DNA of 64,000 nucleotides, from the NCBI GenBank assembly GCA_013375495.1, contig JABXKC010000009.1, forward strand, positions 38,773 through 102,772, given 5' to 3'. Source of the DNA: Promethearchaeota archaeon. Its GTDB lineage: Archaea > Asgardarchaeota > Lokiarchaeia > Sigynarchaeales > SOKP01. A program made the translations under genes and the position numbers. The notes below the pieces were generated by a model. That model worked only from the letters and a program-made list of their open reading frames with translations, did no database searches and had not been told where the DNA came from. Below are positions 1 to 64,000 of this stretch, piece after piece. The stretch's first letter is position 1, and every line of letters starts with the position of its first letter.

Positions 1-347
1 CTTGAAAAGACTCGATTTCTATTAAGTTTTTCAGGCATTTTTCCTGCTTTTCTCTTCACAGTAAAAACTACGCTTAAAGCAGAGAGAAATATAAAAAGTG
101 ATGGACCTAAAATATCTAGAAACATAAACGCTAATCCGTATACGAAATACCAATCTTCATTCAACTAGACAGCAGCATAATGGGCTAAAATTATGAAGAC
201 TTTTGCAAATCCTTTTACAAAATCAATACTTTCAACTCTTCCTGATGAGGAATAATCTCTAATTTCTTCTATAGGAATATCCTGTTTTAAGTAGTTAATT
301 AGAGTAGGAGAATCAAGATTTTCTTTTTTTTTAGCGTTCGATTCCAT
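1..347 (-). CDS. Acyltransferase-like membrane protein, 5' part only, with an in-frame TAG
   Basis: The reading frame starts at the ATG at 345-347 and runs off the window start. It is broken by one TAG at 165-167 (forward cta). Before the stop it encodes a hydrophilic leader of about 35 residues, then R-VESIDFVKGFAKVF and IILAHYAAV. After the stop the same frame continues as LNEDWYFVYGLAFMF and LDILGPSLFIFLSALS, clearly the next membrane segments of one protein. The R-x-x-x-IDFVKG...H pattern is typical of the first helix of heparan-alpha-glucosaminide N-acetyltransferase-like/DUF1624 membrane acyltransferases. The TAG falls where a residue such as Trp would fit, so a TGG-to-TAG change, a sequencing error or amber readthrough (for example as pyrrolysine) are all possible. 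Family assignment is moderate because only about 115 codons are visible. Confidence 0.5.
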
Positions 348-471
348 AATTTAAATTGTAAGTATTCATCGTTAAAAAGTATGACATTTTTGGAGACACG
401 TAAAAATTATAAAATCATATAACCTTTGAATTTTTAATTCATATATTTCATTAAATCTCTTGAATTAGTTT

Positions 472-2784
472 ATGGTGGATTTTGAAGATTTTCTTAAGTT
501 TATCAAGTCTCAGGATTTTTATTTTGACCAAATATTCCACATTGAAAACATTCCCGAATTGAAGGCTCGCTTTGAAGCTTTAGATAAACCTTTAAGAAAA
601 AGATTAGAACGATGGTTAAATAATAAAGGAATAAATCTTTGGCGACATCAAGCAGAAGCTATAAATTCAATCAGGCAAGGTAATAATACCGTTATAGTTA
701 CATCCACTGCATCAGGTAAATCTTTATGCTATAACTTACCAGTACTAGATCACCTCTTAAACAACGAAAAAGCTACGGCGTTATACCTTTTTCCAACTAA
801 AGCTTTAGCTCGGGACCAATACTCTCAGTTAAAAGAGATTCTTAGCGATACGAACATAAAAGAAAACCGTATTGGCGTTTATGATGGAGATACTGCTCCG
901 GACGAAAAAAGACGAATATTAACAAATGCTAATATAATTATCACTAATCCATACGGTTTACACTTCTATTTACCCTGGTTCAAGCAGAAATGGCGAAGGA
1001 TTTGCACTAATCTAAAATATATTGTACTCGACGAGATTCACATATATAGAGGTATTTTTGGGTCAAATTTTGCCTTGCTCTTAAGACGATTGAAGCGAAT
1101 ACTTGACACATTTGATGTAAAGCCGATTTGGATATTATCAAGCGCGACGATTAATAACGCAAAAGAATTCTGCGAAAAATTAGTTGGCGATGACTTTCTT
1201 GTCGTTGATAAAGACGATTCTCCATCTGGAGCAAAAAAAGTAATTTTATGGGATTTACCATACGATAACGCTTCGGGAAAATATAGATCTGCACATCAAG
1301 AAACCAAGAATTTATTCATTACTCATTTAAAATACAAAAACGGGATACAAACATTAACTTTCACCCTCTCTAGAAAAATGGCTGAATTACAAGCAATATG
1401 GACAAAAAAAGCGCTTCCTATGCTTAAAGACAAAATTAGTAGTTATAGAGCGGGTATTAGTAAAAAAAAAAGAAGAGAAATCGAACAAAATTTTAAGAAT
1501 AAGAGTATCATGGGAGTTAGTTCTACTAACGCTCTAGAATTAGGAATCGACATAGGTTCTCTAGACGCTACAATTAGTTCCGGTTTCCCCGGAACTATAT
1601 CAAGTTTCAGACAACAGATTGGGCGTTCTGGTAGAGGATCTGAATTATCGATTTCAACTTTTATTCCAATGCAAAATCCCTTGGATTTGTTTTATGTTCA
1701 TAATCATGAGAAATTATTCGGAAATATTCAAGAAGAAGTACTAATAACTTTAAAAAATGATTATATTCTAAAAAATCACTTGTGTTGTGCTGCTAAAGAA
1801 ATTCCAATAACTCTCGATGAGTTTAAAAAATTCGGAATTGAAGAAAAGAAATTATTTGAAAGGAGTATTAGCGAATTGGTGTCTGAATCGCTACTGATGA
1901 AACGAATGGATAAATATTATTGGAAAGGAGAATTTTTTCCTAACGAGAAGTTTGGGTTGAACGCACTTTCCTCAAAGAGTTATAAAGTTATTCTTAGACA
2001 AGGTGGATATGAAGAACTTCTAACCGTTGAGGACGAAAGTTACGTATTTCGAGATTTACACCCTGGAGCTGTATACCTATATGAAGCTGAAACTTATGTT
2101 GTGCAAGATTTGGATCTTGACGAAAAAATCGTGTATTTATCTAGGTCCGATGTAGAGTTTTACACTCAATCACTTAAGCATACGGAAATAACTCCACTAG
2201 AAATTCAACTCCAAGATAATACAGGACCAAAAGACTTAATTGAGAAATTCTTTGGTAATGTAAAAGTTGAGCATGAGTATTATTCTTATAAAGTTATAGA
2301 CACACTAACGCAGGAAACTTTGTCTCGACACCCCTTAGATAACATTCCAATTATAGAGTTTGATACCCAAGCGGTTTGGTTTGGAATTCCGTTTGAATAT
2401 CAGAAAGAATTGGAAATGACGGGATTCGATCTGGGGGGTACTATTCACGCGGTTGAGCACGCGATGATAGCAATGGCTCCAGCGTTAGCCCAAATATCGA
2501 GATGGGATTTAGGTGGCGTCTCTATTGATTTCGATCCCGTTAAACAACAACCAGTCATTTATATTTATGATGCTTACAAAGGTGGTATCGGCATTTCCGA
2601 GCAACTATTTTTCAACTTAATCGAATTACTAAACTTATCCTTAAAACTAGTTGAAACCTGTAGCTGTAAGACTGACAATGGTTGTCCAGCTTGTGTCATG
2701 AGCCCTAAATGCGGTAATAATAACGATCCTTTAGATAAGGGGGGAGCAGTTTTCTTGTTAAAAAAACTCCTTAAAAAAGAATAA
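472..2784 (+). CDS. MrfA-like DEAD/DEAH superfamily 2 helicase with C-terminal Cys cluster (DUF1998)
   Basis: ATP-dependent DNA helicase of 770 residues, of the YprA/MrfA type, a family linked to DNA repair in bacteria. Visible motifs: Q-like LWRHQ (56-60), Walker A TSTASGKS (77-84), DEIH box (187-190), SSAT (223-226) and motif VI QQIGRSGRG (381-389). After the two RecA-like domains comes a long C-terminal region ending in cysteines at about 730, 732, 738, 741 and 747, the metal-binding cluster of the DUF1998/MZB domain. The C-terminal GGTIHAVEHAM segment is also typical. The start is the ATG at 472; no ribosome-binding site precedes it, so translation is probably leaderless. It converges on the aldehyde oxidoreductase gene with only 15 bp between stop codons. 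Confidence 0.88.
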   Translation: MVDFEDFLKFIKSQDFYFDQIFHIENIPELKARFEALDKPLRKRLERWLNNKGINLWRHQAEAINSIRQGNNTVIVTSTASGKSLCYNLPVLDHLLNNEKATALYLFPTKALARDQYSQLKEILSDTNIKENRIGVYDGDTAPDEKRRILTNANIIITNPYGLHFYLPWFKQKWRRICTNLKYIVLDEIHIYRGIFGSNFALLLRRLKRILDTFDVKPIWILSSATINNAKEFCEKLVGDDFLVVDKDDSPSGAKKVILWDLPYDNASGKYRSAHQETKNLFITHLKYKNGIQTLTFTLSRKMAELQAIWTKKALPMLKDKISSYRAGISKKKRREIEQNFKNKSIMGVSSTNALELGIDIGSLDATISSGFPGTISSFRQQIGRSGRGSELSISTFIPMQNPLDLFYVHNHEKLFGNIQEEVLITLKNDYILKNHLCCAAKEIPITLDEFKKFGIEEKKLFERSISELVSESLLMKRMDKYYWKGEFFPNEKFGLNALSSKSYKVILRQGGYEELLTVEDESYVFRDLHPGAVYLYEAETYVVQDLDLDEKIVYLSRSDVEFYTQSLKHTEITPLEIQLQDNTGPKDLIEKFFGNVKVEHEYYSYKVIDTLTQETLSRHPLDNIPIIEFDTQAVWFGIPFEYQKELEMTGFDLGGTIHAVEHAMIAMAPALAQISRWDLGGVSIDFDPVKQQPVIYIYDAYKGGIGISEQLFFNLIELLNLSLKLVETCSCKTDNGCPACVMSPKCGNNNDPLDKGGAVFLLKKLLKKE

Positions 2785-2799
2785 AATAGATCTAACTAA

Positions 2800-4635
2800 T
2801 CATATCAGCTTATCTAATCCTAACTGTTTAAGCTTTTTATTGCTTGGCTTTCCCGTGTCTAATTCCCAGTCACGAAAATTGTAAAAAAGATTCTTAAGTT
2901 TTTCAAAATCGGGAGACTTTCCTGCAGAACCACCACTATTAAAGGGTTTTGTCAAAATACGAGGTAATCGGTCATCTTTGGGAGTTAAGCCCATTTTAAT
3001 GTTAAATAGTCGCTTTAAATTTGCTATTCTCTCTCCATATAATTTTACTTCCTCAAGACCAAATTTGATTCCAGTCGCTTCTTGTATTAGTTCGGCGTTT
3101 TGAGATGGTAAAGGATTACAGAAAGAGCACATGATCATTGAGCTATACAACGCTCTATAATCCATTAATAAAGAACAAACTTCTGCCATTTCTTCCCCGT
3201 CTTGATATCTATCAATGTTTCGAATTCCAATTTCTTCTAAAGGGACCCCAATTAACACGTAATAGGCATCTAATAAATTATGAGATGGACCCTTTGATCC
3301 AATACCATATGCTAGTGCCATACCATAATTGGAACGAAGATCGTGATAAGTAACCTCTAAATTATTAACAGAGGCAATTTCTTCCTCAGATATATTAAAC
3401 TTTTTTGCTAAGAAGTTAGATCCTTCCGCTAATATTTTACCAATTCCTTCCTTGAATACGATTTTATCCAATAACTCTTCAATAAATTTAGTATTACCCC
3501 ATTCAGGTTTCAATCCGTCGATATCATCAGTTGTTATATTTCCTTGTTCGAAATGGTACGTTAAACAAGAAATAATACCTCCAGAACTTATAGTATCAAT
3601 ACCATAATCAAAACATTTTTTATTGATGTGAACGATCCATTCCAAATTGTCATTTAAATTTAATGCTCCATAAGATACAATAGTTTCATATTCTGGACCT
3701 TCTATTTCGTCTGTTTTGTACATCCCTTCTTTAACAGCAACCCTTCTACCGCATCCAATAACACAAGAGTGGCAAAATCTATTTGTTACTAAAATTGTTT
3801 CAGCCATCGTTGCCCCGGAGATTTTAGCTGCACCATCCCATTGAGGTTGACTAAAATATTTAATTGGGAGTTCTCCCGTCATGTTATACATATCCAACGC
3901 ACCAGAGGTCCCTAATGCTCCCAGAACCTGAGAAGCGAACGACGACTTTACGTAGTCTCTTGCATTAATTATTGCTTTTCTTAATTCTTCTTGATTTGAT
4001 ACTTCCAATTTAATTTTAGTTCCCTTAACAAGTATTGCCTTCAGTTTTTTTGAACCTAATATAGCACCCATCCCAGTTCTTCCCGCAGCTCTTTGTTCGG
4101 AAACAATATTCGCATATCTTACGAGATTTTCACCTGCTTGACCGATACAGGCAATTTTAGCCTTCTTGTCTCCAAAAATTTCTTTTAATTTTTCAGTAGT
4201 ATAAAATGTCCCTCTTCCCCAAAATATTTTAGCGTCTTTGAGTTGAACCTCGTTGTCATTAACTTCTAAATAAACAGGTTCTTTTGACCTACCGGTTATT
4301 ATGATTCCATCGTATCCCGCTTTTTTAATCTCGGCACCAAACCAGCTCCCGCAATTTGATTCCCCCCAAATACCTGTATAGGGTGATTTTGAACAGACGA
4401 CCCATCTTCCCGTATTAGGAGCAAAAGTACCATTTAAAGGACCAGTCATTATCATAACTATATTTTCTGGAGAAAGAGGATCGGTTTCTCTGCTTATTTT
4501 ATCGTATAAATAACGACAAGCGTATCCCGCCCCGCCTAAAAAGTCTTTTGCGATATCCTCTCTAATAGGATCAACCGAAATGTGCCTTTTTGTTAAGTCT
4601 ATTTTTAATAATTGACCTCTAAAACCTCCTAATAT
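2800..4635 (-). CDS. aor: Tungsten-containing aldehyde:ferredoxin oxidoreductase
   Basis: Oxidises aldehydes to carboxylates with ferredoxin as electron acceptor, using a tungstopterin and one 4Fe-4S cluster; cytoplasmic. Seen: the N-terminal domain with TGPLNGTFAPNTGRW and ITGRSKEP, the pterin-domain motif AAGRTGMGAILGSKKLKA, the cluster ligands C-x2-C-x3-C in RFCHSCVIGCGRR, and a later MCSFCNP that probably supplies the fourth cysteine. From the first ATG (4453-4455) the protein is only 551 residues and lacks the usual beginning. The frame stays open upstream for about 60 codons and encodes GGFRGQLLKIDLT, exactly the family N-terminus. No ATG, GTG or TTG occurs there. The TGA at 4642-4644 bounds the frame, so I place the start at ATA 4633-4635 (ATT 4636-4638 is the alternative). 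Full length is then about 611 residues, normal for the family. Confidence 0.9.
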   Translation of the reverse strand: MLGGFRGQLLKIDLTKRHISVDPIREDIAKDFLGGAGYACRYLYDKISRETDPLSPENIVMIMTGPLNGTFAPNTGRWVVCSKSPYTGIWGESNCGSWFGAEIKKAGYDGIIITGRSKEPVYLEVNDNEVQLKDAKIFWGRGTFYTTEKLKEIFGDKKAKIACIGQAGENLVRYANIVSEQRAAGRTGMGAILGSKKLKAILVKGTKIKLEVSNQEELRKAIINARDYVKSSFASQVLGALGTSGALDMYNMTGELPIKYFSQPQWDGAAKISGATMAETILVTNRFCHSCVIGCGRRVAVKEGMYKTDEIEGPEYETIVSYGALNLNDNLEWIVHINKKCFDYGIDTISSGGIISCLTYHFEQGNITTDDIDGLKPEWGNTKFIEELLDKIVFKEGIGKILAEGSNFLAKKFNISEEEIASVNNLEVTYHDLRSNYGMALAYGIGSKGPSHNLLDAYYVLIGVPLEEIGIRNIDRYQDGEEMAEVCSLLMDYRALYSSMIMCSFCNPLPSQNAELIQEATGIKFGLEEVKLYGERIANLKRLFNIKMGLTPKDDRLPRILTKPFNSGGSAGKSPDFEKLKNLFYNFRDWELDTGKPSNKKLKQLGLDKLI

Positions 4636-4645
4636 AATAAATCAC
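4633..4645 (-). promoter_or_regulatory. Ribosome-binding site and non-canonical ATA/ATT start of the aldehyde oxidoreductase
   Basis: On the minus strand GTGAT (4641-4645) is followed by five bases and then ATA (4633-4635), the second codon after the in-frame stop. GTGAT matches part of the archaeal anti-Shine-Dalgarno target GGAGGTGATC. No standard start codon lies between the stop and codon 60, while the encoded protein already resembles the family from the third codon. The choice between ATA and ATT is inference. Confidence 0.5.
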
Positions 4646-4846
4646 TTCAAGGAAAATAAATTTTATAATTTGGATACTAAAACGCAATTTTAGTTTATCT
4701 TTTTTACCCTTTATCTTTATAAATAAAAAAAGAAGCTATTACAAAAATTCTAAAAATTTATATATTCTCTTTCAGTATTCCTTCAGTATTACTTTTATAA
4801 ATCATTAATACAATTTTTTTTAAACAGAAAAAATATTATAGTAAAT

Positions 4847-5347
4847 ATGAAGAAAAATCTTGATTTAAAGTGGACCGATCTTGTGTCTCCTACGATGGCA
4901 CCCGATGATTACCTCAGAGAATTCGGAGAAAAAATAAAATACAACTATAAAGTTTACGAACCAAAAGCTGAAAAATTAAAAGAGATTAAAGAGATTATAA
5001 AAATTAAAAATGAAAAGTTAAAAATAGTAGCTTTAGGGGCTGATTGGTGTCCAGATTGCCACAAAAACGTACCACGCATGATCAAACTTATAAAACGCAT
5101 GAAAACAAACGATATTGAGCTTCGCATCTTGTACGGTATAATGGTTAATGCTTTACATAAACCAGGAGAGACATTATGGCATAAAAAAAGGTCTCCTCCT
5201 GAAGCGGTAAACCCTAAGTTTGAGTTAGAAGCGATTCCAACCTTCTATTTCTTTAATAAGAATGGTGAATATTTAGGACAGATTAAAGAACATCCCAAAG
5301 AAACCATCGAAGAAGATACTCTTGAAATAATTAAAGAAAATCTATAA
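4847..5347 (+). CDS. Thioredoxin-like protein with WCPDC active site
   Basis: Predicted cytoplasmic thiol-disulfide protein of 166 residues. The thioredoxin-fold core holds ALGADWCPDCHKN, with the redox pair at Cys68 and Cys71 (CPDC). EAIPTFYFF near residue 135 contains the cis-proline opposite the active site. About 55 charged, helical residues precede the fold, which is longer than in plain thioredoxins (around 105 residues). No signal peptide is visible. The start is the first ATG, with no ribosome-binding site; an AT-rich TATA-like stretch (atttatata near 4757) lies upstream. It is transcribed divergently from the aldehyde oxidoreductase. The physiological partner is unknown. Confidence 0.75.
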   Translation: MKKNLDLKWTDLVSPTMAPDDYLREFGEKIKYNYKVYEPKAEKLKEIKEIIKIKNEKLKIVALGADWCPDCHKNVPRMIKLIKRMKTNDIELRILYGIMVNALHKPGETLWHKKRSPPEAVNPKFELEAIPTFYFFNKNGEYLGQIKEHPKETIEEDTLEIIKENL

Positions 5348-5434
5348 TAATTCTTTTTTAATTTTTCACTCTACTTCTCTTAAGCCTTTTATCAAGAATC
5401 AAGATTTATATTAGTAGGTCAATATATTATCTTT

Positions 5435-7483
5435 ATGTCGAAATTAAATGTCAAAAAGGTCATAATTTTTAAGCATGGAGTTTCCTATTACATTCTCGAG
5501 GGAAGTGTGAAGGGACTTGATACTTTTGAGTTAGAGTTTAAAATAGACGAAATGGATGATGTGTTAAAATCGCTCTTTGTTTTAGATACCAGCGAAAAAG
5601 GTTATATAAGCTCGATATCCTATGATGCAGCTTTAGATACTTCTCAACTCTTAAAATCTATTATGTTGGACATTCCAGATAGAGACTCTTTTTCCTCGTT
5701 AATTACTCAAATAAAAGGAGCAAGAATTAATCTAGCGATTACTGGAAAAGAATCTATATCGGGAACGATAATGGGAATAGAAGAATTTGAAAAAATGAGC
5801 AAAAATGATAAAATTGTTGAAAAATTGTTAATTATTCTCAAGGATGATGATGTAATTTCCAAAATAAATTTCACTGATATTAAATCTTTGGATATCATAA
5901 ATGAAGATATTAAGAAAGATCTCAAATTTTTTCTCGATACCGTTATATCGGGGAAAAAGCAGGACGCAAAAAAAATTGTAATAAACTGCGAATCTGGAGG
6001 AAACGATGAGGTTGAAAGAATCATTTTTGTCTATTATATTCGAGAAAGTCCAATATGGAAAACCTCATATCGTTTAATAATGAGCAAGGAGCAAGCACTG
6101 GAAGAAAAATGTCTACTTTCTGGCTGGAGCCTTATTGAAAACACTACTAATCAAGATTGGGAGGATGTTGAGTTATCCTTAGTTGCGGGAATGCCCGTTT
6201 CTTTTAAATACGAATTTTATCGACCTATATTTATTCAACGTCCAGTAATCCGTCCCCCGAAGGTTCTAAGCGTAAGACCTACTGAAATCGAAGAGGGCCT
6301 TGAAATGGAAAAATACAAAGATTACGCTATGTCAGAAATGGAAGCCAAACCGAGTGCAATGAGAAAAAGAGGTAAAGTAGCTCTAAGGGGAGCCCCCCCA
6401 CCTGCACCTGCAGGAGCAATAGGATATGGTGGTATGCAAAGTGTTATGTCAGACGACGCTTTACTTGATAAAGTAAAATCCCAAACAAAAATACAAACCA
6501 AAGACTTAGGGGAATTATTTGAGTATAATATATCAAACCTAGTTTCGATAAAAAGAAAACAATCCGCTTTAGTTCCTATTTTAACAGAATCTATAAAGGC
6601 AAGACGCGTTTTATTATACAACAAAAACGAATACGATAGAAATCCGAACGCTTGTCTCGAAATCACAAATAATACCAATTTAACGCTTGAAAGAGGGCCA
6701 GTTACTATAATTTATGACGATAATTTAGCCGGGGAAGCGATAATCCCTTTTCTAAACAAAGAGGATACTCGACTATTGAATTACGCCGTCGAACAGGCAG
6801 TAATAATAACCCACGAGGCTAATTCTGAAAGCTCAAGTGTACACAAAATAACTATTGGAAGTGGATATTCCTACGAATATTATTACACAAACCTCATGAC
6901 GACCTATAAAATTAATAATAAAACAAACGAAGAAAAAGAGCTTTATTTAGACCATCCTAAAACCCATGGATATAAATTTATCGAAAAACCTATCGAACCC
7001 GAAGAAACTCCGAATTATTGGCGCTTTAAGATCACATTGAAACCTAAGGACGCAATTACATTTAAAATAAAAGAACAACGCGAAGATTATTCAAGCTATT
7101 ACATAAGAAACTGGTCGAAAGATGATATTTTAAAACGAGTAGGGTTTTATGTTAAGCAGAAATTTATTAACGAAAAGCTTGAAGCTCAATTAAAAGAAAT
7201 CGCAGAGCAAATACAGACTTTAAATGATAAAACAAATCAGAGAGAAAAATTATACGAGGAGAGAGATGGGATGTCAGACGAACAATCAAGGCTGAGAGAA
7301 AACATATCTGTACTAGGAGACGATAACCAATCTATGACTTTAAAAGAACGATATGTTAAAAAATTAAACGACCAAGAGAGTAGATTCGAAAAAATTTCTG
7401 CAGAGATGAAAAAACTCGACAAAGAAATTGATTCTCTGAACAAAACCATTGAAAATCAATTGAATAAATTAAAAGCTAAATAA
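5435..7483 (+). CDS. DUF4139 domain protein with C-terminal coiled coil
   Basis: A 682-residue protein of the DUF4139/mucoidy-inhibitor-like family, whose biochemical role is not established. The N-terminus (KVIIFKHGVSYYILEGSV) and the central part (SPIWKTSYRLIM; LSGWSLIENTTNQDWEDVELSLVAGMP) are characteristic of the family. A low-complexity GAPPPAPAGAIGYGG linker at about 312-330 separates the central domain from a second beta-rich region (EITNNTNLTLERGPVTI). The last about 110 residues (from about 570) form a charged heptad-type coiled coil. No signal peptide or membrane segment is seen, so it is probably cytoplasmic. It stands alone between intergenic AT-rich stretches, starting at the first ATG. 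Confidence 0.72.
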   Translation: MSKLNVKKVIIFKHGVSYYILEGSVKGLDTFELEFKIDEMDDVLKSLFVLDTSEKGYISSISYDAALDTSQLLKSIMLDIPDRDSFSSLITQIKGARINLAITGKESISGTIMGIEEFEKMSKNDKIVEKLLIILKDDDVISKINFTDIKSLDIINEDIKKDLKFFLDTVISGKKQDAKKIVINCESGGNDEVERIIFVYYIRESPIWKTSYRLIMSKEQALEEKCLLSGWSLIENTTNQDWEDVELSLVAGMPVSFKYEFYRPIFIQRPVIRPPKVLSVRPTEIEEGLEMEKYKDYAMSEMEAKPSAMRKRGKVALRGAPPPAPAGAIGYGGMQSVMSDDALLDKVKSQTKIQTKDLGELFEYNISNLVSIKRKQSALVPILTESIKARRVLLYNKNEYDRNPNACLEITNNTNLTLERGPVTIIYDDNLAGEAIIPFLNKEDTRLLNYAVEQAVIITHEANSESSSVHKITIGSGYSYEYYYTNLMTTYKINNKTNEEKELYLDHPKTHGYKFIEKPIEPEETPNYWRFKITLKPKDAITFKIKEQREDYSSYYIRNWSKDDILKRVGFYVKQKFINEKLEAQLKEIAEQIQTLNDKTNQREKLYEERDGMSDEQSRLRENISVLGDDNQSMTLKERYVKKLNDQESRFEKISAEMKKLDKEIDSLNKTIENQLNKLKAK

Positions 7484-7603
7484 AAAGCTTTAAAACTTCA
7501 AATTTTCTTTTTTATTACAACATTTATAAGTTTCTAAATGATAAAAAAAAATAAATTAAACCAAAAATAATATCTTAAATTGTTATTTTAAAAGGTGTGA
7601 AAT

Positions 7604-7816
7604 ATGAGTATTGATGATCTCCAAGATCAAGTTGAAAAATTAAAAGATGAAATGGACCAACTCGAAGAAGTTTGTGACACCCTTCCTGAATGTTCTGAGG
7701 ATGACGCATGTGAAACATGCAAAACATACAAAAAAATTGATGCCCTTAATGACCAAATCGAAGAACTAGAAGAGAAAATCGAATCCTTAATGGGTGACGA
7801 TGAAGACGACGATTAA
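7604..7816 (+). CDS. Small acidic four-cysteine coiled-coil protein
   Basis: A 70-residue acidic protein. Residues 1-25 and 46-65 are heptad-rich helices (DDLQDQVEKLKDEMDQLEE; KIDALNDQIEELEEKIESL). Between them lie four cysteines spaced C-x5-C-x5-C-x2-C (VCDTLPECSEDDACETC), followed by an Asp-rich tail. Such a helical hairpin with a Cys4 turn could bind zinc or another metal. The start is the ATG at 7604, preceded by AGGTGTGA as ribosome-binding site. I do not recognise the family. The protein at 52686-52994 carries the same Cys4 spacing and flanking residues, so the two form a small family in this genome. The gene is monocistronic. Confidence 0.75.
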   Translation: MSIDDLQDQVEKLKDEMDQLEEVCDTLPECSEDDACETCKTYKKIDALNDQIEELEEKIESLMGDDEDDD

Positions 7817-7834
7817 TTTTTAAAAGACCTTTTT

Positions 7835-8749
7835 TTATTTTATTTTTCCTTTTTTTAAACTCTTTAATTCCTTTATAACTAAAACAACTCCCTTTTCTAA
7901 TGTTGTTTTGGGAGAAAATCCAATTTTCTTTCTTGCCTTCTCAGGATCCGCGTAAAATTTATTGACATCGTAAGATCTAGATTTCGTGTATTTAACTCTA
8001 CTCGAGCTTCTCGTTTTTTGAATAATAATTTCCGCTAATTCTTTTAATGACACTGGAACTCCTGTAGATAGATTAAAATCGTCAAATAAGTGCGAATTCC
8101 TCTCTATTTCTTGAATAGTACCCCAAATTCCCTGAATTGTATCTGAAATATAAGTGAAATCAAATATTTCTTCTCCCGAACCATTAATTACCAGATCTTC
8201 TCCATTGAAAGCGTGCAATATAAATTTAGGAATAACTCTATCCAAATGGTCATTGATTCCAGTGTACACGTTTGAAAACCTTAGCACCCTTATTTTTAAT
8301 CCATAATTTTCTACATAGACTTTGCAAAGTTCTTCTCCAGATAATTTAGAAACCCCATAGACATTAATAGCTTTACGATTTGAAGTTTCTACAACTGGTA
8401 AATTTAGGGGTTCTCCATAAACCTCTCTCGAAGACCCAAATATCACCCATGGATGTTTATCTTCAGAAATAAGTGTTCTAGCAGATTCAAGTACGTTGAT
8501 GATTCCTCCTATATTAGTATTGATGCACTCTAAAGGATTTTCGTGAGCAATTTTTACTCTACTTACTGCTGCTAGATGAATGATTCCATCCACACCTATA
8601 ACTTTAGTTTGTAAAGCTGAAAAATCTCTGACATCATCCAATTGATTCTCTTTTATATCGTATGTAACGATTTCTATAAATTTTTCTTCTAGTAATCGTT
8701 TTAAGGCAGAACCAATGAAACCTGAGCTTCCAGTTATTAAAATTTTCAT
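7835..8749 (-). CDS. NAD-dependent sugar-nucleotide epimerase/dehydratase
   Basis: Extended short-chain dehydrogenase of 304 residues, likely acting on an NDP-sugar for glycan or S-layer synthesis in the cytoplasm. Seen: Rossmann motif TGSSGFIGSAL (residues 6-16), the D-V-R-D segment after strand 3, IHLAAVSR, and the catalytic Y-x3-K in VYGVSKLSGEELC, with GSSREVYGE supplying the Ser region. The substrate-binding part has RVLRFSNVYTG. The start is the ATG giving MKILITG, where the family normally begins. UDP-glucose 4-epimerase-like function is the closest guess, but the substrate cannot be read from sequence. Convergent with the four-cysteine protein gene. Confidence 0.85.
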   Translation of the reverse strand: MKILITGSSGFIGSALKRLLEEKFIEIVTYDIKENQLDDVRDFSALQTKVIGVDGIIHLAAVSRVKIAHENPLECINTNIGGIINVLESARTLISEDKHPWVIFGSSREVYGEPLNLPVVETSNRKAINVYGVSKLSGEELCKVYVENYGLKIRVLRFSNVYTGINDHLDRVIPKFILHAFNGEDLVINGSGEEIFDFTYISDTIQGIWGTIQEIERNSHLFDDFNLSTGVPVSLKELAEIIIQKTRSSSRVKYTKSRSYDVNKFYADPEKARKKIGFSPKTTLEKGVVLVIKELKSLKKGKIK

Positions 8750-8909
8750 ACTATTATTAAATAACCTGGATATTAATTAAGATTTAACATATCTCTTAGT
8801 TGTTTTGAATTAATATAGATAGTTATTTGAAAAAAAGGTTAAAATAGAAAATTGTATTCTCCATTTTGTATTTAATTAATTTAAAATCATAAAAGGTTGT
8901 GAAATTAAA

Positions 8910-10205
8910 ATGCCAGGTAAAAAATTTGAAGTTCAAGCGGTAAATGACGATATTCTCGCGAAATTTAGCCTAAAAAATCGATATTCATTTCTAAACAACA
9001 ATTTAATGGCTATTCTTTCTACGCAAGAATTTAATTTCCTTAAAGATGTCCAGCGATTTTGCATGCGTTTCGAGAAGAAAAACGAAATTACACACGGTCC
9101 CGACGAAGATATCTACGACTGGGTCCCCGCATTTGGGGAAAAAGGTTACATAACTCGACAACATACGTTTGATGTATGTGATGTGCATTATGAAGAATGG
9201 GGTTTAGCGATGGATTTGATGAGAAACATCGCACTTGATTTTTTTGATCCCCAATTTGCTATGGGAGGGGGAGCTACAGTTTTAGCAATCAACCCAGTGT
9301 ATGAACACCACGAAAATGTTCCAGTAAGATTAGAGGCTCTTAAAGCCTTAGTTACTGGGAAATCTCCAGGCGCAATCCTTATTACCGAGCCTGAAAGAGG
9401 CTCTGACGCAGTACATCAGTTAACCACATGCACCGAGCAAGACGACGGTTCGTTCCTTTTAAATGGTCAAAAAATCTATAACACCAACGCACCTAAATCT
9501 AAATGGCTTGTTTCTTACGCAACAGCAGAACAGAACAACGGAAACACAATGGCTCAATTTTTAATAAATTCAAATTGGGACGGTTTTCTAGTTGAACGGG
9601 TTAATATTCCCTGGGTACCCAAGTTGTATCTCGGGAAAGAAACTTTCACGAATCTTCGAGTACCCAAAGAATACATATTGGGAGGAGTTGGAAAAGGTCG
9701 GGAACACCTATTCGAAGGGTTAGTTCCAGAAAGAATTTCTATTGCAATAATGGGTGTTAGTGAAGCGTGGGGCGCGCTTGCTTATGCAGTAATCTATGCA
9801 AATAATCGAAAGCAATTTAACCAGGAAATCCTTAAGTTCCAAGGAGTTGGTTTCTTACTTGCTGATATGTGGGCGAGAACAACCAATTTAACTATTGGAC
9901 TTTTGAAATTTTGCGAGTCTTATGACGAGAAATTTGAGAAATTTGGGGGAGAAATTCCTAAGAACATCTCCCAGGCTATGGTCGCTTCTGCAAGCCAATT
10001 TAAATATCAAGCAGCCAAACTCTCGAAAAAGGTGTGTTACGAATGTGCTAATAACATGGGTGGCGCTGGTTTGTGTGATAACACCATGATGCACGATTAT
10101 CTTAACATTTCGAGAATCCAGGAAATTGTCGGAGGTAGCCGACAAATTCAACAATATATAATGAGTTTAAGCCTCAGAACTCTCTATAAAATGTCAGTGT
10201 CCTAG
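8910..10205 (+). CDS. Acyl-CoA dehydrogenase family protein, paralog 1
   Basis: FAD-dependent acyl-CoA dehydrogenase, 431 residues, slightly longer than the usual 380-400 because of an N-terminal extension of about 40 residues. Seen: the FAD/substrate motif ITEPERGSDAV (158-168), QKIYNTNAP, RKQFNQEILKFQGV (helix G region) and the C-terminal NNMGGAGL and EIVGGSRQIQ. In medium-chain enzymes the base Glu lies in the I-Y-E-G-T motif; here that position reads IVGG. A Glu274 in LVPERIS lies where isovaleryl-CoA dehydrogenase has its base, so activity with relocated base is inferred. It is transcribed divergently from the epimerase gene and faces the other two paralogs. AGGTTGTGA precedes the ATG. 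Confidence 0.88.
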   Translation: MPGKKFEVQAVNDDILAKFSLKNRYSFLNNNLMAILSTQEFNFLKDVQRFCMRFEKKNEITHGPDEDIYDWVPAFGEKGYITRQHTFDVCDVHYEEWGLAMDLMRNIALDFFDPQFAMGGGATVLAINPVYEHHENVPVRLEALKALVTGKSPGAILITEPERGSDAVHQLTTCTEQDDGSFLLNGQKIYNTNAPKSKWLVSYATAEQNNGNTMAQFLINSNWDGFLVERVNIPWVPKLYLGKETFTNLRVPKEYILGGVGKGREHLFEGLVPERISIAIMGVSEAWGALAYAVIYANNRKQFNQEILKFQGVGFLLADMWARTTNLTIGLLKFCESYDEKFEKFGGEIPKNISQAMVASASQFKYQAAKLSKKVCYECANNMGGAGLCDNTMMHDYLNISRIQEIVGGSRQIQQYIMSLSLRTLYKMSVS

Positions 10206-10358
10206 ATCTTAACTGACATTTTTTTTCATTTTTTAATTTTAGGTAATTTGAGGTATTAGTATTTTTTAAGAATATTTATTGTTCTTTGAAGCTCACATTT
10301 CACTTTTGAGCTTTTTAGTATATACTCAGTAAAAATATAAAAAAAAAAGGAAATAAGT

Positions 10359-11663
10359 TTAAATTCCTGTCATCTTGTATAGTTGTCTCATAGCCATGGA
10401 TAATACATATGTTTGTATCTGTCTCGAACCACCTACAATTTCAGCAATCCTTGACATATTTACGAGGTCCTGCATCATAGTATTATCATTTAATCCCGCA
10501 CCCCCCATAAGATTTGCTGATTCATAGCAAATCTCTCGGGAAAGTTTTGCAGCGTGATATTTAAATTGGCTTGCAGAAGCGACCATAGCCTGGGAAATAT
10601 TTTTTGGAATGGTTCCTCCAAATTTCTCAACTTTACTATCGTAACTCTTACAGAACATTAACAAGCCTAAGGTTACATTCATCAACCTAGCCCATAAATC
10701 TGTTAAAAGAAAACCAACTCCTTGGAATTTAAGAATCTCCTGATTGAATTGTTTTCTATTGTTAGAATATATAGCTGCGTGAGAAAGGGCGTTCCAACAA
10801 GCGGCAATACAATCAATAGCGATTCCAATTCTCTCAGGGACCAAGCCCTCGAATAAATGTTCGCGACCTTTTCCTACGCCGCCTAACACATAATCTTTAG
10901 GTACTTGTAAATTCGTGAATGTTTCTTTTCCTAAATGGACTTTTGGTACGTAAGGAATGAAAACACGTTCACATTTCCATCCGTCCCAAGAAGTGTCTAT
11001 AAGGAATTGAGCCATTGTGTTACCGTTGTTCTGTTCTGCTGTGGCGTACGCTACAACATAACCTGCTCTAGGAGCGTTGGTGTTGTAAATCTTCTCTCCG
11101 TTTAAAAGGAACGAACCATCATCCTGCTCGGTGCATGTTGTTAACATATGAACCGCATCAGAGCCACGCTCTGGCTCGGTTATTAAAATCGCTCCTGGAG
11201 TTTGCCCTGTCACAAATTTTTCCAAAATTTCTAACCGTATCGGTACATTATCGTGATGTTCGACTAGCGGATTAATCGCTAGTACGGTGGCGCCTTCTGC
11301 CAAAGCAAATTGGGGATTAAAAAAATCTAAAGCAAGAATCCGCATAAAATCTATAGTAGCACCATACTCCTCGTAATTAATATCGAGCATTTCAAATTTA
11401 TGAGCTCTTGTTATTAATCCTTCTTCTCCAAAAGCTGGAATCCAGTCGTAGATATCTTCTTCGGGACCGTGAGTGATCTCGTTTTTCTTCTCGAAGCGCA
11501 TGCAGAATTTTTGAACCTTCTTTAAAAAGTTAAATTCGGGAGGTTCTAAAACGGTCATTAAATTAGTGTTTAGGAATTGGTATCTATTCTTCAAACTTAA
11601 TTTAGATAAAATCTCGTCATTTACAGCTTGAGTCATATATCTCTTTTTTTTATTTTCTTCCAT
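10359..11663 (-). CDS. Acyl-CoA dehydrogenase family protein, paralog 2
   Basis: 434-residue FAD-dependent acyl-CoA dehydrogenase, second of three paralogs. The order of motifs is the same as in the neighbour at 8910: ITEPERGSDAVHM, GEKIYNTNAPRAGY, RKQFNQEILKFQGVGFLL, NLMGGAGLNDNTMM and EIVGGSRQIQTYVL. The candidate base is again the Glu of LVPERIG, and the later Glu site is Gly. A strong ribosome-binding site (AAAGGAGT, spacing 8) precedes the ATG. It is closest to the gene at 11804-13108; the two read in the same direction with about 140 bp between, so tandem duplication is likely. No electron-transfer flavoprotein gene lies in the window. Confidence 0.88.
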   Translation of the reverse strand: MEENKKKRYMTQAVNDEILSKLSLKNRYQFLNTNLMTVLEPPEFNFLKKVQKFCMRFEKKNEITHGPEEDIYDWIPAFGEEGLITRAHKFEMLDINYEEYGATIDFMRILALDFFNPQFALAEGATVLAINPLVEHHDNVPIRLEILEKFVTGQTPGAILITEPERGSDAVHMLTTCTEQDDGSFLLNGEKIYNTNAPRAGYVVAYATAEQNNGNTMAQFLIDTSWDGWKCERVFIPYVPKVHLGKETFTNLQVPKDYVLGGVGKGREHLFEGLVPERIGIAIDCIAACWNALSHAAIYSNNRKQFNQEILKFQGVGFLLTDLWARLMNVTLGLLMFCKSYDSKVEKFGGTIPKNISQAMVASASQFKYHAAKLSREICYESANLMGGAGLNDNTMMQDLVNMSRIAEIVGGSRQIQTYVLSMAMRQLYKMTGI

Positions 11664-11803
11664 TTTTTTTACTCCTTTTTTGTTAATCTATTTGAAATTA
11701 ACTAGAGAAATAGTCTTACTAAGAGAAATATGAATTCTCTTTTTAATTTTGTTTATCAGAAAAAAAAAAAAGAGAAAAAAAAAAGTAAAATTTAATGAAT
11801 TCT

Positions 11804-13108
11804 CTATATCCCAGTCATCTTGTAGAGCTGTCTCATAGCCATACTGAGGATGTATTGCTGAATTTGTCTAGAGCCCCCCACAATTTCTTGAATTCTGGAT
11901 ATGTTTAGAAGATCATGCATTAATGTATTATCCGATAAACCTGCTCCTCCCATGAGATTTGCAGCTTCATAACAGATTTCTCTGGAGAGAGCGCATGTAT
12001 GGTATTTATATTGACTTGCTCCAGCTACCATAGCCTGAGCGAGGTTTTTTGGAATTTCACCGCCATAATGTTCAACTTTAGCGTCGTATTGCTCACAGAA
12101 TCGCAATAATCCCTGTGTAACATTTGATAATCTTGCCCACAAATCCGTTAATAAAAAGCCTACGCCTTGGAATTTTAATATAACCTGGTCAAACTGTTTT
12201 CTATTGTTTGCATATATTGCTGCGTGAGCTATTGCGTTCCAGCACTGAGATGTTGCATCAAGTGCAATACCTATTCTTTCAGGAACTAACCCTTCGAATA
12301 GGTGTTCTCGACCTTTTCCAACTCCTCCAAGAACATATTCCTTAGGAACTCGCAAATCAGTAAGATGTTCATGACCAATCCAGACCTTATTAACCCAAGG
12401 GATCATAACACGCTTGCAATCCCATCCATCCCAAGAAGTGTCAATAAGGAATTGGGCCATTGTGTTTCCGTTGTTCTGTTCTGCTGTTGCATACGCTACA
12501 ACGTAACCCGCTTTAGGAGCGTTGGTGTTGTAAATTTTTTCACCGTTCAAAAGAAACGAGCCGTCGTCCTGTTCGGTGCAGGTTGTTAACATGTGAACTG
12601 CGTCTGAGCCACGTTCCGGTTCTGTGATCAAAATTGCTCCTGGAGTTTCACCAGTTACAAATTTTTTTAGAATTTCTAATCTGATGGGTATATTTTCGTG
12701 ATGATAATAAACAGGATTAATAGCTAAAATAGTTGCTCCTCCAGCCATAGAAAACATAGGGTCAAAAAAGCTTAAGGTTAAACATCTCATCAATTCTGTT
12801 GTTAATCCATTATATGTAAAATCCATATCAATTTCTTCGTAGGGATGAGCACGAGATATCAACCCTTCTTTTCCAAAATCGGGAATCCAGTGGTAGAATT
12901 CTTCATCTGGAGCGTGAGTGATGTTGTTCTTTTTTTCGTATCGTATACAAAACTTTTGCGCTTTCTTAAGAAAATTCATTTGTTTTTGATCAAGAATCGT
13001 CATAAAATTCGTATTCAAAAACGCGTATCTATTTTTTAGACTTAATTTCTCCAGAATCTCTTCATTAATAGCTTGATTCATAAATTTGGTTTTTTCTTCT
13101 TCTTCCAT
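11804..13108 (-). CDS. Acyl-CoA dehydrogenase family protein, paralog 3
   Basis: 434-residue acyl-CoA dehydrogenase with the same architecture and length as the paralog at 10359-11663. Seen: ITEPERGSDAVHM, GEKIYNTNAPKAGY, LVPERIGIAL with the candidate base Glu, RKQFDQVILKFQGVG, NLMGGAGLSDNTLM and EIVGGSRQIQQYI. The N-terminal extension differs most between paralogs (FMNQAINEEILEKL), suggesting that the region modulates substrate or partner choice. Ribosome-binding site GGAG sits 9 bases before the ATG. It is probably the first gene of the minus-strand pair. Codon use is richer in G and C than in neighbouring genes, as in the other two copies, in line with high expression. Confidence 0.88.
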   Translation of the reverse strand: MEEEEKTKFMNQAINEEILEKLSLKNRYAFLNTNFMTILDQKQMNFLKKAQKFCIRYEKKNNITHAPDEEFYHWIPDFGKEGLISRAHPYEEIDMDFTYNGLTTELMRCLTLSFFDPMFSMAGGATILAINPVYYHHENIPIRLEILKKFVTGETPGAILITEPERGSDAVHMLTTCTEQDDGSFLLNGEKIYNTNAPKAGYVVAYATAEQNNGNTMAQFLIDTSWDGWDCKRVMIPWVNKVWIGHEHLTDLRVPKEYVLGGVGKGREHLFEGLVPERIGIALDATSQCWNAIAHAAIYANNRKQFDQVILKFQGVGFLLTDLWARLSNVTQGLLRFCEQYDAKVEHYGGEIPKNLAQAMVAGASQYKYHTCALSREICYEAANLMGGAGLSDNTLMHDLLNISRIQEIVGGSRQIQQYILSMAMRQLYKMTGI

Positions 13109-13225
13109 TTTTTATATCTCCTACTTTTTAAAATTTTGAATTTTTTATAAGGAATAAATCTATGAAAAGAAAAGCTATCTAACTTTTTAATATTTCTCGA
13201 AAATAGTAATAGCCAGTCGATAATT

Positions 13226-13969
13226 TTAGATAATTAAGTTTTTTAGACGATTCGAAAATTTCTTAGCTATAATTAATCCGGTTTCGAATGGGCAATCTTT
13301 CTTAAATTGAATAATTGAAATAAAGTTATCAATTCCTATCAAAGATAAGATACCGTATTCTTCGAGTGAGATTAACTCGTTGATTCTTGAATTTCCAATT
13401 ATAAATCGGCTTTCTAACAACCTTATAATATCGGATAAAACGTTGGAACTAAGGTAAGAAACGATAACTCTTCCGGTTTGAGTTAATAAAGCGGAAGAGA
13501 TGACGAATGAAGAAAAAGTATGGAGTTCTTTAAAAACTTCAATCAAATCCTTTTGTATTTCTTCTGAAACTAGTTTTTTACTTTCGATGATTTCATCGAC
13601 ATTTTTATCAAAGTTTTGATATTTGGAGACTTCACCATCGAAATTTTCAGTTAAATGTCCAAGATCAAATTCATATAAGAATTCGCTTTTAATTGCCCTT
13701 AATTGGTTTCTTAACTCAACAAGATTATCAGTTCTATCGCTAAATAACGCAAACATTAATTCGCTGGAGTCTGCTTTTTCAACTTCAAAGATAAATCTAA
13801 AAGGTCCTACTTCAATTTCTGATAGCTCTTTTGTTTTCAAAGTCTGCTTTACGAAGGAAAAAATAGCGCTTAAGAAGCTACTAGTAAGTTTAATGTCAAA
13901 AATATCTTCATAAGTTTTATAGAAAAGTAGTTCCCCTGAAGATTTCATTATGAAGATATTTTTTATCAT
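13226..13969 (-). CDS. Longin-like plus roadblock-like domain protein
   Basis: A 247-residue protein with two halves. The N-terminal half (1-110) starts KNIFIMKSSGELLFYKTY and continues with SFLSAIFSFVKQTL and EIEVGPFRFIFEVE. This alternation matches the longin/AP-small-subunit fold. The C-terminal half (about 140-247) has a helix, then FVISSALLTQTGRVIVSYL and ISLEEYGILSLIGIDNFI, resembling a roadblock/LC7 unit. Such proteins are plentiful in Asgard archaea and are thought to act with small GTPases, here possibly the one at 17646-18164. No membrane segment is present. The assignment rests on pattern recognition, not on catalytic residues. The gene is monocistronic, starting at the first ATG. 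Confidence 0.6.
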   Translation of the reverse strand: MIKNIFIMKSSGELLFYKTYEDIFDIKLTSSFLSAIFSFVKQTLKTKELSEIEVGPFRFIFEVEKADSSELMFALFSDRTDNLVELRNQLRAIKSEFLYEFDLGHLTENFDGEVSKYQNFDKNVDEIIESKKLVSEEIQKDLIEVFKELHTFSSFVISSALLTQTGRVIVSYLSSNVLSDIIRLLESRFIIGNSRINELISLEEYGILSLIGIDNFISIIQFKKDCPFETGLIIAKKFSNRLKNLII

Positions 13970-14163
13970 AATACTTTGTAGAAATATTTGTTTTTAACTC
14001 ACGGATAGAGATTTTATAATCTTTTAATAATAGTTTAGATTTAAAAACTCTTGTATAAATCGGTATTCTTACCTAAAAGCAATTAGATTACGCCTTTTTT
14101 GTCAATAGCTAATAAAAGACGAAATACTATCTAATTTCGTATTTTTTTAAGAAAAAAAAGAAT

Positions 14164-14934
14164 TTAGAAGCCATCAAATTTAGCCCACTCATCGTCATCG
14201 TCAGCTTCCTCGTCGTCCTCATATAATACCTCGGAATTTTCTGTTTTAACACCTTCAGCTGCGTCTTCTTCGTATTCGTCATAATCGTCATCGAAACTAA
14301 TTGCCTTATCTAAATCGGTTGCTACTTCCTCATCAGTTAGCTTTATTTCTGGGATCGGTTCCTTTTCGAGTTTCTTCTTTTCAACTAGTTTAAGATAATC
14401 TCCATGAATTTTAATTGTTATGGGTGTTTCTTCTTGTAGTAGACGTACTACAACCTCCTCGCTACTTGATGTATCGTGTGGCATGCGCATAACAATCGCT
14501 CTTGACCCTTCAAACACTCCGCTTATAATTTCAACCGTATCACCTGATTCTAAATATTCTGTAACGCTTCTAGGGAGTAAAACGTGCTTCAACTCAGTTA
14601 AGTCAATATTTTGAACGATTCTTCCTTTTATGTGAGGAATACCTTGTACAGCTATTTGGACAGATCTCTTTTGAGGAGCTTCAAAGAATACATAACCGGG
14701 TAATAATGGGGATACGAGCATCGCTCTAATATCAGGAACCGAATCCAAGATTTTAAACCGATAAAAAATTTGTCTTAAGATATTGCTTTCTTGATTAATT
14801 GTAGTTCGTACTGCAAATAGAGTAGTAGCGGGCTCACTTCCATCATCTTTGTCAAACTCAGTTACGACAATGGCATTATCTAATTCCTCATCATCTTTCC
14901 CTTTATTTTCTACCGGGTCCTCTTGGTCAACCAT
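14164..14934 (-). CDS. spt5: Transcription elongation factor Spt5 with acidic N- and C-terminal tails
   Basis: Binds the RNA polymerase clamp with Spt4 and keeps elongation processive. Seen: the NGN domain (about 37-110; TLFAVRTTINQESNI, PLLPGYVFFEA, GIPHIKGRIV) and the KOW domain (about 130-190; ESGDTVEIISGVFEGSRAIVMR). Archaeal Spt5 is normally about 150 residues; this one has 256. A 35-residue acidic segment precedes the NGN domain, and about 65 residues very rich in Asp and Glu follow the KOW domain and end in WAKFDGF. Eukaryotic Spt5 likewise has an acidic N-terminus, but no repeat of the CTD type is visible. GTGAAGAAGA lies before the ATG. The aIF1A gene lies 180 bp upstream on the same strand. 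Confidence 0.9.
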   Translation of the reverse strand: MVDQEDPVENKGKDDEELDNAIVVTEFDKDDGSEPATTLFAVRTTINQESNILRQIFYRFKILDSVPDIRAMLVSPLLPGYVFFEAPQKRSVQIAVQGIPHIKGRIVQNIDLTELKHVLLPRSVTEYLESGDTVEIISGVFEGSRAIVMRMPHDTSSSEEVVVRLLQEETPITIKIHGDYLKLVEKKKLEKEPIPEIKLTDEEVATDLDKAISFDDDYDEYEEDAAEGVKTENSEVLYEDDEEADDDDEWAKFDGF

Positions 14935-15114
14935 TCTTCTTCACTTTTTCCTTATTTGAATTATCCAAATTTAAGATGCTTAAATTATGATTTCTTAGAA
15001 CAGAAGTCTAAAATATAAAGGAAATTCTAAATTAAAAAATTTTGCTTTTTAAAGATATTTAATATTGGAAGCAGAACCTTACCTATTCTCATAAATTCGA
15101 CTTCTCTTATGTTA

Positions 15115-15501
15115 TTAGAGAGGTATGTTATTTATATCTAATATTTCTGGAATCCTTCGATTTCTTTCAAGCCAAGAAATTTCTGCATTAGTATATCGCC
15201 AAGTTATTTCGCATTTCCCAGGTTTATCCGGGGTTTCCGTTTCCCAATCCCAAGGAGATACTATTACTAAATCACCCTTCCTTATCCAAACACGTTTTTT
15301 AATTTTACCTCTAATCCTACCCACTCTATGTTTTCCGTCTTCACAAAATACTCCCATTCGTTCGTTTCCATATATGTCTGTAACTCTACCAAACATTTCC
15401 CCAATCCTTTTAGTAGGAAATTTCACACGCGTAACAACTGGTGGAACATAAGGACCTCTACTTTTTCCTCTCTTTACTTGTTTTCCTTGCTTTTTAGCCA
15501 A
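15115..15501 (-). CDS. eif1A: Translation initiation factor aIF1A
   Basis: Small-subunit initiation factor, 128 residues, OB fold. Seen: a basic N-terminus (KKQGKQVKRGKSRG), then FGRVTDIYGNERMGVF, CEDGKHRVGRIRGKIKKRVWI and KGDLVIVSPWDWE, all characteristic of eIF1A/aIF1A. The C-terminal ITWRYTNAEISWL matches the family helix. The N-terminus begins with TTG at 15499-15501 (TTG GCT AAA AAG), with AAAGGGA as ribosome-binding site. The gene sits between Spt5 and a cupin on the same strand, 30 bp after the cupin stop codon, so the three may be partly co-transcribed. Confidence 0.93.
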   Translation of the reverse strand: MAKKQGKQVKRGKSRGPYVPPVVTRVKFPTKRIGEMFGRVTDIYGNERMGVFCEDGKHRVGRIRGKIKKRVWIRKGDLVIVSPWDWETETPDKPGKCEITWRYTNAEISWLERNRRIPEILDINNIPL

Positions 15502-15531
15502 AGTTTTTCCCTTTTTTTTATTTTCTTGTTA

Positions 15532-15867
15532 CTAGATTTTATCTTCAGGTTTATATTCTCCTTTGATAAAAACGATCTTTATAGTTTTATCACTTTGGTT
15601 TCGAATATTGTGCATTTCTTGTGGTTCAACCAAGAAGACACTTCCTTCTAAAGCATTTATTTCTTTATCGTTAATAATCATAATGCCATTTCCTTGAACA
15701 AAATAGAAGGTTTCATCAATAAACTCGTGGCCATGAGCTTTTCCAGCTAAAGATTCACCTGGGTTGAGGCGTATAACACCCCAGTCAATACTAGGCCCCC
15801 GCATTAAGTATTTAACTCCAGAATCTCCTCCTCGATACTGAAAATCGTTTTCATTAATGTGTTTGAT
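15532..15867 (-). CDS. Single-domain cupin protein
   Basis: Small beta-barrel protein of unknown substrate. Metal ligands of cupin motif 1 are visible in KAHGHEFIDETFYF (His, His and Glu), and motif 2 is SVFLVEPQEMHNI, with its His. From the ATG at 15802-15804 the protein has 90 residues. The same frame upstream encodes KHINENDFQYRGGDSGVKYL, which looks like real protein and supplies the first strands of the barrel, so I extend to ATC 15865-15867 (112 residues). An in-frame TAG at 15871-15873 bounds it. No ATG, GTG or TTG lies between that stop and the ATG at 15802. GGTGAT lies five bases before the ATC. Confidence 0.7.
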   Translation of the reverse strand: MKHINENDFQYRGGDSGVKYLMRGPSIDWGVIRLNPGESLAGKAHGHEFIDETFYFVQGNGIMIINDKEINALEGSVFLVEPQEMHNIRNQSDKTIKIVFIKGEYKPEDKI

Positions 15868-15878
15868 TTTCTATCACC
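15865..15878 (-). promoter_or_regulatory. Ribosome-binding site with probable ATC start of the cupin gene
   Basis: On the minus strand GGTGAT (15873-15878) is followed by AGAAA and then ATC (15865-15867). The frame is closed by TAG immediately upstream (15871-15873). ATT at 15856-15858 is a weaker alternative because it lies 14 bases from the ribosome-binding site. Confidence 0.5.
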
Positions 15879-15967
15879 AAAACTATAACTTATTTATTCA
15901 AAACAAATTATCTAAATTAAATTAAGTTAAAAATCTTATTAATTTTAATTCTAAATAGGTAGATGAT

Positions 15968-17155
15968 ATGTTTTTAGATTTTAATTTTGCTAGCATACCA
16001 CACCTCATTTTCGGCGTTGGAAAACTAAAAGAAATATACGAATTAATACCAAAATTTGGTAGTAATGTTCTTTTTGTAATCGGAGGATCATCTCTTAAAA
16101 AATCAGGAAAGTGGGATGAAATTGTAAATGCGATGCAAAAGAAAGCCATTAATTTCTCAGAAATTTCGGTTAACGGAGAACCAACCCCAACATTAGTTGA
16201 TGAAGCGGTGAAAAAGTTTAGAAATCAAAAAATAAAACTTGTTGTTGGAATTGGTGGAGGAAGCGTTATTGATGCGGGTAAAGCGATTTCTGCAATGCTC
16301 CCTAAAGTTGATTCAATCAAAAATTACCTTGAAGGAGTTGGAAATAAAACTCACGATGGTAGGAAAATCCCATATATTGCTGTTCCCACAACATCGGGGA
16401 CTGGAAGCGAAGCAACTAAGAATGCCGTTATATCTGAGGTAGGAAGGGGAGGATTTAAGAAATCTCTTCGTCACGATAATTTAATTCCAAATTATGCCGT
16501 TATCGATCCTCAACTTGTATTATCCTGCCCCAGATCAGTCTCTGCATCCTGTGGAATGGATGCCTTCACACAATTACTAGAAGCATTTGTCTCACCTAAA
16601 GCAAATCCTTTAACTGATGCATTAGCAATGAGTGGTGTAAAGCAAATGAAGGACGCGATTATTCCCGTTTGCAGTGAGAAACATTTAGACTTACATCTAA
16701 GAACCGCCATGTCTTATGGTTCATTGATGTCCGGAATTGTTCTTGCAAACGCAGGATTAGGAATCGTTCATGGTTTCGCGTCTTCCATAGGAGGTCTGTT
16801 TAATATTCCTCACGGTGTCGTATGTGGGACGCTACTTGCTGAAAGCACTAAGGTGAATATAAAGAGACTAGAGCTATTAGGTACAGAAGGTGAAAATGCC
16901 TTATTCAAGCACGCTATAGTTGGTGCATTAATCAATGGAAAGGAAAGTTTTGATGATATTAATGTTCCCTACTATTGTTCGATATTAGTAGATAAGCTAG
17001 AAATTTGGACTAAGAAGTTAAACATCGATAGGCTAGGCAAGTATGGGATCAACCCTACAGATGTTAATAATATTGTAGAAAGAACGGGATTAAAAAACAA
17101 TCCAGTTCACCTTACACCCGAAGATTTGCATGAAATTTTGATAAATCGGATTTAG
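15968..17155 (+). CDS. Iron-containing (group III) alcohol dehydrogenase
   Basis: NAD(P)-dependent dehydrogenase of 395 residues, likely reducing aldehydes to alcohols or the reverse. Seen: the N-terminal IPHLIFGVGKLKEI, nucleotide motif GIGGGSVIDAGKAIS, TTSGTGSEATKNAVI, and the metal-binding half with CGMDAFTQLLEAFVS, GIVHGFASSIGG and IPHGVVCGTL. In the classic family the Asp is followed four residues later by a His ligand (D-A-L-T-H); here that residue is Gln. The other two histidines are kept. Such a Gln also occurs in other dehydrogenases of this group, so activity is plausible, though the metal may differ. AGGTAGATGAT precedes the ATG. It is transcribed away from the cupin gene. Confidence 0.88.
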   Translation: MFLDFNFASIPHLIFGVGKLKEIYELIPKFGSNVLFVIGGSSLKKSGKWDEIVNAMQKKAINFSEISVNGEPTPTLVDEAVKKFRNQKIKLVVGIGGGSVIDAGKAISAMLPKVDSIKNYLEGVGNKTHDGRKIPYIAVPTTSGTGSEATKNAVISEVGRGGFKKSLRHDNLIPNYAVIDPQLVLSCPRSVSASCGMDAFTQLLEAFVSPKANPLTDALAMSGVKQMKDAIIPVCSEKHLDLHLRTAMSYGSLMSGIVLANAGLGIVHGFASSIGGLFNIPHGVVCGTLLAESTKVNIKRLELLGTEGENALFKHAIVGALINGKESFDDINVPYYCSILVDKLEIWTKKLNIDRLGKYGINPTDVNNIVERTGLKNNPVHLTPEDLHEILINRI

Positions 17156-17194
17156 AATTACTTAAATACTTAAAGAATTTTTATAAGATCAAAT

Positions 17195-17632
17195 TCAATC
17201 AAAAGAAAGATATTTTCTCTGTCGCAAAAAAATCGTACTAATTCCTATTTTCCTTGCTTTTCTACGTAAATCTGCGTCGTTTGATGCTAGATATACTTTA
17301 TTGTTTTTTTCTTTTAATTCTAAGCAAATTTTTAAGAGAAAATCGTCGGTAGTTTCTTCTTTTGATTTTATGTTTTCTTTATAGAGGATATCGAAATTAT
17401 TATCATTTTTTTCTAGGTATAAAAGTCCCGATTTTAAATTCATGTGAAACTTGGTAGCATTTGGTTCTCGAAGTTTCTTAGCTTCTAATTCGTTGAGGAT
17501 TTGCTTATATACAAAAAATCGTGTTATGCCTTCCAAACTCGAAGTAATTTCGGTTAGGTAATCAATTTTAAACTGAAATGGAAGTAAAACAAAATTAGCG
17601 TCAATTATTATGAGATTTTCTAACATTTCCAC
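17195..17632 (-). CDS. FCF1/Utp24-like PIN domain protein
   Basis: Predicted Mg-dependent ribonuclease of 145 residues, of the archaeal FCF1-like PIN group; eukaryotic FCF1/Utp24 cleaves pre-18S rRNA. Seen: first acidic residue in IIIDANFVLLPF (Asp11), a Glu in ILNELEAKKL, Asp96/97 in TTDDFLLK, and the last acid pair in VYLASNDADLRRKAR (Asp119, Asp121). IFLRQRKYL closes the fold as in FCF1. The start may be GTG (17630-17632) or the ATG two codons later. It lies 13 bp downstream of the small GTPase gene on the same strand and is almost certainly in one transcript with it. Confidence 0.8.
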   Translation of the reverse strand: MEMLENLIIIDANFVLLPFQFKIDYLTEITSSLEGITRFFVYKQILNELEAKKLREPNATKFHMNLKSGLLYLEKNDNNFDILYKENIKSKEETTDDFLLKICLELKEKNNKVYLASNDADLRRKARKIGISTIFLRQRKYLSFD

Positions 17633-17645
17633 TATAAGTAAATAT

Positions 17646-18164
17646 TTAATGACTTTGACGATCTAATATTCTTTTGGTTAATAAGTTAAATGCATTCTGA
17701 ACGTTCTCTCCAGATTTACTTGAAACCTTTAAATAATTGAACAAATTAAATGCTTCTTTAAATTCTAATGCATAATCGTCAGTAACCATTATATCGTTAG
17801 ATAAATCGTGTTTCGTGCCTAAAAAGAGAATTGGTAAATCAGGATCCCCTCTTCGGCAAATATTTACCCAATTTTCTAACTTTTCTAATGTAATAGGGCG
17901 AGTCAAATCAAACAGTAATAAAGCTCCTTTTGCACCTAAAACATAACTTTCTAACAAGAATCTGAACCTTTCTTGGCCACCAAAATCCCATAATTGGAGA
18001 GTACAGTACTGAGTGTCGATTTCTACTTCTTTAAGAAAAAATTCAACGCCAATAGTCATACGTGTTTCAGCACTAAATTTTCCTTCTACATAACGATGAA
18101 GAAGCGTGGTTTTGCCGACACCGCCTTCGCCAGCTAAAAGAATTTTTAATATAAACTTTTTCAT
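17646..18164 (-). CDS. Ras/Rab-like small GTPase
   Basis: A 172-residue single-domain GTPase. G1 is GEGGVGKTT (12-20), the switch I Thr lies in RMTIGVEFF, G3 is WDFGGQE (58-64), G4 is TKHD (116-119, replacing the usual NKxD), and G5 is SSKSG near 148. The Gln of DFGGQE, needed for GTP hydrolysis, is present. There is no C-terminal cysteine, so no prenylation site is visible. Such Ras-superfamily GTPases are abundant in Asgard archaea. It precedes the PIN-domain gene by 13 bp. The ATG has a weak purine-rich site (AATCAGGAAAT). The Thr-for-Asn exchange in G4 is known in some Ras-superfamily members and need not remove guanine specificity. Confidence 0.93.
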   Translation of the reverse strand: MKKFILKILLAGEGGVGKTTLLHRYVEGKFSAETRMTIGVEFFLKEVEIDTQYCTLQLWDFGGQERFRFLLESYVLGAKGALLLFDLTRPITLEKLENWVNICRRGDPDLPILFLGTKHDLSNDIMVTDDYALEFKEAFNLFNYLKVSSKSGENVQNAFNLLTKRILDRQSH

Positions 18165-18503
18165 ATTTCCTGATTTCTCACAAGATTAATATTCTTCGAT
18201 AGATTGATGGCTATTATTACTATTTTTGAAGATAATTTTTAAATATTATTTTATTAGTTAATAATAATTTTCATTTTTTACCTTTTTGATTTAAGTAAAT
18301 TTAAATTCTATTTCTTTTTTAAGTTTTTATTATCTTCTTAACTAAATTTAATATCTTACATGTTTTTTTTATATTCTTTGAAAAAGTTTAGCGATATAAA
18401 AAACTAAAACAGGATTAAACAATTTTTATTTAATTAATTCTTTCTTATAATTGATTAAAAATTTTAAATTCTGTTAATCAGATTTCAATAAGGTGTATTA
18501 CTT
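18165..18503. other. AT-rich divergent intergenic region
   Basis: About 340 bases between the divergent GTPase and cupin genes. The sequence is very AT-rich with several TATA-like tracts (for example tttaaatt and aaattttaaat), which can serve as promoters in both directions. I see no reading frame of coding character, no stable hairpin and no repeat. Confidence 0.5.
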
Positions 18504-18782
18504 ATGAAAAAGAAAATACCAACCGAAGAAGAGTTGGATAAATTAGGAATAAAGTCATGGGGCATTTGGGAAAAAGAAAAAAGTATTTTTGATTGGTCTT
18601 ACAGTGATACTGAAACGTGCTATATTTTAGAGGGAGAGGTAGAAGTAACCGACAATACAACTGGAGAGAAACTTGAATTTAAAAAAGGAGATTTAGTACA
18701 ATTTCCTAAAGGATTAGAATGCGTTTGGAACGTTAAGAAACCCGTGAGAAAATATTATAACTTTGGAGATTTGAATATTTAA
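18504..18782 (+). CDS. Small cupin (DUF861-like)
   Basis: A 92-residue single-domain cupin. Residues 17-45 (IKSWGIWEKEKSIFDWSY followed by CYILEGEVEV) and the later GEKLEFKKGDLVQFPKGL match the cupin_3/DUF861 pattern (EutQ-like). WNVKKPVRKYY ends the fold. The metal-binding histidines typical of larger cupins are absent, as is common in this subgroup. AGGTGT lies eight bases before the ATG. Function unknown. The next gene on the same strand is the PAS/GAF sensor, 165 bp downstream, so cotranscription is uncertain. Confidence 0.75.
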   Translation: MKKKIPTEEELDKLGIKSWGIWEKEKSIFDWSYSDTETCYILEGEVEVTDNTTGEKLEFKKGDLVQFPKGLECVWNVKKPVRKYYNFGDLNI

Positions 18783-18947
18783 GTTGATATTTACTTTTTT
18801 TTTTCATTTTAAAACGATTTTTATGCAATTCACATAGTATTATATACCCATCTGATGAACTATTAGTTGACATAGATTTCAATTAAATTTGATGTGTTTA
18901 GATTTAATTCGTGAATAAATATAGAATGATAAAATCAGTTGCTTTAA

Positions 18948-21065
18948 GTGAATCCAATGAAGGATCTTGAGGTTAAACCATTTCTTTTAGAGGAAAACAT
19001 TAACAAATTTTTTAATAGTATTCCTATTCCATCATACATCTGGCAGAAACACGATGATGATTTTATATTAATTGATTATAATACTGCAGCCGAACAAATA
19101 ACTGACGGCAAAATCAAGGATCTTATAGGCGTAAAAGCATCTGAAATACATAAAGATAGGCCCGATATTGTCGAAGCGATAAAGATGTCATTTCAAGAGA
19201 AAAAAAGTATCTCTAAAAAATCCAATTATATAGCACAAGCTACCGGACAAATAAAATACAATTCTCTTAACATTCACCACTTACCACCTGATTTAATAAT
19301 TGTTCACATTAAAGATATAACTGATTGGGTTCTAGCAGAAGAAAGACTCAAAAATTCTGAAGAAAAATATAAACTACTATTTGAACGATCTCCTATCCCA
19401 ATTGTACTAACGGATTTAACAGGTATACTATTTGATTGTAATTTGGCTACAGAGAATCAATTTGGATATCTGAAAGAAGATCTAATTGGAAAAAACTATT
19501 TCAAATTAGGTATATATTCTCCTACGCTAATTCCTATATTTAAAACAAGAATATCTCATCTAATTGAAGGAAAACCAATTGAGCATACTGAATTTGAAAT
19601 ATTAAAAAAAGATGGGAGTAAATCCTGGATTGTTAATCATATTTCTTTGGTAAATCTTGACAACAAACCAATGGTACAATCTTTCATAAATGATGTTACA
19701 GAGCGAAAGAATTTCGAGCAAAAAATAAAGCGAAAACTCAAAAACGAGAAATTTGTTTCTGCCATTTCTTCTAGGCTTATTAGTACTTTAGACATTGATA
19801 AGGCTTTAAGTACATCTCTTCTTGAGATGGGTGTTCTAATGGGTGCCTCACGTGCATATATTTTACTTTTTAACGATGAGGGTTCACTTGAGTTTTATAT
19901 ACAAGAGTGGTGTGCTGAGGGTATAGAACCACAAATGATAAATTTAACAAACATAAATGAAACAACATTCCCTTGGATCTTTAATCGTGGTAGAAAGAAT
20001 GATCTAATCCACATAAAAGATACTTCGGAGCTTCCAGAAGAATCATTCAAACTTAAAAAAGAATTAGAAAAATTAGATATTAATTCTGTTCTTGGATTTC
20101 CTATAAAAATTAAAGAAGAATCTTTTGGATACATAGGATTCGATAACATACATCAAATAAGTAACTGGGACGAACTTGATATTGAGATTCTTCGTACTAC
20201 ATCTGAAATCATCGGTAATGCATTAGAACGTAAATGGGCTGAAGAAACACTCAAGAGCAGTCATCAATTACTCGCGGGAATTATTTCTTCTTTAACCGAA
20301 ACAATTTATCTTGTAGATAATCATTTTAATATAGTTTGGGCCAACAATGTCACTAAACAACTTTTTGGATTGAAATTAACTGGAAAAAAATGTTACAAAA
20401 TTTTCAGTCGTCGAGGAAAGCCGTGTACGGAATGCTTAGCCCTCAAAACCTTTAGAGATGGAAAAATACACGAGGACGAGAAGGAATTCATCACTATTAA
20501 TATGGAAAATTTGAATTTTTGGTGTACTTCAAGTACAGCAGGGATAAATTTGGAAGGAGAAACAGAGTTAGCTATTATGATATTAAGGGATGTTACAACA
20601 CGAAAATCAATGGAAGAAACGCTAGTTAACTCTGAAAAGGATTTGAGATTGTTAAATCAGACATTAATCCAAAAAGTAGAAGAAAGAACTAGAGAATTGC
20701 GAAAATCTGAAGAAAATTACAAAAAAATATTAAACGATTTAGATGTTGGCTTCTATAAGGGAGAATTTAAAGGCAAGTTACTGATGCATAATGCGGCATT
20801 AAACAAAATTTTAGGTTTAGGTGAAAACATTTCTTTAGTTGGGTCTCAATCCTCACAATTTCTTTCTAATCTAAATGAACAAGGACGTTATTATCGGGGG
20901 TTATTAGACAACGATAATATTAAGAACTTTGTCACAAAACTTAAGATTCCTAGTGGGGAGATAATAACCGTTCAATTAAATTCTCACTTGATAAAGGATG
21001 ATAGAGGTAACCCCATAGAGGTTGAAGGAACAGTCATTAAAATCACAGATGAAAATGAAGGTTAA
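18948..21065 (+). CDS. PAS-PAS-GAF-PAS-PAS sensor protein without output domain
   Basis: Cytoplasmic signal-sensing protein of 705 residues. Domains in order: PAS (about 20-120), PAS (about 130-255; PIPIVLTDLTGILFDCN, FINDVTERK), GAF (about 280-430; LDIDKALSTSLLEMGVLMGAS, VLGFPIKIKEESFGYIGFDN), PAS (about 440-565; TETIYLVDNHFNIVWAN) and, after a coiled coil (RLLNQTLIQKVEERTREL), a last PAS (about 600-705). The third PAS contains GKPCTEC, a cysteine pair seen in some PAS domains that bind metals or sense redox. No histidine-kinase, cyclase, EAL/GGDEF or DNA-binding domain follows; the stop comes straight after the last PAS. It may act through protein contacts. The start is GTG 18948 or ATG 18957. 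Confidence 0.85.
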   Translation: MNPMKDLEVKPFLLEENINKFFNSIPIPSYIWQKHDDDFILIDYNTAAEQITDGKIKDLIGVKASEIHKDRPDIVEAIKMSFQEKKSISKKSNYIAQATGQIKYNSLNIHHLPPDLIIVHIKDITDWVLAEERLKNSEEKYKLLFERSPIPIVLTDLTGILFDCNLATENQFGYLKEDLIGKNYFKLGIYSPTLIPIFKTRISHLIEGKPIEHTEFEILKKDGSKSWIVNHISLVNLDNKPMVQSFINDVTERKNFEQKIKRKLKNEKFVSAISSRLISTLDIDKALSTSLLEMGVLMGASRAYILLFNDEGSLEFYIQEWCAEGIEPQMINLTNINETTFPWIFNRGRKNDLIHIKDTSELPEESFKLKKELEKLDINSVLGFPIKIKEESFGYIGFDNIHQISNWDELDIEILRTTSEIIGNALERKWAEETLKSSHQLLAGIISSLTETIYLVDNHFNIVWANNVTKQLFGLKLTGKKCYKIFSRRGKPCTECLALKTFRDGKIHEDEKEFITINMENLNFWCTSSTAGINLEGETELAIMILRDVTTRKSMEETLVNSEKDLRLLNQTLIQKVEERTRELRKSEENYKKILNDLDVGFYKGEFKGKLLMHNAALNKILGLGENISLVGSQSSQFLSNLNEQGRYYRGLLDNDNIKNFVTKLKIPSGEIITVQLNSHLIKDDRGNPIEVEGTVIKITDENEG

Positions 21066-21084
21066 TATTCAATAAAGAATTAGT

Positions 21085-21627
21085 TTAGGAATATCTTATT
21101 TTATCTCTATACTCTTTAACAGAGACTTTTCTCGCTTCTAATCGTTCGTGTTTTATTAAAGTCTCTTCAATTGTTTTAATTTCGGTTCTAGTTTTTATAT
21201 CGAATTTCTTTAATTTTTCGAGAATCTCTTTTTCTCCTAAGCCTTTATTATAATACGCTTTAAAATTTGTAATTATCTTCTCGTTGTAAAAAATATAGTG
21301 TCCGTTAATGAAAGTTATTAGGGAACTCTTTTTACTTTGCTCTTTTGATAATTTATACATCTTTCCTTGTATTTGAGCTAGTGGATGTTTAAGTTTTCGT
21401 GCTATGTCCTTGTCTTCAATTGAATCTACCTCATTCAAAAATTTATCAAGTTTTTTATAAAACAACAAAGTTGGTACATAAGAAAGAGCGAATAAGCTAA
21501 TAGTAATAACGGTGATTATTATAGCAGCTAATTGATTAAAGAAAAAAACGATAAGGATTATAGCAACGAGAAATATAAACCACTTTCTTCCAATTGTCTT
21601 TAAAATTTTTACAAATTTTCCAGGCAT
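21085..21627 (-). CDS. Membrane protein with two N-terminal helices, function unknown
   Basis: A 180-residue protein. After a short basic start (KFVKILKTIGRK), residues about 14-58 form two hydrophobic segments (WFIFLVAIILIVFFF and AAIIITVITISLFALS). The remaining 120 residues are hydrophilic and mostly helical, with LEKLKKFDIKTRTEIKTIEE and many Lys and Glu. I do not recognise a family. A cytosolic helical domain on a membrane hairpin is the simplest reading. It lies just upstream of, and in the same orientation as, nothing obvious; it converges on the PAS/GAF gene and sits about 95 bp downstream of the 5S-like RNA gene. Confidence 0.6.
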   Translation of the reverse strand: MPGKFVKILKTIGRKWFIFLVAIILIVFFFNQLAAIIITVITISLFALSYVPTLLFYKKLDKFLNEVDSIEDKDIARKLKHPLAQIQGKMYKLSKEQSKKSSLITFINGHYIFYNEKIITNFKAYYNKGLGEKEILEKLKKFDIKTRTEIKTIEETLIKHERLEARKVSVKEYRDKIRYS

Positions 21628-21723
21628 ATAAATCTTTAAAACTCAATTAATTAACTCTTACTAAATATTATTATGTATTATTTAAAAATATTGTTTATAA
21701 GGAAATAAGGATTTCAGTGATAT

Positions 21724-21907
21724 TCTTAAACCACATTTACGATTCCGGGTTCGGATGGTACCGGGTACTATCCTGTATTACCATGACCGTAGCCGAAGCT
21801 ACAGTTTGCAAGTTCCCATAGATTTTCAACTACAGTACTATCTGCAACGCAAAACAGTTTAACTTCCGGCGTTGTAGCTAATCGCTACGAGATAATGTGG
21901 TTAAAGA
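21724..21907 (-). rRNA. rrf: Candidate circularly permuted 5S rRNA
   Basis: Read on the minus strand, the conserved 3' half of 5S rRNA comes first: GAAGTTAA (21859-21866), AGTACTG (21833-21839) and GGGAAC (21812-21817). Then follows CTGTAGC-TTCG-GCTACGG (21787-21804), where normal helix I strands are closed by a UUCG tetraloop. Then comes the 5' half with CCGG-TACCATCCGAAC-CCGG (21745-21764), the canonical helix III/loop C. Helix II can form between AATACAG (21773-21779) and CTGTTTT (21851-21857). Helices IV/V form from TTGCA/TGCAA and CTGTAG/CTATGG around an AGTA/GGAAC loop E. The outer ends TCTTTAACCACATT (21894-21907) and AATGTGGTTTAAGA (21724-21737) pair in 13 of 14 positions. A second hairpin, GTAGC-GATTA-GCTAC, lies at 21873-21887. 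No 3' half follows the 5' half, so the order is truly permuted. The break falls in loop B. Confidence 0.8.
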
Positions 21908-22059
21908 CACCACTAACAACCAATTCATATGTTCGGCTATATTATTGTAAAATGCTTTATTTATGTGGTTGTAAGTAATAGAAATAGTAAAGACTAGTAA
22001 TTAAACTTTTTCATAACAAATAGTTAAACTTAAAAGGATTTGTATTGAACTTATTAGGC

Positions 22060-24243
22060 TTATATCAGATTTCTAATGTTTTTTTTGTGTCTCTTCATTC
22101 CAATTATAACGACCGTTATAGAGATTCCAACTAATCCAACTATCATAATGGAAGCAACTATAAGCACATAATCTATAATTGGTTTTGGAATTGAAAAATT
22201 TAAATTTTCCTCGTAAAAAATAGAAGTTTTGTTTGTATAATCTCTCATTATTACGAGATATTGATATTCACCTGGTTCTAATTTATTTAAAGTAATATTA
22301 AACTCTTGTTTATTCATATTGAAATCATTGTATAGTCTATTTAGTGAAAAGTCTGAAAAATTATTTTTTGACAATAAAAAGAATACGCTTTCAATTCCCG
22401 AGTGATTATCACTTGCATTAAAGAAGAATACAATATTATTTGTAGCAGTAGGGTTTAGAGGGACATAATTAACAGTAAGTAGTTCAGGTATGTCAGTATC
22501 AGCTAAAGTGGTAAAATTAAAGTAGGAAGGAATTACATTATGCCCAGTGATTATTACGCTATAGTTTTCGTTCGCTTCAGCAGGTAGCCTAAAATCTACA
22601 AAACCATTTACATCAGCATAAACTGTTCGGTACTTTCCATTTAAAGTTCGGAGATTAATTCTTGCTCTCGGAACAACTCTCCCAAGATTATCTTTTACCT
22701 GAAACGATATACATTGACCTTCATAAATGTCCCCGGTAAAATAATCTGGAACTTCTGCAGGAACCTTTGTATATACATCAAGTTCTGGGTCACCTAATAA
22801 ATTATAAGTTAACACATTTTTACGGTGTTGTTGTTGATACAAGCCTTGTGTCATTGAAGCCTCTCCTCTCACAAAATAATCGCTATTCATATACTCAACC
22901 TTGGAATCGTATAGAGCCCTTCCTTGTTGGAACTTTTTTTCTGTGAAAAATTCTCTCCAAAATAGCTTAGCATTAGCTCTGTTGACTTTTTCTAATTCTT
23001 CATCATCTTGAAAATACCAGGTAACGCGTAGTCCACCAATGTAACCAATCGCTCCGGAGTCAGCTCTGGTAATTAACCTTTCACCTATGCTATAATCTCC
23101 TTTGTCGTACGAGGATGTTGTGCATGCATCGGCGTAAAATAAGGAAGGCATGTCTGTATTATTACTTGATAAAGCATCTGCGTTATTGTAATATGATTCA
23201 CTACTATCATCTGTAATCACAGTTGGATCTGAGTGTCCAGCAATTATTACTGTAGAGTACCCCGAATCAAATTCCGTACGAAAACTAGTGCTATTAAGAG
23301 AGCCAAGCGAGTTTGGGGGTAATGGAATGGTTGGTGTAAATGAGGATGTGGTTTTTGCTAGGTGTGTAAAGTTCATCTCATTAATCACATAATTCTCCCA
23401 AATATACTCCATAAGACGAGCTTCGTCTTCATCAGTGATTAATTTAATAGGATCAGGGTGATATTGATAATAACTTGAAACTCCTCCTGCGAGCAGCATT
23501 TTATTCATCCAGTCTCCAATATTAGGATCCGTTTCATATTTTAAAGTTTTATTAATCATTGCTGAAAGCTCAGAGGGATTACTAGCGGGTAATCGGCCAA
23601 CGTAAACTTCTGGTATCCACGAAATTTCATCAATTTCTCCATTATGTTCGGTAGATTCCCCCCATATGCTATTGTTATTATCATCCCACGATCCTGTTAG
23701 ATCTCCATAATAGAAATCAGTTGGTTTGTAATAATTATCAAAAGAAGAGTACTCCGATTCACCCGTAACAAAAACATCAGGATTATATACTTCTCTTATA
23801 GGGATTAGATCATTTTCAGCATCGCCAGCAAGAAGAACCCATTGAATATTTTCCTTCTCATAGAAATCTTTTATCATGTTTCGGATTTGCTCTGCTTTAT
23901 CCCTCCCTTCATAGTCCGAATAGTTGGTTAAAATGATTGTCTTGACTCCTTTCTCGTTCTTCCACTCCATTAAGGGCGTAGCGGCACTTACAAAGCTTGA
24001 ATCATTAACGATAATTAACATTTCTATTTTTTGATCGTTCCATAAGGCGTTTAATGCATTATAATCGATTTCTGGTAATTTGGATGTATTAATTACGGGT
24101 GTCGTCGCGATTTTCAAGTTTATCAGATTATGTGGACGATTAACGCTTTGATTTCCATCTTCTATATTGAGGGGAATAAGCGGAATAAGTATTAATGTGG
24201 TAAGTAAAATGAGAATGTATTTTTTTAACTCGAGCTTCCCCAT
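22060..24243 (-). CDS. Gingipain-like (peptidase C25) surface cysteine peptidase
   Basis: Predicted extracellular, membrane-anchored peptidase, 727 residues. An N-terminal signal segment (YILILLTTLILIPLIPL) is followed by a C25-type catalytic region: KGVKTIILTNYSDYEG, IQWVLLAGDAENDLIP, then the His in VIIAGHSDPT and the Cys in LFYADACTTSSYD, the His/Cys dyad of clan CD. NPSELSAMINKTLKYE and VGRLPASNP are also typical. After the catalytic part come beta-sandwich segments (GRVVPRARINLRTLNGKY, and DNHSGIESVFFLL) and a C-terminal helix (LIVASIMIVGLVGISITV) with a basic stop-transfer tail. It could process surface proteins or digest external peptides. It starts at the first ATG, with no clear ribosome-binding site. 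Confidence 0.85.
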   Translation of the reverse strand: MGKLELKKYILILLTTLILIPLIPLNIEDGNQSVNRPHNLINLKIATTPVINTSKLPEIDYNALNALWNDQKIEMLIIVNDSSFVSAATPLMEWKNEKGVKTIILTNYSDYEGRDKAEQIRNMIKDFYEKENIQWVLLAGDAENDLIPIREVYNPDVFVTGESEYSSFDNYYKPTDFYYGDLTGSWDDNNNSIWGESTEHNGEIDEISWIPEVYVGRLPASNPSELSAMINKTLKYETDPNIGDWMNKMLLAGGVSSYYQYHPDPIKLITDEDEARLMEYIWENYVINEMNFTHLAKTTSSFTPTIPLPPNSLGSLNSTSFRTEFDSGYSTVIIAGHSDPTVITDDSSESYYNNADALSSNNTDMPSLFYADACTTSSYDKGDYSIGERLITRADSGAIGYIGGLRVTWYFQDDEELEKVNRANAKLFWREFFTEKKFQQGRALYDSKVEYMNSDYFVRGEASMTQGLYQQQHRKNVLTYNLLGDPELDVYTKVPAEVPDYFTGDIYEGQCISFQVKDNLGRVVPRARINLRTLNGKYRTVYADVNGFVDFRLPAEANENYSVIITGHNVIPSYFNFTTLADTDIPELLTVNYVPLNPTATNNIVFFFNASDNHSGIESVFFLLSKNNFSDFSLNRLYNDFNMNKQEFNITLNKLEPGEYQYLVIMRDYTNKTSIFYEENLNFSIPKPIIDYVLIVASIMIVGLVGISITVVIIGMKRHKKNIRNLI

Positions 24244-24370
24244 GAAAAATCAATTAAATAGAGAGTGACTTGGTATATATTTTTTTTTAGAATTAAAAAT
24301 ATATTTGCTTATATTATAACAAATTAAAAATAAGAATACGCTTATTATATAAAAAAACTACCTAGTTATC

Positions 24371-24598
24371 ATGCCCCTTAGATTTAACTCTTGCCCTCAT
24401 TGTAACCAACGGATAGTATTCAGTATTGATGAAAGTGATATCAATTCATCGAAATATCCTGCTCCAGTATATGTTCTTCATAAAAGTGAATTATGTGGAA
24501 AAATTTCAACCTTTTATGTTGATAGTCTCTTAAGGGTTTCCTATAGGGAGCCTGAGAAGAAATCCGGTGCCCTTAGAACATTGGAAACAATAGATTAA
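24371..24598 (+). CDS. Small zinc-finger-like protein
   Basis: A 75-residue protein with CPHCNQRIVFSIDESD near the N-terminus and one more Cys (LCGKIS) at about residue 42, which may complete a zinc site with a His (VLHKSELC). Beta-rich text follows (STFYVDSLLRVSYRE). No function is assigned. The gene starts at the ATG at 24371 without a ribosome-binding site, is divergent from the peptidase gene and lies 135 bp before aIF2-gamma on the same strand. Confidence 0.6.
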   Translation: MPLRFNSCPHCNQRIVFSIDESDINSSKYPAPVYVLHKSELCGKISTFYVDSLLRVSYREPEKKSGALRTLETID

Positions 24599-24732
24599 TA
24601 TATCTTCTCAAGAGTTTATGTAAATCTTATATGTAACGATTAATTTAATAAAAATACTGCCTTTTATTTTTGTAGCGAGTTTAGAAAATTTATTAAATTA
24701 TTACTAACCAAAGTAAAATAGTTTTAGCTAAT

Positions 24733-26292
24733 ATGACGTACGTTTTAGAAGAAGTTTCGGGAATAGGTAAAGCAACAGCAGACCGATTAAGAGCGTCTGG
24801 CATTGATACAGTTGAAAAATTAGCTTCAATAACTCAAGAAGCATTAACACAGTTAAAAATCAAAGGAGTAGGTGAATCCACAGCTTTAAGGTATATTAAA
24901 AACGCTCAAAAATTAATTAAAGAAAAATCAAGTTATCCTGAATTAAAGAAAAAAGACAAGCCACTCAAGCAAGAAAAACCTCAAAAACCTGGACCAACTC
25001 AAAAAGTAAAACCTTCAAAAGGTAGTAATCTTAAAGATTTAATAAAGAAACAAGCAGAATGTAATATAGGGTTAGTTGGTCACGTTGATCACGGAAAAAC
25101 TACATTAGTTAAAGCCCTTACGGGAGACTGGACAGATAGACACTCCGAAGAACAAGAAAGGGGAATTTCTATAAAATTAGGATATTCAAACGCCACTATT
25201 TTGCATTGTCCCGAATGTGACGAGTATCTTACATATTATATGTCAGAAACTGCCAGAAAAAAAGGAAAACCTAGATTTGCTTGTCCAGCCTGTTCAAGCA
25301 CTTTGGAATTTAAAAGAAATATCTCCTTTGTAGATGCTCCCGGTCACGAAATCTTAATGGCTACTATGCTGAGTGGTGCTTCATTAATGAATGGCGCTTG
25401 CTTATTGGTTTCTGCGGATGAGGTGTGCCCCCAACCACAAACTAGAGAACACTTAGCGGCGTTAAATATTGCAGGCATCAATAAAATTATAATAATTCAG
25501 AATAAAATAGATGCTGTTTCAAAAAAGCAAGCCCTTGAAAACTATGAGCAAATTAAAGCCTTTGTAAAAGGTACAGTCGCAGATAAAGCTCCTATTATCC
25601 CTGTTTCTGCGGTTTTTGGAGCAAACCTTGGTTTAGTGGTTCGAGCGTTCGAAGAAATAATCCCCTCCCCAAACATTAGTGAAGAGGACGAATTTCAATT
25701 CTTAGTTGCTCGATCGTTCGATATAAATCGCCCTGGTACCAAAATTAATGAATTAAATGGGGGAGTTATTGGTGGTTCTGTCTTAAAAGGTAAAGTCAAA
25801 GTTGGTGAAGATATTGAGATTAGACCGGGGATTCGGGTTAAAAATAAATATAGTCCACTAAAAACCCAAATAATAAGCATAAGTCAGGGAAATAATTTCT
25901 TAGATGATGCTAAACCAGGTGGTCTAATTGGATTAGGAACTAAGCTAGATCCCGCATTAACAAAGGGAGATTCCTTAATAGGTCATTTAGTTGGTAGACC
26001 TGACACCTTACCAGAGGTAATATCCGAAGTCGAATTAGAGGTCAAATTGCTAGAAAGAGTTCTTGGGTCCGAAGTTCAAATGAAAGTCCAACAACTAAAA
26101 CATAATGAGAAGCTTTTATTAGTCGTTGGTACTGAGAAAACAGCTGGAATTGTAGTAAAGATACTAAAAAGTTCCTATATCCTTAATTTAAACCCACCAA
26201 TATGCGCTCCAGCAAATTCAATTTTTGCAATCTCAAGAATTATTAATAGACGTTATCGTTTAATTGGTTATGGTAAGGAATTTATTAAATAA
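24733..26292 (+). CDS. eif2G: Translation initiation factor aIF2 gamma subunit with N-terminal HhH domain
   Basis: GTPase that delivers initiator tRNA to the small ribosomal subunit. The core (about 105-519) has G1 GLVGHVDHGKTT, switch I ERGISIKLGY, zinc ligands C159, C162, C184 and C187, G3 DAPGHEILMATMLSGA, G4 QNKID and the eIF2-gamma-specific RSFDINRPGTKI. Ahead of it lies an extra domain (1-62) with two helix-hairpin-helix motifs: LEEVSGIGKATADRLRASG and LKIKGVGESTALRYIKNA. This closely resembles the N-terminal domain of RadA. A Lys/Pro-rich linker (63-100) joins them. Usual length is about 410 residues; here it is 519. The ATG at 24733 is the only start that includes the HhH, and both parts share one uninterrupted frame. 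SelB is excluded by the aIF2-gamma signature motifs. Confidence 0.93.
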   Translation: MTYVLEEVSGIGKATADRLRASGIDTVEKLASITQEALTQLKIKGVGESTALRYIKNAQKLIKEKSSYPELKKKDKPLKQEKPQKPGPTQKVKPSKGSNLKDLIKKQAECNIGLVGHVDHGKTTLVKALTGDWTDRHSEEQERGISIKLGYSNATILHCPECDEYLTYYMSETARKKGKPRFACPACSSTLEFKRNISFVDAPGHEILMATMLSGASLMNGACLLVSADEVCPQPQTREHLAALNIAGINKIIIIQNKIDAVSKKQALENYEQIKAFVKGTVADKAPIIPVSAVFGANLGLVVRAFEEIIPSPNISEEDEFQFLVARSFDINRPGTKINELNGGVIGGSVLKGKVKVGEDIEIRPGIRVKNKYSPLKTQIISISQGNNFLDDAKPGGLIGLGTKLDPALTKGDSLIGHLVGRPDTLPEVISEVELEVKLLERVLGSEVQMKVQQLKHNEKLLLVVGTEKTAGIVVKILKSSYILNLNPPICAPANSIFAISRIINRRYRLIGYGKEFIK

Positions 26293-26318
26293 GTGGTTCA
26301 ATTTTTATTTCTTAGTAT

Positions 26319-26648
26319 TTATGGAGAATACGAGAGGAATATTTCTCTAATTTTTCCCTTTATTAACTTTAGGGAAACATCTATTTGATCGAATATTTTT
26401 TGTAGAGTAGTAATTACAATAGAATCATTGTCAAAATTAATTTTTTTTGGAATAACTTGCTTTGTTTCGTATAGGATTAATGTATCTCCTGCTTTGGCGA
26501 GAAAATGAAGAATAATCTCAATTTTAATGTCTGTGGATAAATCTGATTCGTTTTTAATCTCCTTAAATTCGTAAAACACTTCGTCCATTATTCGCTTTTC
26601 TAAAAAACTTAAGAAATTCTCAATATTATCAATGAAAATTACTATCAA
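26319..26648 (-). CDS. Small protein of unknown function
   Basis: A 109-residue protein, mixed alpha/beta, with FIDNIENFLSFLEKRI, IKIEIILHFLAKAGDTLIL and LQKIFDQIDVSLKLIKGK as probable secondary-structure elements. No cysteine pairs, membrane segments or known motifs. The N-terminal pattern of a beta strand followed by helix recalls a longin or roadblock fold, but this is weak. It starts with TTG (26646-26648), only six bases after the stop codon of the upstream surface-protein gene on the same strand, so the two are probably co-transcribed and translationally coupled. Confidence 0.5.
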   Translation of the reverse strand: MIVIFIDNIENFLSFLEKRIMDEVFYEFKEIKNESDLSTDIKIEIILHFLAKAGDTLILYETKQVIPKKINFDNDSIVITTLQKIFDQIDVSLKLIKGKIREIFLSYSP

Positions 26649-26654
26649 TTTTCT

Positions 26655-28391
26655 TTATGAACGCTTTAGATAATTAAAATAGAAAACTAACCCTATTAAT
26701 AGCAGAATTCCGCTTATTCCCCCAAATATTAGAATCCAAAGTGGAAAGTGAATAATATCAGTTATAAAATAATTTACTTCTCTAAAAGTGTTGATTAAGG
26801 ATTCTGATATCAGTGTGTTGCCTTGATAAATTTTTACTGTATAATTTCCGTTGGGAACATTTTCAACTAAAACTACTCCATTTTCATCAGAATAAATTTT
26901 AGTCATAGGTTGATTTAAATCATTTGAGATATAAGTCCCATAACTTTTTCCGAAATATAATAATTCAATCCTATATCCAACCAAAGGCATACGGGTGTTG
27001 TCTGTAAGAATAATCTTGAGATCATTTGTAGCATAATAATTTACCGAACATGGATTAGATTCACCAACAATGAGATATGGAACAACTAATTTTAATCCCT
27101 TCCTTTTTACAGCGTTATCAGTAAAAATAAGGCTATTTTCAATTGTTCCTTGAGTTATGGATGTTACTACATCGTAACAATTTAAAGGCCTTTCAAATAA
27201 CGAGCTATTACCTATGGGTTTATCTCTATCGTCTTTTTGGACTTGATCCAAAATGATTGTGTTTTCAATTAACGTTATGTCTCTAAGAAAGATATGTTCT
27301 GGGCCAGCGATTAAAGAGGGGAAGTAAATTCTTTGTCTGAAATTTCTATCTCCAATTAATCTATCAATTGCCCAGCTGTAATCAAGGGGGTCTTCAAATC
27401 TTAGGGTGAAATTTGCTTTAAATCCTAAAGAAAAATTTTTCGCGTCAGCAGATATCATAACCTTTATTGTATTATCTAGTTCTAAGAAATCAATAATAAT
27501 TTGCTCGTTAATTTTCAGAATATGATCATAAAATAAATTTTTATCAAGAGGATCGATAATTAACTCAATAACAAGGTTATCTGCTAGCGCTGCAGGAGCA
27601 GTTATATTGTTGGTAAGTTTTCTACCTGTTAAATTAAAACTATAATAAAAGGACGGAGTAAAATTTTGTTCTTGTTGTGTAATTGTTAAAATTTCTTCTG
27701 AACTCTGAAATAGTTTCCAACCCACAGGAGTTAAATCGTATTCAAAAATAAAATACATTGAGAAGTTATGAAAACTCGTGTTGTAGTAGGTTTGATAATG
27801 AAACTTCAAAAAATCATTAGAATCAAGAGAATAGTCTCCCTCGGTAAGTTCAATAATATCCGGATCAGTTTGATTTTGAACAAATACCTGTTTAAGATTT
27901 TTCGGAAACAATCTTGGACAATAGATCATAAATCCTTCTGAAATCTCTATAGAACTATTATATTGAATGCTGATGGACTCGTTTAGCTTTACTGTTATTA
28001 CATATGAACGTGGTAAAGATACATCAAGGTTATTAACTTGTGCGATTTTAACAGTCTCTATATAATTTGTGCTTAAATATGTGATGTTTAACGCTCCAGA
28101 ACTGAAATCGTCGATTAAATTAGGGTAATCTTCTGAGTTATTAAACAATCCTTCTTCGTTAAAAGTACAATTAGTTATTGAAATGTTTCCAAGACCTTGT
28201 TGTGGGCTATTTAGAATTGGAGTGTAATCGTCTTCTGAAAATAAGCTTGTATTTAGTTCCGTCCCTAAAGTAGGTTTATTGTTTTCTAAAGTATTAGAAT
28301 TGATAAAATCATCAATAAAAATTATTGGAACTAAAGCAATTAAGATTAAAATGATAATTATCGTAATTTTCTTGAAATATTTATCCATCAT
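26655..28391 (-). CDS. Membrane-anchored surface protein
   Basis: A protein of about 578 residues, with signal anchor (KITIIIILILIALVPIIFI) at the N-terminus and one C-terminal membrane helix (LWILIFGGISGILLLIGLVFYF) followed by a short basic tail. The bulk is beta-rich and Asn-rich, as in archaeal extracellular glycoproteins. Near the end, IILTDNTRMPLVGYRIELL, then SDENGVVLVENVPNGNYTVKIY, form a carboxypeptidase-regulatory/Cna-B-like beta-sandwich. I choose the ATG at 28389-28391 (MMDKYFKK). A TATA-like TTTAAAAA lies about 28 bases upstream; an in-frame TTG at 28431-28433 is a possible earlier start. Role unknown. Structurally it parallels the peptidase-anchored protein at 22060-24243. Confidence 0.72.
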   Translation of the reverse strand: MMDKYFKKITIIIILILIALVPIIFIDDFINSNTLENNKPTLGTELNTSLFSEDDYTPILNSPQQGLGNISITNCTFNEEGLFNNSEDYPNLIDDFSSGALNITYLSTNYIETVKIAQVNNLDVSLPRSYVITVKLNESISIQYNSSIEISEGFMIYCPRLFPKNLKQVFVQNQTDPDIIELTEGDYSLDSNDFLKFHYQTYYNTSFHNFSMYFIFEYDLTPVGWKLFQSSEEILTITQQEQNFTPSFYYSFNLTGRKLTNNITAPAALADNLVIELIIDPLDKNLFYDHILKINEQIIIDFLELDNTIKVMISADAKNFSLGFKANFTLRFEDPLDYSWAIDRLIGDRNFRQRIYFPSLIAGPEHIFLRDITLIENTIILDQVQKDDRDKPIGNSSLFERPLNCYDVVTSITQGTIENSLIFTDNAVKRKGLKLVVPYLIVGESNPCSVNYYATNDLKIILTDNTRMPLVGYRIELLYFGKSYGTYISNDLNQPMTKIYSDENGVVLVENVPNGNYTVKIYQGNTLISESLINTFREVNYFITDIIHFPLWILIFGGISGILLLIGLVFYFNYLKRS

Positions 28392-28677
28392 TATAAATAT
28401 AAAACGACTTTTTTTAAACAAAAAATTAATCAAAATTAATTAATTTTTCTTTTGATTTTAACTTTTACTTCAATTTCAGCGATTGTCTGCTGATACGAAT
28501 ATTTATATTTATTGAATATATTTTTATTTTATTCATAACATCTTTAAAAGGCATACATACGCTTAAAACAAGTTTTCAACAATAAAGTATATTAGAAAAT
28601 TTAAAATATTACATAGTTTTTTTCTATTCATATCACATTAAACATGGCAATGACGAAAATTGAAATAACTGATTTAT

Positions 28678-30063
28678 ATGGCTCAAAAACCAGATCGAAA
28701 CAAATTTCTAGAAACTCTCAATAGCGCTGTAGATTTTTTTGAAGATTATTCTCATAATCTCTATAGTAATGTTATCGCAATCTCCCATAATGACGCAGAT
28801 GGTATTAGTAGTTTACAAATTATTCAAAACTTGCTCCATAAAATGAACTTCAATTACGATTATTTCATATATAATCGATCTGTTTCATGGGCAAATTATC
28901 TCTCGGGAATTTTACCCCGCGCTCATAGTAATAAAACGGCACTGATACTTACTGACATTGGCTCTAATTTAGCAGAATTAGTCCCTATTATCAAGAATAG
29001 AAAGGAACACTTTTATATCCTTGATCATCATGAAGTAGATTACGATTTAGTTCTAGATGAGCTACCTGAAAATCTTTTTTTCGTAAATCCTACAGTATTT
29101 GGATATGATGGACTTGATCATGTATCAGGAGCTACTTTAGCGTATATGTTCGCGAAAAAGTTAAATTTATCAATAATCAAACAAGGTTGGCTAGCAGTAA
29201 TTGGAATTGCGGGTGATTCTTTAAAGTCAATGGAGAAGCTTCAATCGTTCAATAAGGAGATCTATCAAGAGATTTGCGACGAAGAACTCGTTATTGATGA
29301 AGAAGGGCTAATTTTATTTGGAAATATGCATAACTCAATAAAAAATAGTCTAAAGTATAGTATTTTACCCTTTTTAAACGGATTTGGGGGTGAGGACGAT
29401 CAAAAGATTAAAGCATTCCTTAACAATATAGGAATAAACCCAAATAAAAAAGTGGTTGATCTCGATCAAACTGAAATGCAACAAATTCTCAAAAATACTA
29501 ATATCAAGGTAGGTCATTTTGCTATATTGCCTCAAAAACAAGGATTATTGAAATTTGCTTTTGAACACGCGATTTTATTGAATATTTTATCTTTTAAGAA
29601 TATCAGCGCAGCAATTTCAATTATACAACAGAAATCAATAACTCGGTATGCCAAAGAAATCTATTATGAATACATTTATGCTTTAACTAAGAATTTAAAA
29701 ATACTAGCAAACGAATTACCTCGTTATGAAACTGAAAATACAATATATATTGATGCTGGAAACGGTAAAATACCACCGAGTAATTGGTCTGATACCGCAA
29801 GTTTTACCTCTGTAAATGAATTATTAGAGCCTTCTAAGATGCTATTTTTAGGTGGACTTGAAAAAAAAACTCAAATGGTTAAACTAAGCATTAGATGCTC
29901 TAGAGAATATCTTGAAAACGACAACAAGGGTGTAAACCAAGTCATTAATACTATCAAACAAAAGCTTGGAGGAACTGGAGGAGGACACAAGTTAGCTGGT
30001 GGAATAAGATTATCAATACCCTCATTTAAACTATTAATGGAAAAAATTGATGAATTTATCTGA
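28678..30063 (+). CDS. DHH/DHHA1 family phosphoesterase (RecJ-like)
   Basis: A 461-residue DHH-superfamily enzyme. Seen: motif I ISHNDADGISS (36-46), motif II ILTDIGS, motif III FYILDHHEVDY (the DHH box) and motif IV GATLAYMF. The C-terminal DHHA1 domain has KLGGTGGGHKLAGGIRLS, the nucleic-acid-binding loop. This set fits archaeal RecJ-like nucleases or oligoribonucleases; the archaeal RecJ homolog GAN binds the replication factor GINS. No such partner lies here, so the exact substrate is open. The ATG at 28678 is the first in-frame start after stops. DUF167 follows after 23 bp, forming an operon. Confidence 0.85.
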   Translation: MAQKPDRNKFLETLNSAVDFFEDYSHNLYSNVIAISHNDADGISSLQIIQNLLHKMNFNYDYFIYNRSVSWANYLSGILPRAHSNKTALILTDIGSNLAELVPIIKNRKEHFYILDHHEVDYDLVLDELPENLFFVNPTVFGYDGLDHVSGATLAYMFAKKLNLSIIKQGWLAVIGIAGDSLKSMEKLQSFNKEIYQEICDEELVIDEEGLILFGNMHNSIKNSLKYSILPFLNGFGGEDDQKIKAFLNNIGINPNKKVVDLDQTEMQQILKNTNIKVGHFAILPQKQGLLKFAFEHAILLNILSFKNISAAISIIQQKSITRYAKEIYYEYIYALTKNLKILANELPRYETENTIYIDAGNGKIPPSNWSDTASFTSVNELLEPSKMLFLGGLEKKTQMVKLSIRCSREYLENDNKGVNQVINTIKQKLGGTGGGHKLAGGIRLSIPSFKLLMEKIDEFI

Positions 30064-30086
30064 CTCTAAGAAAGGGAAAAAGTTTT

Positions 30087-30392
30087 ATGGATTTTCTTGA
30101 AATCAAAGCGAATAATGTTTATTTATTGCGAGTAAAGGTAAAAACTAATTCTATTAAACAAGAAATATTGCCAATTTCTGAGACAGACTCATGGTTATCA
30201 ATCATGTTAAAATCCAAGCCCGTTAGGAACAAAGCTAATAAAGAATTAATAAATTTGATAAAAAAAAGAATAGAAATTGCTTCAGATCAAATTCACATAA
30301 TATCAGGGTTGACAAAAACGAGTAAAACGTTAGAAATTAAATTTATTGATAATATTGGAAGAACAGATTTAATTAAAAGACTTATAGGTTAA
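30087..30392 (+). CDS. DUF167/YggU family protein
   Basis: A 101-residue protein of the DUF167 family. It is recognised by LLRVKVKTNSIKQEI near the N-terminus, then the core SIMLKSKPVRNKANKELINLIKK, and IHIISGLTKTSKTLEIKF. Its biochemical role is unknown. It sits 23 bp downstream of the DHH phosphoesterase, with a purine-rich stretch (AAGGGAAAAAG) before the ATG, so the pair is likely cotranscribed. Its stop codon TAA (30390-30392) directly abuts that of the convergent TFS gene. Confidence 0.85.
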   Translation: MDFLEIKANNVYLLRVKVKTNSIKQEILPISETDSWLSIMLKSKPVRNKANKELINLIKKRIEIASDQIHIISGLTKTSKTLEIKFIDNIGRTDLIKRLIG

Positions 30393-30737
30393 TTAGGAAC
30401 CTATCTTTCTCATCTTTCCACATTTTAAACAAGTTATAAAATGAGTCATACCCTCATCTGCTCTTCTTGTTTGCCTAGTTTCTAAATGAGCTTTGTCGTA
30501 ACCACATTTCGAACATTTAAAATTTTTAATGGAACTTCGGAGATTTTCTTCTTTCCATTTCATCACATCAGAAAGATTTGTTACTTCATTTCTAATCGGT
30601 TGTTCAATTACGGTTTTTATTTTATATGAATTTGTATCAGAAAGAGGTTTTATCGCGCCACATTTACATTTAAATACTTTTGTACCATTCACCGTTGATG
30701 GAAATAACATGGAACCACATTCATCACAGAATTGCAT
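30393..30737 (-). CDS. tfs: Transcription factor S (TFS/RPC11-like)
   Basis: RNA polymerase cleavage factor, 114 residues, with two zinc ribbons. N-terminal ribbon: CDECGSMLFPS...FKCKCG. C-terminal ribbon: CSKCGYDKAHLETRQTRR, ADEGMTHFITCLKC. The acidic loop ADE and the preceding QTRRADEGMT correspond to the TFIIS motif that inserts into the polymerase funnel and stimulates transcript cleavage. Length and layout match archaeal TFS. The stop codon abuts that of the convergent DUF167 gene without spacer. The start is ATG at 30735-30737. Confidence 0.93.
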   Translation of the reverse strand: MQFCDECGSMLFPSTVNGTKVFKCKCGAIKPLSDTNSYKIKTVIEQPIRNEVTNLSDVMKWKEENLRSSIKNFKCSKCGYDKAHLETRQTRRADEGMTHFITCLKCGKMRKIGS

Positions 30738-30790
30738 TGTTTTTACTCCATTTTTTATATACTTTTATTATCATTAGATCATACTAAAAG

Positions 30791-31753
30791 TTAAAACTTT
30801 AATCCAAATATTAAAGCACAAAATAATATTCCTGCCACTAAATCAGCCGTCGTTCCGGGATTCATTTTTCCATTTTTTTCATGTAAATTTATGTCAAATT
30901 TAATTGTTAATTCTAATCCCTTTTTAGTAGAAATACCTCCATGACTCAAGATATCTGAAGCTGTTTTGGAGACTTCCAATGCATCTTCTTTACTTGACTT
31001 ACGTATTATTAATGTGTCTAAATGGTTGCTAAGCAATTTTAAGTAAGTATTCACGATAGCAATATTAATGTCTTGAGAACTATTAAAGGTTTCAATAAAG
31101 TACGGTAAACCTTCTTTTAAAATAATATTAAATCCACTAGAATACTCACTACTTATTAAATCATAACTTTTTGAAAGCTCAAAAATCTTTTTTAGAGTAA
31201 TTCCTTCTTGCTTTATTTCCTTATATGTATTTTCCCCATAAATATCGTATTTTTCAATTCTTCCTAATCCACCAGGGTTACAAATTTTAATTGCATCGTA
31301 CAAATTTAAAGTATCTTCAACTGTAGCATCTTCGATAAGATTCTTCACAATTAATTCAAATTCTTCGATTTTCACCTTGTTCGTTTTCATACAAATTGTA
31401 GCAGCGGAAACTAAAGGAGCCAAGATAAGTATGTGTCCTAATAATACATTACCCCCAGATTGCCACCTCATCATTTCGCTCACTGATTTCTTATAAAAAA
31501 GACCTAACTCAATTGTAGTAAATTTTAGCGTATTATTTTCAGTAGAATCGTAAATTTTTTCACACAATTCCCTAAAATTAGGTTGTATGGCTGTAATTCC
31601 GGCTAAGAAATGTTCAAATCTAGTATTTTCGAAATTTTTTGTTCTGTGAACATTTCCAGGTTTTGGCCACCCAGATAACTCTAACAAGCTTGAAAGGTTC
31701 ACGCACCTAACTAAATCATCGATCGATTTGATTTTAATATCTATAATAATCAC
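30791..31753 (-). CDS. Triphosphoribosyl-dephospho-CoA synthase family protein (CitG-like)
   Basis: A 320-residue protein of the CitG/MdcB family. It is recognised from LLELSGWPKPGNVHRTKNF (substrate loop), FEHFLAGITAI, GGNVLLGHILILAPL and the C-terminal LSHGGISTKKGLELTI with MNPGTTADLVAGILF. In bacteria the enzyme makes the citrate lyase prosthetic-group precursor from ATP and dephospho-CoA. Many archaea carry a homolog without citrate lyase, with unclear role. No citrate lyase gene is in the window. It is transcribed with eL22 upstream (50 bp apart). Confidence 0.83.
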   Translation of the reverse strand: MIIIDIKIKSIDDLVRCVNLSSLLELSGWPKPGNVHRTKNFENTRFEHFLAGITAIQPNFRELCEKIYDSTENNTLKFTTIELGLFYKKSVSEMMRWQSGGNVLLGHILILAPLVSAATICMKTNKVKIEEFELIVKNLIEDATVEDTLNLYDAIKICNPGGLGRIEKYDIYGENTYKEIKQEGITLKKIFELSKSYDLISSEYSSGFNIILKEGLPYFIETFNSSQDINIAIVNTYLKLLSNHLDTLIIRKSSKEDALEVSKTASDILSHGGISTKKGLELTIKFDINLHEKNGKMNPGTTADLVAGILFCALIFGLKF

Positions 31754-31802
31754 GTCTAAGATATTAATTGTAAAATTAATAATAATTTGTTAAGAAGATA
31801 AA

Positions 31803-32114
31803 CTAATAATAAGTTAATTCTAATGTTCTTTTCTCTTTTATCATATAGCCTTGATTATCTGAAGTTTTATATGAGATTGGTCTAAATTTTTCGGTAAGAT
31901 TTTTTTGATGCAAAAATTTTTTAATTCTTAATTTTATAACTCTTTTTGACATTTCATGTGGCATAATTACTCCTACATCGTTTCCACTTCGAGAGATTTC
32001 GATTTGTGGTAGTTGCTCCTCTAAAAACCTCAATAAATCGTCAACATGTTGCTCCTTTTCAATGCTTAAATCTTTTACTTCAATAGTTAATTCTTTTGTA
32101 TCGTTTTCACTCAT
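31803..32114 (-). CDS. Eukaryote-type ribosomal protein eL22
   Basis: A 103-residue protein. After a charged N-terminus (TIEVKDLSIEKEQHVDDLLRF) it shows VIMPHEMSKRVIKLRIKKFL and NLTEKFRPISYKT, and ends with TLELTYY. This fits the eukaryotic L22e pattern ([22 protein letters not shown]...ELRYF). eL22 is absent from most archaea but has been reported in Lokiarchaeota. Assigned from pattern and length (human eL22 is 128). A ribosome-binding site (GTGATT) precedes the ATG. It lies between the RuBisCO and CitG-like genes on the same strand. Confidence 0.72.
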   Translation of the reverse strand: MSENDTKELTIEVKDLSIEKEQHVDDLLRFLEEQLPQIEISRSGNDVGVIMPHEMSKRVIKLRIKKFLHQKNLTEKFRPISYKTSDNQGYMIKEKRTLELTYY

Positions 32115-32212
32115 ATTCTAATCACTCTGTATTATAATTAATGGCATTATAAATTTTTTTCTAATAAAATAAGAAAAATTAAAAACTAAATTAAGCTAAA
32201 CATTAACCCGTA

Positions 32213-33487
32213 TTATATTGGTGTTTCATCTCCCCACAATTCTAGTGCTTGCTCTAACTCGATATGATTTTTTGCATATTCCTTTACGCTAATACTATCC
32301 ATATAAGCATCAATCGCTTGTCTTAAAGCCTTTGCACCGGCCTTCGTTCCTCCTGGATGGCCTAACACGCCTCCGCCAACTTGAACGGCAATATCAGTTG
32401 ACAATAATTCCATTAATCGATGGATTATTCCGGGATGAACTCCTCCTGAACATACGCCCAGAGAATTTTTAATTGTATGCCAGTTTTGCTCTAAAACCTC
32501 GTCATATGCATCATTTGAGTCTAGGACAATTTTAACATAATTATCACGAACTTCTTTTTTATCACCAGCTAACTTTCCCAAACCTCCAATATGAAGTTGA
32601 TCTACTCCTTGTATCCTTGCAATTTCTGCGAGGACTTTCATGCTCATTCCATGATTAGGATTTCTATCAAAAGCTGCATGAAACGCTCTGTGAGCGTGAA
32701 TTGCTAAGCCTAATTCTTCACATATATTTCTTACTGTTTGGACTGCTGCCCAACCAATAGTAAGAATGTCGATCATTATGTATTCATTGTTATAATTCTT
32801 AACTAGTTGAGCACGATGTTTCATTTCATCAACTTCAGCAGTAATATTAATTAAATAACTTTTCCTTTCTCCTGTTTCATTTTCTGCTTTGTCTCTCATT
32901 TTCATGCTGAGTTCGAGCCTTTTTTCGAAGCTATTAAATTTCTGGTTCGATAGGTTTTCATCATCTTTTAGTAAATCTACGCCTCCCGTCCATATTTCAT
33001 ACCCATGTTGCGCGTGTTCCTCTGGATAATATCCTACTTTTGGCTTAGGAACGGTTGCTGTTATTGGTCTTTTATCAATCTTCAATAGTTCTCTTATTCC
33101 TTTCACTCCAAATTGAGGACCTTTAAAGGAATGAATTATATTACGAGGCCACTTCACGTCGACTAATCTTAAGCCCTCTAAAGCCTTCATTCCGAAAATA
33201 TTGCCTGCGATAGAGCTTAAGATTTGGGGCATATTCCCTTCTTCAAATAACGCATTTGGATAAGCAATTTTAACATAATTTCCATTAATTTGATAAACTT
33301 TTGCACTCAATACTCTAATGTGCTCAGGAATTTTAAGTGCTGTCCACGTTCCATTACTACTTTCAGCAGCAACTCTAATAGCTACTTTTTCAATAGGAAA
33401 ACCGCTAGAAGGTATGATCTTAAATAAACATACAAGATCTTCATCATCTGGTTCATACTCTAAATCCAAAAAATCTTCATATTTAAT
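32213..33487 (-). CDS. rbcL: Form III ribulose-1,5-bisphosphate carboxylase/oxygenase
   Basis: Fixes CO2 onto ribulose-1,5-bisphosphate to give two 3-phosphoglycerates. In archaea it works in the AMP/nucleoside salvage pathway. Seen: the N-terminal SSNGTWTAL, the activation site GGVDLLKDDENL with the carbamylated Lys and the Mg ligands, HAHRAFHAAFDR, loop 6 LHIGGLGKLAGDK, and the phosphate-binding CSGGVHPG and VQVGGGVLGHPGGTKAG. All catalytic positions seem intact. With the TTG at 33467-33469 the protein has 418 residues and lacks the first residues. The frame upstream adds IKYEDF, and the ATT at 33485-33487 lies six bases after AGGTGAT. A TAA at 33497-33499 bounds the frame. I therefore take ATT as start (424 residues). 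The isomerase gene lies 23 bp upstream. Confidence 0.93.
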   Translation of the reverse strand: MKYEDFLDLEYEPDDEDLVCLFKIIPSSGFPIEKVAIRVAAESSNGTWTALKIPEHIRVLSAKVYQINGNYVKIAYPNALFEEGNMPQILSSIAGNIFGMKALEGLRLVDVKWPRNIIHSFKGPQFGVKGIRELLKIDKRPITATVPKPKVGYYPEEHAQHGYEIWTGGVDLLKDDENLSNQKFNSFEKRLELSMKMRDKAENETGERKSYLINITAEVDEMKHRAQLVKNYNNEYIMIDILTIGWAAVQTVRNICEELGLAIHAHRAFHAAFDRNPNHGMSMKVLAEIARIQGVDQLHIGGLGKLAGDKKEVRDNYVKIVLDSNDAYDEVLEQNWHTIKNSLGVCSGGVHPGIIHRLMELLSTDIAVQVGGGVLGHPGGTKAGAKALRQAIDAYMDSISVKEYAKNHIELEQALELWGDETPI

Positions 33488-33500
33488 CTTGAAATCACCT
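33485..33500 (-). promoter_or_regulatory. Ribosome-binding site with ATT start of RuBisCO
   Basis: On the minus strand AGGTGAT (33494-33500) is followed by TTCAAG and then ATT (33485-33487). The frame is closed upstream by TAA at 33497-33499, and the first standard start codon (TTG, 33467-33469) lies 24 bases from the ribosome-binding site. The N-terminal residues gained by ATT resemble those of other form III enzymes. Confidence 0.6.
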
Positions 33501-33510
33501 TAAACTTAAT

Positions 33511-34452
33511 TTATAACATATCTGGATATAATTTTTCAAAATAATTGTGTACATGACTACTCGCAAAAATCCCGGTTTCAGTGATTAATCCGTCGATATA
33601 TCTTCTACTTACAGTTTCAAAAGCAGGATTTAATATCTCTACACCTTCTGGTGGATTTTCCCATATTTCTGAAGTTTTACGCATCTCTATCTTCTCAATA
33701 ACACCAAAAGAAGTCTGAGGATTATATTTCAGAAGTGGAGTAGCAACATAAAAAGGTACGTGTTCTTCATGGGCTACCAAGGCTAAAAGCCTTGACCCAA
33801 TTTTGTTCAAAACTGTTCCTTCGCTCGTCACACTATCTGCTCCTATTAATATGAGATTAACTTCGTAATGATTTACGGCCCACCGCATTGCACTATCCAC
33901 AACATGATATACTTTTATTCCTGCGTCTAATAATTCTTTAGCTGTTTGCCTTCCTTGGAGTCTAGGTTGGGTCTCCGTATTTATGACTTCAAAATGTTTA
34001 CCTTGCCTTTGTGCTTCTAAGAGAATAGCGGTTACCACAGATGAATGACAATGCGTCATAATTATGTAATCGTCATCAGCTTCAACATACGGTATTCGTC
34101 TAGCCCCAATTTCTGCAATTTTAGTTTTTGAGTCTTGTATTATTTTGATGTATTTGTTTTTATAATAAGAAATTAATTCTAAAAAGTCTATTTGCTTAAA
34201 ATCATGTTTTGGCTTTTTTAATTTATTCAATATAAAATTTAGGCCATTTCTTAGTGCGGGTTCTGTTGGTCGCGCATTAAAGAGAATTTTCTTCGCTTCT
34301 GTTAATTTATCCATAAAATATTCAGCAGAACTGTTTTCTGGAAGTCTTTCAGCATAACTATGTAGAAAATCAATAGCACTGAGCGCAACATTTGTCGCTC
34401 CTTGGATTTCTAACGATATAATCTTTTCCGCATCCTTTAATAGTTGTTGAAT
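33511..34452 (-). CDS. Ribose-1,5-bisphosphate isomerase (eIF2B-like family)
   Basis: Converts ribose-1,5-bisphosphate to ribulose-1,5-bisphosphate, feeding RuBisCO in the AMP pathway. Seen: ARPTEPALRNGLNFI, THCHSSVVTAIL, NTETQPRLQGRQTAKEL, VDSAMRWAV, IGADSVTSEGTVLNKIGSR and the C-terminal NPAFETVSRRYIDGLITE. These are the isomerase/eIF2B motifs, with the Cys of HCHSS and the Asp of GADSV as likely catalytic pair. From the first ATG (34312-34314) only 267 residues result. The 46 codons upstream encode an expected N-terminal helix (LEIQGATNVALSAIDFL) with no ATG, GTG or TTG. The frame is closed by TAA at 34453-34455, directly before ATT 34450-34452, which is therefore the start (313 residues). 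Confidence 0.9.
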   Translation of the reverse strand: MQQLLKDAEKIISLEIQGATNVALSAIDFLHSYAERLPENSSAEYFMDKLTEAKKILFNARPTEPALRNGLNFILNKLKKPKHDFKQIDFLELISYYKNKYIKIIQDSKTKIAEIGARRIPYVEADDDYIIMTHCHSSVVTAILLEAQRQGKHFEVINTETQPRLQGRQTAKELLDAGIKVYHVVDSAMRWAVNHYEVNLILIGADSVTSEGTVLNKIGSRLLALVAHEEHVPFYVATPLLKYNPQTSFGVIEKIEMRKTSEIWENPPEGVEILNPAFETVSRRYIDGLITETGIFASSHVHNYFEKLYPDML

Positions 34453-34464
34453 TTAATTTCACCT
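34450..34464 (-). promoter_or_regulatory. Ribosome-binding site with ATT start of R15P isomerase
   Basis: On the minus strand AGGTGA (34459-34464) is followed by AATTAA and then ATT (34450-34452), the first codon after an in-frame TAA. No standard start codon occurs in the next 46 codons, although these encode family-specific sequence. This is the clearest of the four non-canonical starts. Confidence 0.65.
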
Positions 34465-34520
34465 TTTTATAGTTTTTAATTAATAATTAGGAAACACTTA
34501 TTTTTTATTCTATTCAATAA

Positions 34521-34715
34521 TTAGTCGGAATCGTCCTCGAATGAATTTTTTTCTTCTTTTAAATCCTCTGGATCGATCTCTAAAAAAAGAGGACCAACAT
34601 AATTACAATTACGAGAAGTGCATTCAAACAGGTTTGGTGCTAACCAACCAGAGACATTAACTGCGTTTTTTAATGTAGGATTTTTACATTTCGGACAAAT
34701 TCTTATACGGGTCAT
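34521..34715 (-). CDS. Small zinc-ribbon protein
   Basis: A 64-residue protein with RICPKCKNPTLK at the N-terminus and LFECTSRNCNYVGP in the middle, a CxxC...C-x4-C zinc ribbon, followed by an acidic tail ending EDDSD. The fold is typical of short archaeal zinc ribbons with roles in transcription or translation; no specific function can be assigned. The start is ATG at 34713-34715. It lies upstream of the isomerase gene on the same strand with a gap of about 70 bp, so it may be the first gene of that operon. Confidence 0.65.
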   Translation of the reverse strand: MTRIRICPKCKNPTLKNAVNVSGWLAPNLFECTSRNCNYVGPLFLEIDPEDLKEEKNSFEDDSD

Positions 34716-34943
34716 GCTATATCAAAATATCTTAATTAAAAGATAAAACCTAATATGAGAATAAAGTAATAGTAAGACTAATACCTAAATTCTCTCGCTT
34801 AATCATTGTTGGATATATTATATAATCGAAAATAACATTTAGTCTCTTTCATTATTAATAAAAAGAAATGATCATAAACATGATACACATTATTAATCTG
34901 AGGTACTAATTTATATTCTAGAACTTATAATTTATTTGTTAAA

Positions 34944-36776
34944 ATGAGCAATTTAGACTTAGAGCGAAAATCACTACCCAATGAGCCTGGTATTTATTTC
35001 TTTCTCAATAAAAAATCTAATATCATTTATATCGGGAAAGCTATAAATCTTAGAAAGAGGGTCAATCAATACTTTCTTAAACAAAACTACGCTGATCCCT
35101 TTTATGAAGAAAAAATTAAGGAACTCGTCAAAAATACTCAATCTATAGAAATTATAGTCACTGAAAACGAGAAGGAAGCTAAAATATTAGAAAACATTCA
35201 AATAAAAAAACACCAACCTCGTTTTAATGTTGTAATGCGAGATTCTAAGACATATCCTTGGGTTGGTTTTTTCTACTCTGAAAAATACCCCCGAATCCGA
35301 ATCATTAGAGGGCCTGAAAAATATTCTCAAGAAAACTTATTTCTAGGACCTTATACTGATAAAAAGGAAATTACGAGAATTTTACGAGATTTACGTAAAA
35401 TTTTCCCTTATTGTTCATGCAAAAAAAAAGTAAAAAGGAGTAAGCGACCTTGTCTTTATTATCAGTTAAAACTCTGCCCAGGACCATGTATTGAAGCAAT
35501 ACCCGTAGATCTATATATGCAAAATGTAAAACAAATAGAATTATTTTTGAAAGGTCAAACGGAAGAATTAAAGGGACAAATACAAGAAAAAATGGATAAC
35601 GCAGCAGAGGAACAAAATTACGAAATTGCGGCTTTTTGGAGAGACAAGCTTCAAGCAATAGATCATTCCGTAATTACTCAAAATGTACTATTAGAAAGGA
35701 AGGAAAATAAAGATATTATTAGTTATTATAATGACGAGAAAATGAAATTTACCGCAATGGTTATTATTCATATACGTGAAGGGAAGATAATGAATAAAAG
35801 TTCCTTTTCTTTCAATATTGAAGATAAATTAGTTCATAAAAATGATATTTTCCCATCAATTATGGAACAATTTTACCAAAATTTAACGCACAAATTACCC
35901 GAAGTCATAGTTGTTCCCGAAATTTATGAGGGCGTAGAACTATTTAGAGAAATTCTTAAAGAATATAATAATGATTTACAGATCAGAACTCCCCTAGAAG
36001 ATGAATATGGATTACTTAGGATTGCACATAAAAACGCAAAGGTCATTGTCGAACAAGAAATTCAAATGGAAGATATAAAAAAGAAGGAAGGAGATCTAAT
36101 TCAGAAAGCATTGGAAGAAGCAAAAGAGATTTTAAATTTGCCAAAAGTCCCAAGAATAATTGAAGGATTTGATATCTCCAATATTGAAGGAACAGACGCA
36201 ACAGGATCTATGGTCTATTTTCTTGAAGGCCGTCCTTATAATAAAAACTATCGACATTTTAACATTCGAACAAAATCTACTCCCGATGATGTCGCTATGA
36301 TGAAGGAAGTGATTAAAAGAAGATATACTATGATTTTAGAAAATAATTTTATGTTACCCGATCTGATCCTTGTAGATGGTGGAAAAGGCCAACTAAACGC
36401 AGGTTATAGTGTTTTAAAAGATCTTGGTATTGAGGGTATCCCTATAATTGGATTAGCTAAAAAATTTGAAGAAATTTTTGTTCCTAACAAAAGAGAACCG
36501 ATCATATTACCCAGGAATTCCGATCTCCTAAAAATTTTTCAGAGAGTTAGAGATGAAGCTCATAGGTTTGCCGTAAAACTACATAAAAAACAACGAGAGA
36601 AAAGGGTACAGAGATCAGTTTTAGACGACATAAAAGGAATAGGACCTGCGACTAGAAATAATTTACTTAAACATTTTGGAAGCGTAGAAAACATCAAAAA
36701 GGCAGCTCCAGAAACTATAGCTAAAGTTGTCGGAAAAAGATTAGCTGATACCATTTTAAAAGAGTTAGGTAATTAA
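34944..36776 (+). CDS. uvrC: Excinuclease ABC subunit C
   Basis: Nucleotide-excision-repair endonuclease, 610 residues, which makes both incisions after UvrA/UvrB bind damage. Seen: GIY-YIG domain (GIYFFLNKKSNIIYIGKA, 16-33), a Cys cluster (YCSCKKKVKRSKRPCLYYQLKLC, broken in text), the UVR motif (MDNAAEEQNYEIAAFWRDK), the RNase H-like C-terminal nuclease (GFDISNIEGTDATGSMV; LILVDGGKGQLNAG) and tandem helix-hairpin-helix motifs at the end (LDDIKGIGPATRNNLLKHFG). All domains are present. UvrABC systems in archaea are usually of bacterial origin. uvrA and uvrB are not in the window. Confidence 0.94.
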   Translation: MSNLDLERKSLPNEPGIYFFLNKKSNIIYIGKAINLRKRVNQYFLKQNYADPFYEEKIKELVKNTQSIEIIVTENEKEAKILENIQIKKHQPRFNVVMRDSKTYPWVGFFYSEKYPRIRIIRGPEKYSQENLFLGPYTDKKEITRILRDLRKIFPYCSCKKKVKRSKRPCLYYQLKLCPGPCIEAIPVDLYMQNVKQIELFLKGQTEELKGQIQEKMDNAAEEQNYEIAAFWRDKLQAIDHSVITQNVLLERKENKDIISYYNDEKMKFTAMVIIHIREGKIMNKSSFSFNIEDKLVHKNDIFPSIMEQFYQNLTHKLPEVIVVPEIYEGVELFREILKEYNNDLQIRTPLEDEYGLLRIAHKNAKVIVEQEIQMEDIKKKEGDLIQKALEEAKEILNLPKVPRIIEGFDISNIEGTDATGSMVYFLEGRPYNKNYRHFNIRTKSTPDDVAMMKEVIKRRYTMILENNFMLPDLILVDGGKGQLNAGYSVLKDLGIEGIPIIGLAKKFEEIFVPNKREPIILPRNSDLLKIFQRVRDEAHRFAVKLHKKQREKRVQRSVLDDIKGIGPATRNNLLKHFGSVENIKKAAPETIAKVVGKRLADTILKELGN

Positions 36777-36822
36777 ATTATACAGATTAATATGACGCAA
36801 TAATTTAAAATTTAGAAGATAC

Positions 36823-38265
36823 TTACTTTAAATCTGATATTACTAATTTAATAAGTTCAGCCGTTGCTTCACAATAAATACGTGCTATTGAGTCTATTTT
36901 AGCTTCACTTATAACCCTGATTACTGGTTCTGTATTTGAGGGATGAATAAGAACAAACCATTCCTTCTCTTTACAAAATCTAAGATCGTAACCAATATGT
37001 TCAAGTTCTTCACCTTCTTCAATCAATTCCTGTTTAACTCTGTTAATTATGATACTTTTATCGTTCGGATGAATCTTAATAATTTCTCTATAGGAATGAT
37101 ATTTCGGTAATTCAGAAACAAGTTTAGATATTTTTTCTCCCGAATTTACTAAAATTTCCACAATCTTTGCAGCCGCAAAAATACCATCTCGAGTATTGTT
37201 AAAATTCGGGAACATAACTCCTCCACACGATCCTTCACCTCCAAAAACAAAGCAATTATTAGCAGCTTTATTTTGAATGTTCATTAAATCTTGCATTTTT
37301 TCAACTAAAAAAACCTCTCCTATTTGAGTTCTTGTTACTTTCGCATTGTATTTTTCTGCAATAACATCAAACATTAGAGAGGAAGCTAGATTTGTTATAA
37401 ATGTGACTTCTTCTGCTTTGTTATCATTGTTTTTCAAAAAATCTTCAGCAATAAGAGCTAATCCTACATCCTCGGGATAATAAATGCCATTTTCCCCAAC
37501 TATAGCTAGTCTATCAGCATCACAATCGTGAGCAAATCCCACATCATAATTTCCTTGCCAGACTTCCATAATCAAGTCTTTCAAGTTATTTTTAATCGGT
37601 TCAATCTCTCTTGGAAATAAATTATTTACGAGAAAGTCATTGTTAATCACTTCAACTTCACACCCTATACCTTTAAGTATTTGAGGGGTTGCATACTTCC
37701 CTGCTCCCGCGCCAGTATCCACTACGACCTTGAGATTATTGTTTTCTCTTATATTTTCAATATTGAGATGTTTATATAGAGTTTGAACATAATCTGAGAC
37801 CGGGTTGAAATCTGAAACATTTTCCCTTATGTTCTTGTCTTCGATTCGATAATTATTCAGATTTACTTGATTTAAAAGATTGGAAATATGTTCTAGATCA
37901 TCGTTATGTAAATAAGTTAACGAGGATAAGAGTTTCAATCCGTTCCATTCTTGAGGATTATGAGATCCTGTAATAATTATTCCCGAAGGAATCTTTAGTG
38001 TGTTTTTTGCGAAGATTATAATCGGTGTAGGACATATCCCAACATCTACTATCTTAAATCCTGTAGCAATTAATCCTTCGATTACACCATCTTGAATAAT
38101 TTCTCCACTTGGTCGAGTATCCCGACCTATTATGATTTTTTTATTGTCTCCTGAAAACCATTCACCGAAGGAGATAGCAATTTTCTTTGATATGTCGAAA
38201 TTTAAATCTTTACCGAAAACTCCTCGAATTCCACTAAAAGTAAAAATTAAGCTTCTATCCCCCAT
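36823..38265 (-). CDS. Phosphohexomutase (phosphoglucomutase/phosphomannomutase/GlmM family)
   Basis: Interconverts sugar 1- and 6-phosphates. About 480 residues with all four family regions: N-terminal FSGIRGVFGKDL, active-site serine loop IIITGSHNPQEWNGLK, metal-binding loop AHDCDADRLAIVG, sugar-binding FGGEGSCGG, and the C-terminal phosphate-binding HPSNTEPVIRVISEA. GEGSCGG differs slightly from the common GEqSGH. Substrate cannot be fixed. It sits 23 bp downstream of a ROK kinase in one likely operon, together suggesting hexose activation for glycan synthesis. The ATG at 38263-38265 is chosen; a TTG two codons earlier is possible. Confidence 0.9.
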   Translation of the reverse strand: MGDRSLIFTFSGIRGVFGKDLNFDISKKIAISFGEWFSGDNKKIIIGRDTRPSGEIIQDGVIEGLIATGFKIVDVGICPTPIIIFAKNTLKIPSGIIITGSHNPQEWNGLKLLSSLTYLHNDDLEHISNLLNQVNLNNYRIEDKNIRENVSDFNPVSDYVQTLYKHLNIENIRENNNLKVVVDTGAGAGKYATPQILKGIGCEVEVINNDFLVNNLFPREIEPIKNNLKDLIMEVWQGNYDVGFAHDCDADRLAIVGENGIYYPEDVGLALIAEDFLKNNDNKAEEVTFITNLASSLMFDVIAEKYNAKVTRTQIGEVFLVEKMQDLMNIQNKAANNCFVFGGEGSCGGVMFPNFNNTRDGIFAAAKIVEILVNSGEKISKLVSELPKYHSYREIIKIHPNDKSIIINRVKQELIEEGEELEHIGYDLRFCKEKEWFVLIHPSNTEPVIRVISEAKIDSIARIYCEATAELIKLVISDLK

Positions 38266-38288
38266 AATCAATCGTCGAATGAAAAATT

Positions 38289-39302
38289 TTATGCTAAAAT
38301 CGGATTTCCTTCTAGTTTGTACTTTACTAGCGTTAATGCTCCCATTAACCCAATCTCTTCCAAATAATTTGTTTTTTTTATTTTGGGAGGATGATTAACT
38401 GTAAACAAAATAGGGTCTGCGTTAAATTGTTCGATAAGGGGTGGTAAAATCAAATCAGAATCTTTCATCATCGCGCCACCAAAATAGATTGAGGTACAAT
38501 CGTAATAATTATTTACTAAACCCACACCTACTTTAGTATAAAAAACACACTGCTCCACTATATTCTTAGAAAATTTATCTCCCCCTCGTGCTGCCTGGAA
38601 AATAGCTTTTGCTGTAATCTTGGACTCATCGTTATCAACCATGAGCATTAATATTCTTGAACTTAGCGTAGTTGATTTTATCGCTTCTAATGCTCTGTTT
38701 TTAACTCCTGTTCCTGAACTATATACTTCCCAACATCCAAAAGCACCACAATTACATTGAAAGTTACTATGACTATTCACAATTCCGTGTCCAACTTCTG
38801 CTGCATTCCCATCCTTTCCAAGTAACAATCGTCCATTACAAATAACTCCACCACCAACTCCAGTTGACATAGTAATATAAACCAGATTATCTTTTTCACT
38901 GTCATCTGCTTCAAAATAATGGACCGCTAAAACAGATGCGTTACAATCGTTAATCGTAAAAATTGGAATTTCAGGAAATCTTTCTTGGATGGGTTTTTTT
39001 AACGGTATTTCTTTAAATCCCAAATTAGCATTATTGAATACTTCTCCAGTTTCTAAATTTAAAGGCCCCGCTGATGCTAAACCAATTCCAAGTATTTGGT
39101 CTTTTTCGATGCTATTTTCGATTAAAAGTTGTGTGAGTAAGGAAATAATCGCGTTACTGATAGAAAACTCGTTTTCCTTTGGAGTCTGGGTTACCTTACT
39201 GATTATATTCTCTTTTTTTAAATCACTGGTACATATCGCAACACGAATCCAAGTACCTCCGATATCCGCACCTACGATATATTCGTTTATATTCATCACC
39301 AC
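38289..39302 (-). CDS. ROK family sugar kinase
   Basis: ATP-dependent glucose or hexosamine kinase, 337 residues. Seen: N-terminal phosphate loop VGADIGGTWIRVAIC, GLASAGPLNLETG, NDCNASVLAVHYF with the catalytic Asp, MSTGVGGGVICNG, the sugar-binding EVGHG and the zinc-binding signature CNCGAFGCWEVYSSG. All ROK hallmarks are intact. The frame begins GTG GTG ATG; the ATG at 39294-39296 is equally possible. It is followed by the phosphohexomutase gene, so a hexose-6-phosphate made here could be converted directly to hexose-1-phosphate. Whether the sugar is glucose or N-acetyl hexosamine is not visible. Confidence 0.9.
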   Translation of the reverse strand: MVMNINEYIVGADIGGTWIRVAICTSDLKKENIISKVTQTPKENEFSISNAIISLLTQLLIENSIEKDQILGIGLASAGPLNLETGEVFNNANLGFKEIPLKKPIQERFPEIPIFTINDCNASVLAVHYFEADDSEKDNLVYITMSTGVGGGVICNGRLLLGKDGNAAEVGHGIVNSHSNFQCNCGAFGCWEVYSSGTGVKNRALEAIKSTTLSSRILMLMVDNDESKITAKAIFQAARGGDKFSKNIVEQCVFYTKVGVGLVNNYYDCTSIYFGGAMMKDSDLILPPLIEQFNADPILFTVNHPPKIKKTNYLEEIGLMGALTLVKYKLEGNPILA

Positions 39303-39332
39303 TTCTAATAGAATTATGAATATTTACATAAC

Positions 39333-40130
39333 TTAATAATAATTAATCTCTATTAATTCGTTATTAATTATTTCTCTAAAAATCTTTACGATCTCTTTTT
39401 TTCTTTTTTCATCAATTGCGTATACAAAATATTCTGAAGGTATTCTTGCGATTGAATAGAGTTGAACAATATTCGGATTTATTTTTTTTATTAAATGAGC
39501 TAATTGTTCAATATTTTCATTGTTATCATTAGAGGAAAAATCATCTCGATAAGATTTACTAATCAAGCATTGAATAGCTAATTTCTTATATGGCATATCT
39601 TTCCTCAATTTAACTAGAGATTCTGCAATAGTAGCGACATCTGGACAATCCTTATGCGGCCTATTAGTTCTTCTTAAGTCCTTGTCAGTAGCGGCATCCA
39701 ATTTTGCCAATACAAGATCAAAATGTTTCACCCTTTCACGAATCTCGTTTAAAAAGAGCGTAGTTGAATTAGTAAAAAGAGTTATCAAGGGTGGGTTTTT
39801 ATCCCATTTTAACTCACTTCTGACATCTAGAGTTATTTTATAAAATTCTAATAGGCTATCGTTTAAAGTAGGTTCTCCTAAATATCCTGTAAAACTTAAA
39901 CTATTCAAATGGGGGACATATTTCAATATTGATTTTAACTCTTTTCTAAAATCAGATGTTGGAGGTATTTTAATTCTATACTTGGGAGAAACTAATTTAT
40001 TGCTCTTGTTTGCACCAATTTCACAATAAACACAATCAAATGAACAAACTTTGTAATTTAGAAGTATATTTATTCCTAAAGAGAGCCCTAACCTTCTGGA
40101 ATTAAACGGACCATAAGTATATTGACGCAT
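39333..40130 (-). CDS. Radical SAM protein
   Basis: A 265-residue protein starting MRQYTYGPFNSRRLGLSLG, with the cluster motif CSFDCVYCEIG (C-x3-C-x2-C) that binds the SAM-cleaving 4Fe-4S cluster. Then LSFTGYLGEPTLND (SAM binding), LFTNSTTLF, KLDAATDKDLRRTNRPH and IQCLISKSY. The N-terminus GPFNSRRLG...LGINILL is shared by a group of archaeal and bacterial radical SAM proteins without known reaction. No auxiliary cluster or substrate domain is visible. The start ATG fits the family. It is followed downstream by the ROK kinase gene with about 30 bp between. Confidence 0.85.
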   Translation of the reverse strand: MRQYTYGPFNSRRLGLSLGINILLNYKVCSFDCVYCEIGANKSNKLVSPKYRIKIPPTSDFRKELKSILKYVPHLNSLSFTGYLGEPTLNDSLLEFYKITLDVRSELKWDKNPPLITLFTNSTTLFLNEIRERVKHFDLVLAKLDAATDKDLRRTNRPHKDCPDVATIAESLVKLRKDMPYKKLAIQCLISKSYRDDFSSNDNNENIEQLAHLIKKINPNIVQLYSIARIPSEYFVYAIDEKRKKEIVKIFREIINNELIEINYY

Positions 40131-40238
40131 TTTGCGAATTTTAATTTTTTAGTTAGAATATTTTACTTTTGATATTATCTCTGTATTATATGCAATATAA
40201 TTAAAATGAAGATTAAGAAAAAAGTTTGGATTAATTAT

Positions 40239-40433
40239 TTAATCTCCATAATAATCTAATATTTCTTCTAACGACATTCCATCAAATAAAGTTCTGAAAT
40301 ACGCAACCAAAGATCTTTCAAATAAATAATTACCACTATTGTAGTGATTTTTGTATTTGCATATATATTGTTCTCGACTCTTAAATCCAAATAAGTTTCC
40401 GACCATTCTATTAATTTTAATCACAGTTCTCAA
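40239..40433 (-). CDS. Possible small protein, unknown function
   Basis: A 64-codon frame that starts with TTG and contains GFKSREQYICKYKNHY and SLVAYFRTLFDGMSLEEILDYYG, which reads like protein rather than noise. There is no convincing ribosome-binding site, and the true start may be the in-frame ATG or ATT a few codons in (around 40404-40415). It is located between the radical SAM gene and the candidate ncRNA, on the same strand. No family recognised. Confidence 0.35.
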   Translation of the reverse strand: MRTVIKINRMVGNLFGFKSREQYICKYKNHYNSGNYLFERSLVAYFRTLFDGMSLEEILDYYGD

Positions 40434-40440
40434 TATTTAC

Positions 40441-40500
40441 AAAAAAAGAGAAAAAATATGGTTTTCCCGCTTAGAGTTATGCGATAACTCCTAATGCGGG
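40441..40500 (-). terminator. Hairpin plus T-rich tract ending the candidate ncRNA
   Basis: On the minus strand CCCGC and GCGGG (40496-40500 and 40466-40470) enclose an inner stem GAGTTAT/ATAACTC with loop CGC. This is followed by AAAACCATA and then two T-rich runs down to 40441. The hairpin is GC-rich at the base in AT-rich surroundings, like a structured RNA 3' end followed by an archaeal oligo-T termination signal. Confidence 0.5.
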
Positions 40501-40636
40501 AGAACAATTTAAGGACAAATCGCTGAACTTGGCATTAGCATCTTACCTCAACAAATTTATTACTACATTACACTTATGAAGATTTAAATCGCTCTTAATA
40601 TTACTAGCGATTCTATAGAACCTTTCCGTATCACCT
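40450..40636 (-). ncRNA. Candidate structured non-coding RNA
   Basis: About 185 nt on the minus strand with no coding frame. It contains several conserved-looking stems: AATCGCT/AGCGATT around 40590-40615, a second AGCGATT near 40518-40525 that can pair with the same AATCGCT (alternative structure), a self-complementary TTCTATAGAA, and the strong 3' hairpin at 40466-40500. A TATA-like TTTAAATA lies about 20 bases upstream of the inferred start, and a T-rich tract follows. I could not match it to RNase P RNA, SRP RNA, tRNA, or box C/D or H/ACA signatures. Ends are approximate. Confidence 0.42.
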
Positions 40637-40653
40637 ATATTTCATAAACTTTC

Positions 40654-40661
40654 TATTTAAA
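40654..40661 (-). promoter_or_regulatory. TATA box of the candidate ncRNA
   Basis: TTTAAATA on the minus strand lies at the distance expected of an archaeal TATA box (about 20-27 bases) from the beginning of the structured region near 40633. It is preceded by a purine/T-rich stretch without a clear BRE. Confidence 0.4.
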
Positions 40662-40723
40662 CTTAAAGAAAAGAAAATGAGACATACGAGTAGTTTAAAT
40701 AGTTAAAAAATATCCGAAGAGAG

Positions 40724-41482
40724 TTAAAAATAATTAATGATAAAATTCTCTATAGCTTGGTTAACCTCGTTAGGTTTTTCTAGCATAACCATGTGTCCAG
40801 CTTTGTTGATTATGTGGAGTTCTGAGTTTTTGATTTTATTGTGAGAGAATTCCGAATATTTAACAGGAGTTAATTGGTCTTGTTTCCCTACAATAATTAA
40901 ACAGGGAACTTCAATAGTATCTAGTTTACTTAGAACATCAAAATTATCACAAATTTTAAAATCTCTATAAGTGACTTCTGCGTTGATTTTCGCTGTTTCT
41001 TGTATATATAGATCTATCGTCTCTTTTGAAGTTGTACGATAAAATGCGCCAGCTGGTAGAGAATTTAAGTAATCTCGATAATTACTTTTTAATAAATTAA
41101 GGATGAAAGGAGCAACTCTTAATCTTCCCCCTGTGCCGCATAGAATCAAACCTGAAACTTCCTTAGGATACGTAAAATAATATTGTTGAACAATTGCGCC
41201 TCCTAAAGAATGACCGCATAAGATTATGCTCTCAAATTTTAAAGATTTAATTAACTGGTGAACTACATCGACATACAAATCAAGTGATAGCTCTGAAAAA
41301 TTATCTGATTTATCATGAGAAGGTAAATCCAACGCGACTATATCAAAGTCAATATCTAAATTTAATTGATTTTTCCAAGTATATGAGCTTCCTCCCGAAC
41401 CATGAATAAATATAATAGCTTTAGATTTTCCCGATTCTCTTATAACATAAAAAATCTTCTTATTTTCAATTTCTAAATACAT
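40724..41482 (-). CDS. Alpha/beta hydrolase
   Basis: About 250 residues with the alpha/beta-hydrolase fold. Seen: oxyanion loop FIHGSGGSSYTW, VALDLPSHDKSD, nucleophile elbow ILCGHSLGGAIVQQ (catalytic Ser), the acid in VGKQDQLTPV (Asp), and the catalytic His in NKAGHMVMLEKP. Triad complete. No signal peptide, so cytoplasmic esterase, lactonase or similar; substrate unknown. I choose the ATG giving MYLEIENKK (41480-41482); two earlier start codons exist a few codons upstream. It lies downstream of the ABC exporter operon on the same strand with about 110 bp between. Confidence 0.85.
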   Translation of the reverse strand: MYLEIENKKIFYVIRESGKSKAIIFIHGSGGSSYTWKNQLNLDIDFDIVALDLPSHDKSDNFSELSLDLYVDVVHQLIKSLKFESIILCGHSLGGAIVQQYYFTYPKEVSGLILCGTGGRLRVAPFILNLLKSNYRDYLNSLPAGAFYRTTSKETIDLYIQETAKINAEVTYRDFKICDNFDVLSKLDTIEVPCLIIVGKQDQLTPVKYSEFSHNKIKNSELHIINKAGHMVMLEKPNEVNQAIENFIINYF

Positions 41483-41598
41483 AATTATCAATCAAAGTAA
41501 AATAATTAATATTATTTAAGAAAAAGAAAGAACTAATTTAGATTTATCAAAATTTAATTGTTAAAAATGTAAAAGGAAATAGGTGATTTATCGATAGG

Positions 41599-44148
41599 TT
41601 AATTTTCAAACTCAATATCTCGATGCTGCATATCCAAAAGACGCTTGTATTTGCCATCCAATTCGAGTAAAGATTCGTGAGTTCCTTGTTCTATTATACC
41701 CTTATTATCTGCGCTTAGCACAATTATGTTGTCTGCATTTTTAATTGTAGAAAGCCTATGTGCGATAATTATTGTTGTTCTACCCCTACGAGCTTTGTCT
41801 AAAGCATCTTGGATTAAAGTTTCAGTATATGGATCGACAGAAGAGGTTGCTTCGTCGAGAATTAAAATCTTTGGATTTGTTATTAATGCCCGCGCAAAAG
41901 CTATCAATTGGCGTTGTCCTATTGATATATTAGAAGCATTTTCTTTCAACTTCGTGTTATATTTTTTGTGTAATGCTTCAATAAAATTATGCAAACCGAG
42001 AAATTTTGAAACTTCAATCATTTTCTTTTCTATTTCTTGTGTAGGATTGTCGAAAGCATAAAGTAAATTCTCTTTTATTGTTCCCGTGAATAGAAATGCA
42101 TCTTGTGGCACTAAACCTATCAAATTCCGAAGATCTTTCTTACTGATTTCTCTAATGTCTACATTATCTAGCGTTATCTCCCCATCATTTATGTCATAGA
42201 ATCGAGAAATCAATTTAGTTATTGTCGTTTTGCCAGCGCCCGTTTCTCCAACAATAGCCATAGTCTTACCTGGAGGAATGTCTAAATTTACATTCCTTAG
42301 CACATAACCCTTAGATTGTTCATATTGAATAATTGTCTTCTCTTCTTCAATTGCATCTCTAACAATTATAGGAAGTTGTTCATAAGTTTCCTTATTAATT
42401 TTTGTAGTCGCCAACATCCTAACCATTGATTGAGGAGACATTCGTGGCATTCCTCCCCCCATCATTCCATCACCTTCACCCATTCCACTTCCTGAAGATT
42501 GGATTGTAGCTTTACTTTTCAAATTTTTCTCTAGGAATTTACTCATTTGTATTATTGCTTCAGGAGGTAGAGCTGGAAATGTAGAAACACTCTCTTTTTC
42601 ACTTTTAGTTGTAGCATCTTTGAAGGAAGTTTTAAACTCTGGGTGATTATTAGCATTAACTGTGCCTGGTACAGCGTATTTAAATTCGGCTAAAATTGAA
42701 TCAATTAGCTTAGGAGCTTCAGAAGGTTCTTGCCTCATAAGACTCATAAATAATTTCTGTCTAATATTTTGAGGCATGAGCATGACATTCTTCATCATAA
42801 AAGAAGAATAAGGCTCGGGAAGTGACTTCATAAAATCCATTGCTTGTTGAATCATTTGTTTCATCATTGGATTATCTGACATACCTGGAGGTCTTGACAT
42901 TTCTATTGGTCGTGTAATTTCAGGCTGAGTTTGAGGTAATTCAGATTTTACTTTGATATCTTTTCCATTTTCTAAAATATAACCAAAATCCACTGAATCA
43001 AATCGAATCTCACCACTAATATCTTCAAGCATTTTTGGATTTTCACTGTCTGGAATTTCTACTTTTTCCTCGAGTAATGTATAAATTCTATCGCTCGCTG
43101 CTAAAGCAGAAGCGATCATTTCCTGGATTTGCATTAAAGTCATAAAAGGTCTAAAAAATTGACCTAAAATACCAATATACGCACTTAAAACTCCTACTTT
43201 CACCGGAATACCAAAAACAGAAACATTTCCTAAGAATGCGAAACCTCCAGCAAATAGTACGCCTGCAGTTATTACAGTTGTTACAAGCGAAATCAAAGGA
43301 AAAATAGTTGCCATAAATCTCCTTATTTTTATCATTGCGTTGTAATTAGCCGTGTTTGCTTCATCAAATTCAGTTGAAGCCTTCTTCTCTTGTCCGTAGG
43401 CTTGAACAACCTTTGCTCCTGCAATATTCTCTTGGATCGAGGAGGTTACTTTACCAATTGTTTTTCTTGATTCCTTAAAAAGGCCCATTGCTACTTTCCT
43501 AAATAGATATGTGAAAAAGAAGAAAACTGGAAAGATGACTAACGAGAGCAGAGCTAGGTAAGGATTGAGGAATAACATTACGATGATTGTAAGAATCAAA
43601 CTAACTATGCTCGTTATTATTGATACAAACTGACCTCCAACTAATAGATTTAGTTGAGTCACATCATTGGTTGCTATAGACATTATATCTCCTGATGATC
43701 GTTTATCAAAATAACTTAAAGACATATTTTGTAGTTTATCGAAGAGGTCATTTCTAATTTTATATGTTATCTTTTGTGATAACTTCCCCATTCCGTACAT
43801 TGCAAAATAAGTAGTAATCGCCATGAGTACAAGCAAAGTGAAGTAGAAAGTGCTCATATATATAATATGAAGACCATTTTTAACCTCAATACCATCATCT
43901 ATTATACTTGCTGAAATAATCGGATTTACCGATGTAATTAGCGTTCCGATTAGTAATAAGATAAGAAAGCTTAAGAATTTCAATTTATGCTGACTCAAAT
44001 ATGAGAAAAGCCATTTCCATAATTCACGCCGAGGGTGTTCTAATTTAGATTTTTCACCACCCATCATATGCGGGCCGCGGTGCATGCCAACTCCTGGTTG
44101 AATAATTTCTTTTTCTTCTTTTTTTTCTTCCCGATTATTGTTCATCAT
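41599..44148 (-). CDS. ABC exporter half-transporter with Met-rich insertion (catalytic subunit)
   Basis: A type IV ABC exporter of 849 residues: an N-terminal hydrophilic tail with His, Met and Gly, six membrane helices (about 50-350), and an NBD. Walker A is GETGAGKTT, Walker B LILDEATSSVD with catalytic Glu, and the switch His is in IIAHRLST. The signature motif is degenerate (NISIGQRQ). Between the A-loop (VDFGYILENG) and strand YVLRNVNLDIPPGK about 220 residues are inserted (42313-42978), rich in Met and Pro, with GDGMMGGGMPRM. With the neighbour it forms a heterodimer in which this subunit supplies the working Walker motifs. Start: ATG at 44146-44148, after GGAGGAGAAT, overlapping the upstream gene by 14 bases. 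Confidence 0.9.
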   Translation of the reverse strand: MMNNNREEKKEEKEIIQPGVGMHRGPHMMGGEKSKLEHPRRELWKWLFSYLSQHKLKFLSFLILLLIGTLITSVNPIISASIIDDGIEVKNGLHIIYMSTFYFTLLVLMAITTYFAMYGMGKLSQKITYKIRNDLFDKLQNMSLSYFDKRSSGDIMSIATNDVTQLNLLVGGQFVSIITSIVSLILTIIVMLFLNPYLALLSLVIFPVFFFFTYLFRKVAMGLFKESRKTIGKVTSSIQENIAGAKVVQAYGQEKKASTEFDEANTANYNAMIKIRRFMATIFPLISLVTTVITAGVLFAGGFAFLGNVSVFGIPVKVGVLSAYIGILGQFFRPFMTLMQIQEMIASALAASDRIYTLLEEKVEIPDSENPKMLEDISGEIRFDSVDFGYILENGKDIKVKSELPQTQPEITRPIEMSRPPGMSDNPMMKQMIQQAMDFMKSLPEPYSSFMMKNVMLMPQNIRQKLFMSLMRQEPSEAPKLIDSILAEFKYAVPGTVNANNHPEFKTSFKDATTKSEKESVSTFPALPPEAIIQMSKFLEKNLKSKATIQSSGSGMGEGDGMMGGGMPRMSPQSMVRMLATTKINKETYEQLPIIVRDAIEEEKTIIQYEQSKGYVLRNVNLDIPPGKTMAIVGETGAGKTTITKLISRFYDINDGEITLDNVDIREISKKDLRNLIGLVPQDAFLFTGTIKENLLYAFDNPTQEIEKKMIEVSKFLGLHNFIEALHKKYNTKLKENASNISIGQRQLIAFARALITNPKILILDEATSSVDPYTETLIQDALDKARRGRTTIIIAHRLSTIKNADNIIVLSADNKGIIEQGTHESLLELDGKYKRLLDMQHRDIEFEN

Positions 44149-45880
44149 ATTCTCCTCCTTTCGATTTTTGTTTTTGATATAGAGTCTCAAATATTTGCTT
44201 GTATAACACATTTGTTTCTATTAAATCTGCGTGATTGCCCAAACCAACTACGCGACCTCTATCTAAGATTAATATTAAATCCGCATTACGAATAGTGGAT
44301 ATACGCTGGGTTATAATTATCGTTGTTGTTCCTTTCATGATTCTCATTAAAGCTTCTTGTATTTTGAATTCGGTTTCTACATCAACAGAACTCGTAGAAT
44401 CATCAAAAATCAGAATCTTTGGTTTAACAATTAGAGCTCGAGCAATCGATAATCTTTGTTTCTGTCCTCCCGACAACCTAGTTCCTCTTTCTCCAACTAA
44501 TGAATCATAACCATCTGGTAGATTTATAATAAAATCGTGTAGTTCTGCGATTTTAGCGGCTTCTACAATTTCCTTAAAATCTGCATCTTCTTTGCCATAA
44601 GCTATATTATCTGCAATACTTTTATTAAATAAGTAGGTTTCTTGGGAGACTAACCCAATATTTCTTCGTAAATCTTTCAAAACATATCTCTCTATATCAA
44701 CACCATCAATCTTAATAGCTCCCCCATTGATTTCGTAAAATCTTGGGATTAAGTTTATAATCGTTGATTTACCTGAACCTGTTGTTCCAAGTATTGCTAA
44801 CTTCTTTCCTTCTGGGATTTTGAAGGATACATCCTTTAATATTCTATGTTCGGATGTGTAACCAAAAGAAACATTATCAAAAGAAATTTCACCCTTCATT
44901 AATTTTATGGGGATTGCGTCAGGAGAATCCTCAATTTCTGGTGCAGATTCAATAACTTCCCTCACGCGCGTAAGTGCAGCATCAGCTTGCACATAAATTA
45001 ACATAATTTGTCCTAACATCACCAAGGGGAACCCAAGAGAAGCTACAAATGATATTAGTGTAATTATTACACTTAATTCTATTTTATCTTCGATAAACCA
45101 CATTCCACCGAGGAAAAAAGTAATTATAGTCATGAATCCTATTACTACATATACAAGAGGCATGTACAAAGAGTTTAATTTAACGGAATTAACGCTAGCC
45201 TTGTAGAACCTTATATTACTTTCTTGGAACTTATCCTGTTCTTTATTTTGTGTGCTAAACATCCTAACAACCTCAGCTCCAACGATATTTTCTCTTATTG
45301 TATTAGTTAAATCGCCAAAACTCTCGCGTGTTTCAAGAAAAATCGGTTTTAATCTTTTCGCGATGAAATACGATACAGTTAGAGAACCTCCAAATACAAT
45401 TATCAAAATTATGGATAGTACGATGCTAAAAAAGAAAAAACTCACCAATACACCTACCAATTGAAGAATAGATTGCAATCCCATAATTAATCCCATACCA
45501 AAAATCATTTGAGTCTCCTCAATATCGCTTGTAGCTCTTGAAATTAATTGACCCGTCTCTGTTTTATCAAAAAACGAAAAAGATTGACGATATATTGCAT
45601 TACTAATATCTGTCCGTAAATGATAAATAGCTCTTGCAGATACTTCGGCACCTTTAAGTCTGCCAGCTCGGTTGGCAAAATATACCAAAAAAGCGAATCC
45701 TATAGCAAGTAAGAAGTATATTAGTAACCTATTTATGTTAACCAGTTCTCCAATCATTCTTCCTATAAATATAGGAATAAAAATGTAAAAAATCGTCGAT
45801 AATAAGAGACATACCAATTGAAATATGAGATCTTTTTTCGATTTTGCCCAATATTTAATTATCATTCGCATTGAATTCAT
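44135..45880 (-). CDS. ABC exporter half-transporter (degenerate-site subunit)
   Basis: A 581-residue half-transporter: six membrane helices (about 15-315) and an NBD. Walker A is GTTGSGKST; the signature LSGGQKQR is intact. Walker B reads LIFDDSTSSVD, with Asp in place of the catalytic Glu, and the switch His is Gln in IITQRIST. These two changes mark the degenerate site of heterodimeric exporters such as TM287/288. The partner encoded immediately downstream has the intact Glu and His but a weak signature, so one composite site is active and one is not. GAGGAG lies before the ATG, seven bases after the PadR-like gene. Substrate unknown; drug or lipid export is typical. Confidence 0.92.
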   Translation of the reverse strand: MNSMRMIIKYWAKSKKDLIFQLVCLLLSTIFYIFIPIFIGRMIGELVNINRLLIYFLLAIGFAFLVYFANRAGRLKGAEVSARAIYHLRTDISNAIYRQSFSFFDKTETGQLISRATSDIEETQMIFGMGLIMGLQSILQLVGVLVSFFFFSIVLSIILIIVFGGSLTVSYFIAKRLKPIFLETRESFGDLTNTIRENIVGAEVVRMFSTQNKEQDKFQESNIRFYKASVNSVKLNSLYMPLVYVVIGFMTIITFFLGGMWFIEDKIELSVIITLISFVASLGFPLVMLGQIMLIYVQADAALTRVREVIESAPEIEDSPDAIPIKLMKGEISFDNVSFGYTSEHRILKDVSFKIPEGKKLAILGTTGSGKSTIINLIPRFYEINGGAIKIDGVDIERYVLKDLRRNIGLVSQETYLFNKSIADNIAYGKEDADFKEIVEAAKIAELHDFIINLPDGYDSLVGERGTRLSGGQKQRLSIARALIVKPKILIFDDSTSSVDVETEFKIQEALMRIMKGTTTIIITQRISTIRNADLILILDRGRVVGLGNHADLIETNVLYKQIFETLYQKQKSKGGEYDEQ

Positions 45881-45887
45881 TACGATT

Positions 45888-46427
45888 CTACTCCTCTAAA
45901 ATCATACTAATTAATTTTTGTAACTTTACTTTTTCTTTTCTTATTTTTAGCAATATATCGTTCACATCATTTTCCATATAGGTCAGGATGTTCAATTTTT
46001 CTTCATTAGGAATATCTTTTAGCATAATATACTCAACTGGACTAGACCATACACTAAATGTCGCTTCCTTTAGAAATGTCTCGTGATCAATTTCTATGCC
46101 ACTTTCTGGGAACCTGTGCTTAATAAACTCAAAAATCTTTCCAATATTTTGACGAAGATCTAATAATTTACTTTTACCTTTATCGGTCAAGAAATAAAGG
46201 TGTTTAGGACGTCCGGTGTCTTTACTTACATCGTCTTTTATTGACAGAAAACCTTCTTCCGCTAACTCTTTCATCATTCTATATATTTTCGAATGTGGTA
46301 TATTTCCAAACTTCTTCAAATCGTAGTATGTTAAACCTTCTGGAAAATCTTTTACTGTATTGAACATAAATAGCGTTTTTAAATCCTCTGAGAATTCTAT
46401 GAAAAATTTAAATCCTTTAGGCCACAT
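45888..46427 (-). CDS. PadR-like winged-helix transcriptional regulator
   Basis: A 179-residue protein. The N-terminal winged helix (about 20-85) has LTYYDLKKFGNIPHSKIYRM, MKELAEEGFLSIKDD, and the wing TGRPKHLYFLTDKGKSKLL, typical of PadR/MarR-type regulators. The C-terminal half is helical (about 90-179) and should dimerise or sense a ligand. It is the first gene of the operon with the two ABC half-transporters (7 bp and overlap), so it most likely controls exporter expression in response to the transported compound. The start is ATG (MWPKGFKF) without a clear ribosome-binding site, suggesting a leaderless transcript. Confidence 0.82.
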   Translation of the reverse strand: MWPKGFKFFIEFSEDLKTLFMFNTVKDFPEGLTYYDLKKFGNIPHSKIYRMMKELAEEGFLSIKDDVSKDTGRPKHLYFLTDKGKSKLLDLRQNIGKIFEFIKHRFPESGIEIDHETFLKEATFSVWSSPVEYIMLKDIPNEEKLNILTYMENDVNDILLKIRKEKVKLQKLISMILEE

Positions 46428-46587
46428 TTATGTTGAAAATTAATTAATAAGAAAGTTTTTTTCAAATTGAAATATTATGAAAGACGAAATAATCTTTAAT
46501 TTATAATTTTTTTCATTTTGAAATATTAATTTTTTATTGAAATTCTTTTATAATAAATCGTGATTAATTATATTAAAATTGTTATGA

Positions 46588-47925
46588 ATGATTAAAATGA
46601 CTGAAGTTTTTATATCAGATACAAAAATGGGCGTTGGTAAGGCTGTAAATGAGATATTTTCGAATTTAATGAAATCTGGATCAATTTTAAACAGCTCCAA
46701 AGAAGTGTATATTAAGGTAAATGGAATAGATTTCAAAAAACACGCCTATACATCTCCAGAAGTACTTGAAGAAATTATTAAATATTTAAAGGACAAAGAT
46801 GCCAAGATTTACGTAATGGAGAATTCTACTCAAGCAAATATGACTAGAATTGTATTCGCAATCAATGGTTATAAAGAAGTATGCGAAAAAAACGGTGCTG
46901 AAATTATATATTTAGACGAAGAGGAAACCGAATCATTCGCATTCAAGGAAAAACCTTCTTCAGAAGATAATTCTAAGGGATATAACTTAAAGACCTTTAG
47001 ATTGCCTAAAACTATAATAAAAATCATGAAAAACAGAGATTCAATAACATACATAAATATTCCCAAGCTTAAAACTCATTCAATGGCAGTAGTGACGCTT
47101 GGAATAAAAAATCAGTGGGGATTTCCTCAACATGCTGATCGAGGTAAAGATCATAACTATAATCTACATTCTAAATTAGTAGATGTTTATGAATATATCA
47201 AACCCGATATAACTATTATTGATGGAACTGAAGGATTGATTCATGGACATTATCCTCCTACATCGTGGGAGGACAGAGTTATTAAGAAGTTTGAGATTTT
47301 GATAGGTGGAAGAGATACTTTAGCAGTCGATGTTGTTGGAGCAAGAATTTTTGGTCTTACATTAGAAGATGTCCCTCACCTTAAAATCGCTAACAAGAGA
47401 GGACTAGGAGAAGGAGATTTAAACAAAATAAATGTAATAGGTAAAAATTTAGACGACTATACAGAGAAATATCCTTGGGATTTATTACAAGAGTTCCCTG
47501 ATAATGTTATGATAGTGAAGGGCACTGAATTATTATGTAGAGAAGGTTGTCAAAATAATCCTTTAACTACTTTACAAGTATTTGCAAATGATCATAAAGA
47601 TAAATTCAAAGGAGGTTGGTTTTTAGTAATGGGGAAAGGTCATGACGAAAATATTGTGGAAATATTGAAGGAAAAAGGTTTTACTAAAGGATTAGTAGCA
47701 GGATATTGTGCTATTGATGAAGTGGGTGAAAAACTTCGGAATGAGTTCGGGAAACGTAAAGTATTTTTTTCAGGTGATTGCAATAATTTAGCTGAAACAG
47801 TTAAAGCAATTCTTAAATTATCAGGTTTGACGGTTTTTGATTTAGTACCACTTTCCACAGAAGAGTTGATGTCTCTTATTGATCTTGCTAAGGAACACGG
47901 CAGTAGCGCTTTAACTCCATTGTAA
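46588..47925 (+). CDS. DUF362 family protein
   Basis: A 445-residue protein of the DUF362 family. Seen: IYVMENSTQANMTRIVFA, INIPKLKTHSMAVVTLGIKNQWG, ITIIDGTEGLIHGHYPP and LIGGRDTLAVDVVGARIFG. These are the family signature. The ferredoxin-like 2x(4Fe-4S) domain found in some members is absent; a few cysteines (LCREGC; GYCAID) remain. Function is not established. The start may be ATG 46588 or ATG four codons later (MTEVFISD). It is divergent from the ABC operon, with about 160 bp of promoter region. Confidence 0.85.
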   Translation: MIKMTEVFISDTKMGVGKAVNEIFSNLMKSGSILNSSKEVYIKVNGIDFKKHAYTSPEVLEEIIKYLKDKDAKIYVMENSTQANMTRIVFAINGYKEVCEKNGAEIIYLDEEETESFAFKEKPSSEDNSKGYNLKTFRLPKTIIKIMKNRDSITYINIPKLKTHSMAVVTLGIKNQWGFPQHADRGKDHNYNLHSKLVDVYEYIKPDITIIDGTEGLIHGHYPPTSWEDRVIKKFEILIGGRDTLAVDVVGARIFGLTLEDVPHLKIANKRGLGEGDLNKINVIGKNLDDYTEKYPWDLLQEFPDNVMIVKGTELLCREGCQNNPLTTLQVFANDHKDKFKGGWFLVMGKGHDENIVEILKEKGFTKGLVAGYCAIDEVGEKLRNEFGKRKVFFSGDCNNLAETVKAILKLSGLTVFDLVPLSTEELMSLIDLAKEHGSSALTPL

Positions 47926-48017
47926 TACCATGTTTTAGGATACTTATTCTTGATTTATTTACTTTTCTGTAAAAAAAAATAATGTTTTATTAATAAGATG
48001 GTTCAATAAATTTAATA

Positions 48018-48761
48018 ATGAATTTTGAATCGAAATATATTGAAATAAGACAATTCTTATCGGTTCCAGAGTTAGAATTTAACTTGGATAAAAAAATCGA
48101 CGCATTGTTCGATTCAGATAGTATTAAGAGGGAAATTTTAAGTAAAATTACCCAATTTATCAATTATTTTTCAATATTTAAGAATGTAAAACCTTTCATG
48201 AATTCCGTATATTACTGCATTGAAACTACATTAGATCTTGGAGTTGAATCTGGAAGTGATTTTAAAGAGCTTCTAGTAAAAAATGCCTTGATGAGGTTTG
48301 TTCAAGAATACATTGATTACGCTCAATTAACGCAAAAAAGACAAATCCTGAAACTTTTATCAGATTCATTTGATAAACTTCAAATTCAGCCCATAATAAT
48401 TAATTTAGGGTTGCTTCTTAAACCAATGTATCAAGATAAGGCCTACCTTGATAAAGCAAACAACACCGCGGATGTAGAAATCTCTTATTCCCTTCTTGAT
48501 GAGATTGAAATTAAAATTAAAACAATTATTGATGAATGGCTAAAGGCTCAAGTTATTACATTAAACAATCAAGATATAATTAAAACAGAGTTAGGAAAAA
48601 AATATGAGGATTTAGCGAGAAATTTCAAAATTATAAAAGATTCTGATATTTACTTGAAGCTTTTTACAGAAGTAATGGAAATGCTTTCAATGAGACTTAC
48701 GGTGATTAGTTTGATGGAGTCGATATCGGACGATTCATTCGAACCTATTCCAATAAAATAA
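48018..48761 (+). CDS. Helical protein of unknown function
   Basis: A 247-residue protein that is predicted almost wholly helical (IDALFDSDSIKREILSKI; ALMRFVQEYIDYAQLTQ; DEIEIKIKTIIDEWLKAQ). It has no membrane segments, few cysteines and no recognised motif. Helical-hairpin proteins of this type could be scaffolds or GTPase effectors, but nothing proves this. The ATG at 48018 lacks a ribosome-binding site, in keeping with leaderless transcription. It is followed after about 170 bp by the 35-residue-repeat protein gene on the same strand. Confidence 0.55.
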   Translation: MNFESKYIEIRQFLSVPELEFNLDKKIDALFDSDSIKREILSKITQFINYFSIFKNVKPFMNSVYYCIETTLDLGVESGSDFKELLVKNALMRFVQEYIDYAQLTQKRQILKLLSDSFDKLQIQPIIINLGLLLKPMYQDKAYLDKANNTADVEISYSLLDEIEIKIKTIIDEWLKAQVITLNNQDIIKTELGKKYEDLARNFKIIKDSDIYLKLFTEVMEMLSMRLTVISLMESISDDSFEPIPIK

Positions 48762-48929
48762 CGACCTTATTTGAAGTTTTGATTCTTCTTTCATTCCAAA
48801 GCTCACTGCTTTTTGAAAATAGATAATTTGAACATTTAAGATATTGAAATCTATTAAATCTTGGATAAGTAAATTATTAAATACAAATTTTGATATTATA
48901 TTTAAAAACACTATTAATTAACTCCTTAA

Positions 48930-50411
48930 GTGAGAAAATTGGAAGAAAACGAAAAACCTTTAACTCCCGAAGAAATAGAAAAGCAAAAGAAGATTGTTGA
49001 TGATCTATATAAGAAAGAAAAGGAGGACAGAGAGAATTACTTAAAAAGTTTTGAGGAGGAACGAAAGGCTTCATTTGAAGAGAGCAAGGCTATGATTTCT
49101 TCATTAATCTCGGAAAAAAGCTTCATGAGAGAAAAACAACGAGAGCGAGATTTAGAAAGAATGGAAATAAAACCTGAAATCGAAAAAACTGGAGAAGTTA
49201 TTGAAAAATCTATCAGTGATAAAGCATTTATGATCAAAAAACATAAAGAAGAAGATCAAATAAGGAAGAATATAAAACCCGATATTAGAGGCGTAGGAGA
49301 AGTAATTAGCAAAATTATTGATGATAAAGCTTTCCTAATAGAAAAAAAAAAAGAAACAGATGAACAACGATTAAAATTACAGCCCGATATTGAAAGCACG
49401 AGACAAACAATCAGTAAAAATATTGACACTAAAGCTTTCTTGATTGAAAAGAAGAAAGAAAGTGTTTCAAGTCTACATGATTTAAAACCAGACATCGAAA
49501 CTGCTAGCCAAGCGATAAGTAAATCTATTGAGGAGAAATCATTTTTAAGAGAAAAACAAAGAGAAAGCGATCTAGAAAGAATGAAGCTCAGACCAGAGTT
49601 TATGAAAACCGGGGAAGCAATCAATAAAACAGTCGCCGAAAAAGCGTTTAGAATTGAAAAAATGAAAGAATTAGAAGAGAAGAAGTTAAAATTACATCCA
49701 GACATAGCTGGGAAAGGCGAAGCGATTAAAGCATCCATCAACGAAAAAGCATTTAGGATCGATATACAAAAAGATAAGGAGAGAAAAATAAAAGAACTAA
49801 AACCAGATATCAACAAAACAGGAGAAAGTATTTCTCAATCCATAATGGAAAAAGCTTTTGTAAGAGAAACACAAAGAGAGAAAGATCTCAAGCGAATGGA
49901 GATAAAACCTGATTTTTTAAAAGCTAGCGATGCTATTAGCACTACTGTTGCTGAAAAAGCGTTTAGAGCGGAAAAACAGCGCGAAATTTACGAAAAGAAA
50001 AAGGAATTAAAACCAGATATTGAAAAAACAGCAGAAAAAATAAGTCATTCAATCCAAGAAAAAGCATTTATGCGTGAAAAACAACGAGATGAATATTCTC
50101 GAAGGATGGAAATTAAACCCGATTTAGATAAGGCAAGTCAAGCAATAAAAACTTCAATTGATGAAAAAGCGTTTAGAATTGAAAAACAAAAAGAGATGGA
50201 CAAGAAAAGAATGGAGATAAAGCCAGAAATCGAAAAATCTAGAGAAGCCATCGAAAAAACCATTGGCGAAAAAGCTTTCATTATAGAAAAGCAAAAAGAA
50301 CGAGATTCGGAAAGAATAGAACTTAAACCCGATATTAAGGGTATTGGTTCAAAAATCGAAGACCAAATTGAAAAAATTGAAAAAAAGAAGAAGGACGATC
50401 AACCTACCTAA
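48930..50411 (+). CDS. Protein of twelve 35-residue charged helical repeats
   Basis: A 493-residue, strongly charged protein. Residues 1-60 are an introductory helix. Residues 61-480 form twelve tandem units of exactly 35 residues, with consensus near EKAFxxEKQREkDxxRM, then EIKPDIEKTGEAIxKSI. Each unit has an invariant Phe in the first helix and a K-P-(D/E)-(I/F) turn at about position 21, so each is probably a two-helix hairpin stacked into a long solenoid or rod. A Lys-rich tail ends the protein. No membrane segment is visible. The start is GTG 48930, the first codon after an in-frame TAA. I recognise no family; unit length varies by no residue, which argues for structural constraint. Confidence 0.8.
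   Translation: MRKLEENEKPLTPEEIEKQKKIVDDLYKKEKEDRENYLKSFEEERKASFEESKAMISSLISEKSFMREKQRERDLERMEIKPEIEKTGEVIEKSISDKAFMIKKHKEEDQIRKNIKPDIRGVGEVISKIIDDKAFLIEKKKETDEQRLKLQPDIESTRQTISKNIDTKAFLIEKKKESVSSLHDLKPDIETASQAISKSIEEKSFLREKQRESDLERMKLRPEFMKTGEAINKTVAEKAFRIEKMKELEEKKLKLHPDIAGKGEAIKASINEKAFRIDIQKDKERKIKELKPDINKTGESISQSIMEKAFVRETQREKDLKRMEIKPDFLKASDAISTTVAEKAFRAEKQREIYEKKKELKPDIEKTAEKISHSIQEKAFMREKQRDEYSRRMEIKPDLDKASQAIKTSIDEKAFRIEKQKEMDKKRMEIKPEIEKSREAIEKTIGEKAFIIEKQKERDSERIELKPDIKGIGSKIEDQIEKIEKKKKDDQPT
49110..50369 (+). repeat. Twelve tandem 105-bp coding repeats
   Basis: The region encodes twelve consecutive 35-residue units without any insertion or deletion. At DNA level the copies have diverged (many synonymous differences), so the array is old and not a recent slippage product. 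Unit borders fall before each (S/D/E)-K-(A/S)-F motif. Units 1, 5, 8, 10 and 12 are most alike in the segment following Phe. Confidence 0.85.
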
Positions 50412-50442
50412 AAGTAAAAATCTTCTATTGAATTATCTGTAT

Positions 50443-50946
50443 CTATAAGCGATTATTAAATTTAATTAACTCATTTAAATTCATATTTTCTAATCTTTTT
50501 TTATACTGTAAAATAGAAGGATCAATATTTCCGTTAAAATTTTTTATTGCAGATTCAAATTTAAAATAGAAATCTTCCATAACTTGGCGTAAAATAACTC
50601 TTTCCGCCTGTAAATTCGTTTTTTTTGTAATCCCAATCACAGATAATCTTCCCATTCTATCATATAATATTCTGCTTTCTCTAAAGTTTACTTCTTGAAT
50701 CTCGTCGTTAACCGAGTCTGGTTTTATTTCACTCATAAATAAATTTAATGCGTTTAAAAAACCACTTATTAAATCTTCGTGAGATGAAAATTTAGTGTTA
50801 TTTGTGTATTTATTACTTAGAAGGAGCGAACCAGTTAAATTATCTATAAAATAAATAGCGTGAAATCGATTATTACTGAAATTTATTTTATCTAGATCAA
50901 ATCCGTATGATCTCTCAATATTGTTATTATTCCATTTAAATGACAT
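50443..50946 (-). CDS. Longin-like domain protein
   Basis: A 167-residue protein. Residues 25-115 read HAIYFIDNLTGSLLLSNKY, then SGFLNALNLFMSEIK, EIQEVNFRESRILYDRM and GRLSVIGITKK. This strand-strand-helix-strand-strand order is that of the longin fold and resembles the N-terminal half of the protein at 13226-13969. A helical C-terminus follows (LRQVMEDFYFKFESAIKNF). No membrane anchor. Asgard genomes have many such small longin proteins, presumed partners of small GTPases. It converges on the repeat-protein gene, with about 30 bp between. The start is the ATG at 50944-50946 (MSFKWNN). Confidence 0.55.
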   Translation of the reverse strand: MSFKWNNNNIERSYGFDLDKINFSNNRFHAIYFIDNLTGSLLLSNKYTNNTKFSSHEDLISGFLNALNLFMSEIKPDSVNDEIQEVNFRESRILYDRMGRLSVIGITKKTNLQAERVILRQVMEDFYFKFESAIKNFNGNIDPSILQYKKRLENMNLNELIKFNNRL

Positions 50947-51134
50947 ATATCAGCGACTTTTAGACTTAAGAATATTCCTATTAAAACATGAAAACAACTA
51001 TGATTTAAAATGTAAATATTATCTTAGTGACATATTGATAGTTTTTGTAATGATAAAAATATTAGAAAAAAACTAAAAATTAAAAATAAAAACATTTTAT
51101 TATTAGACATATACTTCTTATCATATTTTAATTT

Positions 51135-51611
51135 TTGATGAACATGATTACAAATAATAACAATATAAAACAAAAAAATAAAATTTCAATTGGTAAAATT
51201 CTCTCGAAAGATGATTTTAATTCTACTATTTTCCCCGAAGAAGTTAAGTACGAGATTAATGAAGCTCCTTATTATTTATTAATTTTCATCTCTCGCGAAG
51301 ATTCTATCAAAATTAGCTGTTTTCCTACAAATACTCAGAATATTAAAAAAATTCTAATAAAATTAATTGAATTTTCTCCTGACCTTGTTAGGGGTATATC
51401 TACAGTTTTAGGTGAACTTAATTTAAGCAGAGATATTCTACATACTACGGGAATATGCTATGAGTTAGAAAATTGTTTCTATGAAACTTATTTGCTAGGA
51501 GACTCTCTAAATTCAGGAGAAATGTCAATAAAAGCAATTAAAGATAAATTTATGGCAATAGATAAAATCGTCAATGTAGTAATTGAAGATATCCCTGTTC
51601 ATCAAAAATAA
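51135..51611 (+). CDS. ACT-like domain protein, function unknown
   Basis: A 158-residue protein. The segment DLVRGISTVLGELNLSRDIL, then HTTGICYELENCFYETYLL, looks like an ACT-type beta-alpha-beta unit. It is preceded by YYLLIFISREDSIKISCF. No enzymatic domain is attached, so a regulatory or ligand-binding role is possible. Start among TTG 51135, ATG 51138 and ATG 51144. No ribosome-binding site. It stands alone between AT-rich intergenic regions. Confidence 0.45.
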   Translation: MMNMITNNNNIKQKNKISIGKILSKDDFNSTIFPEEVKYEINEAPYYLLIFISREDSIKISCFPTNTQNIKKILIKLIEFSPDLVRGISTVLGELNLSRDILHTTGICYELENCFYETYLLGDSLNSGEMSIKAIKDKFMAIDKIVNVVIEDIPVHQK

Positions 51612-51692
51612 TTTCAGAGAAATATGAATATCATATAATTACCTCAACCTCCAACGCTTCTACTAAATATATTGAATTTCAATTAAAAGAAG

Positions 51693-52067
51693 CTATTTGA
51701 TGTCGCTGGTTTTAATCGAACTTAAACTTCGCCACGCTTTCCAGAAAATCAACCACAAAATGATAAAAATAAAGACGGTGGTTGCAAAAGTATAGCCCCC
51801 TATGAAAAGGTCAACCATAATCAAAAAAGGGATACCTGCGCTCGCAAAACCTATCAAATAACCATAACCCCAGTACCTATTAATTAAAGCTATAACTACA
51901 CCTGGAATCATCGTTGTGAGGATGATTGAGAGAAACGCTAAAACTTCAATTGTTCGAGGCGCATCCAAAATAAATATCATGTTAAACCACGATGCAATGA
52001 AGCCAATAGTAGTAATTATAAATGTCCAAAAGTCTAATTTTAATTCCTTTTCTGCCTTTTTTCTCAT
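51693..52067 (-). CDS. Small four-helix membrane protein
   Basis: A 124-residue integral membrane protein with about four hydrophobic segments: FWTFIITTIGFIASWFNMIF, VLAFLSIILTTMIPGVVIAL, YLIGFASAGIPFLIMVDLF and TTVFIFIILWLIFW. The ends are charged. No family or function is recognised. The frame stays open upstream of the ATG for 16 more codons of plausible coding character (EIPIKVKDEEQIE) to TAG. It therefore may start earlier at a non-standard codon; GAGGA lies ten bases before the ATG, which supports the shorter form. Confidence 0.6.
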   Translation of the reverse strand: MRKKAEKELKLDFWTFIITTIGFIASWFNMIFILDAPRTIEVLAFLSIILTTMIPGVVIALINRYWGYGYLIGFASAGIPFLIMVDLFIGGYTFATTVFIFIILWLIFWKAWRSLSSIKTSDIK

Positions 52068-52432
52068 CTCAATTTGTTCCTCGTCTTTTACCTTTATTGG
52101 AATCTCTTTATTCTAAAAACTATTTATAAAAAATCTTCAAAAAACACACATAAACTACCAAAAGTTGTAACTGATAATTTTACATAATAAAAAATTGTTG
52201 ATAATTCTAATGAGGTAATTTACGGAAAAAATACTTTAGTCAGTATAAGGGTTTATATTTATGACAAAAGTATCAAAGTATCGACAATTCTTTTATATAC
52301 GACGAAAGATATTAATACCATAAGATAAAAATTTATATGTGTAAAACATATAATAATCGTTCAAGATAAAAATTTAAAAATAAAGCATTACAATTGTAAG
52401 AATAATAAAATAGGGATTTTAGATAAAATCAT
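52068..52432. other. AT-rich intergenic region with a small inverted repeat
   Basis: No reading frame of coding character is seen. It contains the inverted repeat TTATATGT/ACATATAA (52333-52340 and 52346-52353), a palindrome ttacaattgtaa near 52388, and several TATA-like tracts (aaatttaaaaataaag near 52370). The inverted repeat could be an operator or a double promoter; nothing more can be said. Confidence 0.35.
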
Positions 52433-52487
52433 GACTCCTGCCCCGCCCTGGATTTTTGTCTTTTGGTAGTGTGTAATACACACTCAT
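52419..52487 (-). CDS. Possible 22-residue leader-type peptide
   Basis: Short frame ATG 52485-52487 to TAA 52419-52421, encoding MSVYYTLPKDKNPGRGRS and four more residues. It is preceded, six bases away, by the purine-rich AGGGGGAGGAGG, a far stronger ribosome-binding site than most genes here have. The start codon lies inside the AGTGTGT/ACACACT hairpin of the structured element, a layout seen in leader peptides. Its tiny size makes it speculative. Confidence 0.25.
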   Translation of the reverse strand: MSVYYTLPKDKNPGRGRSHDFI

Positions 52488-52547
52488 TTCGCCCTCCTCC
52501 CCCTATTTTATTTCTGACCTTCTTATTAGGTCTTGGTGGCAGGAGTC
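52433..52547. ncRNA. GC-rich structured element with perfect 10-bp terminal stem
   Basis: GACTCCTGCC (52433-52442) and GGCAGGAGTC (52538-52547) are perfect inverted complements enclosing 95 bases. Inside are the hairpins AGTGTGT/ACACACT with a three-base loop (52469-52485) and GACCT/AGGTC (52515-52532), giving a three-way-junction shape. The segment is much richer in G and C than its flanks. Strand is undecided; on the plus strand a T-rich TCTCTCTTTATT follows, and on the minus strand a purine-rich run AGGGGGAGGAGGG is exposed. It may be a structured RNA or, less likely, a very short element with terminal inverted repeats. Confidence 0.4.
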
Positions 52548-52685
52548 TCTCTTTATTAAAATTCTCGAGACTCTATTTTGGCAGAGAAAATCTTCAATCA
52601 TAAAGGTTTGGCTAAATGATTAAATTCGAGAAAGAAGGGTTAAATGAAAAAGGCCCCAACAAAATTACGAAATTACGAATTAAAT

Positions 52686-52994
52686 TCAGAAAAAGAGCTT
52701 GAAATAAGAAGTAAGCAAATCAGTTTCAAACTTTGGATCGATTTTTTCTAAATCTGGATCCCACTCTTGCTGTAAATCCCCTAAGATTGCTAACCAGTCG
52801 TTTATATCTTCGATTTTATTAATGATTTCGCATGTATCGCAGTTTAAAGTGTCGCTGCATTTCGGTAAAGTCCGGCAGAACTTGCGAAGTTTCCTCTGAG
52901 CTGTTTCCAGCGCCGCCATCTGATGACTCAAGATGCTGCTTTCCGTTTTGGGAAAATGATTGTCCCAATCTTCTAACTTTTTTAATGTATCCAT
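52686..52994 (-). CDS. Small four-cysteine protein, relative of the 7604-7816 protein
   Basis: A 102-residue protein. Cysteines are spaced C-x5-C-x5-C-x2-C in FCRTLPKCSDTLNCDTC, followed by EIINKIEDINDWLAILGD. The spacing and the T-L-P-x-C-S core equal those of the protein at 7604-7816 (CDTLPECSEDDACETC). Helices flank the cluster on both sides (ALETAQRKLRKF before it), consistent with a metal-stabilised helical hairpin. Function unknown. The start is ATG 52992-52994 with a TATA-like tract about 27 bases upstream, so it is likely leaderless. Neighbouring genes are also short and cysteine-bearing. Confidence 0.65.
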   Translation of the reverse strand: MDTLKKLEDWDNHFPKTESSILSHQMAALETAQRKLRKFCRTLPKCSDTLNCDTCEIINKIEDINDWLAILGDLQQEWDPDLEKIDPKFETDLLTSYFKLFF

Positions 52995-53050
52995 ATAAAA
53001 AACATTAATTGGTTAAATAAAAATTTTAATTGATGAGAAGCGTAAAAAAA

Positions 53051-53770
53051 TTATTCATTTAAAAGTCCAAAATCTTTCCCAGATACCTCGATGGACACTA
53101 GCGTTATATTCTTTTGATATTCATCGTATAACCCAGTCTCTCTTAGTTTCTTAAAAAATGGGGCAAGCAAGTGGGATATTTCTCCGAAACCCTTTTCGTC
53201 CTCTGCTATCCGGGCTATAAAGAAAGCATTTATTATATCATTGATTACTTCGCGACGAGTTCTCGCATGTAAAAGTTCGATCTTGTCTCTTACTGAGGTC
53301 ACATCTATTTTTTCAAAGGCGTTTTTTATTCTTTGAATTTCGTACTCAATATTCGCGTCGTCCTCCGTGAAACTACGAGCGAACTCTTCGTCGTAGTCAA
53401 GCCCGATATAATAGCCCCTCTCCTTCCTAGCCATCGTAACATAATACAAAAACTCGTAGTCCTTAAAACAATCAACGCAATACCACGCGTTATCGTAAAG
53501 GTTATACCGCACATCTCGATCGGAGCCGAAATTACACGCGGGGCAGCGGATGGTGGACTTCTTTAAGTTTAAACGAAGTTCGCTCTTTTTAGAATTCAAT
53601 TCCCAATACCTTTCGTACCCATCAGCGGTTCCACGATCTTCTTTTTTCATAGATTCGAAAAGCTTACTCATTTCTTTATAAACTGCCTGACTAATGACTT
53701 CGCGGAGGCTATCGCGAATTTTCCGCAATCGTGGGTCCTTGATAGCGATAGTTTTTTTCTTGTTCATCAT
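53051..53770 (-). CDS. Zinc-ribbon protein of unknown function
   Basis: A 239-residue protein. A basic N-terminus (KKKTIAIKDPRLRKIRD) is followed by a helical stretch and a zinc ribbon with CPACNFGSDRDVRYNL, then YDNAWYCVDCFKD. The C-terminal half is helical (IEYEIQRIKNAFEKIDV; REVINDIINAFFIARIAED). A DNA- or RNA-related role is plausible but unproven. Codon use is richer in G and C than in most genes here. A TATA box TTTAAATA lies about 20-25 bases before the ATG, so the transcript is probably nearly leaderless. No family recognised. Confidence 0.65.
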   Translation of the reverse strand: MMNKKKTIAIKDPRLRKIRDSLREVISQAVYKEMSKLFESMKKEDRGTADGYERYWELNSKKSELRLNLKKSTIRCPACNFGSDRDVRYNLYDNAWYCVDCFKDYEFLYYVTMARKERGYYIGLDYDEEFARSFTEDDANIEYEIQRIKNAFEKIDVTSVRDKIELLHARTRREVINDIINAFFIARIAEDEKGFGEISHLLAPFFKKLRETGLYDEYQKNITLVSIEVSGKDFGLLNE

Positions 53771-53816
53771 AACACTAAAAGAACCTCAGTTATTTAAATA
53801 TTACGAGAGTTGGGAT

Positions 53817-53939
53817 TTATAGGTTTGTCGGAAATCCGTGATCGGACAAAATCTTGTCGAGAAAGTCGGAAAAGTCGATGGAGAGTATATCTCTGATAAG
53901 TTGATCGTCGCCTAATTTTTCCAATTCGTGGATGTTCAC
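53817..53939 (-). CDS. Possible 40-residue protein or gene remnant
   Basis: A frame from GTG 53937-53939 to TAA 53817-53819 encodes NIHELEKLGDDQLIRDIL and FSDFLDKILSDHGF. It has G+C-ending codons like the zinc-ribbon gene downstream and reads like real protein. The frame stays open a few codons upstream (RIYNRFW) before poly-A, without ATG. It could be a small gene or the 3' remnant of a longer one. Confidence 0.35.
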   Translation of the reverse strand: MNIHELEKLGDDQLIRDILSIDFSDFLDKILSDHGFPTNL

Positions 53940-54128
53940 CCAAAATCTATTGTAAATTCTCTTTTTTTTTTATTTAAGAACCAAGGATCGGTTATATGAG
54001 TTAAGTAATCCCTTTTTATAGGATAATACTATAAATACTCTTAATTCTCTTATAAAATTCAAATATAATGATGTTTTATTTGATTAAATTGTTATTTTAA
54101 TAAAATAATACTAAAAAAAATACTGAAA

Positions 54129-55838
54129 TTGATACTTATGACGGAAGATATTATAAGACGAACGACAAGCATCTGTCCAGAATGCTTACATACTATTCCA
54201 GCGGATATTTATGTTGATCCAGAAACTAATTGGGTCATGATGAAAAAGGATTGCAAGGAACACGGACATTTTAAAGACAAGCTCTCTATCGATCCCGAAG
54301 AATACAAATGGAGCGAAACTTTCACAGACGATATAGGATCCACTGTGGGTCACACTACTCAACCTGAATATGTTAGTTCTGGAATAAAAGAATGCGATGA
54401 AGGTTGTCCATACGATTGTGGTCTTTGTGAAAATCATAAAAGTGCTCCTAATATATGTCTTATCGACATTACAAATCGTTGCAATTTAACATGTCCAATT
54501 TGTTTTGCGAACGCAAGTGCGAAAGGGTATGTTGTAGAACCCACATTCGATCAGATAGTACAGATAATGGAACACTTTAGATCAATGAAACCGGTTCCCG
54601 CTGTTATGCTTCAGATCTCTGGTGGAGAGCCTACAATTCGAGACGATCTTCCAGATATTATCCGTAGCGGAAAAGAGCTTGGTTTCACTGAAGTTATGGT
54701 AACAACTAATGGTGTGAGGTTCGCGAAGTCAATTGATTTTTTACAAAAATGCAAAGACGCAGGAATGGATGCTATTTATTTACAATTTGATGCTACAGAC
54801 GATCCAGAAGTTTGGAAAAAGGTTCGTGGCGTAAACTTATGGCCCTTAAAGAAGCGAGTTATAGAAAATTGTCGAAAAATTGGGTTTTTTGGTACAATGC
54901 TAGTTCCTGTAATTGCGAAAGGCGTCAACGATCATGAAATAGGAAAGATATTGGACTATGCTAAAGTTAACAGCGATGTAATTTCTGGAGTAATTTTCCA
55001 ACCAGTCGCACTTTGTGGGCGTATTAGCTTTGAAGAGCTGATGGATTTACGATACACTACCTCAGATCTCAAGGTAGCCATAAATAAACACACAAACAAT
55101 GCTATAAAAAGATTTTATCCTATCGCGACTACAGCAAAAATGACCCGTTTATTAGCTTGGTTCGATAACATGCCCGAATTCGGTATGACGAGCCACAAGG
55201 ATTGTGGTTTCGCTACAATAATAATCGTTAATGACAAGGACGAATGGGAATCCCTCGACGAGTATTTTGACTCGCAAGGTCTTATTGAGTGGTCAAACAA
55301 AGTTTATGACATGGTACAAGATAGGGAAATCCCAAAACCTACGGGTTTCTTAAAAGGTATAAACCTTGAAGATTACGGTGCTATAGCTAGTACTCTTGGG
55401 AAATTTATTGACGAAATGACCGATTTGGGATATAGACAGATGATGAAGGCATACTATTTTGCTGGAGGAATGAAGTACGTGAAACATCCCGAAAAAATCT
55501 TAACCAGCAAAACTTATCAAGGGTTTGCGCGACTTATCGCTTCCCCGAACTTAGCAAGCGCAGCGAACTTTTTGCACACGAAGAACTTGATGATTAGTGC
55601 TATGCATTTTCAAGACGCATATAACTTCGATTTAGACAGAGTATGTCGATGCTTAGTTCATTATGGCGTAGTAGATCCAGAAGATAATACAAAAACGCTT
55701 GAAATTCCGTTCTGTGCCATGAATACGCTTCACAGAGAGAGGCTTGAGCTTGCTAATGCTATTAAAGGCGAGGAAGCAAAAAAAGCAGAAGTTATTCAAG
55801 CTGAGATTAAAGAACTTTTAGAAACGGTAAAAGAATAA
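54129..55838 (+). CDS. tes: Radical SAM tetraether lipid synthase-like protein
   Basis: About 567 residues. Resembles the archaeal Tes/MJ0619 group, which couples two archaeol chains into tetraether lipids at the membrane. Seen: N-terminal CPECLHTIPADIYV, GCPYDCGLCENHK, then the radical SAM motif DITNRCNLTCPICFANA (C-x3-C-x2-C), ISGGEPTIRDDLP and IYLQFDATDDPE. Later cysteines (DRVCRCLVHYG, FCAMN) may bind further clusters. The order and spacing of the N-terminal cysteine groups are those of Tes. The first ATG at 54138 (MTEDIIRR) is the likely start; TTG 54129 also fits. It would account for membrane-spanning GDGT lipids in this organism. Confidence 0.8.
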   Translation: MILMTEDIIRRTTSICPECLHTIPADIYVDPETNWVMMKKDCKEHGHFKDKLSIDPEEYKWSETFTDDIGSTVGHTTQPEYVSSGIKECDEGCPYDCGLCENHKSAPNICLIDITNRCNLTCPICFANASAKGYVVEPTFDQIVQIMEHFRSMKPVPAVMLQISGGEPTIRDDLPDIIRSGKELGFTEVMVTTNGVRFAKSIDFLQKCKDAGMDAIYLQFDATDDPEVWKKVRGVNLWPLKKRVIENCRKIGFFGTMLVPVIAKGVNDHEIGKILDYAKVNSDVISGVIFQPVALCGRISFEELMDLRYTTSDLKVAINKHTNNAIKRFYPIATTAKMTRLLAWFDNMPEFGMTSHKDCGFATIIIVNDKDEWESLDEYFDSQGLIEWSNKVYDMVQDREIPKPTGFLKGINLEDYGAIASTLGKFIDEMTDLGYRQMMKAYYFAGGMKYVKHPEKILTSKTYQGFARLIASPNLASAANFLHTKNLMISAMHFQDAYNFDLDRVCRCLVHYGVVDPEDNTKTLEIPFCAMNTLHRERLELANAIKGEEAKKAEVIQAEIKELLETVKE

Positions 55839-55986
55839 TTGTTTTTTTTTGAATTTTTATCTTGTTTTATTACTTATTTTTTCTTCATTTTTATGAATAT
55901 AAGAAACTGCTTACTAACAAATAGTATTTAAATTTGGACTCTTATTAATAAGATATATAAAAAGAAGTAGTAATAATTCAGATTTT

Positions 55987-56574
55987 ATGGTAAACAATAC
56001 GGATATAATAGGAGAATATCGAGGAACGGTCAAGAACAGAGTGTTGACTGCGTTGTTACAATCCTATATGGATAACTTAGATTACGACGGCATGAAATCC
56101 ATTTTAAAAGAAGCAGGATTGTTGGAGCTGAAAGATATACGAGATGTAGATCCCGAGGGAGAAATAGATTTTTTTTCGTTTAAAAAGATAATTTCTGCTC
56201 AAAATTGTTTACTATACGATTCAACTCACTTATTATCAGAAATTGGACGAAAGTTCTCGTTTTATTTATTCCCATTTGGAAAAGTTTTTGAAGAAATTGT
56301 TGATGAAATAAATAAATTAATTGTTACTGATTGGAAAGTTAAGATTGTGGAAAATAGAGCTGAAACGGTTATCGTTCGGGTTGATAAATGCATTTTTTGT
56401 TCAGAAATCGGAGTTTCCTGCGAATTATTTAAAAGTTTCTTAATCCAATCGTTAGAAAAAAGTTTACCGTCTGATTTTCGCGTAGTTCCTTACGAAACGA
56501 AAGAAAATATTAATAATCCAAATCACAATTCTTTTGTAGTGAAATTACGAATTGTGAAAACATTTATATCTTAA
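55987..56574 (+). CDS. V4R/TRAPP-Bet3-like domain protein
   Basis: A 195-residue protein with a mixed fold. Residues 20-70 hold helices (RVLTALLQSYMDNLDYDGM), then LLSEIGRKFSFYLFPFG and a beta-alpha core: WKVKIVENRAETVIVRV, and DKCIFCSEIGVSCELFKSFL. The C-I-F-C...S-C pattern is typical of the V4R domain, which shares its fold with the TRAPP subunit Bet3 and haem-NO-binding domains. The next gene on the same strand, 90 bp on, is a Rab-like GTPase; TRAPP complexes activate Rab GTPases in eukaryotes. A functional link is therefore inferred but not shown. The start is ATG 55987. Confidence 0.6.
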   Translation: MVNNTDIIGEYRGTVKNRVLTALLQSYMDNLDYDGMKSILKEAGLLELKDIRDVDPEGEIDFFSFKKIISAQNCLLYDSTHLLSEIGRKFSFYLFPFGKVFEEIVDEINKLIVTDWKVKIVENRAETVIVRVDKCIFCSEIGVSCELFKSFLIQSLEKSLPSDFRVVPYETKENINNPNHNSFVVKLRIVKTFIS

Positions 56575-56665
56575 AATAACGAAAGCTTAAATATATCAAA
56601 AATCAAAATACTTTTTGTCATATTAATTTCAATTTTCTAAAAACTATCAGGTATTCATAGTAAAA

Positions 56666-57229
56666 TTGCCAGCAGAAGGTATATCTACCGAAATTAAGGA
56701 ATATGTTTTTAAGATCACTATTTTAGGTCAAAGTGCAGTCGGGAAAACTTCACTTATTAATCAATTTACAGAAGGTTCGTTTCAAGAAGATTATAAACCT
56801 ACGTTAGGGGCAAATATAATCCGCAAAGATGTGAACATAGATAAAGTTAATGCTAAGGTACGATTAATAATGTGGGATCTCGCTGGTCAAGAGAAATATA
56901 ACGTTATTCGTAGTATGTACTTCCAAGGATGTGTTGGGAGTTTGCTTGTGTACGATGTCACACGTCACGAAAGTTTTTCGACTATCGAATCTAAATGGTT
57001 AAAAGATTTCAAAAATTACGTAAAAAAAGAGGGAGCGTATATCTTAATTGGCAATAAAATCGATCTAGACGCACAGCGAGTAGTCAGTAAAGAAGAAGGT
57101 GAAAATTTAGCTAAACAAATTGGTGCTAGTGCTTTTATTGAAACAAGCGCTAAATTTGGAAAAAATGTTGAAGAAGCCTTTAAAAATTTAGTGTACCAAA
57201 TTTTACGAAATTATGGAGAAAAAATATAA
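56666..57229 (+). CDS. Rab-like small GTPase
   Basis: A 187-residue GTPase. G1 is GQSAVGKT (21-28), switch I has YKPTLGANI (Thr46), G3 is DLAGQE (71-76), G4 is NKID (130-133) and G5 is ETSAK (159-163). All classic Ras/Rab motifs, including the catalytic Gln, are intact. The C-terminus (ILRNYGEKI) has no cysteine, so no prenylation. It resembles eukaryotic Rab proteins more than the other GTPase of the window does. The start is TTG 56666 with a weak upstream AGGTA. Its neighbour upstream has a V4R/TRAPP-like fold. Confidence 0.95.
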   Translation: MPAEGISTEIKEYVFKITILGQSAVGKTSLINQFTEGSFQEDYKPTLGANIIRKDVNIDKVNAKVRLIMWDLAGQEKYNVIRSMYFQGCVGSLLVYDVTRHESFSTIESKWLKDFKNYVKKEGAYILIGNKIDLDAQRVVSKEEGENLAKQIGASAFIETSAKFGKNVEEAFKNLVYQILRNYGEKI

Positions 57230-57307
57230 GATAGCTTAATTGTAGTAGAAATCTCCAATTTAATCCCTTTTAAAGTACTAATCATTACTATATATTATTT
57301 TTGTTAA

Positions 57308-58468
57308 GTGATAAAAATGAAAGAATTATCAAAAAAGATAAGAAATGCCCCTAAATCAAAGATTCGTGAACTATTTGACCTTGCTGCAGGGCGATCTGAC
57401 ATAATTAGCTTAGGAATTGGGCAACCGGATTTCTCAACACCTCAACCCGCAATAGAAGGAACTATCAATGCCTTAAAAAAGAAAGTTACATATTATGCGC
57501 CTACAAAAGGTATTCCTGAACTATTACAACAGCTTGAAAACAAATTAAAAACAGTCAATAACATTGAAACAATATGGAAAGATAATATTATTCTTACGAA
57601 CGGAGGTTCCCAAGCTTTGAGTCTTGCTTTTGCCTCCATTTTTAATCCCGGTGATGAAATTGTAATATCTTCTCCAAATTTCATCTCTTACTTCTATTTA
57701 AGTGCTTTTTTTGACTTAAAAATAATTGAAATAGAGAGAAAAAGCGACTTCCGTCCCGATATTGAGAAAATAAAAGAATCGATCACTGAAAAGACAAAGG
57801 CGGTTTTAATTAACTCTCCTAATAATCCTACTGGTTACTCATTAGATACAAATGAATTACAAGAAATTGTTGATATCGTTAAAACCCACGACTTATATTT
57901 AATTTCTGACGAAGTATACGAAAATTATCTTTATGACGATTCTAAGCATTTGAGTCCAGCTTCGCTAAAAGACATGTTTGAGCGAACTATCACTTTAAAC
58001 GCTATGTCAAAACTGTATTCTGCTACGGGATTTAGATTAGGGTATGTAGCTGCTAATAAGGATATAATTGACACAATGGAAAAATATCATCAATACACTG
58101 CTGCAGGCACTAATCACGCAGCTCAATATGGATTTTTAGAGGCTTTAAAAATGGATAGTAGTTTTTTCAACAAAATTTTAAAGAGTTTTGATGAGAGACG
58201 TTTACTGGTTTATTATCGTCTAAATGAAATGGGTTTTGAAGTGGTTAAGCCAAAAGGAGCATTTTATATTATGCCAGATGTTAGTAATTTTAGCTTAACG
58301 GGAACAGAATTCTCAGAGAGAATAATGAAGGAACAAGGGGTGGCAATCGTTCCTGGAAATATATTTGGATCTTATTCAGAAAGCAAAATTAGAATTTCTT
58401 ACGCTACTGAAATAAAGAAATTAGAAGAAGCAATGGATCGAATAGCTAAATTTGTAGGGAAATTATGA
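57308..58468 (+). CDS. PLP-dependent class I aminotransferase
   Basis: A 386-residue fold-type I aminotransferase of the aspartate/aromatic group. Seen: GIGQPDFSTPQPAIEG, YAPTKGIPELLQQL, NGGSQALSLAFASIFNPGDEI, NSPNNPTGY (Asn binding PLP), SDEVYENYLYD (Asp and Tr) and the Schiff-base Lys in NAMSKLYSATGFRLGY, with the C-terminal Arg in IRISYA. It transfers an amino group to 2-oxoglutarate; substrate not determined. Start GTG 57308 or ATG 57317 (MKELSKK). It is convergent with the M20 peptidase, with only three bases between stop codons. Confidence 0.93.
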   Translation: MIKMKELSKKIRNAPKSKIRELFDLAAGRSDIISLGIGQPDFSTPQPAIEGTINALKKKVTYYAPTKGIPELLQQLENKLKTVNNIETIWKDNIILTNGGSQALSLAFASIFNPGDEIVISSPNFISYFYLSAFFDLKIIEIERKSDFRPDIEKIKESITEKTKAVLINSPNNPTGYSLDTNELQEIVDIVKTHDLYLISDEVYENYLYDDSKHLSPASLKDMFERTITLNAMSKLYSATGFRLGYVAANKDIIDTMEKYHQYTAAGTNHAAQYGFLEALKMDSSFFNKILKSFDERRLLVYYRLNEMGFEVVKPKGAFYIMPDVSNFSLTGTEFSERIMKEQGVAIVPGNIFGSYSESKIRISYATEIKKLEEAMDRIAKFVGKL

Positions 58469-58471
58469 GTT

Positions 58472-59599
58472 TCAATTTTCTAAATAGGTTTGTATAAGAG
58501 CTTGAGTTAAATAATCTGTTGCTTTACTGATATCTTCTAAAATAATATACTCATCTGGTTTATGGATTACTCCTGGATCACCTGGACCATAAATTACAAA
58601 TGGAACCGGATTTTTCTTTTGGACAAGAACACCAGCATCAGTAGCATAAGCTAGACCTATAAAATCTTTTCCACTTATCTTTTTTAAATTCTGAATAAAG
58701 GGAAGTTGCATGTTAGTTTGGAGGGCTGGTAAAGTATGGGTAATATTTACTTCAATTTTGCAAGGAGATGCATTGATCATTCGTAATTTTTTATTCAAAC
58801 TCACATAATCTTGCTCAGGGATATATCTGTAGTCAATAGATAAAACCGTTTTATCAGGAACAATATTGTAGGCGATTCCTCCTATAATTTTGCCAATATT
58901 TAGTGTAGAAGTTCCTAAAACTTCATTTTCTACGCTATCTAAACATTCGTAAAGTTGTGGAATTACTTTTAACGTACCTTCAATCGAGTTTATTCCTATT
59001 TCAGGTGTTGAAGCATGCCCAGCTTTGCCATAAACAGAAATATCTGCCCATAATAATCCTTTTTCAGCTATACCAATATTCATATTTGTTGGTTCTCCAA
59101 TAATAAGTAAAATAGAATCTCTCATATAACCACTCCTAACACAGTTATATGCACCTGTCATACCTGCTTCTTCATCGGCACTTCCTAGAAATATAAATGT
59201 GTAATTATCTAACAGTTTAGGGTATTCCTTTAGATTCGCCATCGTCCCGATAAGCATAGCCAATCCCCCTTTCATATCACAAGCTCCTCTTCCATACAAT
59301 TTTCCATCAACAATTTCAGCAGAAAATGGTGGATACTTCCATTGTGAATGATCACTTACTGGTACAACATCTAAATGCCCTGAAAGAATTATTTTCTCCT
59401 TACCAGTTCCTATTTTTGTAATAATATTTTTTAACTCAAGATTTTTTTTTTTATATTTCATTACTTCATTATGAAAACCCTCAGACTCCTTAAAAACCTC
59501 CGAGATTAAGTAATTGATGATCTCATCTGTTTTACCTGGTGGATTTTCCGTAGGTATTTGAACCAAATCTTTAAGAATCTGCCTTAAATTAGTATTCAT
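58472..59599 (-). CDS. M20 family metallopeptidase (ArgE/DapE-like)
   Basis: A zinc-dependent deacylase/peptidase, 375 residues. Seen: metal ligands in LSGHLDVVPV (His, Asp), YGRGACDMKGGLAML (Asp), the catalytic/ligand Glu pair in GSADEEAGMTGA and LIIGEPTN, and the C-terminal YGPGDPGVIHKPDEYI (His). The dimerisation domain (about 180-290; GKAGHASTPEIGINSI) is present. It may cleave N-acyl amino acids, succinyl-diaminopimelate or short peptides. Start ATG. It lies about 110 bp after the M24 peptidase gene on the same strand, so both may be in amino-acid/peptide use. Confidence 0.9.
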   Translation of the reverse strand: MNTNLRQILKDLVQIPTENPPGKTDEIINYLISEVFKESEGFHNEVMKYKKKNLELKNIITKIGTGKEKIILSGHLDVVPVSDHSQWKYPPFSAEIVDGKLYGRGACDMKGGLAMLIGTMANLKEYPKLLDNYTFIFLGSADEEAGMTGAYNCVRSGYMRDSILLIIGEPTNMNIGIAEKGLLWADISVYGKAGHASTPEIGINSIEGTLKVIPQLYECLDSVENEVLGTSTLNIGKIIGGIAYNIVPDKTVLSIDYRYIPEQDYVSLNKKLRMINASPCKIEVNITHTLPALQTNMQLPFIQNLKKISGKDFIGLAYATDAGVLVQKKNPVPFVIYGPGDPGVIHKPDEYIILEDISKATDYLTQALIQTYLEN

Positions 59600-59705
59600 G
59601 ATTAATTTCTTTAGATTACTTTATTGTTTCCTTCTATATTCTATAAATATCTATACTCCTACTATAATGTAAACCAAATTTCTAATAAAATAAAAAAAAG
59701 GGAGT

Positions 59706-60908
59706 TTAAACATAATCAACTTCAAACGGTGTCTTAGGGAGTACTTCTGCGCCATTTTTAGTAACCAATGTTGGAGATTCTAATCTTAAACCGCCAAGCC
59801 CTGGACGATTGAAAACGACAGCAGCTATTTCAACCATATTTTCTTCGAACTCCATTGGCCCCCATTCTTTACCAGGTACTACTACCGGCCAGGATTCATT
59901 TCCTATGAGTCCAATACCGTGTCCAAGACCAAAAAATAAATCGTTAGCATATCCTTCTTTATCAGCTACTTTTCTAACTTCTTGATAGCATTCTTCAAAG
60001 GTATTTCCAGGGTACATGTTATCAATGAGAGTATAACATAATTGTTCATATACATCATTAAATTTTTTTAGCTCAGATGGGCACTTTCCAAGCACATAAT
60101 TATGACTTAAATCTCCGAGATAACATCCATATTCACTATGTAGGTCTACAAGCAAGGATTCCCCCTCTTCTACTTTTTTGTTAGTAGCAGGCGTGCACCC
60201 ATTAAAAGTCCAACTCGCCCGATAACCAGAACCTATTTCCTGACTTCCTGTAAATGTCCACTCATAGTTACTACCGGCTTTTCTCATTGCAAGCGTCCCT
60301 ATACCCGCTATTTCGTTCTCGGTAAAAACTTTTCCCTCTGATCTCTCACTTAGTGCATTTTTAACCTTTAACTGACCAATATCCGTAATCTCGCTTGCTT
60401 TCCTTAACATCGCAATTTCTTCAGGTTCTTTAATAAATTGAATTCTTTCCGTTTTTTCATTGAAATCTATTAATTCACATCCTGGAAAAATTTGTTTGAG
60501 TAGTTGTGCTTCCGAATATGACAACATTTGCCCCGTAACACATATATCCAATCCAAGTTCTACTCCAATTCTAGGAGCAAGGCCTTTAGAATTGTATAAT
60601 CCCGCTTTTTTTGCTGCAGATTGGATTTTTTTTTCCCAGAAAAATCCTTTCATCGGACCCCACCCACTTACATTTTTTAAATGACCTTCAGCTTTGACCC
60701 GTTCTACGTCTAAAAGTACTGTAAATAGAGCGGGCTCCCCCATATCTTTTCTGGGTAAAAAAATCGCACTTTTCCAAGGGACAAAACATCCCGTTAAATA
60801 AGTTATTGATTTTACCCTAGTAAGAACGCAAAAATCTAGATTAAGTTCTTCCATAGCGGCTTGATACTTATCTATATGACCTTCCCAATTAATCTTTATC
60901 TCACTCAT
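59706..60908 (-). CDS. M24 family metallopeptidase (Xaa-Pro peptidase/creatinase fold)
   Basis: A 400-residue protein with an N-terminal creatinase-type domain (1-165) and a C-terminal pita-bread catalytic domain. The five metal ligands are visible: Asp in LLVDLHSEYG, Asp 11 residues on in CYLGDLSHNY, His in GLGHGIGLIG, Glu in NMVEIAAVVF and Glu in LRLESPTLVT. The last but one site lacks the usual E-P-G, reading VEIAAVV, which is unusual. Likely an Xaa-Pro peptidase or related hydrolase. Start ATG (MSEIKIN). The M20 peptidase gene follows downstream. Confidence 0.88.
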   Translation of the reverse strand: MSEIKINWEGHIDKYQAAMEELNLDFCVLTRVKSITYLTGCFVPWKSAIFLPRKDMGEPALFTVLLDVERVKAEGHLKNVSGWGPMKGFFWEKKIQSAAKKAGLYNSKGLAPRIGVELGLDICVTGQMLSYSEAQLLKQIFPGCELIDFNEKTERIQFIKEPEEIAMLRKASEITDIGQLKVKNALSERSEGKVFTENEIAGIGTLAMRKAGSNYEWTFTGSQEIGSGYRASWTFNGCTPATNKKVEEGESLLVDLHSEYGCYLGDLSHNYVLGKCPSELKKFNDVYEQLCYTLIDNMYPGNTFEECYQEVRKVADKEGYANDLFFGLGHGIGLIGNESWPVVVPGKEWGPMEFEENMVEIAAVVFNRPGLGGLRLESPTLVTKNGAEVLPKTPFEVDYV

Positions 60909-61116
60909 ACTTCATTCCCAAAAATAATATTTTCTTCTTAGTTATCTGGCTATATTTAATTTCATTAGTTAATAATTATTTTTCTCTAGAAAAATTATAG
61001 TATTATAGAAGTAAAAATAGAATTGCTTATAGCTTTTTAATATTTTAAAAGACTTTTAAAAAAGTTAAAAAAAGATTAGGAAAGTATTAGACTTGCTAAT
61101 ATTTCTTCTTTAACTA

Positions 61117-63405
61117 CTATTTATACAAGTTTGAATCGCTTTCTTTTATTTTTTGGTCTTGACCAATTTGTTTTGCTAAAGTTTCATACTTGTCGATAGT
61201 TTCTTTTTGTAAGGTTGAGCCAACTTTCGAAAGTGCATACTCAAAATGCTTAAATTCCACAGCTTCAAAATCTTCCTTTTTCTCTCTTATAGCTTGCAAA
61301 CCTGCTTCTCTGCATAAGTTTTCTAAATCTGCTCCACTGTATCCCTCAGTCATTAAAGCTATATTTTTTAAAGAAACATTTTCTTTTAAAGGCATATTTT
61401 TTGAATGTACTTCTAATATCTTGATTCTTCCTTCATAATCTGGAGCTACTACATAAAGTATTTTATCGATTCTTCCCGGGCGTAATAGTGCGGGATCAAC
61501 TAAATCTGGACGATTTGTGCTTGCTAAGATAATTATACCGGTATTGCTCTCGATTCCATCCATTTCAGTTAAGAGTTGGGTTATAACTGTATCATATACT
61601 GCAGATCCCTTCCAACCTCCTCGACTGGTTGTAAGGGCTTCAATTTCATCAAAATATATAATTGATGGTGCTAATTCTCGAGCTTTAGCAAATATCCCTC
61701 TTATGTTTTTTTCAGATTCCCCGACCCATTTCGACATTAACTCAGGGCCCTTGACAGTAATAAAGTTCGAGTGCGTTTCGGTGGCTACAGCCTCCGCTAA
61801 AAGCGTTTTCCCACAACCTGGAGGTCCAAAAAGTAATATACCACCAACAGGCCGAATTCCCGCTTTTTTGAACAATTTTGGATGGATTAATGGCCATTCT
61901 ACGGATTCAGTTAATTCCCGTTTTATATCTTCTAAACCTCCAATATCATTCCAAGTAACTTCGGGGATCTCTCTTATATATTCTCTTAAAGCAGATGGTT
62001 TAATTTCTTTAAGAGCTTTTTCAAAGTTTTTATCTTTCACAAATAATTTTTGAATAATTTCAACAGGAATAGTTTCATCGATGTTAATTTCGGGTAATAT
62101 GTCTCTTATAGCGTCCATAGCAGCTTCTCTAACGAATGCCATGATATCAGCCCCAACAAATCCATGACTAATTTCAGAATATAAATCGATGTCAACATCA
62201 GCTTCCATTGGCATTCCCCGCGTGTGAATTTTAAAGATTTCATTTCTAGCTTTTTTATCTGGTACTCTAAACTTTATTTCAGTATCAAACCGTCCTGGTC
62301 TTCGTAAGGCTGGATCAATCGCATCAATTCGATTTGTAGCACCGATAACTATAACACCTTCTCTACCCTTCATCCCATCAAGCAGAGTAAGTAGCTGAGA
62401 CACAACGCGTCTTTCAACTTCTCCTGTAACTTCACTTCTTTTAGGGGCGATCGAGTCGAGTTCATCAATAAATATTATCGTAGGTTCGTGTCTTTCCGCT
62501 TGATTAAAAATATTTTTTAAATTCCTCTCGCTATCTCCGTAAAATTTGCTCATAATTTCAGGTCCATTTATTATGAGGAAATGAGCGTTCGCCTCTTGAG
62601 AGACAGCTTTAGCCATTAAAGTTTTCCCTGTTCCAGGAGGACCGTGAAAAAGTACTCCCTTTGGTGGTTCTATATTCAATCTCCGAAATAGTTCGGGATG
62701 CCTGATAGGTAATTCGATAACTTCTCTAATTCTTTGAATTTCGTCTGTTAAACCTCCAACATCGTCATAAGTAATGATTTCACCAGAAACATTTAGTAAA
62801 GCAATTTTTTTATTTATTTTTATCCTTGTGTCCCTTGTAAATCTGACTACCTCATCATTAGGTTTCGTATTTAACACTATTAATCTTAATGGTCCTAGGG
62901 TTGGTCTTCTCGAACCCCCTCCCATATTTAACATTCTCATAAATCCATTCATAGGATTATTTTGTTCGTTAGTTTTTATGAATGCTCCAGGGATATCAAT
63001 AATATCTCCCGCCATAATAGGCTTATCTATCAATTTCCCTTTTATTATATCAGCTTGTTTTTTAATATCGTAAATTTCCTTAGTTGGGGCAAGTTCTATT
63101 TCTCTAGCTGGTGAGGCGGGTGTGGGTTGTACCGTAACATATTCTCCAATAGTAGATCCTAAATTTAATCTTTGAATTCCATCTATTCTAATAATTTCTT
63201 TTCCCTTGTCAGCAAAACTCGCTACAACAATTCCCGCAGTTCTCTTTCTGCCAATAATCTCTATTATATCACCAGTTGCTAATCCCAGATTATCCAATAT
63301 AGTTTGTTCTATATAGCATAAGCTTCTTCCACTGCGGCTTGGTTCTAACCTTTCTACTCTTAGTTTTGCTGTTCTTTTTCTACTTTCTATAGTCATTTTA
63401 TTCAA
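61117..63405 (-). CDS. cdc48: Cdc48/p97-type AAA ATPase
   Basis: A hexameric protein unfoldase, 762 residues. N domain with double-psi barrel ([32 protein letters not shown]). D1 [20 protein letters not shown], Walker A GPPGTGKT, Walker [15 protein letters not shown], and [21 protein letters not shown]2: [20 protein letters not shown], Walker A GPPGCGKT, Walker [11 protein letters not shown], and [20 protein letters not shown]2 Walker B is F-D-E-I-E-A, where family members usually have D-E-L-D. Between the N domain and D1 is an extra loop with [18 protein letters not shown]. It feeds substrates to the proteasome in archaea. The start is ATG 63394-63396 (MTIESRK) or TTG three codons earlier. 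Confidence 0.95.
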
Positions 63406-63596
63406 AATTTTTTTTTTTTCTCTACTCTAAAAGAAATAATGGTACTTTATTTTCTTTTGCATTATTTATTATAATGTGTCAGATTAGCTCATTTCAAGTA
63501 TTTTAAGAATTCTAGTCCGTTAAATGTTGTTTAAAAGCCCAATTTGATTATTGCCTCATGGGCTAGACTTCACTACTTTTATGGAAGATATAAGTT

Positions 63597-64000
63597 TTAG
63601 ATCTTTAGCTTTTTGTCTAAATATAATTTAAAATCTTCTAAGATCTTATTAACATCAAGTTCTTCATCTGTTCTAGATTTAATAAATGATTTCCTATATT
63701 CTAAAATTGCTTTTTTAGAATTATGATATTTCGGATTTTTTAATAGTTCACCAACAGATTTACGCGTTATTAAATCTAACTCCTCCCGAATTGAAGAAGA
63801 AGGTTTAGTTTGTAATAGTTGTTTACTCTTTTTTTGTTCTTGAAGATCTACAGTTAATTTGTTGCTTAAATTCTCTATAAATTGAATCCCATCACTGGTT
63901 TGAGTAATATCATAAGTATCGAATGGAGTGTCCCATTTATATTTATCAAAGTTGTCAAATTTATTGTAAATATTTTTAATAACTTTGTTAGGAATCGGTT
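63597..64000 (-). CDS. C-terminal part of a hydrophilic protein, truncated by the window end
   Basis: An open frame runs from the window end to TAA 63597-63599, giving 133 residues: SDGIQFIENLSNKLTVDL, SIREELDLITRKSVGELLK, and DEELDVNKILEDFKLYLDKK. It is charged and helical, with no cysteine pair or known motif. The gene begins beyond the window. It follows Cdc48's upstream region in the same orientation (about 190 bp apart). Family not recognised. Confidence 0.6.
   Translation of the reverse strand, partial: PIPNKVIKNIYNKFDNFDKYKWDTPFDTYDITQTSDGIQFIENLSNKLTVDLQEQKKSKQLLQTKPSSSIREELDLITRKSVGELLKNPKYHNSKKAILEYRKSFIKSRTDEELDVNKILEDFKLYLDKKLKI

Follow-up and report, generated by a model that had tools for sequence, protein, structure and literature searches.

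The window, a stretch of 64,000 nucleotides of DNA from a Promethearchaeota archaeon, carries on its minus strand (21908-21725) what is, judged from sequence, fold and covariation, a circularly permuted 5S rRNA gene of an archaeon: the 3' half comes first, followed by a UUCG loop closing helix I and then by the 5' half. We consider it likely that the transcript of this gene is cut by the splicing endonuclease at the bulge-helix-bulge (BHB) motif, the fold at which archaea splice, and that the ends are joined, probably by RtcB, into a circular 5S rRNA. While the earlier note on this DNA, made from the letters alone, saw one odd locus, genome searches indicate that the permuted state of this universal RNA, with a circular product predicted, is common to 139 of the 227 genomes searched in the phylum nearest to eukaryotes. 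5S rRNA belongs to the small set of universal RNAs, Asgard archaea are the closest known relatives of eukaryotes, and to our knowledge the only permuted 5S genes known so far are mitochondrial.

Structure of the 5S rRNA locus

All elements of 5S rRNA named in the earlier note are present on the minus strand. The run starts with a clamp strand (21906-21894) and a hairpin (21888-21874), continues from 21869 with a BHB strand and the 3' half, then with helix I and its tetraloop (21804-21787) and the 5' half up to 21743, and ends with the second clamp strand (21737-21725). The first part comprises the 3' part of loop B, helix V, loop E (AGTACTG), helix IV and the helix I 3' strand CTGTAGC; then comes TTCG, and after it GCTACGG as the 5' strand of helix I, followed by helices II and III and loop C (CCATCCGAAC). 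The features are as follows.

21937..21951, minus strand: possible TATA-box region, AT-rich, weak evidence (sequence; TATA-like words upstream of related genes)
21894..21906, minus strand: leader strand of the clamp stem, CTTTAACCACATT, removal predicted (sequence, fold)
21874..21888, minus strand: leader hairpin GTAGC-GATTA-GCTAC between the clamp and the BHB, removal predicted (fold, sequence)
21863..21872, minus strand: leader side of the BHB, with outer ACG 21872-21870, central CCGG 21869-21866, bulge AAG 21865-21863 and predicted cut 21864^21863 (BHB analysis)
21743..21863, minus strand: predicted mature 5S rRNA, 121 nt, expected to circularise through a bond between 21743 and 21863 (BHB cuts; HMM of conventional Asgard 5S)
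21798..21863, minus strand: 3' half of 5S, encoded first: loop B 3' part, helix II 3' strand, helix V, loop E, helix IV, helix I 3' strand (sequence, RF00001 half-hits, covariation)
21787..21804, minus strand: helix I strands CTGTAGC / GCTACGG with the UUCG tetraloop 21794-21797, at the place of the normal 5S ends (fold, covariation)
21743..21793, minus strand: 5' half of 5S, encoded second: helix I 5' strand, helix II 5' strand, helix III, loop C (sequence, RF00001 half-hits, covariation)
21739..21748, minus strand: trailer side of the BHB, with central CCGG 21748-21745, bulge AAU 21744-21742, predicted cut 21743^21742 and outer CGU 21741-21739 (BHB analysis)
21725..21737, minus strand: trailer strand of the clamp stem, AATGTGGTTTAAG, removal predicted (sequence, fold)

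TATA-like words were observed upstream of 43 of 65 related genes, compared to 44% in shuffles, and T-run signals likewise exceed the shuffles modestly. Translations read by eye point to a translation initiation factor 1A-like gene (15115-15501), a Rab/Ras-type small GTPase gene (17646-18164) and an elongation-factor-type GTPase gene (24733-26292) in the window, which is in keeping with an Asgard chromosome.

Folding and covariation

At the gathering level, Rfam gave no match in the window. Of the two Rfam models that the earlier note proposed as a check, RF00001 forced on the locus yielded only two half-hits (19.1 and 16.1 bits, with the cut-off at 38 bits), which is expected because the halves are swapped, and RF02547 (mtPerm-5S) yielded none in a 501-base portion of the window, even with the limit set at E<=10.

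The order of the halves and the closure of the helix I strands by UUCG, as read in that note, are borne out by the sequence, the fold and the covariation. The locus strand folds far better than its shuffles (z = -5.1). In the alignment of the window with ten relatives, both partners have changed in 16 of the 28 pairs; sliding the partners lowers pairing from 92.9% to at most 44.1%. In the 51-sequence alignment, both-side changes are seen in 26 of the 28 pairs, and 93.5% of the cells pair, versus 63.1% in shuffles and at most 43.5% with slid partners; none of 500 shuffles reaches the observed pairing. Compensatory changes among relatives, whose absence would according to the note refute its reading, are thus found in both alignments. 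The 127-base core is identical in the window and in one relative (L002), while the surrounding 7.5 kb align at 74%.

The bulge-helix-bulge motif at the ends

The new ends had been described as clamped by a 14-bp stem with one mismatch. A clamp does exist, with 12 pairs and one mismatch over the 13 marked positions and an extension given by the folding program, but the ends are not simply clamped: as read from the sequence, the flanks form an archaeal BHB splice motif, of which the earlier note made no mention. In the window, ACG-CCGG-AA^G of the leader faces CCGG-AA^U-CGU of the trailer, giving the central helix CCGG/CCGG and two 3-nt bulges, AAG and AAU. If the archaeal splicing endonuclease cuts the transcript at the BHB made by the leader and the trailer, between bulge positions 2 and 3, the subsequent join would restore the conventional 5S; in the window it would read ...CCGAACCCGGAA|GUUAAAC..., which equals the conventional 5S sequence. 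The GTAGC-GATTA-GCTAC hairpin, whose stem indeed repeats the letters of the helix I stem, is placed by this analysis in the leader, and both the hairpin and the clamp are predicted to be removed with the leader and trailer and to lie outside the mature RNA. Two points speak against splicing: the contiguous outer helix of the window BHB has only 3 bp, after which the leader hairpin interrupts the clamp, and, since the central strand on the trailer side is also the helix III 3' strand, the BHB and helix III folds compete.

All BHB geometries were enumerated in 92 loci, that is, those of 89 of the 139 permuted genomes (two with two copies) and the window; as many of these loci are close relatives, the counts are not independent. 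A strict BHB with a 5S-like join was found in 67 loci, 65 of which were retained after L092 (wrong place) and L100 (contig end) had been discarded. There were also 14 fits with three of the four central pairs, 10 of them accepted; the remaining four (L077, L091, L236 and L108) were misplaced by length, and L108 was then fitted at another site. A looser product rule, under which 72 of the 92 loci qualified (with 61 of 72 in its rotation test), let misplaced joins in and was replaced by the strict one. In total, 14 of the 92 loci have no accepted BHB with a canonical join and were not used further: L017 and L100, both cut by contig ends, and L077, L081, L091, L092, L096, L104, L107, L116, L236, L238, L239 and L244.

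The geometry, with a centre of 4 bp and two bulges of 3 nt, recurs in many lineages. In the strict set the outer helices reach 15 bp, and the central helix covaries, being CCGG/CCGG (n = 29), CGUG/CACG (n = 9), CUGG/CCAG (n = 8), CGGG/CCCG (n = 3), as well as CCGC/GCGG, CAAG/CUUG, CGAG/CUCG and others. When the flanks were shuffled with the cuts fixed, the geometry was kept in 2 of 6700 cases. Since the first count picked sites using the product, the choice was repeated blindly, by the stem strength alone, and led to a canonical join in 59 of the 92 loci, versus 7 of 920 with shuffled flanks.

Predicted product and its processing

The freed ends would be joined, likely by RtcB, yielding a circular 5S rRNA. 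An HMM built from 28 conventional Asgard 5S genes was applied to 78 of the 92 loci (65 strict, 10 with three of four central pairs, and 3 with other break points). The joined and rotated products scored higher than the encoded order in all 78 loci, with medians of 42.95 bits for the products, 19.55 for the encoded order and 0 for shuffled sequences, and they align to the conventional model over a median of 112 positions; the window gave 37.2 bits joined and rotated and 11.6 bits in the encoded order. The predicted circles have 115-131 nt, or 149-181 nt in the case of 13 loci with internal insertions.

Among 30 genomes tested (24 permuted, 6 conventional), the splicing endonuclease (EndA) was found in all and RtcB in 28. 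Two genomes with a permuted 5S and the splicing endonuclease, G064 (one main contig) and G113, gave no RtcB match even at E<=10; these genomes may be incomplete or may rely on a different ligation. The best reading is that the splicing endonuclease and RtcB would yield a circular 5S, by analogy with the Thermoproteus SRP RNA, and we infer that the permuted gene is transcribed, its transcript cleaved and ligated, and the circular mature form used in the ribosome.

Alternatively, the gene could be functional while its RNA stays linear, with the ends between loop B and helix III held by the clamp, as in the permuted mitochondrial 5S. The likeness to a BHB would then be incidental or a trimming signal. 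The clamp helix would by itself hold the ends, the BHB motifs are relaxed in some loci, and RtcB was not found in the two genomes mentioned above. Still, the two 3-nt bulges and the covarying 4-bp centre recur, yet a clamp needs neither, the joins are canonical even upon the blind choice, and the splicing endonuclease and, nearly always, RtcB are at hand in the genomes tested; we thus regard the linear RNA as unlikely.

The gene does not encode the usual ends of helix I, whose place is taken by the UUCG loop, so that a spliced circle would probably stay closed. Alternatively, the circle could later be opened in the loop of helix I, which would leave the ribosome with a linear 5S of the ordinary kind, as with permuted tRNA genes; to this we assign a slightly smaller chance than to the linear RNA. 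Against it, many loci have a tight UUCG or similar loop there and others a longer hairpin, and we know of no processing site in it. According to the cited portions of the respective papers, permuted pre-tRNAs form circles before cleavage returns them to the standard form (PMC10085705), which favours reopening, whereas the Thermoproteus SRP RNA, which speaks against it, stays circular (PMC4731332).

Distribution among Asgard genomes

An exact pattern requiring loop E before loop C was scanned over 84,980 species, one genome per species. It retrieved 20 stretches, of which 15 are, by eye, clear permuted 5S genes: twelve from Lokiarchaeota/Lokiarchaeia and one each from the "Asgard group", Baldrarchaeota and Njordarchaeota. 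Five bacterial matches (L001, L007, L013, L019 and L020) were taken as chance, the rest of 5S being absent by eye. As this one pattern was all that covered genomes outside Asgard, diverged cases may exist there. A conventional 5S in relatives, the search for which had been suggested in the earlier note, was seen in only one of the 15 first-found relatives (G003), where the RF00001 match over the cut-off adjoins a bacterial 23S gene.

The window and ten relatives served to build a covariance model, R1 (11 of 13 rows; L006 and L018 were left out because RNAalifold was partly misregistered on the first alignment), which was run over 227 Asgard genomes at E<=0.01 with stricter filters. R1, representing the permuted order, matched 142 genomes and RF00001 matched 64 over its cut-off, nine genomes being common to both lists. 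In three of these (G003, G055, G124) the conventional gene adjoins a bacterial 23S rRNA gene and is hence considered bin contamination. R1 matches that overlap the conventional gene itself occur in G199 and G216; these two, together with G100 and G212, where the R1 matches are weak (E 0.009 and 0.003, respectively), were counted as conventional. In G044 the RF00001 match (38.4 bits) overlaps the permuted locus, and G027 is the sole genome that truly has both permuted and conventional-order 5S. A second model, R2, of 51 rows was run on the 30 genomes with neither form and added a permuted gene in G049 and a fragment (positions 20-90 of 128) in G035. The 142 genomes, minus the four half-hits in genomes with an ordinary 5S and plus G049, give 139 permuted genomes (including G027), compared to 59 with the conventional form only, 1 partial and 28 with neither; as many of the genomes are MAGs, "neither" may reflect missing sequence. 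The contaminant contig of G124 carries a group I intron in its bacterial 23S gene (L121, 2054-2368, minus strand).

Thus, the two forms nearly exclude each other across Asgard genomes. Seven genomes whose main contig is approximately the whole genome (G022, with two permuted copies, G063, G064, G065, G133, G134 and G174) have a permuted 5S and no RF00001 match over the cut-off. The 5S-binding protein uL18 was found in 213 of the 227 genomes. According to PMC8813620, 5S prediction failed for the closed Heimdallarchaeum genomes, a failure that the permuted order would explain; and the 5S genes reported for some Asgards, Borrarchaeum and Jordarchaeum, in the cited section of PMC9723677 are in keeping with the conventional clades observed here. 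Genome quality rules that demand a 5S gene would misjudge Asgards with the permuted form.

These data bear on two further alternatives. The locus could be a copy that has decayed or been rearranged, while a normal 5S gene lies elsewhere in the genome, a possibility that the earlier note already ranked below a functional gene. Genomes with an ordinary gene only do exist, and G027 has both orders. On the other hand, the core is unchanged while the flanks diverge, the paired strands covary strongly, the two forms are nearly exclusive, and the seven assemblies of about one contig lack an RF00001 match over the cut-off; a pseudogene or duplicate copy was therefore rejected, and we consider decay highly improbable. 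An assembly or binning artefact is harder still to credit: at least the named genomes are MAGs, but the permuted gene recurs across 139 genomes, some of them assembled into about one contig, and the synteny is the same in the ten lokiarchaeal loci compared with the window.

Several loci have additional features. G068 has a tandem pair of permuted copies separated by 36 bases (L093, 136-256 and 293-413, both on the minus strand), with the inner part alike and helix II and the clamps different. In G174, a 165-base tRNA match that probably contains an intron (L087, 1851-2015, minus strand) closely follows the permuted 5S on its downstream side, and tRNA genes lie just upstream in L118 and L088, the former also having a sub-threshold C/D-box RNA match; in general, ARAGORN found tRNAs near few of 40 permuted loci, with no clear pattern. 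In both L079 and L113 the helix IV loop is enlarged by a common insert of some 30 bases, which has a UCUGC/GCAGA hairpin of its own.

Other permutation points and intron-like forms

Two loci (L080 and L110) are permuted in loop C and one (L108) on the 5' side of loop B. In all three the BHB cut rule still restores 5S, and the predicted circles all have 121 nt.

One of the conventional-order genes (G027:C117, L151, 1978-2115, minus strand) has an apparent 16-nt hairpin within a BHB, CACG-GAA-[CAGUCU-AUCG-AGACUG]-CGUG-AAA, at the site of the main permutation junction. This apparently intron-bearing 5S is possibly the form before permutation. Another conventional-order Asgard 5S (G212:C15, L154, 1094-1245, minus strand) is 152 nt long; some 34 additional bases, perhaps an intron or an expansion, separate its loop B from the 3' strand of helix II. 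In the lokiarchaeal-type permuted 5S genes of L111, L112 and L113, loop C contains an additional hairpin (CCGA-AAA ... UCGG-GA[AU]), which resembles a BHB intron, although its splicing would leave two extra bases.

Evolution of the permuted gene

The tree was constructed for 79 of 80 genomes from the proteins of the spc (ribosomal) operon and rooted at the midpoint, with no outgroup; G100, with its weak R1 match, was scored as conventional, and G003, G055 and G124 as permuted. The conventional 5S occupies four clades and the permuted one the rest, with two genomes of unknown state. Parsimony requires four changes with a permuted root and six otherwise; four if only losses are allowed, and ten if only gains. 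The deep supports are uneven, several being weak (0.45 to 0.74, and one 0), and the tree has no outgroup; hence the permuted state at the Asgard root, which parsimony prefers, is only a lean.

A broader scenario seems to us plausible, if somewhat more likely wrong than right. A covalently closed circular 5S would be the working ribosomal 5S in most Asgards, including Heimdallarchaeum, Odinarchaeum and Lokiarchaeia, and would have been the state of the Asgard ancestor, its origin lying in a 5S gene that had a BHB intron at this position, a form that one contig apparently still shows. Should eukaryotes branch from within these lineages, the ordinary linear 5S that they have would be a secondary return. 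The permuted 5S is a new rare genomic character for placing eukaryotes.

Comparison with known systems

The permuted 5S rRNA of some mitochondria, mtPerm-5S, was reportedly described by Valach et al. in 2014. In mtPerm-5S, too, the 3' half is encoded before the 5' half and helix I is closed by a loop, and the 5S locus of the window agrees with this definition; we know of no ligation through a BHB in this case. The mitochondrial genes are organellar, while the Asgard ones reside in archaeal genomes: the window aligns at 74-87% with named Lokiarchaeota contigs, so that mitochondrial encoding does not apply. RF02547 exceeded its cut-off in none of the 17 genomes tested and gave three weak matches elsewhere. 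Compared to the ordinary archaeal 5S (RF00001), the helices and the loop C and loop E motifs are the same, while the gene order and the ends differ. The permuted mitochondrial 5S is cited in the consulted portions of PMC10085705 and PMC9576764.

Among the papers listed in searches of an open-access library we found none that reports a permuted or circular archaeal 5S; preprints and subscription papers largely fall outside it, so a report there may have been missed. The relevant sections of PMC12918454 describe the BHB circularisation of archaeal 16S and 23S pre-rRNA, "but not 5S rRNAs", and report circular 16S and 23S transcripts of Asgard archaea. These are, like the predicted 5S circle, archaeal rRNAs processed via a BHB, but their gene order is normal, whereas the 5S is permuted. 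Permuted and intron-bearing archaeal tRNA genes, as presented in the cited parts of PMC3218864 and PMC3978253, follow the same BHB logic and use the same enzymes as proposed here for 5S; unlike the predicted 5S circle, the circles of permuted pre-tRNAs are reopened to normal linear tRNA, according to the passage cited from PMC10085705.

Among known systems, the SRP RNA of Thermoproteus tenax and T. uzoniensis comes closest, being permuted, BHB-processed and circular (Plagens et al. 2015, PMC4731332, in the sections considered). As with the Asgard 5S, a universal RNA has a permuted gene order and a BHB made by the leader and trailer, and was missed by standard annotation. In Thermoproteus, the same sections indicate, the circle was shown by RNA-Seq and the site is cut by the splicing endonuclease, whereas the 5S circle is predicted from sequence. 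Finally, the former case, as described there, concerns the SRP RNA of one crenarchaeal genus, while the latter involves a ribosomal RNA, occurs in 139 of the 227 genomes searched in a phylum and has at least three permutation points.
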